DNA from: a virus
Length of the DNA: 28,231 bases
Strand: one strand, 5' to 3'
Virus record (IMG/VR): IMGVR_UViG_3300047326_000042
Location: 1-28,231 of that record
Shown here piece by piece: positions 1 to 28,231 of the stretch. Every line of letters starts with the position of its first letter. Position 1 is the stretch's first letter. The notes below the pieces were generated by a model. It was not told the origin of the DNA. It ran no database searches and saw nothing but the letters and a program-made list of their open reading frames with translations. Position numbers and translations under genes: made by a program.

Positions 1-373
1 CGGCGCCGATCGCGACGAGTTCGGGCGCGATGCCCTTCAGTAGTTCAAGTGATTCGCCGAACGCAAAGACGCGTTCCGTCGCCACGCCCGTCTCTAGTCC
101 AAGCGCGCCGAACGCGCGCGCCAACGAGTTCGTTGCGGCTTCGGCCCCGACCATCGATGCCGCAGTTTTTTCCTCGGCAGCGGCGTGCGTCGTGGCTGCT
201 GCGGCTGCCGTCGTGTGGCCTTGCGTCAGCGCCGCAAGCGACGCGTCCCCGGTCGCGGCGATCCGCGCGAGGTCCGCTTCCATCTTGACGAGGATCGCGT
301 CGACGCCGCTGAGCCCGGAGGCTGCGGAGTCCGCACCGCTCAGGGTCGCGGTGATGTTCAGGTTTTGATCCAT
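1..373 (-). CDS. Tape measure protein, N-terminal part (cut by left window edge)
   Basis: Open reading frame starting at an ATG at 373 and running off the left edge without a stop, so only about 124 residues are visible. The protein begins MDQNLNITATLSGADSA and is rich in Ala, Ser and Thr with long helix-prone stretches and no cysteine. That composition fits the start of a tail tape measure protein, which sets tail length by spanning the tail lumen. The main support is position: it begins immediately after the stop of the frameshifted tail chaperone (TAG at 376-374, then ATG), which is the standard order in siphoviruses. Function is inferred from context and composition; no diagnostic motif lies in the visible part. 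Confidence 0.75.
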   Translation of the reverse strand, partial: MDQNLNITATLSGADSAASGLSGVDAILVKMEADLARIAATGDASLAALTQGHTTAAAAATTHAAAEEKTAASMVGAEAATNSLARAFGALGLETGVATERVFAFGESLELLKGIAPELVAIGA

Positions 374-1233
374 CTACCGAACACCTCCGAGCGCTTTGAT
401 CCACGCAATGATTGGCTCGACGACGCGCGTAGCGCGCTCGCTTTCGAGCTTATAGGCCAGGTGAACGCGCAGCTCGACCTGTTCGATCGTAAGGTCATTC
501 CAGATCTGCTCGCGCGTTATACCGAAGTGCTGCCAAAGCAGCCCGAAGATGGCCGTCAGCCCAACGCCGCGGCCGCCCGTAAGTTTTTTCGGCGTTCCTC
601 GTACTCCGTCGCCGCTTCGCGCATACGGTTGAGCAAAAAGAGCGATGCCGCGATCGTGACGTCATCGCTCATCCCGAGCACGAGTTCGTCAAGCGACGGC
701 TGCGAGCGTCGCACCGTGAGGTCGTCGCCCTTCGCATCCTTGAGCGGTTTGCCTTCCGTGTCGAGGATCGTTTGATCCCACGGCTCGACATATTCCGCGA
801 GTTTCAAAAGAATCGAGCGCGCGAGTTCGCGGCACATCGGACGCCGAAGCGCGTGCTTGAGCGCCTCCCCGCTGCGCATGGCAGCCACCCGCGGATCGGT
901 CGCCGGCGGTGCGCCAGAGGCGAGCCCGCTTGCGATCTTAGCGGCTTCGGAAAGCACGATCTGCTGGAACGATTGCAGGTCTTCCATGATGCGACGATCG
1001 TTGACGTCCGCATACGAAAACTTCGTGCGCACCGCGATCGTACGATCGTGGCCGTCCGGCATCTCCAGGCGAAACGTCATCCGCTCCGGGTTCTCGATCG
1101 AGAATTGCACGTCGGGATCGTCGAGGTCGCGGCCGATCGCGGGCTTCGCCGCTTCGGCGGCAGTGAGTGTGCCGCCGCGCTGCGCTGCGAGTTTCTTGGC
1201 GCGCGCCTCGGCTATCTCTTTGCGGGTCGGCAC
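374..1233 (-). CDS. Tail assembly chaperone, -1 frameshift fusion (GT-type)
   Basis: The zero frame contains CGA AAA AAC TTA, an in-phase A AAA AAC heptamer (589-583). A -1 slip there bypasses the normal TGA (558-556) and reads 69 more codons: LTGGRGVGLTAIFGLLWQHF, then a charged helical stretch ending WIKALGGVR, stopping at TAG 376-374. The fusion would be about 286 residues. The extension has good codon use for this genome, no internal stop, and an aromatic/helical pattern like the T domain of known GT proteins, which binds the tail tube subunit. The shift itself is inferred from the signal and gene order. Confidence 0.85.
556..1233 (-). CDS. Tail assembly chaperone, short (G-type) product
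   Basis: A 225-residue protein starting at a GTG that directly follows the tail-tube stop codon (TAG then GTG). It contains a mixed alpha/beta N-terminal half and a helical C-terminal half ending EERRKNLRAAAALG. By analogy with lambda gpG, it would coat the tape measure protein during tail assembly and not be part of the mature virion. Evidence: it sits between tail tube and tape measure, and a perfect slippery heptamer near its 3' end leads into a 69-codon -1 frame extension that ends right at the tape-measure start. Sequence similarity to a specific family cannot be checked here, but the genetic architecture is diagnostic. Confidence 0.85.
   Translation of the reverse strand: MPTRKEIAEARAKKLAAQRGGTLTAAEAAKPAIGRDLDDPDVQFSIENPERMTFRLEMPDGHDRTIAVRTKFSYADVNDRRIMEDLQSFQQIVLSEAAKIASGLASGAPPATDPRVAAMRSGEALKHALRRPMCRELARSILLKLAEYVEPWDQTILDTEGKPLKDAKGDDLTVRRSQPSLDELVLGMSDDVTIAASLFLLNRMREAATEYEERRKNLRAAAALG
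583..589 (-). promoter_or_regulatory. Programmed -1 ribosomal frameshift slippery heptamer
   Basis: The minus strand reads A AAA AAC here in the chaperone zero frame (X XXY YYZ rule). GC-rich sequence follows (ACGGGCGGCCGCGGCG) and could form a stimulatory stem, for example GGCCGCGGCG with downstream GC runs; I did not fold it. Confidence 0.85.
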
Positions 1234-2490
1234 CTACCAGCCGAATCCGTTGGTGTCAATCAGCGCGATCGATAGGTCGTTGTTCGCGCCCGGCGCCGAT
1301 TCGGTCGCGGTGAAGTTTGCCGTCTGTTCGAGCGATCCCGAGACGACATGCGGAACGTCCGCTTGCGTGAGGTAGACGTTCGGCATCGTGAAACTCACGA
1401 GGAACCGGACGCCGTTCGTTGCGTCGGCGACGTCCTGGCAGCCCACGTTTAGCGTGAGGGGCACGCCCGGCACGAACGCGGCCGGCGACGTCGCGCTGTT
1501 CGAGCCCCAAAAGAGCAGGCGCGCGGCCTCGGACTCGAATCCCAACTTGAGCGAGCCCGAGACCTTGCGCGGCCCGAGCGGCCACCCCGTCGGAAAGCGA
1601 CCGGCACCGGCAGAGCGGCGCTTCTTGTCGATCTGATTGTTCAGCGTGAGATCCCACGAACGAACGTCGGGCGGCGACGTCGCGGTGCCGATCGATACGT
1701 TATTCAGCGACGTGGCCGTGCCGCTCGCTTCCATCGTCATCGGGTTCTTCGTCGACAGCGTCGGCGTCACGGGTGACGTTTGCTTGAGCTGATTGACGCC
1801 GACCCAGGTGTAGTCGATCTGGAGGTCTTTTCCGGTCGACAGCGCCACCTTCATCGTGTCGATGCAGCACCCGGTATAATCGAGATATTCCGAGAACGTC
1901 GTGTTCGAGGCCGGGAAGCCGTACTCCATTGAGAAACTCGGCAACTGCCGCAGGAGCCCGAACGTCAGCGATGTCGAGTAGGCCGTCGGCGAACTGAAGA
2001 TGATCGTCGTCCCCGAGCTGTGTGACGACGCGAATCCGCCGAACGAGAGCGTCAACGTCGTGCCGGAGATCGCGGTGATGGTCGGCTTGTTGGCGTCGCC
2101 GGCAATGCTGCATACGAGCCCGACCGTGAGGCCGGAGGCCGATGTGACGATCAGCGACGTCGAACCGCCGGTGTAGTTTGACGAGTTGGTCGTCGTCGCG
2201 ATCTGATACGAAACGGGCGCGCTTTGCGAGCCCATCGCGTAGGCCATGAGTTGCCCATGAATGTCCGCGAGCGTCGCGACGCGCAGCGACCCGGTGATCT
2301 CGAGCGGGCCGGTCGGCATCGGCCGCATACCCGCGGCGCCCACGGAACCCTCGCGCGCGATCATCGTGTTTTTGACCGACGGCGAGAACGCTTGGAGTTC
2401 ATGGAAGATCGTCGGCGCGGCGTAGGTCCCGAACGTCGTCTCTTTGCCGACACCAAAGGTGGCTAGTTCGCCTACCGGCGTTTGCATCAT
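1234..2490 (-). CDS. Major tail tube protein with inserted beta module
   Basis: A 418-residue protein, mostly beta with many Ser/Thr/Gly, starting MMQTPVGELATFGVGKETTF. A strong GAGGAGG ribosome site lies about 10 bases upstream. The N-terminal pattern (GKETTFGTYAAPTIFHEL followed by a PTGPLEITGSL stretch) is typical of long-tailed phage tail tube proteins, which polymerise as rings around the tape measure. Residues about 108-166 (GGSTSLIVTSASGLTVG to SSHSSGTTIIF) look like a separate beta insert related to modules in two other proteins of this window. It lies directly upstream of the tail chaperone, the expected place. Family assignment rests on order, length and fold-like pattern. Confidence 0.75.
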   Translation of the reverse strand: MMQTPVGELATFGVGKETTFGTYAAPTIFHELQAFSPSVKNTMIAREGSVGAAGMRPMPTGPLEITGSLRVATLADIHGQLMAYAMGSQSAPVSYQIATTTNSSNYTGGSTSLIVTSASGLTVGLVCSIAGDANKPTITAISGTTLTLSFGGFASSHSSGTTIIFSSPTAYSTSLTFGLLRQLPSFSMEYGFPASNTTFSEYLDYTGCCIDTMKVALSTGKDLQIDYTWVGVNQLKQTSPVTPTLSTKNPMTMEASGTATSLNNVSIGTATSPPDVRSWDLTLNNQIDKKRRSAGAGRFPTGWPLGPRKVSGSLKLGFESEAARLLFWGSNSATSPAAFVPGVPLTLNVGCQDVADATNGVRFLVSFTMPNVYLTQADVPHVVSGSLEQTANFTATESAPGANNDLSIALIDTNGFGW

Positions 2491-2520
2491 AGGTTAGTGG
2501 CCTCCTCGAGAAGTGTGCGG

Positions 2521-2901
2521 TTAGGACAGCTCCGACGGGTCGGGCGCGTCGACCTCGTCGTCATAGACCGTATCGGCCGCGTCGGCGGGGAGTTCGATGG
2601 GGACCTCGACGTTGGTCGCGTGTTCGCTGCAGCCGTCGAGGTTCGTGGCATACAGGTCGTGCTCGGCGGGATCGACGTCGTGCGACGCGATCGACGCGCC
2701 GCACGTGCAAGTGAAGTACGGATTGCGCCCCAGGTCGGCATCGATGAAGTTCGGGTTCCGCAAGAGCGCGTCGAACGCATCGGGGTCGTCGATCCTTTTC
2801 GTCTCGCCAGCCTCGAAGAAGAGGCAGCCGGTCGGCCAGAATGCCGGGCTCGCGATCATCGTTTCGCTCTGTCCGTGCAGCGGCCGGAACGTGATGTCCA
2901 T
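2521..2901 (-). CDS. Hypothetical small acidic protein between tail genes
   Basis: A 126-residue protein beginning MDITFRPLHGQSETMIASPA. A longer frame continues upstream to 3024, but the ATG at 2901 has an excellent GGGGAGG site 7 bases upstream and avoids overlapping the preceding gene, so I chose it. The protein has an internal FTCTCG motif and a further GCSEH, so a metal site is possible but not shown. Its C-terminus is strongly acidic (DAADTVYDDEVDAPDPSELS). It lies between the tail terminator candidate and tail tube and is probably a tail accessory or structural protein. I do not recognise a family. Confidence 0.7.
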   Translation of the reverse strand: MDITFRPLHGQSETMIASPAFWPTGCLFFEAGETKRIDDPDAFDALLRNPNFIDADLGRNPYFTCTCGASIASHDVDPAEHDLYATNLDGCSEHATNVEVPIELPADAADTVYDDEVDAPDPSELS

Positions 2902-2908
2902 GCGATGT

Positions 2909-2915
2909 CCTCCCC
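2909..2915 (-). promoter_or_regulatory. Ribosome binding site deciding the start at 2901
   Basis: GGGGAGG on the minus strand, 7 bases before the ATG at 2901. It supports the shorter start over the upstream in-frame start at 3024. Confidence 0.7.
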
Positions 2916-2924
2916 GAGAGCGGT

Positions 2925-3485
2925 TTAGCGGCGCGCGAGTTCGCCCCACACCTGAAACGTGCCGACGGCGAAGACGCGCGGCTGCGCATCGGTCGCGCGC
3001 GGATCTTCCCAGGCGTACTCCCAACTTGAGAGCAGCGTCCGCTGCGCCAATCCGTTAAGTTGAAAGTTCGCCTGATCGCGTAAGATCGGCCCGACGCCGT
3101 TGCCCTGGCCGTCGGCCGTGATCTGGCGCAGTTGCGTCATCGCCGCGTCCACCGTCACGAGTCCCGTCGCTTCGGCGACCGAAGCCACCGCTGCGATGAT
3201 GACGTGAAAGGTCGCCTCGAAGGCTTGGCGGCTCGTGCCGCTGACGCTGAACGTGCAGCGCTGCTGCTGCACGCCGATGCACGGGTAGTTCGGCCCGATG
3301 TCGGCGCTCTGGCGCACCTCGAGGACCGTTTGCAGGCGGCCTGCGATATTCGTTCCCGTGCCGGGGCCGTTGGGTCCGACGTTCATCTCGCTTGCGAGAA
3401 TCGAGACGATCGTGTCCCATATCTGCGCGACTTTCTCGTCAACTCCGACACCGGGCGGGCCGGGATTGGGCAGAATCACGCTCAT
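2925..3485 (-). CDS. Putative tail terminator / tail completion protein
   Basis: A 186-residue protein starting MSVILPNPGPPGVGVDEKVA. It has an N-terminal helix (VAQIWDTIVSILASEM), a central beta section (YPCIGVQQQRCTFSVSGTSR) and a C-terminal beta end (RVFAVGTFQVWGELARR). Length, alpha/beta layout and position just upstream of the tail tube fit tail terminator proteins, which cap the tail tube and join it to the head. The order connector, Mu gpG-like, terminator, tube is the usual one in siphoviruses. The start lies 8 bases after the stop of the preceding gene; no strong Shine-Dalgarno is seen, so coupling is likely. Could also be another minor tail completion protein. Confidence 0.5.
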   Translation of the reverse strand: MSVILPNPGPPGVGVDEKVAQIWDTIVSILASEMNVGPNGPGTGTNIAGRLQTVLEVRQSADIGPNYPCIGVQQQRCTFSVSGTSRQAFEATFHVIIAAVASVAEATGLVTVDAAMTQLRQITADGQGNGVGPILRDQANFQLNGLAQRTLLSSWEYAWEDPRATDAQPRVFAVGTFQVWGELARR

Positions 3486-3492
3486 CGTCGCG

Positions 3493-4008
3493 TCACCCGA
3501 TCAAAAAATAGCGGCGCAGAATATCGGTCGCGACGGTCGCGTTCTGCTGGTCGAGGTACAAGAACGGGCGCTTCGGCGCGCCTTTCACGCTTGTGGCGAA
3601 GACGTGCTTGCCGCGGATCGTAAACGCGAGCGCCTTCTTCGAGGTCGGGACGATCGGCGTGCCGCGGCTGCCGTAGATGCCCGTACCGTACTGCATGAGC
3701 GCACCGAGATTGTAGCCGTTGACTTGCACGTTCGAGCCGACCGTGATGTGCCGGTCGTCCGACTCGACCACGCTGCCCGAGCCGCCGACCGTGAGCGATC
3801 CGAGAAGCCGTCCCGTTGCGTGCAGGAGCGGCGTGCCCGAAAGGTTGGGCGCCCAACCGGGACCGCCCGCCTCGATTCGATCCTGCGCCGCCTTGAGAAA
3901 CGACGCGCCGACGCGCAAGAGGCCGGGCTCGGCGTTCGTCATTCGCGCCTGCACCGACGAGAGGTTTTTGCGCAGCGCCGTGAGACCGTCGACCGAAACC
4001 CTAAGCAA
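3493..4008 (-). CDS. Phage virion morphogenesis-like (Mu gpG / HK97 gp10-type) protein
   Basis: A protein of about 171 residues taken from a TTG at 4008, which overlaps the stop of the preceding gene. The frame stays open to an upstream ATG at 4095, but that would overlap the preceding gene by 95 bases and add an Arg-rich, non-protein-like segment. From the TTG it reads LRVSVDGLTALRKNL, the usual opening of this family (a short strand, DGL, then a helix). The middle has SFLKAAQDRIEAGGPGW followed by LHATGRLLGSL, and the C-terminus GAPKRPFLYLDQQN, all typical. These proteins act in head-tail joining or tail completion. The start codon is the least certain part. Confidence 0.65.
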   Translation of the reverse strand: MLRVSVDGLTALRKNLSSVQARMTNAEPGLLRVGASFLKAAQDRIEAGGPGWAPNLSGTPLLHATGRLLGSLTVGGSGSVVESDDRHITVGSNVQVNGYNLGALMQYGTGIYGSRGTPIVPTSKKALAFTIRGKHVFATSVKGAPKRPFLYLDQQNATVATDILRRYFLIG

Positions 4009-4342
4009 CGGTGCCGCTCTTGCTCTTAACGCCCTTGACGCCGACGATCGTTCGCGTCGTGAACGTCTGCACGCCCTTCGCTTCCCAGCGATCATTCTTC
4101 TCCAGGCGGATCAGAATATCGCCCTCCTGAATGTCGACGCCCGCCGCGAAGAACGCATAGCCCTCGAGTTCGACGAACGGTGCGCCCGGCACGGGCTGCT
4201 GCACGATGTTGCTTGCCGGCACATAGTCGCCAACGTAGGTGCCCTGCGTGACCATGACGCGCGTCGGTGCCGTCGATTGCCCTTGCACCGGCAGCAGGAG
4301 CTGCTGGCGCTGCACCTGCCACGTCGCGCGCAGTCCGGTCAT
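4001..4342 (-). CDS. Putative head closure / head-tail connector protein
   Basis: A 113-residue, mostly beta protein starting MTGLRATWQVQRQQLLLPVQ. It contains FFAAGVDIQEGDILIRL followed by a basic, Val/Thr-rich C-terminus. The pattern of a beta barrel with a GDIL turn near the end is common in head closure (stopper) proteins that seal the portal after packaging. Its ATG overlaps the preceding TGA (ATGA), so it is translationally coupled to the Mu gpF-like gene. Position between gpF-like and gpG-like genes agrees with a connector role. No catalytic motif is visible; the assignment is from context and fold pattern. Confidence 0.5.
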   Translation of the reverse strand: MTGLRATWQVQRQQLLLPVQGQSTAPTRVMVTQGTYVGDYVPASNIVQQPVPGAPFVELEGYAFFAAGVDIQEGDILIRLEKNDRWEAKGVQTFTTRTIVGVKGVKSKSGTVA

Positions 4343-5202
4343 CGCGCACCTCCGCTGTCGTCGTCGATCGGGTGGACGTGGCCGAACGTCGCGAGGTACT
4401 CATCGGCCGAATATCCGCCGCGCGCCGCGCGATCCTGATCGTCCTGCGTGCCGCTCCAATCGCCGAGGTCATCGTCGGCCGGTTGCAGTATGCACGCGCA
4501 ATTCGGGTGGAGTGGCGGCGAGTCGACGCCGACCGAAAAGTCGTCGCCGAGTTTGACGACCTCGCCGTCGACCTCCTGGCACTCATCGCAACAGTAGATG
4601 CCGCGGCTCGCGTTCCACTCGACTTGTTCGATCTTCGCGGCTTCGTACAGCGCCATGTTCCCGGCGTTTGCCGCCCGGTTGAGTTCCGTTCGCGCGACCA
4701 TCTTCGACCAGAACGGCGCCGGTATGCGCCGCGTGATCTCGCCGGCATCGTCAATCACGTGATAGCCTTCGGCAAAGATCGACTGAATATCGGCGGCGAA
4801 CTCGCGCGCGTGCGCGCCGCGAGCGATCGCATCTTGTAGGGCCTTGAGCAGCACTTTGCGCTCGCGATCGACGACCATGAAGCCGAGTTGCTTCGCGCTT
4901 CCGGTGACCTGCGCATACGCCCATCCGGGGAGCGTCTCGAAACTGTCCTCGAGGCGAAAGAGCTTCGCGCCGTTTCCGTAGCCCATTTGCGCCAGAAGCG
5001 TCATCGAGTCGATAAGCGCCGATGAATAGCCGACCGAGGTGAGTTTCGCGATGGCCTCTGAAATCGCCGAGATCTGTTCGGGCGTCAACTCCGGGGCAGC
5101 GACCCCGTCATCGTCCTCGCGCACGCGCGGCTTGCGCAGGCCGCTCCGCTTCCAGAACGACGCCTCGAATGCTACGCGCGCGGCGCGAAGGGCCTTCTCC
5201 AA
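4339..5202 (-). CDS. Mu gpF-like minor head protein (SPP1 gp7-type)
   Basis: The frame gives 287 residues from a TTG at 5202. Residues about 170-237 hold the Mu gpF core: ARTELNRAANAGN, then a strand, YCCDECQEVDGEVV, and PPLHPNCACIL near 229-239, with the paired Cys and His-Pro-Asn-Cys that mark this family. Members are minor head proteins, internal or at the portal, involved in head assembly or DNA injection. The TTG has no visible ribosome site, and no ATG, GTG or TTG occurs in this frame for 160 bases upstream. The true product may start at 5369 through a -1 slip on a poly-A run (see that entry), giving about 343 residues. Confidence 0.85.
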   Translation of the reverse strand: MEKALRAARVAFEASFWKRSGLRKPRVREDDDGVAAPELTPEQISAISEAIAKLTSVGYSSALIDSMTLLAQMGYGNGAKLFRLEDSFETLPGWAYAQVTGSAKQLGFMVVDRERKVLLKALQDAIARGAHAREFAADIQSIFAEGYHVIDDAGEITRRIPAPFWSKMVARTELNRAANAGNMALYEAAKIEQVEWNASRGIYCCDECQEVDGEVVKLGDDFSVGVDSPPLHPNCACILQPADDDLGDWSGTQDDQDRAARGGYSADEYLATFGHVHPIDDDSGGAR

Positions 5203-5369
5203 CTTCGGCGCGGCGCCGTTAATTGCGCGGACGTGGGCTCGTATGAATCGGCGTAGGTGTGCCGGGGGCCGCGCGACACTTTTTTTTTTGTGGCCGTCTC
5301 GCGCAAGAACGCTTGCGCTGCGGCGCGCGCTTCGGCGAGATCCTCGAAACCGTCGAGCCGAATCTTCAT
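5172..5369 (-). CDS. 65-codon ORF ahead of Mu gpF-like gene; possible N-terminus of it
   Basis: Starts MKIRLDGFEDLAEARAAAQA at an ATG overlapping the previous stop (ATGA), so coupled translation is likely. The first 30 residues form a sensible strand-helix unit with good codon use. After the A10 run the frame turns into an Arg/Pro-rich tail ending RRPFAPRA and overlaps the Mu gpF-like frame. In the -1 frame after the A run the sequence instead reads SVARPPAHLRRFIRAHVRAI, a natural helix leading into the Mu gpF-like protein. So this may be the real start of that gene rather than an independent protein. Confidence 0.5.
   Translation of the reverse strand: MKIRLDGFEDLAEARAAAQAFLRETATKKKVSRGPRHTYADSYEPTSAQLTAPRRSWRRPFAPRA
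5280..5289 (-). repeat. A10 homopolymer at a frame junction
   Basis: Ten consecutive A on the minus strand, read ACA AAA AAA AAA GTG in the 65-codon frame. It is both a potential -1 slippery site and a typical place for a sequencing or assembly length error. Confidence 0.9.
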
Positions 5370-5980
5370 CGGCCGGGCTGATACGACCGGATCACCGGCC
5401 CGGCAATCGTGAGGATCGGCTTCGAGCTGTCGGGGATCGGCGGCGTATTGATCTGCGTGCGCAACTCGGCGAGTTGCCGCTGGAGCGCCTGCGTCGCGGC
5501 GTTCCGATCGTTCTTGTATTGGGCTTCCGTCAGCGCGGAGAGCCGGTCGGGATTCGACAGAATCAGATTGATTATTTCGATTTGACAGCCGCGCAGCGTG
5601 TTGCCATCCGCCTCGATCGAGCCACCATACTGATTCGTGTTCCGCGTGAGGACGTTTTGCAGATCCGCATCGGCGAAGTTCGTCACCTGATACGATGCCG
5701 AGAGAAACGTGCCGTCGGCCGGCGGCGTCACGAACGTCACCTGGCCGCTCGTCGAGATGGAATACGCACTCGACGCGATGCCCGTCGTCACGCCCGAGAT
5801 CGTGCCGAAGAGCGCAGCCGGTGAATCCGCGTAGTAGACCTGAAATCGTTCGAGCGGCAAAAAGAAGACCGTCGTCACGCCGTCGGCCGTTCCGAGTGCC
5901 CGCGGCGACTCGGGCAGGACGCCGACGTTGCGCGGTTGGTCCTGAATCGCAAAGCGGACGTCAGAAACGGCGACGGACAT
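5366..5980 (-). CDS. Putative head-tail connector / adaptor protein
   Basis: A 204-residue protein starting MSVAVSDVRFAIQDQPRNVG, with AGGAG about 6 bases before the ATG. The first two thirds are beta-rich, containing DGVTTVFFLPLERFQVYYAD and VTFVTPPADGTFLSASYQ; this last motif is typical of a domain in phage head-tail or neck proteins. The C-terminal part is helical (LTEAQYKNDRNAATQALQRQ) and could pack against the portal ring. Placed after the capsid gene and an unknown, ahead of the gpF-like gene. Assignment as adaptor is from position and pattern only. Confidence 0.5.
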   Translation of the reverse strand: MSVAVSDVRFAIQDQPRNVGVLPESPRALGTADGVTTVFFLPLERFQVYYADSPAALFGTISGVTTGIASSAYSISTSGQVTFVTPPADGTFLSASYQVTNFADADLQNVLTRNTNQYGGSIEADGNTLRGCQIEIINLILSNPDRLSALTEAQYKNDRNAATQALQRQLAELRTQINTPPIPDSSKPILTIAGPVIRSYQPGR

Positions 5981-5989
5981 CGAGCGCTC

Positions 5990-6721
5990 CTATCTCGGGG
6001 GAATGTCGAGGACCGCACCCGCAAGCAGCGGGGCAGCGTCGAAGTCACGCGGCATGCCGACAATCGGCAAGTACCCGAACGGCACGAGTCCTTCGCGCCG
6101 AAGGTACAGCAGCGCCGATGCCTGGGCCGACGCGACGCGCAGCTCGATGTCGGGCAGCGGCCCATCGGTCACGACATTACGATCGGTAGGCTGCGCCGAT
6201 TCGCGCTCGACCTGCGCAAAGACGGCCGTCTCGACGTCCGCGAGCGTCTTCTCGACGCGCGCGACCGCCGACTCGTTGTGGGCGATGATCGCGGCGCGCT
6301 TGCGATCGACCTCTTCCCGCACCGCCGCCCCTTCGTTCGCGAACAGGTCGATCAGAATATCGGGCTTGGTCCCGTCCTGATTGTACCTGCGCGAGAACGC
6401 GACGCGGTGACCGGCGAAGTCGCGGCAGAAGTCGAACGTCGCGCCGGTCGTGTAGGCGACGTCCAGGCCGATCAGCCGCGAGATGAGATCGACGATATGG
6501 CGAGGCTTGGCCTTGCGCCGGTCGGGGTCGCTTGCGAAGTCCTCGGTCATCTCGACCTTGAATGTTCCGCGTTCGGGTGCGGTCCCGCGCGACGCCGACG
6601 CCGGCGCGGTGGAGGCGACACGCGGAACGACCACCGAAGCGGGATCGTCCGCGTGCGCCGGCACCACGTCTTCGTAGCGGGGAACTCGCGCTGGGACAGG
6701 GCCGCTTGCTTTTGCCGGCAC
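5990..6721 (-). CDS. Hypothetical protein immediately downstream of capsid
   Basis: A 243-residue protein from a GTG that overlaps the capsid stop by one base (TAGTG). The first 50 residues are Pro/Ala/Val-rich and probably disordered. Then comes a mixed region (RHIVDLISRLIGLDVAYTTG) and a long helical stretch about 130-170 (EGAAVREEVDRKRAAIIAHN) that could form a coiled coil. The C-terminus contains PFGYLPIVGMPRDFDAAPLL. A head or head-tail accessory role is likely from position. The start is uncertain because no ribosome site is obvious; a later GTG is possible. No family recognised. Confidence 0.65.
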   Translation of the reverse strand: MPAKASGPVPARVPRYEDVVPAHADDPASVVVPRVASTAPASASRGTAPERGTFKVEMTEDFASDPDRRKAKPRHIVDLISRLIGLDVAYTTGATFDFCRDFAGHRVAFSRRYNQDGTKPDILIDLFANEGAAVREEVDRKRAAIIAHNESAVARVEKTLADVETAVFAQVERESAQPTDRNVVTDGPLPDIELRVASAQASALLYLRREGLVPFGYLPIVGMPRDFDAAPLLAGAVLDIPPR

Positions 6722-7941
6722 TAATTCAGCCGGCAGGCGTAGCGGTTGTCGACGGTGCCCGCACCGAAGCGCATGCGTCCCTTATACGCGAGCACGTCCT
6801 GGCGGAAGGACGTGCCGGAGTTCGGGGCCTCTTGCACGACTTCGAGCGGGTTGCGCGTTTGCAGTATGATCCGCTTTTTCGCCCGCAGGAGGAACTTCGG
6901 CGGCGTCGCGCCGTCCGTGCCGTAGCCGTTCGCGTTCGTCGGCGATTTCGCCGCCTCGGACATCCACGGCGTTCCGACGACGCGATACTTGCCCCGGAGC
7001 GGATTGATCGTGCCGAAGTACGGCATCGTGCCGGCCGTCGGCGTGGCGCCGGGATTCTGCGCGAGCAGCCACGAGTCCATCACCTGCACGGCTTCGAGTT
7101 CCTCGTCCGAATCGACGAGCAGCGTGTCGGGCTTGATGACGAGCAGGTTTCCGTTCGGATCATGCACCTTGCGCAGAATCCGATGCGCTTCCTTGACCTG
7201 CGGCGTCGAGATCGCGCCCGTATTGACGCTGACCGAATACGTCCAGCTCGTAGCGTACATCTGCCCGAACCCGAACATATCCATCTCGTAGGTGAGCGAT
7301 TCGCCGATCAGCGAACCCTGCTGAACCACTTCGCCGGTCTGATCGTCGTCCACGAGTTCGCGTTCGAGTTCAAGCACCGAACCGAACTTGTAGTTGCGGA
7401 TCGTCACGTTGAGGCCGGACATTTTCACTTCGGGGTAGGCTTGCCCGCGTTCGACCGGGCCGCCGCGACCAGGCCGGAAGAACGGCGCGTAGTAGTTCTC
7501 GAACCCTTTGCTCGGAACGACTTCCGCGACTTCGTTCTCGTAGACGCTCGGCTCGAGTTCGTACCCTTCCGCCGCGAGACGCGTGATGCCGTAGCGGAGC
7601 ACTTGGCTGAACGCCGAGGCCGAGTTCGCCTCACCGAACCGCGACGTGCGTGCGGATTGCTCCCGGTAGCTGCGCTGCCAGCGCCTCGCCGAGAAGTTGA
7701 CGTTCCCCATCATCTCCGCGAGAGCGTCCTCGGGATCGATGCGGTACTCTTCCTTGATCTCTTCGCGGAACTCTTGGATTCCGCGCTCGTTTAGCGTTTT
7801 GAGCGAGTGGCGACCGGCGAACCGGCCCACTGTGCCGACGCGTTCGCCGCGCTCTTTCATGTCGCGCTGCGCGAGCGCCGCTTTGACGGCCTCTTTCAGC
7901 GTCGACTCGAGGTCGCCATCGTTCTTGACCTGAACGGCCAT
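6721..7941 (-). CDS. Major capsid protein (HK97 fold)
   Basis: A 406-residue protein starting MAVQVKNDGDLESTLKEAVK. The first about 60 residues are charged and helical, like a delta or N-arm region. It is followed by a spine-helix segment (FSQVLRYGITRLAAEGYELE), a P-domain segment (YAPFFRPGRGGPVERGQAYP, then NYKFGSVLELERELVDDD) and an A-domain end (GTSFRQDVLAYKGRMRFGAG) typical of Mu-like or related HK97-fold capsids. The length fits, and it follows the protease-scaffold and decoration genes. About 415 or 420 copies would form a common T=7 shell, if that is the size; not shown here. Confident from the C-terminal pattern plus position. Confidence 0.88.
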   Translation of the reverse strand: MAVQVKNDGDLESTLKEAVKAALAQRDMKERGERVGTVGRFAGRHSLKTLNERGIQEFREEIKEEYRIDPEDALAEMMGNVNFSARRWQRSYREQSARTSRFGEANSASAFSQVLRYGITRLAAEGYELEPSVYENEVAEVVPSKGFENYYAPFFRPGRGGPVERGQAYPEVKMSGLNVTIRNYKFGSVLELERELVDDDQTGEVVQQGSLIGESLTYEMDMFGFGQMYATSWTYSVSVNTGAISTPQVKEAHRILRKVHDPNGNLLVIKPDTLLVDSDEELEAVQVMDSWLLAQNPGATPTAGTMPYFGTINPLRGKYRVVGTPWMSEAAKSPTNANGYGTDGATPPKFLLRAKKRIILQTRNPLEVVQEAPNSGTSFRQDVLAYKGRMRFGAGTVDNRYACRLN

Positions 7942-7962
7942 GTTTGACGTCCCTTCTTCGGC

Positions 7963-8781
7963 TTAGAGGCCGAGCGTGAGGTAGCCGGGCTTAATGCGCA
8001 CCGGAACGGTGACACCCGAGCCGCCCGAAACGCTCGGAGCTGCAGCCGTGCTGCCGGTAACGAGATCCACGAAGCCGATCGTCAGCGCACTCACGAGCGG
8101 TACCGCACGCACCGACGCGTTTGACCCGGTGACGGGACCCGCGAGGGTGACGGCGCTAGTCGAGGGGAGGAATCCGGCGTAGATCCCGTCGACGTACACA
8201 CATACGCCGAGCACGTAGGCCGGGAGATAGCCGGAGGTGAGCGTGCAGACGATATTCTGGCCGCTGGTCGTCGTGACGCTCGTCGCCGTGCTCGGAAGCG
8301 TCTCGCCGATCGCCGTAAGCCAGGTGTACTGCACCGCGTGCGCCGCAGCGGTCCAGGTGCCGCCGGTGCCGGAGTTGACCGCCGTGCTTCCCGGAGCCGC
8401 CGGCGCGATGTTCTGCGCAAGCTGGATCGTCTGCGCATCGGCGCCGATCGTGACCTGGGATCCTTGGTTGTACGTGTCGCTCGCCGTCGTGTTGAAGGTG
8501 AACGTCCCGTCGACTTTCACGCCCGCATAGATCAGCGGATTGGAAATGCCGCCGAGCAGCGGGTTGAGGTCCTTCGAGACGCCGACGAAGGACTTGAGCA
8601 GTCCGATCAGCGTGGCGGAGAACGAGAGGCCCGCGCCATACGACGCGAGCGCGTTGTTCGACGTCAAGTAGCACATATCGCCGGCATTGATCGCGCCGGC
8701 GGCTACGGTCGAGTCGATCGGGAGCGCCCACACGGGACGAACCCCGGTGCGGTATTCGTTATCTTGCGAAATTGTCGCCAT
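7963..8781 (-). CDS. Capsid decoration-like protein with inserted Ig-like module
   Basis: A 272-residue protein, MATISQDNEYRTGVRPVWAL at its start, with no cysteine-rich or catalytic features. Residues 1-125 (VDGTFTFNTTASDTYNQGSQ, then VTIGADAQTIQLAQN) and the end (IGFVDLVTGSTAA, then VPVRIKPGYLTLGL) match the split halves of the small beta-barrel decoration or cement proteins placed next to capsid genes. Between them, about 126-232, is an Ig/FN3-like module with HAVQYTWLTAIGETLPSTAT and CVYVDGIYAGFLPST. It lies directly upstream of the capsid gene. It probably sits on the outside of the head, with the module exposed. The insertion is inferred from the pattern. Confidence 0.65.
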   Translation of the reverse strand: MATISQDNEYRTGVRPVWALPIDSTVAAGAINAGDMCYLTSNNALASYGAGLSFSATLIGLLKSFVGVSKDLNPLLGGISNPLIYAGVKVDGTFTFNTTASDTYNQGSQVTIGADAQTIQLAQNIAPAAPGSTAVNSGTGGTWTAAAHAVQYTWLTAIGETLPSTATSVTTTSGQNIVCTLTSGYLPAYVLGVCVYVDGIYAGFLPSTSAVTLAGPVTGSNASVRAVPLVSALTIGFVDLVTGSTAAAPSVSGGSGVTVPVRIKPGYLTLGL

Positions 8782-8787
8782 CGTGCG

Positions 8788-10680
8788 TTACCCTTTCTCG
8801 ACGCCGGACACGGTCAAGAGACCGCCTCCGCGAACGCCGGACTCTCGCGTGCGCGCGACGTTGCCCACGACGCCTTCTGCAACGAGTTTGCGCGCCGTCT
8901 CGCGGCCGACCGCCATCAGGGCGCGCAGCTGCGCCTTCTCGCGCAGTTTCGCTTCGCGCAGTTGGCGCTCGAGTTCGATCTCGCGCGCCGATTTCCGCGC
9001 GCCTTCCTTCTTCTTTTTGCCTTCGCCGCCGATCAGATCGGCGTCTTCGTCGTCCTCGTCGTCGCTTTCGCCGACATCGTCATCGTCGTCGTCGTCCGGC
9101 TCGAGGATGCCGTCGAGCGACGGATCGCCCGTTTCGTCTTCCATCTCGTCGTCTTCGGCGTCCTCGTCGTCGATGATCGCCGCCTTCTTGCCGGGCTTGC
9201 CCGACATGACCTTCGCCAGCGCCGCGTGCATCTTGCCCTTCGCGTCGTCGTCGAGTTCGACTCCGGCTTCCTTGAGCACCGCAGAGAATTGCGATTCGGT
9301 GATCGCTGCGGTGCGCGCTGCGAGACCGGGCCGCAGCTTTTTGGAAATCCCGTCGATGAGCGATTCGAGTAGCTTTTTCTCTTCGCGCGTCGACGCTAGT
9401 GATGAACCCATATATCCCTCCTCCTTAAGCGAGAGTAATCGGCCACCGGCGCCCGCGCAAGCCACCATATCAGTGCTGTCGGCTTCGGTGATGTCCAGGA
9501 CCACTTTGTAGGGTTTTCCGTCGACTTCGCTCCGTTCGGATTCGCCCGAGGCAAAGATCGAGAAGCCCACGTACTGTTTGCGCGGGTCGTCTTTGTAGCG
9601 CTCCGCGTACCGCTTGGCTTCGCGCATTTTGTTGAGCGCGAATACATTGCCGGCCTCGATGTTCAGCGTCCCGACGAGCAGCTTCTTGCCGCCCGATTCC
9701 TCGGTGTGAACGTCGGACCACCAACCGATGAGGTCTTTGATCGAGCGCACGCCGCCGCGAGCGCGACCCTCGATGTCGTCCTGGTGGTCGGCATACGATC
9801 GCGCACCCTCGAACACGCCGTTCTCGGCGATGCGCTCGATGAGGTCGCCCGTATAGTAGTGGCCGTCGACCGGGTTTCCGGGTCCCTCTTCGAGCATCAC
9901 GCAGTCGGCGGTGACCCCACCGTCGTCGGTGGCCTTCACCTCGCGAACGCGCGCATGCAGGCGAATCGCCTCGGACATCTTCTTCGGCTTCACGGTCGTC
10001 GCCGATTCACCGCTCGCCGTTTTCATGCGCCGCGACTCGGCAAGCGCGAACGTCTGCTTCGCCTTCTTCACGAGCGGGAACGTCACGCAGTCGTTCGCGT
10101 CGATCGTGTACGTTGCGGCCCACAACTCGCCGGTATTCATGTTCCCGACGATGACGGCGTTCTTCGCCGGGTAGCTCGCGACCAGCGTGATGCCCCAGGC
10201 GATTTCGCCGTTGCCGGGCGCGCCGAACTGCGGCGACAACGCGGCGGCTTTTTGGATCAGCCCGCACTGCTGTTCCCAACTGCCCGCAGCGGTGATGCCG
10301 TATTCGCGCATGCGCCGCGCGTGTTCGCTGGTCTTTGACGACCGCCGCGCGACGTGCTTGACGCCGAGGATCGCCTTCGCGCGCCTGACCTGCCGATCGA
10401 CGTCGGCGGCATCATAGTTCTTCGCCTGATGCGCGCGCGAGAGCACCGCTCGCGCAAACCGCTTCGCATTCGGGCTGCCGCTCGGCGGCAGCGGAAAGCC
10501 CCAATCGGAGTCCACGCGATCGGCGGCTTTCTTCGCCTTACCGGCGGTCGACAGGATGCCGTACTTGCGCTTGAACGCCGCTTTCGGGCTCAGGTCTTCC
10601 TTCGGTGCCGTCTTCTTCTTTTTGGACGGCAGCACGCCGGGGCGGAGCACCTGCGAGATGCTCGAGAGAGAGATCGCCAT
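8788..10680 (-). CDS. Prohead protease fused to a scaffold domain
   Basis: A 630-residue protein with several parts. Residues 1-130 are basic and helical (PKAAFKRKYGILSTAGKAKK). About 155-212 is a small beta region (GELWAATYTIDANDCVTFPL). About 240-415 is a head maturation serine protease: ARSYADHQDD gives the likely His299, QYVGFSIFASGE the likely Ser374, and ITEADSTDMVACAGAGG a conserved closing segment. From 420 on is a scaffold-like part with a very acidic stretch (about 503-549) and a helical coiled coil (ARKSAREIELERQLREAKLR). It would scaffold prohead assembly, cleave capsid and itself, and leave. AGGAGGG precedes the ATG by 11 bases. Confidence 0.82.
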   Translation of the reverse strand: MAISLSSISQVLRPGVLPSKKKKTAPKEDLSPKAAFKRKYGILSTAGKAKKAADRVDSDWGFPLPPSGSPNAKRFARAVLSRAHQAKNYDAADVDRQVRRAKAILGVKHVARRSSKTSEHARRMREYGITAAGSWEQQCGLIQKAAALSPQFGAPGNGEIAWGITLVASYPAKNAVIVGNMNTGELWAATYTIDANDCVTFPLVKKAKQTFALAESRRMKTASGESATTVKPKKMSEAIRLHARVREVKATDDGGVTADCVMLEEGPGNPVDGHYYTGDLIERIAENGVFEGARSYADHQDDIEGRARGGVRSIKDLIGWWSDVHTEESGGKKLLVGTLNIEAGNVFALNKMREAKRYAERYKDDPRKQYVGFSIFASGESERSEVDGKPYKVVLDITEADSTDMVACAGAGGRLLSLKEEGYMGSSLASTREEKKLLESLIDGISKKLRPGLAARTAAITESQFSAVLKEAGVELDDDAKGKMHAALAKVMSGKPGKKAAIIDDEDAEDDEMEDETGDPSLDGILEPDDDDDDDVGESDDEDDEDADLIGGEGKKKKEGARKSAREIELERQLREAKLREKAQLRALMAVGRETARKLVAEGVVGNVARTRESGVRGGGLLTVSGVEKG

Positions 10681-10694
10681 CGCCCGGAACCCTC

Positions 10695-11024
10695 CTACGC
10701 TGCGGGCTTGTAGGCCGACAGCAGCTCGATAATCATCACGCCGCGGGGCGACACCTCAAGGTGCGGCGAGAGATCCGCGATCGTGAGGCCCTCGACGGCG
10801 CACACATTGTGGACGACGCGCGCGATCTCGGCGAGCACGTCGGCGAGCCCGTCGACGGCGTCGCAGACGGCGGCGAGCCGCACCGCCTCGGCCTCATCGG
10901 TCGCGACGGCAACGAAGTTGCCCGTGAGCCGCACGGGCGCGCTGCAGTGCGGACAGCGCTCGATCGGCGCGAGCACGAGGCCGCCGTGGCCGATCTCGCA
11001 CAAGAACCGGAGAGGACTACTCAC
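10695..11024 (-). CDS. Small zinc-ribbon protein
   Basis: About 109 residues from a GTG that overlaps the preceding TGA (GTGA). The frame is open further upstream, but that part is Arg-rich and overlaps another gene, so the GTG is preferred. The N-terminus FLCEIGHGG to RCPHCSAPV gives ligands Cys9, His13, Cys24 and Cys27, spacing C-X3-H-X10-C-X2-C. The rest is helical (DEAEAVRLAAVCDAVDGLAD) and ends in a short strand-helix (GVMIIELLSAYKPAA). The same ligand spacing occurs in the 32-residue gene two genes upstream. Function unknown; metal binding is inferred from the ligands. It lies between portal and protease, so a head accessory role is possible. Confidence 0.65.
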   Translation of the reverse strand: MSSPLRFLCEIGHGGLVLAPIERCPHCSAPVRLTGNFVAVATDEAEAVRLAAVCDAVDGLADVLAEIARVVHNVCAVEGLTIADLSPHLEVSPRGVMIIELLSAYKPAA

Positions 11025-11254
11025 GAGACGCCGAGATCGATGCGGATGGACGCCGTGCCGGCGCCGACGTAGGCCGTCGCGCGCATGTCGGCCGGGTCGC
11101 GCCCGAGCGATTCCGCGTGCGCGCTGATTCCCTCGACGATGTCGCCGAACAGATTGACGAGTCCCTGGATACGATCGCACTCGTCGGCGAGTTTGGGGTA
11201 GCGCGCGCCGAGCCATTCGTGGACCGTGCGCGCTGAGACCGCACCGTCGATCAT
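11021..11254 (-). CDS. Hypothetical 77-residue protein
   Basis: Starts MIDGAVSARTVHEWLGARYP at an ATG overlapping the previous TGA (ATGA), and its own TGA overlaps the next GTG. It is helical in the first two thirds (YPKLADECDRIQGLVNLFGD) and ends in a short beta segment (ATAYVGAGTASIRIDLGVS). An in-frame start at 11326 exists but would overlap the small zinc-ribbon gene. Held between two zinc-ribbon genes with coupled translation, so these three probably act in one step. No family recognised. Confidence 0.6.
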   Translation of the reverse strand: MIDGAVSARTVHEWLGARYPKLADECDRIQGLVNLFGDIVEGISAHAESLGRDPADMRATAYVGAGTASIRIDLGVS

Positions 11255-11349
11255 CCGCGCACGACCTCGAAGATTTTCGTGCCGCAGATCGGACAGTTGG
11301 CGACGTCGGGCTTTTCGACGAACCAATGCCGTTTTTCGCAGCGGAACAT
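11251..11349 (-). CDS. 32-residue zinc-ribbon mini-protein
   Basis: A short gene starting at ATG 11349, directly after the TAA of the preceding gene (TAAATG), and ending in an ATGA overlap with the next. It encodes MFRCEKRHWFVEKPDV, continuing ANCPICGTKIFEVVRG. Ligands Cys4, His8, Cys19 and Cys22 give C-X3-H-X10-C-X2-C, the same spacing as the ribbon in the 109-residue protein nearby. It is the size of a single zinc knuckle. The conserved ligands, coupled start and coupled stop make a real gene likely despite the length. Function unknown. Confidence 0.6.
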   Translation of the reverse strand: MFRCEKRHWFVEKPDVANCPICGTKIFEVVRG

Positions 11350-12030
11350 TTACTGAATAAAGCCGCGGACGTTGTACGCGACGCCGCCGGTGAACGCCGA
11401 GATATTCAGCGCAAGCGCGGAGCCCGATGGCGCCGACGGCTGACTCTCGATCCCGATCTCTTCGATGCCCTTAGTGGAATTGATGTAGGACACTTCGAGC
11501 GGCACACCAATGACGATGCCGGCGGCGTGCGTCTTCGTGAAGGTGGCCGTGAATCCGATCGGCGTGCCGGCGGTGTTCGTCTGCACCGCAGTCACGACGA
11601 CCGCCTCGTAGTTCGCGGCGTTCGGCGTCTCGATGTCGACCGTCTGGCCGACCCAAATTGTCGCGCCGTTGGCGACGTTGCTCGAGACGTTCGCGAGCGT
11701 TACCGTTTGCGAGCCTGTCGAGATCGCGCCCGAGGTCGTTTGCGTATTGTATTTCAGCTTCACGAGCGGATTGCCCGTGCTCGGCGTTCCGGTCACGACG
11801 AAGTCGGTGAGAAAAAACGTGTACGCTTTCCCGCTGACCGGGTTCGTGCCCGATGGCACCGTATACAGCGGAATGTCACTCGTCGTCGGATTGGTCATCA
11901 CGGACGCGAGGATGACCTGCGTCTGGCCGACGCCGGGGCCGCCGGCGGTGCCGAGTTGCGGGATGCCGACGGCAGGGTACGAGAGCTGCGAGGCGTTTCC
12001 GGCCGCGTCGTTCTGAATATCGGCAGGCAT
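11350..12030 (-). CDS. Beta-rich virion protein with KTHAAG module
   Basis: A 226-residue protein starting MPADIQNDAAGNASQLSYPA, with GGGGGA before the ATG. It is Thr/Val/Gly-rich with no signal peptide. Residues about 100-175 form a beta module: SGAISTGSQTVTLANVSS, VGQTVDIETPNAANYEAVVV, and FTATFTKTHAAGIVIGVP. The same kind of module is in the 829-residue secreted protein and, more distantly, the tail tube protein. It follows the portal gene. It could be a head decoration or fibre protein. Placement and composition support a virion role; the exact role is unknown. Confidence 0.6.
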   Translation of the reverse strand: MPADIQNDAAGNASQLSYPAVGIPQLGTAGGPGVGQTQVILASVMTNPTTSDIPLYTVPSGTNPVSGKAYTFFLTDFVVTGTPSTGNPLVKLKYNTQTTSGAISTGSQTVTLANVSSNVANGATIWVGQTVDIETPNAANYEAVVVTAVQTNTAGTPIGFTATFTKTHAAGIVIGVPLEVSYINSTKGIEEIGIESQPSAPSGSALALNISAFTGGVAYNVRGFIQ

Positions 12031-12038
12031 CGGTCCCC

Positions 12039-14102
12039 CTAACCCTTCGTGAAGAAGGTGATCGTTCGGCGCGCCGCCGCCGCGACGCGTCCACTCTTGC
12101 GCAGTTGCGCGGCACCGGCACCAGCAGCGTTCTGACTCGGATCGGACGTGCGCGACGTGCGCGCTTGGTCGTCGTCGTCGTCATCGTCATCGCCGGCGGA
12201 GCCCGAATAGTCCGGGTCTGGCACTTCGCCGGGATTCCAGGCCGGGTCACTCGCGCTCGGCGCGCCTTTGCGCACCTGCTGCCCTGTGCGCGCGATCATT
12301 TGCGCGCCCTCGGCTGCGATCTCATCCTGTTCTTCCTCGAAGTCGTAGTCCCTTATATCGAACGCCGTGGCGACGATCTGCGCAGCGCGTTTCTTGGAGA
12401 TGTAGTTATCGGATTCGGCGCGCTCGGCGTCGGCGATCGTGACCGAACGGTCCCCTTTGACGATGTCCGGGAAGATGACGTCGCAGGTCATGTCGAGTTC
12501 GCGTTCTTCGCCGCCCTGAACGTAGCCGCGGATCGCATGCAGTGCTGCGCGCACGTCGCCTTTGCGCAGGTGCCGCGCGACGTGCTTGATCGAGTCCTGA
12601 CCGTCCATCGCGTACCAATTCGTTTTCGGCAGCCGCCCCTCGGCCTGCGCGATCTCGCCGACCTTCTTGCTCATCCGCAGCAGCCACGGCCGCACGACGC
12701 GCTGTTGACGCGTCTCGAAGTGCTTCACCGACGGCGTCTCGGCGACGACGGCCGTCGCGCGCGCGCCGCGACTCGTCACGCCGAGATAGTCCTTCACGAT
12801 GTGCATGCCGACGGCGATAATGCCGAGCAGCCCGTCACCGATGCCGATGCCGCCGGTCGACGTCGAGTTCTTGTCGCTCTGCAACGGCTTCACTTCGACC
12901 GCGTCGTTGTGATAGAAGCCTTGCCCCGGCTGTTGGAGGTTCGGCGGGGGCGTCTGGCTCGCGTATGAATTGACCGTATTGACGTCGACGCCGGCGCCCT
13001 TGATCGTGAAGTCCCACGCGAACGCCGCTTGCACGATCGCCTTCAAGGTTTCGGCCGAATAATAATCGCGCAGGCGCTTGAGCCACCCGAGCACCGGAAA
13101 GAGATCCGATCGTCCGCGCTTCTCCCAGGCACTCGCGTTTATCGTCGAATGAATGACGAGATTCGGGTCGAGCTGCCGGAAAATGTACCGGATCATCGGA
13201 TGCTTCGCGTCCGAGTAGAGTTGATATTGCGTCGAGTACATCTGAATAATATACGCGACGTCGTCGAGGTTCTCGGGGTCCGTGACGTAGTCGGGGATCG
13301 TCGAGGGCTCGAGCATCGCGATCAGCGGCGGGCGGTCGCCTTGCGGGAAAAACCGCGTCCAATTCTCGCCGTCGCGGAACCAATCGAGCAGCCACGTGTA
13401 GATGCGTTCTTCGCCGCGGTTGAGTTCCCAAAACGCGTCCCACTCCTTCTGAACGAGTGGGTCCTTGAAGACCATCTGGAAACCGCGACCCAGCACGAAG
13501 TCGACGATGATGCCGAGCGCGCCTTTGGCGACCGGATCATGCGACGCCGCCCAAAAACATTTCGCGAGCATTGACCAATAGTCGTAGAGATACAACTGCT
13601 GGTTGTACGGCCCGTTCCCGAGCGGCAGCACTTCGTCGGGCGTCGGCGGGCTCGCGCCCGTCCCCGTGTTGCCGACCGCAATCGACTCGTAGTCGTCGAG
13701 TTCGATTCCTTCACGCAGCTTGCGCTGCGCCTCGGCGACTATGCCCTCGTTGCTCGAAAGGACGCGCCGGCGATGCTCAAAGAGCGTCTCGACGAACCCC
13801 TCGAACGTCTTCGCTTTGGTCGCTTCGCGGAGGTCGCCGCGGCCCAGGGTGACCGTTGCGTGTTTGAAGTGCGCCTCGACCGTGACGCGCTTGTCCGGTG
13901 ATTTGACAGCCTCGAAAAATTGGTAGATCGGCGAGTCGGCCGGATCGATCTCGTAGGCGGTCTCATCGGGCGTGTACGGGTCTCGCGGCGATTCGACCGT
14001 GCCGGCAGGATCGTCGTACTGCATCGGCCGGCCGTGCTGATCGACGAACCGCGAGAGCGCAGGTGAGGATTCCTCCTGGCGCCCGACGAGCGCTTCACTC
14101 AC
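12039..14102 (-). CDS. Portal protein
   Basis: A 687-residue protein from a GTG that overlaps the stop of a 28-residue ORF. After a disordered, acidic first 60 residues, it has the long mixed body of a portal: NQQLYLYDYWSMLAKCFWAA, LGIIVDFVLGRGFQMVFKDP, GWLKRLRDYYSAETLKAIVQ, LGIIAVGMHIVKDYLGVTSR, then a stem and clip-like helical region (KHFETRQQRVVRPWLLRMSK). The C-terminus is acidic (DDDDDDDD) and then basic. The length is in the upper range for portals. It would form the dodecameric ring for DNA entry and exit. Position between terminase and protease-capsid agrees, though an 8-kb block separates it from terminase. Confidence 0.85.
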   Translation of the reverse strand: MSEALVGRQEESSPALSRFVDQHGRPMQYDDPAGTVESPRDPYTPDETAYEIDPADSPIYQFFEAVKSPDKRVTVEAHFKHATVTLGRGDLREATKAKTFEGFVETLFEHRRRVLSSNEGIVAEAQRKLREGIELDDYESIAVGNTGTGASPPTPDEVLPLGNGPYNQQLYLYDYWSMLAKCFWAASHDPVAKGALGIIVDFVLGRGFQMVFKDPLVQKEWDAFWELNRGEERIYTWLLDWFRDGENWTRFFPQGDRPPLIAMLEPSTIPDYVTDPENLDDVAYIIQMYSTQYQLYSDAKHPMIRYIFRQLDPNLVIHSTINASAWEKRGRSDLFPVLGWLKRLRDYYSAETLKAIVQAAFAWDFTIKGAGVDVNTVNSYASQTPPPNLQQPGQGFYHNDAVEVKPLQSDKNSTSTGGIGIGDGLLGIIAVGMHIVKDYLGVTSRGARATAVVAETPSVKHFETRQQRVVRPWLLRMSKKVGEIAQAEGRLPKTNWYAMDGQDSIKHVARHLRKGDVRAALHAIRGYVQGGEERELDMTCDVIFPDIVKGDRSVTIADAERAESDNYISKKRAAQIVATAFDIRDYDFEEEQDEIAAEGAQMIARTGQQVRKGAPSASDPAWNPGEVPDPDYSGSAGDDDDDDDDQARTSRTSDPSQNAAGAGAAQLRKSGRVAAAARRTITFFTKG

Positions 14103-14185
14103 AGTCGCGGGCCGTAGGCGATTTCGATCACGAACACCGCGCCGAGAATGAAGACGACGATCGCGAGAATGTCGGCATCGTTCAT
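14099..14185 (-). CDS. 28-residue membrane peptide
   Basis: Starts at ATG 14185 with GAGGGAGGGAG just upstream, giving MNDADILAIVVFILGAVFVI followed by EIAYGPRL, then TGA overlapping the portal GTG. One hydrophobic helix of about 18 residues with an acidic N-terminus suggests a single membrane span. The very strong ribosome site and the coupling to the portal support a real gene. It could modulate the membrane, act like a tiny holin-type peptide, or serve mainly to couple translation. Function is unknown. Confidence 0.55.
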   Translation of the reverse strand: MNDADILAIVVFILGAVFVIEIAYGPRL

Positions 14186-14204
14186 CGGCTCCCTCCCTCG
14201 CGGA

Positions 14205-14393
14205 TTAGGTCGGCGTCGCCGTCGGCGTCGCCTCGTGGCCGTGCTGATGCCAATGCATCGTCCCGAGCTTCGGCTGATGCCACGGCGTGTGCGTCGGCTT
14301 TGGACTCGGCGACGGTGCGGGCGCCTGTACGACGCTGATCGCGGGCTTCGCGAGCGCGAACACGATCAGAACAGCGGCGATGCGTGCGGTCAT
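14205..14393 (-). CDS. Small secreted Pro/His-rich protein
   Basis: A 62-residue protein with a signal peptide (MTARIAAVLIVFALAKPAIS) and a mature part rich in Pro, Thr and His: PAPSPSPKPTHTPWHQPKLG, then TMHWHQHGHEATPTATPT. GAGG lies 7 bases before the ATG. The His-rich section (HWHQHGH) could bind metal such as zinc, copper or nickel, but this is only composition. It is the last of four consecutive exported proteins and precedes the membrane peptide. No Cys, so not a lipoprotein. Function unknown. Confidence 0.6.
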   Translation of the reverse strand: MTARIAAVLIVFALAKPAISVVQAPAPSPSPKPTHTPWHQPKLGTMHWHQHGHEATPTATPT

Positions 14394-14405
14394 TGGGATT
14401 CCTCG

Positions 14406-16895
14406 TTACGGCGTCGGCGGCGCGACGGGCGCGCTCGTCGGGAACGGCGCCGTGTTTACCGCGCCAAGCATCGATTCGTTATTCGTCGCGCTGCACGAAC
14501 CGGACGTGGAGTAGATCGGCGTCGGCAGCGGCAACGGCCCCGAGAACGTGTTCTGGCACGAGATGTCCGGCCAATAGTACCAAAAGAAGATCTTTAGCGG
14601 GTAGCCTGCGGCGTTCGCGTAGTAGATCGCCTCGTCGCGCTGGTATTGCTCCTCGGCCTGCGTCGGGTACAGGCACAGTGAGTAAGACGTGCAGCCACCG
14701 CCGCCTTCTTGATACCACGAGAACGCTTGGCCTACAGCAGATAGCGTTTCGCTCGGATACACCGACGAAGCTACGTTCGCGACGAGGGTCGCTACGACTC
14801 CCATATCTGCGCCGGTCTCCCCGCTACAGATGCCCGCCTGCACGCCCGTCGTCGAATAGCACCACGGATAGTAGTCCCATCCGGTCGCCGGCGTGTAACT
14901 CGAGGTGAGCCACAGGCCGGTGTACGGCGTCGCCCAGGCCGTGCATGTGCTCTGCAAGTTGCAAGAGTACAGGTTTTTCTCTTGCGTGATCGCGTTCGTG
15001 TTCGACGTCGTAAAGCCGCCGCTTGGGATGCCGCCCGGCGTATTGATGCCGAGAATGAGGTGCGTCGTGTCGCCGACGGTATTGCGGATGTACGTCTCGA
15101 CGGCTTGCACGGCTTGATAGTTGCCGCCGGCGAGCGAACTTGCGCAGTAGCCGATGCTCTGATTCGGGCAGCCCGGCTCGTCGTAGATGTACCAGCCCCA
15201 ATTCGTATACGACGACAACGTATTGTAGACGCACTGCAACAGCGCCCCGTCGGTGGTTGGGGTTCCTGGGCACGACGACGCGAGGGTGCCGTCGAGGCTG
15301 TTAATCAGGTTCGTGCCGGTCGCGATGTTCGTGCCGTCCGCGAGAATGGCTTTGATCGAGAACAGCTGGTTCATCACCGGCGTCAAGCCTTCGTCGTAGG
15401 TCAGCCACGACGTGAGGTTCGTTTTGCTCGCGAGCAGTCCGATGTAATTGATTTCGTAGGAGATGCCGATCTGCGACATCGCGAGATCTTGCGCTTCGAG
15501 GCCGGACAGATCGCTGTCGGGTTCGTGGCTGTTGTAGACACCGAACGCGGGCAGTTGGGCCGACGGCGTCGGCGTCGGCGTCGGCGTTGCGGTCGGCGTT
15601 GCGGTCGGCGTGGCCGTGACGAGCGGGCCGGGAACGGTCGCGGTGCCGCACGTGGTCGCGGTCGCGGCGTAGTACCGAATCGCCTTCACCACCTGGAAGT
15701 AGCCCGTCATCTGCGGGAGCGCGGGCGAACAGAAGCTGCCGGTCGCGCAGACCTCGTCGACCAGGATCATATTCATGGCCTGCGTATTGTTCGTGTTCGC
15801 CAGCGACGCTGTCGTTGCGGTGCCGTTGACCGCCATCCACTGCGCGTTACTACCGGAGAGCGCAACGAACCCGAAGGTATTGAATTGCGTCGCGAGCGTC
15901 GGAACCGAGACGTTGAAACTTTGGACATCCGATTGTCCTTGGTCGATCGTCTGCTGGGTCACGTTCTGTCCGACGTATCCGCTGCCGTAGGTCTGCGTGA
16001 TGAGGTTGCCCCGGAAATTGCCGGTGATTTCGTTTAGAAGCCAATCCGTCGCCCAATTTCCCGTAGCGGACGGCTGCATGACGACGATCTCCCAATACCC
16101 CGACGCATAGGCGTGGTACGGGCCGGCATCGAGCAGCGCGCCGAGAGCCGATCTCGGTGTGAAGTCGGTATTGAGCAGCGCATTGATCGCGCTCGTGCCC
16201 TGAAAATACGAGAAATAGACCGTGACACCCGAGGCATGCGTCTTCGCAAAACTCGCGGTGATCGAGTTCGCCGCGACCGCCGTCAGCGTGACCGTCTCTT
16301 GATTCGTGCCGGAGTCGACGATGACCGCCTCGCCGACTTGGTATTGCGTGCCGGTGCCGGCCGTGACGCCGACGAGATGCGATCCGGTCGAGGTGACCGC
16401 TGCCGTCGTGTTGGTTAGCGTCGCGATCGGGTAGGCCGAGAGCATGGCGCCGTACCCCGGCACCATTTGAATCATCGGCGGCAGGCCGTTCGAGCTGATG
16501 ATCGAGAGCGACGGGAAGGCTGCCGTGTCACTGCCATCGGCGCCGGTATTCACGCGGCCGACCGACGATTGATCGGACCAATAGATTCCCGAGCTGCGGC
16601 CCGGCGGATACGTCGGCGGCGGGTAGTTGTCGCTCTCCCATATCCCGCGCTGGTGCAGCCAGAACTCGTCGCCGTCGGCGTAGGTGTAGAGGTGCGAGGT
16701 CGCGCCGGCATCGTCGACGCAGCGGGTCTGATCGCTCGGCTGCGGACTCGGATAGTCGGGACTCGGCGAGGGCGCGGGCGTCGCGCCGGAGTTGCCGAGG
16801 ATCAGAATCGGCCCGGCCGTCGTGGCAAGCAACGATTGCGGGACCGCAGCGATGCCGAGAACGATCAGCGCAAAGACAAGGGCGATGCGACGCAC
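14406..16895 (-). CDS. Large secreted protein: beta modules, Thr-Pro linker, barrel domain
   Basis: An 829-residue protein from a GTG that overlaps the preceding TAG by one base; it begins MRRIALVFALIVLGIAAVPQ, a clear signal peptide. The longer frame to 16964 overlaps the LamG gene and hides the signal, so I rejected it. After a Pro-rich stretch (about 38-55), residues about 160-228 form a KTHASG beta module, then a beta region to about 425. A linker TPTATPTATPTPTPTPS follows. Residues about 448-810 resemble a glycoside-hydrolase-type TIM barrel: WGWYIYDEPG, THLILGINTPGG, WDYYPWCY, LKIFFWYYWPDI. Probably an exported or virion-displayed polysaccharide-binding or degrading protein; catalytic identity is not proven. 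Cys pairs suggest disulphides. Confidence 0.7.
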   Translation of the reverse strand: MRRIALVFALIVLGIAAVPQSLLATTAGPILILGNSGATPAPSPSPDYPSPQPSDQTRCVDDAGATSHLYTYADGDEFWLHQRGIWESDNYPPPTYPPGRSSGIYWSDQSSVGRVNTGADGSDTAAFPSLSIISSNGLPPMIQMVPGYGAMLSAYPIATLTNTTAAVTSTGSHLVGVTAGTGTQYQVGEAVIVDSGTNQETVTLTAVAANSITASFAKTHASGVTVYFSYFQGTSAINALLNTDFTPRSALGALLDAGPYHAYASGYWEIVVMQPSATGNWATDWLLNEITGNFRGNLITQTYGSGYVGQNVTQQTIDQGQSDVQSFNVSVPTLATQFNTFGFVALSGSNAQWMAVNGTATTASLANTNNTQAMNMILVDEVCATGSFCSPALPQMTGYFQVVKAIRYYAATATTCGTATVPGPLVTATPTATPTATPTPTPTPSAQLPAFGVYNSHEPDSDLSGLEAQDLAMSQIGISYEINYIGLLASKTNLTSWLTYDEGLTPVMNQLFSIKAILADGTNIATGTNLINSLDGTLASSCPGTPTTDGALLQCVYNTLSSYTNWGWYIYDEPGCPNQSIGYCASSLAGGNYQAVQAVETYIRNTVGDTTHLILGINTPGGIPSGGFTTSNTNAITQEKNLYSCNLQSTCTAWATPYTGLWLTSSYTPATGWDYYPWCYSTTGVQAGICSGETGADMGVVATLVANVASSVYPSETLSAVGQAFSWYQEGGGGCTSYSLCLYPTQAEEQYQRDEAIYYANAAGYPLKIFFWYYWPDISCQNTFSGPLPLPTPIYSTSGSCSATNNESMLGAVNTAPFPTSAPVAPPTP

Positions 16896-17749
16896 TAGAG
16901 CGCCGAATAATGCGCGGCGATGCGCGTCGTCGAAAGCTCGGTCGAATAGAGGGACACGCAGCACTCATAGCCCGCGATGCTGCCGACGGTCGTGTCGACC
17001 GTGTTATTCGTCGATCGCGAACCCGCGGCACCGACCCACATCGGCCCGGCAACGCTCGACCATGCCGCGTAGTACGTCGCCGTATTCGTAGCGATCGGCG
17101 TGCTGTTGCCGTTTAGGTAGACCTTGATGCCGTTCGTTTTGTCGTAGGTGAATACGAGGTCGTACACCGTTCCGGCCGTTAGGCCGCCGTTCGCTTGCGT
17201 CGCGTTGTTATTGCCGCTGTCTCCAGACACGGTGAGATGGCAGCTCGTCGAATCGGCGACGACGGCCGCGTAAAATGCGCTGCCGGTGCTCCAATCGTCC
17301 ACGAGGGTAAACTGCCCGCCGGAGTTTCCGGTATTGCACTCCTGTGACGCGCTCGGCTTGAAGACGACTTCCCATGTGGCGAAGTTCGTGCTCGGCCAGG
17401 ACGTCAGCGACGTCGACTTCCAGGCGTAGTCCCCCCCCGAGGAGTTGCTCGGGCTGTAGCTCGCAGCGCCCGTGTCGGCCGTGAGCGCCGGGCCGCCGCG
17501 CGTGCCGGAACCGACGTAGGTCAGCGCGTTACCGCCGCTACCGTAGTCCGTCTCCGTGCCGCTCGTCGTCGACATCGGCCAATAGGCATACGGCGAATCC
17601 GCGAGCACCGCGTTCTTGTACGGCGTCGATCCGCCAGGGTTGCCGGCGCCGGTCAGCGTCATCGATGCGACGATCGAGGACGACGACGCGCGAGCGAACG
17701 ACGTCGTCGCGAGCATCGCGACCGCGAGCGCCAGGACGCGGCGAATCAC
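16895..17749 (-). CDS. Secreted LamG-like (concanavalin-fold) protein
   Basis: A 284-residue protein from a GTG overlapping the preceding TGA (GTGA). The signal peptide is MIRRVLALAVAMLATTSFAR, with probable cleavage after Ala-Arg-Ala. Residues about 45-284 match a LamG-like jelly roll: YKNAVLADSPYAYWPMSTTS opening, ATWEVVFKPS, a central FTLVDDWS, TYDKTNGIKVYLNGNSTP and the closing AGYECCVSLYSTELSTTRIA. Such domains bind carbohydrate or other ligands. It lies between two other exported proteins in one overlapping set, so they are probably co-produced. The signal peptide is unusual for a virion protein. Confidence 0.75.
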   Translation of the reverse strand: MIRRVLALAVAMLATTSFARASSSSIVASMTLTGAGNPGGSTPYKNAVLADSPYAYWPMSTTSGTETDYGSGGNALTYVGSGTRGGPALTADTGAASYSPSNSSGGDYAWKSTSLTSWPSTNFATWEVVFKPSASQECNTGNSGGQFTLVDDWSTGSAFYAAVVADSTSCHLTVSGDSGNNNATQANGGLTAGTVYDLVFTYDKTNGIKVYLNGNSTPIATNTATYYAAWSSVAGPMWVGAAGSRSTNNTVDTTVGSIAGYECCVSLYSTELSTTRIAAHYSAL

Positions 17750-18432
17750 TGCTGCACGACCTGTATGCTGCCGGACACCTGCACCGCAGCGGAGGTGAGG
17801 AGGCAGAGCGCGTTCGAGGCGGCCGTCGTATAGTTCGGCGTCGTGCCGGCCGGTTCAACCCAGCCCGCTTGCGCTCCGAGCGGCATCGGCCCGGTCAGCG
17901 TCGTCGTGCCGGTCCCGCACGTCGTGCCGGTCCCATACTCCAGCGTCGCATTGCCGGTGCCGTTCGCCAGCAGCACGACCTTGCAGACGTAAATCGTCTT
18001 CCCCGAAGACAGTGCCTCGAGCTGCGTCGTCGTCGCGGTCGAGACGTTCACGACGACGTTCACGAGCGTTCCGTAGCTGCACGGGTTCGTGGTCTCCGTG
18101 ACGACCTTGCCGTTCGTGTCGACGTCGATCGGCACGGGCCCTGGCGTCGAACAGCCGTAGCACCAGCCCTGTTCGTTCGCGTTGACCGGCAGCGCGGGCG
18201 GATTGCTCGCGGCTTCGCCGGGGCCGGCGGTGTACAGCGGAACGCCGGTCGGCGCCACGACGTTCGCCTTGAGGTTGCCACTCGCATCGGTCGGGTAGGC
18301 GATCGGCGTCGCGTTACCCGAGCCGTTGCCCGCAGCCTGCTGCGCGATCGCCACATCGGACGAGCGCGGCGCGAACATAATGCCAAAGAGTGCAGCGATG
18401 AAGATCGCCGCGAGTGCGATGCGAGTCTTCAT
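17746..18432 (-). CDS. Secreted beta-rich protein of unknown function
   Basis: A 228-residue protein with a signal peptide (MKTRIALAAIFIAALFGIMF, followed by APRSSDVAIA) and GGGGAGG before the ATG. The mature part is Thr/Gly/Asn-rich with paired Cys (WCYGCSTPG; NPCSYGT; CGTGTTT) that could form disulphides after export. The C-terminal half (VPIDVDTNGKVVTETTNPCS to ALCLLTSAAVQVSGSIQVVQ) looks like a beta sandwich. It begins the four-gene exported set and its TGA overlaps the next GTG. No family recognised. Confidence 0.7.
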   Translation of the reverse strand: MKTRIALAAIFIAALFGIMFAPRSSDVAIAQQAAGNGSGNATPIAYPTDASGNLKANVVAPTGVPLYTAGPGEAASNPPALPVNANEQGWCYGCSTPGPVPIDVDTNGKVVTETTNPCSYGTLVNVVVNVSTATTTQLEALSSGKTIYVCKVVLLANGTGNATLEYGTGTTCGTGTTTLTGPMPLGAQAGWVEPAGTTPNYTTAASNALCLLTSAAVQVSGSIQVVQQ

Positions 18433-18451
18433 CCCTGGCCTCCCCTCTTCG

Positions 18452-18751
18452 TCATCCGTTCAGCGCCGCTCCGGCGTAAATGTTCGGCCCGTAGGCCCAC
18501 GTGAGCACGCCGTTCGGCCCCTCAAGCATGAGCTGCACCTGATAGTAGCCCGCCGTCGGAAAGTCGGTCGGCTGCAGTAGGCGCTGCCAGATGTACTGCG
18601 ACGCCTGCTGGAGCGGCCCGATCGTGCGGCCGGTCGCGTCAGCGGGACCCTGCACGACGAGATAGACCGTGTATCCCGTCGCGTCGAACGGCTTGCCGGT
18701 CGGATCGGTCAGCGAAAACTGTTCGTAGATCCCTTGCGCGCCGGCGGTCAC
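18452..18751 (-). CDS. BppU/Ig-like single-domain protein
   Basis: A 99-residue protein from a GTG that overlaps the stop of the repeat protein (GTGA). The frame is open for a long way upstream, but that part is only a shifted reading of the repeats. From the GTG it is MTAGAQGIYEQFSLTDPTGK, then PFDATGYTVYLVVQGPAD, DFPTAGYYQVQLMLEGPN and GPNIYAGAALNG. This order (FSLTD-TGKPFD-G-TVYL, then DFPTAGYY) is the usual pattern of BppU N-terminal or similar phage adhesion-attachment Ig domains. It is probably a joint or tip partner of the repeat protein. Confidence 0.6.
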   Translation of the reverse strand: MTAGAQGIYEQFSLTDPTGKPFDATGYTVYLVVQGPADATGRTIGPLQQASQYIWQRLLQPTDFPTAGYYQVQLMLEGPNGVLTWAYGPNIYAGAALNG

Positions 18752-20649
18752 GTCTGCACGACCATCGGGATCGTGCCCGTGATGAGCTGCCCGTTGACGA
18801 GTTCTTCCATGATCGTCATTTTGTACAGCCCTCCGATCAGCGCGTTCTTCACGAGCGTGGCGCTTGCGATCCGGGTGACCTGCGTCGGCCCGATGAGCGT
18901 CGCGCTGCCGAGCGCATTGATGCGGTTTGTCCCGCTGATCAGCGCCGATGCGGTTGCCGTCTGCGTCCCGCGCGTGCCGAGATAGGCGCTCGCGCCGATC
19001 GCGACGCGAACCTGCTTGAGCGTGGCGCTCGCGCCGCCCGTCACGGAGACGCCGGTCTTTAGCGTCGCGCTCGCGGTCGCGGCCTGCGCGCCGAGGCTCG
19101 TGAGCCGCGCCGATGCGATCTCGGTCGCCGTGGCGCTCGCGCGCAAGGTGGCCGTGGCCGGCGCCGCGATCGAGGTCGTGGTCGAGCCGATCAGTGCCGC
19201 GCTGGCGGTCTTCGTCAGCAGCGCCTTCGTCGCGAGGTCGGCGCTGGCGGTCGCGCTCGTCGATCCGCTCGTCGTGAGATCGGCCGAGGCCGTTGCCGTC
19301 GCGGTCGCGGTCTTCGAGGTCCGCGCGGTCGCGCTCGCGGTGAGGCTGCCCGGCTTCGAGAGCGTCGCGCTCGCTGTGGCGTTCGCCGTCGAGATGACGT
19401 CGAGGTATGCGCTCGCGGTCGCCGTCTTTGCCGTGGCGACGACGAGGTACGCGCTCGATGAGACGCTGGCCGTCGCGCCCTTCGCGAGCACGGCCGAGGC
19501 CGTGGTCGTCTGCGCGGCGGTCGCTTTGAGGTCGGCCGATGCCGTGGCCGTGACGCGCGGCGTCGCGACGAGCGTTGCGCTGCCGGTGGCCGTGCTCGCG
19601 AGCGTGGCGCGCAGCGTGGCGCTCGCGACGGCGGTCGCCGCCGTCTTTGCCGCGAGCGTTGCGCTGGCCGTGCCCGCCTGGGGCGTCGTCGCCTTGAGCG
19701 TCGCGCTCGCGGTCTGCGTGCTCGCTGCGGTCGCCGCAAGGCGCGCGCTGGCCGTGGCCGTGGCCGAGGCTTTGGTCGAGATCGTCGCCGACGCGCTCGA
19801 CGTGCCCATCGCCGGCGCTTTGAGGTCGGCGCTGGCCGTCGCGGTCGCCGCGGCCTTGGCCGAGAGCGTCGCGCTCGCCGTCGCGGTCTGCGTGCCGCTC
19901 GTCGCGTTGAGGGCTGCGCTCGCCGTCGCGGTCTTCGTCGCCTTCGCGGAGAGCGTTGCGCTCGACTGCGACTCGGCATGCGCGCCCGCGATCGTCGTCG
20001 CACTCGCCACGGCCGATGCCGCCGCCTTGGCCGAGAGCGTCGCGCTCGCCGTGCCGGTCGCCGTAGATTTCGCCTTGAACGTCGCGCTCGCGGTTGCCGC
20101 GGCCGCGACGTTCCCGAGCAGCGTGGCGCTCGAGGCCGGCTGCACCGCCGTCGTTGCCTTGAGCGTCGCGCTCGACGCTGCGGTGACCGTCGGATGATAC
20201 AGCGTCGCCGACGCGATCTGCGTCGAGGCGGTCGTCGCTTTGAGCGTGGCACTCGCGATCGCGGTCTGCGCCGTCGTCGATTTGAGGACGGCCGAGGCCG
20301 TGCCGGTCGCGGCCGTCTTCGCCTGGAGCGTGGCCGTTGCGGCCGACGTCCACGGATTCGACGAACTCTTGCACGTCGCGCTCGCGGGTGCCGAGAACGC
20401 AACGGTCGCTTTGACGACCGCCGACCCCGTCGCCGTCTGGACCGTCGTGACCGAGATCCGCGCGCTGCCGGTCGCGGTCTTGACCGTGGTCGATTGGAGG
20501 ACCGCGCTCGCACCCGAGGTGACCAGGCCCGAGTGCGAGAGCGTTGCCGTCGCGGTCGTCGTTTGCGCCGTCGTGATCGACAGGCGCGCAGAAGCCGATA
20601 CCGGGACCGTTCCCTGTCCAACGCCCGAGAGGAACAGAAGAAACGGCAT
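18748..20649 (-). CDS. 14-residue repeat fibre-like protein
   Basis: A 633-residue protein starting MPFLLFLSGVGQGTVPVSAS. From about residue 18 to 607 it consists of about forty degenerate repeats of 14 residues, consensus ASATLxxxxxxxAT (for example ASATLKATTPQAGT, ASATLAAKTAATAV, ASATLRATLASTAT). Ala, Ser and Thr dominate. The alternating small and beta-branched residues suggest a beta-solenoid or repeated beta-hairpin shaft. The ending KMTIMEELVNGQLITGTIPM is non-repetitive and may be an attachment foot. It is probably a fibre or spike. The downstream BppU-like gene overlaps its stop. No catalytic sequence. Confidence 0.7.
   Translation of the reverse strand: MPFLLFLSGVGQGTVPVSASARLSITTAQTTTATATLSHSGLVTSGASAVLQSTTVKTATGSARISVTTVQTATGSAVVKATVAFSAPASATCKSSSNPWTSAATATLQAKTAATGTASAVLKSTTAQTAIASATLKATTASTQIASATLYHPTVTAASSATLKATTAVQPASSATLLGNVAAAATASATFKAKSTATGTASATLSAKAAASAVASATTIAGAHAESQSSATLSAKATKTATASAALNATSGTQTATASATLSAKAAATATASADLKAPAMGTSSASATISTKASATATASARLAATAASTQTASATLKATTPQAGTASATLAAKTAATAVASATLRATLASTATGSATLVATPRVTATASADLKATAAQTTTASAVLAKGATASVSSSAYLVVATAKTATASAYLDVISTANATASATLSKPGSLTASATARTSKTATATATASADLTTSGSTSATASADLATKALLTKTASAALIGSTTTSIAAPATATLRASATATEIASARLTSLGAQAATASATLKTGVSVTGGASATLKQVRVAIGASAYLGTRGTQTATASALISGTNRINALGSATLIGPTQVTRIASATLVKNALIGGLYKMTIMEELVNGQLITGTIPMVVQT
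18829..20598 (-). repeat. About forty degenerate 42-base coding repeats
   Basis: The DNA of the repeat protein cycles with a period near 42 bases, a GC-rich degenerate unit containing GCGAGCGCCACGCTC-like segments on the minus strand. The repetition keeps other frames open on both strands, which explains the long spurious ORFs there. Unit count is estimated from the protein. Confidence 0.75.
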
Positions 20650-20657
20650 GGCTCGAG

Positions 20658-21056
20658 TTAGTTTCCGGTGATGATGATGTTCGCGTTACATGCGGCGGAC
20701 AGCGTGTAGGAGAGGCCGTTTATCAGCCGCATGCGCCAAAGGATGCTTTGCCCGGCGCCGAGCGAGCCCTGAAAGCGCTGATCGGCCGTCGCGCCCGTTG
20801 GGCTCGCGCCTTCGTCGAACAGCGTCAGCACGACCGTTTGCGGCGAGTCTGACGCATTGAAGATGCTGATGAGTTCGGCGAACTGTGTGCCCGCTTGCGT
20901 GAGCAGGTTCGTGATCGTCGTCGCGCTCGCCGGTGTTAGGACCGCGAAGTACGCACCGCCGTCCGAAATAATCTGCGTCTCACCGGACGTCCCATTGATG
21001 ACGGGCACGTTGACGCCCGAACCGGGCGTGTAGCCAACGGTCGCGAGCGACGCCAT
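20658..21056 (-). CDS. Small beta-rich virion-type protein
   Basis: A 132-residue protein starting MASLATVGYTPGSGVNVPVI. It has no signal peptide and no cysteine apart from one near the end (SAACNANIIITGN). The core AELISIFNASDSPQTVVLTL and LGAGQSILWRMRLINGLSYT resemble the small beta-sandwich proteins often next to fibres or in virion accessory sets. It ends 8 bases before the repeat-protein start, so the two are coupled. Exact role unknown. Confidence 0.6.
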   Translation of the reverse strand: MASLATVGYTPGSGVNVPVINGTSGETQIISDGGAYFAVLTPASATTITNLLTQAGTQFAELISIFNASDSPQTVVLTLFDEGASPTGATADQRFQGSLGAGQSILWRMRLINGLSYTLSAACNANIIITGN

Positions 21057-21066
21057 GCGTCAGCCC

Positions 21067-21708
21067 CTACTTCGCTGCGTAGTCGAACGATGCGTGCTGG
21101 TGCGCGAGCGCTTCCTCGAGCGACGCGTGGCTCGCGACGTCGCCGTTGCCGTAGCACTGCGTGATCTCGGCAGTGCCATCGGCCGCGATCGTCCCAAAGA
21201 GCAGCGAGTCTGCCGTGTGGTACGGCGCGCCGCTCGCATCGTTCGTGAGCACGGTACGATGCCCCCAAACGACCGTCACGCCCGGCGCGACCGTGATCGA
21301 TTTCCTCGGCAACATCTGATGATCGAGCGTCACGGGTTCCGCGACGAGCACGAACGGGTCGAACGACGCGGTCGCCTCGAACGCGGGGATCGTCACGTCG
21401 ACCTTCTGGCCGTCGAGTTCGACCGTGTCCACGACGACCGGCTTGAACGCGCCCGGCCATTCGCTGATGTGGTGCCGGTGCGCGATCGGGTCGGTCCCCT
21501 CGCAATCGCACGGGTCGTACTCCGCGAGGATCAGCTTGCCGGACGAATCGGTCACGACCCAAAAATAGCTCGCCGAGTTCGGATCATTGATCCAAGCATT
21601 GCGCCAGGCGATCTCATCGTCGTGCGCATTCTTTGGCGTCTTCGGCTTCGTCGCGTCGACGACGCGGCCGGCGGCCGACTTGGCGCGCAAATAATCGAGC
21701 AGGCTCAT
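21067..21708 (-). CDS. Hypothetical virion-region protein
   Basis: A 213-residue protein starting MSLLDYLRAKSAAGRVVDAT, with GGGGGG about 10 bases upstream of its ATG. A short helical N-terminus leads into a mixed section with EYDPCDCEGTDPIAHRHHIS, a Cys/His cluster that could bind metal, then a beta part (VELDGQKVDVTIPAFEATAS) and a C-terminus with a helix (SLEEALAHQHASFDYAAK). It lies in the block between terminase and portal. I recognise no family; the cluster is only suggestive. Confidence 0.6.
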   Translation of the reverse strand: MSLLDYLRAKSAAGRVVDATKPKTPKNAHDDEIAWRNAWINDPNSASYFWVVTDSSGKLILAEYDPCDCEGTDPIAHRHHISEWPGAFKPVVVDTVELDGQKVDVTIPAFEATASFDPFVLVAEPVTLDHQMLPRKSITVAPGVTVVWGHRTVLTNDASGAPYHTADSLLFGTIAADGTAEITQCYGNGDVASHASLEEALAHQHASFDYAAK

Positions 21709-21723
21709 GCGTTGCGTTCCCCC

Positions 21724-22230
21724 CTAGCTCCAGGTGTAGCCGTAGGACGTCCACGGCGACGGAAATGTCACGTTGCCGCCCGATGCGCTCGCGCCGGTCT
21801 GCAACTGCTGCACCGTATAGGCCGAGTAGGCGTTCAACGTGTTCGCAGGCGCGGTGAACGATGTTCCGGGCGCCGAGGTCTGCGTCGAGCATGCCGTCGT
21901 CGCGACCGAGCTTGCGGTGGCGACCGGGGTCGCGAACGTCGCGTTCACGCCGAACTTCGGCGTGATGTACGTGCTCGAGCCACCGCCGTCCGTCGGTGCG
22001 GTGGCGGAGAAGTAGATCCCGAACGCGGAGAGCGAGTTCGGCGCGACGCCGGTCACCTTAAGCCGGTTGTATTTTTCGTATGAATTGTTGCCGACCGCGA
22101 TCGGATTCGCCGCCGAGAGCGACGAGGTCGATGCGGAGTCGACCGACGCGAACGCGATCTGCGGGACGTTGTCGGTCACCGTCGCGCCCGCGGTGTTCGT
22201 CTCGGACAAAACGAAGGTAGGAGCTGCCAC
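21724..22230 (-). CDS. Beta-sandwich virion-type protein
   Basis: A 168-residue protein from a GTG with GGAGGG 6 bases upstream. It begins MAAPTFVLSETNTAGATVTD and contains ANPIAVGNNSYEKYNRLKVT, a motif (N-P-I, G-N-SYEKY, then a strand) seen in many phage structural beta proteins, followed by AFGIYFSATAP and a Ser/Thr-rich end. It is the first gene after terminase and opens the 8-kb accessory block. Probably a head or tail surface protein; no catalytic motif. Confidence 0.6.
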   Translation of the reverse strand: MAAPTFVLSETNTAGATVTDNVPQIAFASVDSASTSSLSAANPIAVGNNSYEKYNRLKVTGVAPNSLSAFGIYFSATAPTDGGGSSTYITPKFGVNATFATPVATASSVATTACSTQTSAPGTSFTAPANTLNAYSAYTVQQLQTGASASGGNVTFPSPWTSYGYTWS

Positions 22231-22266
22231 GGTGTACCCTCCACAGTAATTTTTGGTGTAGGTGCG

Positions 22267-23817
22267 CTACGTGCGCAAAACAGAAGCGGGCGCCGGCATC
22301 GTCACGTGCGAGTGCATAAACCACGCGGACACGACAGCGGACATCACGCAGTCCTTGACGACCTGATCGTCGTCGTTCGGGCCGGGATAAAATGCGTGCT
22401 CGTCGACCCACGGCTTGATGAACGGCCATCGCACTTGCCGCAGGTTAATCATCCGCTTCCAGATTCCGAGGCCCTCGCGCTTGCGGCCGCCGCGGAAGTC
22501 CATACCGACCGCGCCGACGTCGGCAAGGTCCTCGAGAATCGGGTCGCCGACGCCCGTGGAGTCGACGGCGTTCACGCCGCCATATCGGCGCGCGCGGTCG
22601 CGGATGCGGCTCTTGACATGCGACCAGCCGCGTTTGTTGAATCGCTCGAACTCGACGAGCGTCGCGCGCGGCGTCGTCGAGAGATCCCACGTCGAGCCGA
22701 CCGCCCAATCCGCTTTGTCCGCGAGGTCCCAGCCGGACAGGTAACGGTGCGAGGGATAGCGCTGCAGCCACGACGTGTGCCGGTCCTGGGGCGATGCGCC
22801 TTCTGTGCTGATCGGATACAGGGCGCACCATGCTACGACGTCGTCCTCGTCGACCGCGAGAATCTTTAGCATGTCATTGAGTTCCGAATCGACGGCGGCT
22901 GCCAGATCGTCGCCGTCGAAGAAGTCGCCGTCGCCGTCGATGATCGAGCCGAAGATATTCTGCTCGCGAAGTCGCGGTGACATGCGCGCGGCGTTGCGGC
23001 GCAGGCGCTCTTGGCTGATATGCGGATTGTCGAACGAGCTGCCGCTCTGCGTGTAGAGGTTGCCGACGCGTTCGCGCTGATCGGCGAGCATCTCGTCCAT
23101 GCGCTCGGCCGTGATTGCGCCGGCGGCGACCTGCGCGGCGAGTTCGACCCGGCGCGCCGTATAGCTCATGCCGTCGAGCACGAACTGCCCGAAGTCGTTG
23201 CGCTTGTTTCCGGTCGAGGTGTACGCGAGCGTGCCGTCGCGATCGACCAGGCGCATGCGCAGTACATTGTCCCGTATCTGCAAGAACTTCGGCTCGTAGG
23301 CCGCTTCGTCCCAATTCACGTCATCGTAGGAGTGACCGAGCAGGTGATGCCCGTCGCGCGCGGTCGATCGCGCCTGAAAGACGGCGCCGTTCACGAACAC
23401 GATCGTCGGGAATGGCGTCAGCTTGACATTCTCGACGAGCCACGATGCGCGCTTGCCCTGCAATAGCGCGTGCGCTTTGTACCACACGAGCTGCGCCTGA
23501 TCGGCCGTCACCGAGATATTCAGCGATTGGTACGGCTCGCGCGCGGCTTTCATCTTCGCTGCGGTCTCGGCGGTCCATCCGACCTTGTAGGTGCAGTTTA
23601 TGATGCGCTGCACGGCGGCCGCCGAGGTCTTGCCCCATCGGTTGCCGGTGACGGCCGCGAACTCGTCGGCCTCGGGATGATCACGTGGCGCTTCGAGCCA
23701 TTTCGCCTGTCCGGGGTGCGGCTCAAAGCCGAGGACGTTGCGCGCGAAACTGACCGGGTCGTGGCGATACCGGCGCAGCTCGTCCGCGAACCGTTCGAGT
23801 GTGGCGGCTGCCGGCAC
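22267..23817 (-). CDS. terL: Terminase large subunit
   Basis: A 516-residue protein from a GTG directly after the TerS stop (TAG then GTG). The ATPase half has Walker A TGNRWGKTS (57-65), Walker B SYDDVNWDEA (163-172, acidic E171) and a coupling motif STG (201-203). The RNase H-like nuclease half has SGWDLADKADWAV (acidic D364) and VDSTGVGDP (D419, D425), with further acidic residues at 482-489. These are the hallmarks of the packaging motor that cuts concatemers and pumps DNA through the portal. Full length for the family and no missing catalytic residue seen. Confidence 0.95.
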   Translation of the reverse strand: MPAAATLERFADELRRYRHDPVSFARNVLGFEPHPGQAKWLEAPRDHPEADEFAAVTGNRWGKTSAAAVQRIINCTYKVGWTAETAAKMKAAREPYQSLNISVTADQAQLVWYKAHALLQGKRASWLVENVKLTPFPTIVFVNGAVFQARSTARDGHHLLGHSYDDVNWDEAAYEPKFLQIRDNVLRMRLVDRDGTLAYTSTGNKRNDFGQFVLDGMSYTARRVELAAQVAAGAITAERMDEMLADQRERVGNLYTQSGSSFDNPHISQERLRRNAARMSPRLREQNIFGSIIDGDGDFFDGDDLAAAVDSELNDMLKILAVDEDDVVAWCALYPISTEGASPQDRHTSWLQRYPSHRYLSGWDLADKADWAVGSTWDLSTTPRATLVEFERFNKRGWSHVKSRIRDRARRYGGVNAVDSTGVGDPILEDLADVGAVGMDFRGGRKREGLGIWKRMINLRQVRWPFIKPWVDEHAFYPGPNDDDQVVKDCVMSAVVSAWFMHSHVTMPAPASVLRT

Positions 23818-24315
23818 CTACGGCTTCGGGTCGGCGGGCGGTTCCAGCGCTTCGAGCAGCGTGGCAAGCCCGACATCGATCCGCGTCGGCGCGTCAATTC
23901 CAAGGATCTTGTCCTTGCGCTCGCGGGCTTTTAACGCAGCGTCGAGGGAGTGATCCACGACTTTGCCGCCCGCCCTCGCGATGCCGTCATACATCTTACT
24001 TTTGAGCACCGCCATCGCCGCGATCTCGTCGTAGAACGAGAGGGCTCGTTCGATCTCGAACTCGCGATTTGCCTTGAGGTCTTCCGCGCGCCTGGCCGAC
24101 TCGTGGCGCAAGTCCGCGATGACGGTGCCGCGATCGATACCTTCGAGGACCGCGATCTGGCGAGTCGTTTTGCCTTCGATCACTGATAACGCAAACACGC
24201 GCTCTTGCCGGGCGAGCTGCGCCGGCGTGCGGCGCCCATCGCCGCGACCGTTGCCGGCGAGCAGTTTCTTTTTCTTTCGCGCGTTGGCGGGTTTTGGGCG
24301 ATTCGTCGGTGCCAT
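23818..24315 (-). CDS. terS: Terminase small subunit
   Basis: A 165-residue protein starting MAPTNRPKPANARKKKKLLA. Basic N-terminus, then a helix-turn-helix-like region about 35-75 (ERVFALSVIEGKTTRQIAVL, then EGIDRGTVIADLRHESARR), a long helical centre (FEIERALSFYDEIAAMAVLK) and a C-terminus with KILGIDAPTRIDV. This is the usual layout of the DNA-recognition subunit of terminase, and it lies directly ahead of TerL, as expected. It would bind the packaging site and load TerL. The assignment rests on layout and context. Confidence 0.8.
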   Translation of the reverse strand: MAPTNRPKPANARKKKKLLAGNGRGDGRRTPAQLARQERVFALSVIEGKTTRQIAVLEGIDRGTVIADLRHESARRAEDLKANREFEIERALSFYDEIAAMAVLKSKMYDGIARAGGKVVDHSLDAALKARERKDKILGIDAPTRIDVGLATLLEALEPPADPKP

Positions 24316-24362
24316 CGGTCAGCGGCGCTCTCTTCTGTGCATTGGTGCGCGTCCTAGCGGGT

Positions 24363-24473
24363 TTAGGGCTGTCGTGGCTCGCCGCTTGCGGCGATCATCA
24401 GCGCGCCGACGATAAGGAGGACGCACAGGCATCGCGCGACGTCGGGAGCGAGGAACGCATCGCACTGATTCAC
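24363..24473 (-). CDS. 36-residue membrane peptide near terminase
   Basis: A short frame from a GTG overlapping the stop of the preceding small gene (GTGA): MNQCDAFLAPDVARC, then LCVLLIVGALMIAASG and EPRQP. The centre is one hydrophobic helix. GC-rich third codon positions and the coupled start support it; no ribosome site of its own is needed. Function unknown. About 45 bases separate it from terminase small subunit. Moderate to low certainty because of size. Confidence 0.4.
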   Translation of the reverse strand: MNQCDAFLAPDVARCLCVLLIVGALMIAASGEPRQP

Positions 24474-24622
24474 GCGGGCTCGCCGGGCTTGACGATCGCG
24501 ACCTGCCACTCACCGGACGGACTCTTCGCGCGGACGAGATAGCCGTCGTCGGTCTTGGAGTAGATCTGGAAGCCAAGCCGGAGCGCCGTCGCGAGATCGG
24601 GGAGCACGAGGACGCCTGGCAT
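24470..24622 (-). CDS. Small terminase-adjacent protein (about 50 residues)
   Basis: Starts MPGVLVLPDLATALRLGFQI; then YSKTDDGYLVRAKSPSGEW and QVAIVKPGEPA. The layout helix, GFQIYSKTDDGYLVR, W and a last strand is one I associate with tiny conserved ORFs found next to phage terminases. An ATG six bases upstream (24628) is in frame, but GGAGG at 24631-24635 spaces better (8 bases) to the ATG at 24622. No known role; it may be a small DNA-binding or regulatory factor. Certainty is moderate. Confidence 0.6.
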   Translation of the reverse strand: MPGVLVLPDLATALRLGFQIYSKTDDGYLVRAKSPSGEWQVAIVKPGEPA

Positions 24623-24630
24623 ACGCATGC

Positions 24631-24635
24631 CCTCC
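24631..24635 (-). promoter_or_regulatory. Ribosome binding site deciding the start at 24622
   Basis: GGAGG on the minus strand, 8 bases before the ATG at 24622 and only 2 before the alternative ATG at 24628, so the inner start is preferred. Confidence 0.6.
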
Positions 24636-24650
24636 GCCGATGTCCCCAAT

Positions 24651-24681
24651 TAAAAAAGGCCCGCGCGAATCGGGGGCCTTT
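24651..24681 (-). terminator. Intrinsic terminator separating accessory and packaging blocks
   Basis: On the minus strand AAAGGCCC (24681-24674) and GGGCCTTT (24662-24655) form a perfect 8-bp stem around an 11-base loop, followed by more T (TTT and then AATT). This is a Rho-independent terminator for the upstream accessory genes. In the plus direction the T tail is short (TTT then GTGTG), so it is weaker that way. The first packaging ORF starts only about 30 bases beyond. Confidence 0.8.
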
Positions 24682-24726
24682 GTGTGACAAGTATTGTGCG
24701 CGAGGGGGTAGCTCGGCGCGCTGGGG

Positions 24727-25653
24727 TCATTCGACGTTGTTCGGCGGTTCCTCCTTCTTCTCGCAGCGACCGAGTTCGGTCATTTTCGCCAGCGCCTCGG
24801 CGTAGGTGACGCCGCTGGTGATCGCGCTTGCGAGCACGGCCATGAGGTCTTTCGTGCCGGGTTCGCGCTCGATCGCGTCGGCCACAACGGCGGCGAGCCG
24901 CACGGTGCGCGTCGGAGGGCCTTTCGGCCGGCCGGAGGCTCGCGGTCGGTACGTCCCGGCATCGATCTGCGCGAGACGCACCTGCCGGTCGGCTTCTTCG
25001 GCGAGGTGCGAGTTGTCGACGGGGCCGGCGAGGTACGTCTTGCCGCCCGCGGCGCTCTTGGCTCGGGTGCGGCCAGGACCACTCGAGCCGCTAGATTTGT
25101 CGTCCGGGTTCCAGCGCCGATGACCCATCGCGCGCTCGAAGTCGCGGTGGCTCTGGAGATCCGCATCATCGGCGAGTGTCTTCTGCGCGTCGAGAGACGG
25201 CGGGCGACGATCAGCGGGGTCGAGCCAGGTTGAGCCTGCGTCGAACGGTACGACCGTGAACGAACGCTCGGAGAAGCGCGGTTCGGCCGGCGGGAGCACG
25301 AATGGGCCGTCGGGCAGCTGCTCAGGTGCGCCCGAGACGAAGAATCGTCCCTCGCCATGTTCGCGACTCCACGGGATGAGCAGGTCGAGGATCGCGAGGC
25401 CGTCTTCGCGGTGCGGCCATCCGGCAGCGATCTGCGCGCGCGCGCGGGTGAGATCCGAATACACCGACAGCGCGTTCTTGTTCGCGAGTTTCGCGATCAC
25501 GCGGACGGCGGCGTTCTCGGGATGCACGCCGACGATCGTGCGGCGATCGGCGCGCGCACGGCCGGTGCGCTGCGGGAAGTCCACGAACTCGGGATGCGGG
25601 TGGTCGGCGAGGTACGGGATGCCCTCTTTGTCGCGCAACTCGATCTCGATCAT
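24727..25653 (-). CDS. Hypothetical 308-residue protein
   Basis: Starts MIEIELRDKEGIPYLADHPH at an ATG overlapping the previous TGA (ATGA). Residues about 40-110 look alpha/beta (VRVIAKLANKNALSVYSDLT, then LAILDLLIPWSREHGEGRFF). The middle (140-215) is polar and probably disordered. The C-terminus contains ASGRPKGPPTRTVR, a GRP core resembling an AT-hook, then two helices (VRLAAVVADAIEREP; DLMAVLASAITSGVTYAEAL). DNA binding is possible. It is last before the terminator. I do not recognise the family. Confidence 0.65.
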   Translation of the reverse strand: MIEIELRDKEGIPYLADHPHPEFVDFPQRTGRARADRRTIVGVHPENAAVRVIAKLANKNALSVYSDLTRARAQIAAGWPHREDGLAILDLLIPWSREHGEGRFFVSGAPEQLPDGPFVLPPAEPRFSERSFTVVPFDAGSTWLDPADRRPPSLDAQKTLADDADLQSHRDFERAMGHRRWNPDDKSSGSSGPGRTRAKSAAGGKTYLAGPVDNSHLAEEADRQVRLAQIDAGTYRPRASGRPKGPPTRTVRLAAVVADAIEREPGTKDLMAVLASAITSGVTYAEALAKMTELGRCEKKEEPPNNVE

Positions 25654-25787
25654 GTCGGACCTTTCCGGGGCGAGCGCGAGCGCGCGCGCGCGCGCCGGAG
25701 CGTGGCGAGGTCGCGGTGCGTGCCGCAGCTACCCGCGACGCCGAAGAACAGCGTGAACGCGACGTCGGCGAGAATCTTGGCGATCAT
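25650..25787 (-). CDS. Small hydrophobic-basic protein (45 residues)
   Basis: From ATG 25787, with GGAG about 9 bases upstream: MIAKILADVAFTLFFGVAGS, CGTHRDLATLRRARARSRSP, then RKGPT. A hydrophobic first half ending VAGSC resembles a signal or lipoprotein start, but Ala occupies the -3 position, so a lipobox is imperfect. The basic tail arises from an alternating CG tract (25681-25695). Its TGA overlaps the next ATG. A longer frame to 25841 overlaps the methyltransferase. Real gene likely but unproven. Confidence 0.45.
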   Translation of the reverse strand: MIAKILADVAFTLFFGVAGSCGTHRDLATLRRARARSRSPRKGPT

Positions 25788-25806
25788 CTTAGCCGCTCCG
25801 GCATCG

Positions 25807-26919
25807 TTAGGCGAACAGCGGGGCAAGGTACTCACGTGCAATCCATGCTAGGACCGGGACGCATACGGCATCCCCTAAAGCGAACATCGCTTCGTTCTCC
25901 TGGTTGACATTGAATGCAAAGTCAGCCCAGCCTTGCAGACGCGCATACTCTCTCGCGGTCATCCATCGGACCCGAACTTGGCCGCGACACGCTTCGACCA
26001 ATGCTTGTCGCGAGGATCCGCCGCGCGTTGTTCGGAGGCAGCCACTGATGGCGTCGTCGCGGATTTCCCACACCGCATGACCGAGCCGAGTTCGCCTATA
26101 AGCCGTAGCCCATGCGCGCGTTCGCGAACGCTTCAGCTTCTCAAGACGTGCGCGGTGCAATGGTGGCAACGTCGCCAGGAAACGCTTCTCGCGGTGCTCG
26201 TCCCACCACCGCTCGTCGTTGGGCGATATGCGTTCCACGATTTGGGCGAGCGTGGACGCCGGCACCGGCGGGTCCGGCAAGCAGGCAGGTCGGACTTGTA
26301 ACTTTGGACTAGCCAGCACGAACTTCTCAATCCACTTAGGCCGAACTGAGCTGGAATCCCAAGTTCCGAGTGGCAAGGCCGCGGCGGGTCGCGAGCCAAC
26401 GATGAAAACGCGCGGCCGACTCTGAGGTACGAAATGACGCGCGTCGATGCTGAAGAGATCACAGACATACCCGAGGCCGTTGAGGCGCGCAATCACGGCG
26501 CGCAAATCCGCTCCGCCGTGCGACGTCGCAAATCCGACGACATTCTCGAGCAGGACGGCCGCGGGACGCCGGGCGTCCATCTCTTCGAGGATGCGTGCAA
26601 ACTCGTGGAAGGTGCCGGACTGCTCCCCTTTGAGTCCCTTGCGATTTCCCGCAAGAGAGAGATCGGTGCAGGGGAAAGACGCCGTCGCGACATCGACCGT
26701 GGGCACGTCTTTGCCGTGCAGACGCCGTATGTCGGCGAGCCGAAATCCTGCCGCGTCACCAAAGTTCCGCCTATAGAGACGCTCCTTCTTCTCCTCGATG
26801 TCATTGGCGAATGCAACGCGGAAAACGCCGTCGTTTTCGATAGCTTTGCGAACCAGCCCGACGCCGGCGAAGAACTCCGCGACGAGCAGCGTGCAAATCG
26901 CGTCGAAGTGCTCAACCAA
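25807..26919 (-). CDS. DNA (cytosine-5) methyltransferase, complete
   Basis: About 370 residues. Motifs in order: I VAEFFAGVGLVR (about 13-24), IV TASFPCTDLSLAGNRKG with catalytic Cys84, VI LLENVVGF (Glu125-Asn126-Val127), VIII ARHFVPQSRPRVFIVG (Gln166, Arg168, Arg170), then a target recognition region with WWDEHREKRFLATLPPLHRA, and IX/X LRTTRGGSSRQA, YARLQGWADF and GDAVCVPVLAWI. It transfers a methyl from SAM to cytosine C5 at an unknown site. A TTG at 26919 is the first start in frame (a TGA lies just upstream); it lacks a clear ribosome site. It lies behind the operator-like repeats. Confidence 0.93.
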   Translation of the reverse strand: MVEHFDAICTLLVAEFFAGVGLVRKAIENDGVFRVAFANDIEEKKERLYRRNFGDAAGFRLADIRRLHGKDVPTVDVATASFPCTDLSLAGNRKGLKGEQSGTFHEFARILEEMDARRPAAVLLENVVGFATSHGGADLRAVIARLNGLGYVCDLFSIDARHFVPQSRPRVFIVGSRPAAALPLGTWDSSSVRPKWIEKFVLASPKLQVRPACLPDPPVPASTLAQIVERISPNDERWWDEHREKRFLATLPPLHRARLEKLKRSRTRAWATAYRRTRLGHAVWEIRDDAISGCLRTTRGGSSRQALVEACRGQVRVRWMTAREYARLQGWADFAFNVNQENEAMFALGDAVCVPVLAWIAREYLAPLFA

Positions 26920-26947
26920 ACTGCAAAGTCATCCGGGGAATGCGGGC

Positions 26948-27025
26948 TATATCGCAATTTGTCAAACTGTTGCCATCGGGGTCGTTTATATCGCAATTTG
27001 TCAAACTGTTGCCATCGGGGTCGTT
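26948..27025 (-). repeat. Two perfect tandem 39-base repeats
   Basis: Units 26948-26986 and 26987-27025 are identical. Each holds the dyad CAATTTGTCAAACTG (26955-26969 and 26994-27008). They lie in the 117-base gap between the zinc-finger gene and the methyltransferase. Confidence 0.95.
26955..27008 (-). promoter_or_regulatory. Operator/promoter-like region ahead of methyltransferase
   Basis: On the minus strand each copy reads CAGTTTGACAAATTG, an imperfect dyad (7-base arms, 6 matches, 1-base centre) that contains TTGACA. The junction of the repeats gives TATAAA (26990-26985), a good -10, and the dyad sits in front of it between a weak -35 (TGGCAA, 18-base spacer) and this -10. A further half site CAGTTTG lies just before the TTG start. 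This looks like a repressed promoter, possibly regulated by a dimeric protein; it is inferred from sequence only. Confidence 0.45.
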
Positions 27026-27036
27026 TTCGCTCGACG

Positions 27037-27441
27037 TCACGATGCCCGCCGTCGCCCGAAACCGGCGTAGACCAGCATCTCGATCGCGCCGCTGGAGTCG
27101 AAGTCGCCGCGGCGCGTGACGAGGCGCGCGCGCAGGGCCGCGAGGCGATCACGTTCGGTAGCCGAGAATCCGATGGCGGCCTTCTTGTGGGCGCGCGTGC
27201 CACGAATCCCGTGGACGCGACTCAAGTGGAAGCGCAACGCGAAGGCGCTCGGCGGCTGATATGAGCAGTGCGGACAGACGAGCGCGGCGGTTTGCGTGAT
27301 GCGGGCCTGGGCCGTGCGCTTGCGCTTGGCGGTGTGCGTCGTGCAGGTCGCGACCTCGACGGCTGCGGCCGTGCCGCGACGTACGATCGCGTGGCGGTAG
27401 ATGGCCGGCCGGGCGCAGCCGGGTTCCTGGCAGGTCATCAT
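27037..27441 (-). CDS. C2H2 zinc-finger protein between methyltransferases
   Basis: A 134-residue protein starting MMTCQEPGCARPAIYRHAIV at an ATG overlapping the previous TGA (ATGA). The frame is open upstream but that part overlaps the methyltransferase. Residues 56-77 CPHCSYQPPSAFALRFHLSR then VH give Cys56, Cys59, His72 and His77, spacing C-X2-C-X12-H-X4-H, with the usual Leu69; the aromatic after the second Cys is Pro63. A first possible site is Cys4, Cys9, Cys33 and His36. The C-terminus is helical and basic. Likely DNA or protein binding. It precedes the dyad repeats, so it could regulate them. Confidence 0.7.
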   Translation of the reverse strand: MMTCQEPGCARPAIYRHAIVRRGTAAAVEVATCTTHTAKRKRTAQARITQTAALVCPHCSYQPPSAFALRFHLSRVHGIRGTRAHKKAAIGFSATERDRLAALRARLVTRRGDFDSSGAIEMLVYAGFGRRRAS

Positions 27442-28231
27442 TGGCGGGGCTCGATGGCCGCGCTTGGGGCCCCCGTCGCGGCCCTCGTCGCCAGCGCAAG
27501 AAGCATCGCGGAGAGCACGGCAGTTCCCATGCCTATGGGCCAGGAGTTTGCGATGATCTGCCCGCGTTGGGTTTTCGTCGTGCCGGCCCAATCCCAGGAG
27601 TCGGGGATGGAGTGCGCGCGCGCCATCTCGAGAATCGACGGGTTACGGCATCCGACTAATTCACTCGGTCCGTTCGCGTGAAAAGAGGTTGCAAAAAGGG
27701 TCCCGAGCACTTCATCATCATTGAAGGCCGAGGCCGAGGCCGAGTGGCCGCGTAGCCCGAGCCGTAGCGTGTTCGGATGACCCTTGCCGCCACCGCTTAT
27801 GCCGCCGTGCGGCGACGATGTGATCGTCCCGAAGACGTCATCGTCGCTCTTTGCGGAGAGCATCCGTGCGCCGTTCTTACTTTGCGATCCGTGCGCTTTA
27901 CCTACGAGTGATGGGAACACGCCATCGTCTTTCATCTCGACATTTTTCCGTCCGGTCTGAACAGCGATGCCGATAAGTTTTCCGCTCCCGCGAATATCGT
28001 GGCCGTGCCATGAGTCCCCTTGGAGCGTATCGAGCGTATCGAGCGTATCGTCGTAGTGTCCGTGGTGGCCGGCTTTACATCCCAATCGCTTGGCGATCAC
28101 CCGTGCGTCTTCGTCGTAGTCGCGAATATCGCGGATACGCTTCGGTCCCGGCGTCGGGATCACGTGCAGGATGTGCGACGAGTAGAACCATCGCTTTCGC
28201 GAAGTAACGTCGCCGAAGTCAGACGCACAGA
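27438..28231 (-). CDS. DNA (cytosine-5) methyltransferase, C-terminal part (cut by right edge)
   Basis: The frame enters from the right edge with no start. The first visible residues ASDFGDVTSRKRWFYSSHIL carry a motif VIII-like SRKR, so the reading starts well inside the enzyme; an apparent start at 28163 is not real. A Gly/Asp/Ser-rich target recognition region follows (DDVFGTITSSPHGG; NDDEVLGTLFATSFHANGPS), then motif IX/X-like NPSILEMARAHSIPDSWDWA and IIANSWPIGMGTAVLSAMLL. Catalytic motif IV lies outside the window. Different from the other methyltransferase in the window. The stop overlaps the zinc-finger start. Confidence 0.8.
   Translation of the reverse strand, partial: CASDFGDVTSRKRWFYSSHILHVIPTPGPKRIRDIRDYDEDARVIAKRLGCKAGHHGHYDDTLDTLDTLQGDSWHGHDIRGSGKLIGIAVQTGRKNVEMKDDGVFPSLVGKAHGSQSKNGARMLSAKSDDDVFGTITSSPHGGISGGGKGHPNTLRLGLRGHSASASAFNDDEVLGTLFATSFHANGPSELVGCRNPSILEMARAHSIPDSWDWAGTTKTQRGQIIANSWPIGMGTAVLSAMLLALATRAATGAPSAAIEPRQ
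28023..28049 (-). repeat. Three 9-base repeats within the truncated methyltransferase
   Basis: GAGCGTATC three times in a row on the plus strand, coding Asp-Thr-Leu three times on the minus strand. Its 9-base unit keeps frame if copy number changes. Confidence 0.85.

Follow-up and report, generated by a model that had tools for sequence, protein, structure and literature searches.

A run of four predicted signal-peptide proteins among the virion genes of a tailed phage, with similar appendage-type sets in unrelated phages

We found that the window, a 28,231-base linear IMG/VR phage fragment, carries among its late genes four consecutive open reading frames with Sec-type signal peptides, and that comparable sets recur in phages with unrelated head genes. 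The four genes lie on the minus strand at 17746-18432 (P0001), 16895-17749 (P0002), 14406-16895 (P0003), and 14205-14393 (P0004), as reported in the initial annotation. The stop/start overlaps described there were likewise recovered, with 4 shared bases (GTGA) between P0001 and P0002 and 1 base between P0002 and P0003, while P0004 starts 12 bases past P0003. Judged from their sequences, the four proteins are very probably exported by the infected cell. Our preferred reading, held at about even confidence, is that they constitute an exported appendage-type set, which would act free on the polysaccharide around that cell.

Signal peptides were predicted with a home-made, heuristic scorer, which combines the charge of the n-region, a charge-free hydrophobic core, and the -3/-1 rule, and for which the threshold was set to at least 12. 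The four genes scored 12.7-14.5, compared with 6.7 or less for the other 25 genes of the window, and the adjacency of all four among 29 genes corresponds to p = 0.001. Their products have the features of Sec signal peptidase I substrates, i.e., a positive n-region, an uncharged core, and small residues at -3 and -1. When calibrated on a 50-kb segment of E. coli, the scorer recognised seven of the nine exported proteins; of the 31 other genes, one passed wrongly, namely, malG, which encodes an inner-membrane protein. The lambda genes that passed were Lom, Rz, Rz1, and Bor alone; none of the virion genes of lambda and HK97 did so, and shuffled N-termini passed in 7 of 10,000 cases. Thus, signal-peptide prediction on the four products, which had been proposed as a check, was positive with a calibrated scorer.

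Cysteine provided a further line of evidence. It is enriched in the four exported genes as compared to the other window genes (26/1403 versus 39/6196; OR 3.0, p = 6.5e-5), and the counts are even throughout (six in P0001, four in P0002, 16 in P0003, and none in P0004), which independently suggests that the proteins fold in an oxidising compartment. We therefore consider it very improbable that the proteins are not exported at all, their hydrophobic N-termini being structural (e.g., serving membrane insertion at entry) or their starts being misassigned. This reading could draw on the home-made nature of the scorer, on the GTG start codons of two of the genes, and on an in-frame GTG upstream of the called start of P0003, which would yield an 852-aa version and, if used, an anchor instead of a classical signal peptide. 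It is opposed, apart from the cysteine enrichment, by the n-h-c architecture of all four proteins and of unrelated homologues, and by the ordinary fibre-region genes of five cultured phages, of which 0 of 17 reached the threshold.

The minus-strand order of the window is C5 DNA methyltransferase, terS, terL, a block of 8 kb, portal, protease, MCP, head-tail genes, and tail tube. The block is bordered upstream by the terminase large subunit (22267-23817, minus strand) and downstream by the portal protein (12039-14102, minus strand). From terS to the tail tube, the window shares its gene order with G001 (IMGVR_UViG_3300022557_000263, 46 kb), its nearest relative found, with 62% identity in the alignment of the portal, 58% in that of the terminase, and 64% in that of the MCP. 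In G001, the terminase is followed by the portal with a single short ORF in between, and the 8 kb of the window (14.1-22.3 kb) is absent. Thus, this stretch is an island, which was either acquired by the one phage or deleted from the other, a feature that the initial annotation had not seen. Searches with P0003, terL, and a portal profile revealed no close viral or genomic relatives beyond G001. The portal profile matched 0 of 291 in Armatimonadota and 57 of 400 in Chloroflexota; the latter matches were all remote and covered part of the protein, and so do not name the host. Like the window, the relatives are mostly fragments, and the ORFs of uncultured contigs were called mechanically.

The cassette P0001-P0004 forms the final four genes of the island. 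Upstream of it on the same strand lie three genes without signal peptide (20658-21056, 21067-21708, and 21724-22230, together spanning 20658-22230), a gene for a 633-aa protein (18748-20649; score 6.7, no classical signal peptide), and a 99-aa gene with neither signal peptide nor family match (18452-18751). The 633-aa protein consists almost entirely of degenerate ASATLKATTA-type repeats and possibly represents a fibre shaft; its gene has a GC content of about 75% and a strong AT skew. Between P0004 and the portal, we observed a 28-codon ORF, MNDADILAIVVFILGAVFVIEIAYGPRL (14099-14185, minus strand), with a strong ribosome site and a 4-base overlap (GTGA) with the portal start, which from its sequence could encode a single-span membrane peptide.

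P0001 (228 aa) comprises a predicted signal peptide, MKTRIALAAIFIAALFGIMFAPRSSDVAIA (about residues 1-30; 18343-18432, minus strand), a linker, and a C-terminal jelly-roll domain (17749-18120, minus strand), and contains conserved cysteines. The AF2 model of the domain (pLDDT 71, pTM 0.65) matched the KHP40 cement protein 7dou (VIA Z 7.9, rmsd 3.5, 105 aligned) and the capsid asymmetric unit of cyanophage Pam1, 7eel (Z 7.7, rmsd 5.1, 110 aligned), with Z values in the range where a common arrangement is possible. The KHP40 cement protein was also the top PDB match in Foldseek, and many small proteins of the viral library, some of them named virion proteins, matched the domain. Thus, the modelled domain has the jelly-roll fold of phage decoration/cement proteins, with modest scores. 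P0001 shares this fold with 7dou and 7eel; in contrast, among the three, a signal peptide and conserved cysteines were noted only for P0001.

P0003 (829 aa) begins with its signal peptide (N-terminus MRRIALVFALIVLGIAAVPQSLLA), followed by an N-terminal half of unmatched fold, a PTATPTPTP linker, and a TIM barrel. A GH16-like reading of the N-terminal half found no match and was dropped. For the C-terminal (β/α)8 domain (14409-15563, minus strand), an alignment of P0003 with its relatives kept the order of the landmarks, with FGVY on strand 1, GWYIYDEP on strand 4, WDxYP on strand 6, QA on strand 7, and PTxxE and FW toward strand 8. AF2 on this alignment produced eight β/α units (mean pLDDT 51, pTM 0.58), a model that leans to the glycosidase fold because the alignment contained glycosidases. 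Its best PDB matches were GH5, PslG, and GH164 enzymes, with a VIA Z of 15.3 against 5msy (rmsd 4.3, 272 aligned). Unaided hhalign support for the barrel was local, with a probability of 56% as compared to 0.1% for the terL control, and a search against PDB sequences gave no meaningful match. The motif GWYxYDEP was found at 23 loci in 84,980 genomes, mostly in cellular TIM-barrel glycosidase-like proteins, while the strict scan of viral contigs gave no match.

The barrel label given initially is thus supported for the C terminus of P0003, whose modelled fold agrees with that of clan GH-A. E573, within GWYIYDEP (residues 567-574) at the end of strand 4, is invariant in the alignment (A4) and is the candidate acid/base. 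However, at the end of strand 7, where the clan carries its nucleophile glutamate, P0003 and its relatives in the same alignment have an invariant glutamine. P0003 is therefore glycosidase-like only and is not assigned to clan GH-A; because the usual second catalytic glutamate is missing, catalysis is unproven. With the GH5, GH39, GH2, and GH158 TIM-barrel hydrolases it shares the eight-fold barrel order and the YDEP on strand 4, but it lacks their strand 7 catalytic glutamate and falls below every Pfam threshold. P0003 also contains a small domain (about residues 136-225; 16221-16490, minus strand), which is 47% identical over 85 aa to a segment of the G001 tail tube protein (G001 28897-29148). 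It had no phage match by tblastn and matched only weakly, to two window genes, g11350 and the tail tube. The presence of this domain in both P0003 and the G001 tail tube suggests exchange between exported and virion proteins.

P0002 (284 aa) carries the signal peptide MIRRVLALAVAMLATTSFARA and a LamG-like domain. It had no direct match to Pfam PF13385 (Laminin_G_3); it did match gp310 of Burkholderia phage FLC9, by tblastn (29%, E = 0.01) and by phmmer, over a stretch that overlaps the PF13385 match of gp310 itself. The LamG-like label thus gains indirect support. FLC9 gp310 has no signal peptide. P0004 (62 aa; N-terminus MTARIAAVLIVFALAKPAISVVQA) combines a signal peptide or anchor with a tail rich in proline and, as first described, histidine. 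Its cleavage site is weak, proline occupies the +1 position of the best late site, and the protein may stay anchored. Neither Pfam, PHROG, nor NCBIfam yielded a family match for any of the four proteins.

We found that similar exported sets are present in other phages. The scan with P0001 matched three other viral contigs, and a search with one homologue identified two near-identical cultured phages, Synechococcus phages Yong-M4-211 and Ssp-JY42. All the homologues read in these five genomes start with a clean signal peptide, and the cysteines of the TTCGTGTT and NALC segments are conserved throughout. The P0001 homologue of the cultured phages follows the tape measure and tail genes and precedes a 786-aa signal-peptide protein with 10 cysteines; the pair in Yong-M4-211 has the accessions UPT53194.1 and UPT53193.1. 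In one of the contigs, G699 (58 kb, GC 42%), seven consecutive genes scored as exported (permutation p = 1e-5) and an eighth was borderline. This run lies immediately upstream of terminase and portal, and includes the P0001 homologue and an S74 chaperone fibre (E = 4.5e-11). G699 additionally encodes a signal-peptide Collar-domain fibre, directly after the DNA ejection proteins, and a signal-peptide GDSL-like hydrolase. Cysteine was again enriched in the exported genes of G699 (OR 3.0, p = 1.4e-8) and Yong-M4-211 (OR 3.4, p = 7e-4). Thus, of the related phages in which the cassette was to be sought, the syntenic G001 lacks it, while unrelated phages have similar sets, a recurrence that the initial annotation had not seen. 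Within the open-licence literature, we found no earlier description of a signal-peptide fibre-type class.

Two further observations concern G699. Its terminase (L060, 10517-12553, plus strand) carries an intein-like insert, CLALGTKVIMFDGSLKQVEDVKHGD, directly behind GGRGGMK, and a Tat-type N terminus, MDISRRFFLGGAISLVAATTFAPSISA, adjoins the capsid genes (L069, 290-772, plus strand; G699 20290-20772).

Although the cassette is absent from G001, this phage has exported-type genes elsewhere, namely, a signal-peptide S74 fibre (E = 1.2e-15) and an opposite-strand lipoprotein-type gene. The fibre starts with MFKRTLAFLLTIGLALAVSTASA and continues as DVPISGLPAATSVSGADTVPIVQSGTTKKAT. In G001, G702, G703, and G704, the fibre domain DVPISGLPAAT stands directly behind the signal peptide. 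Phages L048-L055 have this domain with no signal peptide, its start there reading M(A)DxKISxLPAAT or nearly so; L056/L058, L057 (twice), and L059 have it with one. Three of the five fibre-domain signal peptides scored 10.1-11.7, below the threshold of 12, and were counted by inspection. Because the scan used DVPISGLP as one pattern, the proportion with signal peptide is not a frequency. In L057, the two copies are part of a run of three signal-peptide genes adjoining the portal, while the gene of G704 (L059) is preceded by Baseplate_J and the tail gene next to it, a position usually taken by fibre genes. Since the signal peptide sits where other phages begin the fibre domain, its cleavage would restore an ordinary fibre N terminus.

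The lipoprotein-type gene of G001, MKTRLIAGLVLVAGLAACGGGGGSS (L008, 7071-8099, minus strand; G001 40071-41099), has PTPSP linkers and is placed between the tail-tip gene and the S74 fibre. The 1724-aa tail-tip protein (L008, 1532-6706, plus strand) seems to end in a Hint/intein-like manner, CPSVDQLMLTRRGMIRAGNIVAGDDV...GHNIITY, which is unusual for a tail protein.

The position of these fusions bears on whether the exported proteins are parts of the virion, assembled in two compartments: appendages would pass through Sec, form their disulfides in the periplasm, and be joined to finished virions at lysis. We regard this as a tentative possibility for the cassette and as the main rival of free action, and it is somewhat unlikely that there are tailed phages whose virions are partly built outside the cytoplasm in this way, with fibre and decoration proteins added at lysis. 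Such assembly is favoured by the virion-like folds, by where the genes lie, and by fusions placed exactly at the domain border: P0001 resembles phage cement, turret, and baseplate proteins, the signal peptide stands exactly at the fibre-domain start in four phages, the G704 gene occupies the fibre slot, and the Collar fibre of G699 has a signal peptide, with no fibre candidate lacking one found in that contig. However, the contigs may be fragments, and a cytoplasmic receptor-binding protein could have gone unrecognised; in G001, for example, the tail-tip protein has no signal peptide. The general assumption is that tailed phages make and assemble their fibres and decoration proteins in the cytoplasm, so that docking would have to await lysis, and we know of no case in which a tailed-phage appendage docks after export.

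Cytoplasmic assembly of tailed virions, together with the enzyme- and lectin-like content of the cassette, favours our preferred reading of free action, although the decoration-type jelly roll, the S74 fibres, the Collar fibre, and the gene positions fit a virion role better. We infer that the proteins, encoded with late virion genes and made with cleavable Sec signal peptides, would leave the cytoplasm during infection and then fold and form disulfides, either in the oxidising periplasm or outside. Before and at lysis, P0003 would cut the polysaccharide, surface or extracellular, that surrounds the infected cell and neighbouring cells, and P0002 and P0001 would bind to it. As a result, polymer may be cleared for the progeny, or receptors may be masked. 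The initial interpretation thus stands in part. Export is backed by the signal peptides, the cysteine enrichment, and the signal peptides in every P0001 homologue found; the glycosidase-like barrel and the LamG-like domain agree with the suggested action on extracellular polymer, and the virion-type folds and genomic positions with the suggested later attachment to virions; free and virion-attached action are equally compatible with these data.

Extra genes among or near virion genes are also known from lambda Lom and Bor and from the HK97 tail-operon morons, and both Lom and Bor score as signal peptides. By this precedent, uncleaved or outer-envelope proteins might alter the surface of the infected or lysogenic cell, e.g., excluding other phages. 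The possible anchoring of P0004, the lipoprotein-type gene of G001, and a further exported protein near the lysis genes of G699 would agree with such conversion. Nevertheless, we consider it improbable, as the cassette genes overlap their neighbours at starts and stops, the window fragment contains no integrase, and the large multidomain proteins are unlike small exclusion proteins. A scan of 13900-22400, limited to the sigma-70 consensus, revealed neither a promoter-like site nor, for the coding strand, a terminator-like one; separate transcription of the cassette from that strand is thus unsupported. Lom, Bor, and the HK97 morons, moreover, are single small genes, neither fibre-, lectin-, nor glycosidase-like, and do not form runs of four to eight. 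The analysis yielded no evidence for the blocking of other phages that had been suggested initially.

Signal-peptide endolysins (Lys44 of phage fOg44) and SAR endolysins are phage proteins sent through Sec during infection (PMC6116005). Those are lysis enzymes, whereas the proteins described here are of appendage and polysaccharide type and are encoded in head and tail operons. Peptidase_S74 and Collar tail fibres share their domains with the exported sets of G001 and G699, but ordinary fibres of this kind lack a signal peptide; Peptidase_S74 (PF13884) is absent from P0001-P0004 and was seen only in those two exported sets.

The presence of similar tagged sets in unrelated viruses, two of them cultured, suggests that in some tailed phages appendage-type proteins leave the cytoplasm before the cell bursts. 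This recurrent signal-peptide, cysteine-rich class would represent either a pre-lysis secretome of appendage-type, carbohydrate-active proteins or a part of the virion made outside the cytoplasm. Because a two-gene version is present in the cultured phages Yong-M4-211 and Ssp-JY42, the question is now testable, and either reading would change how phage "tail fibre" genes are annotated and expressed.
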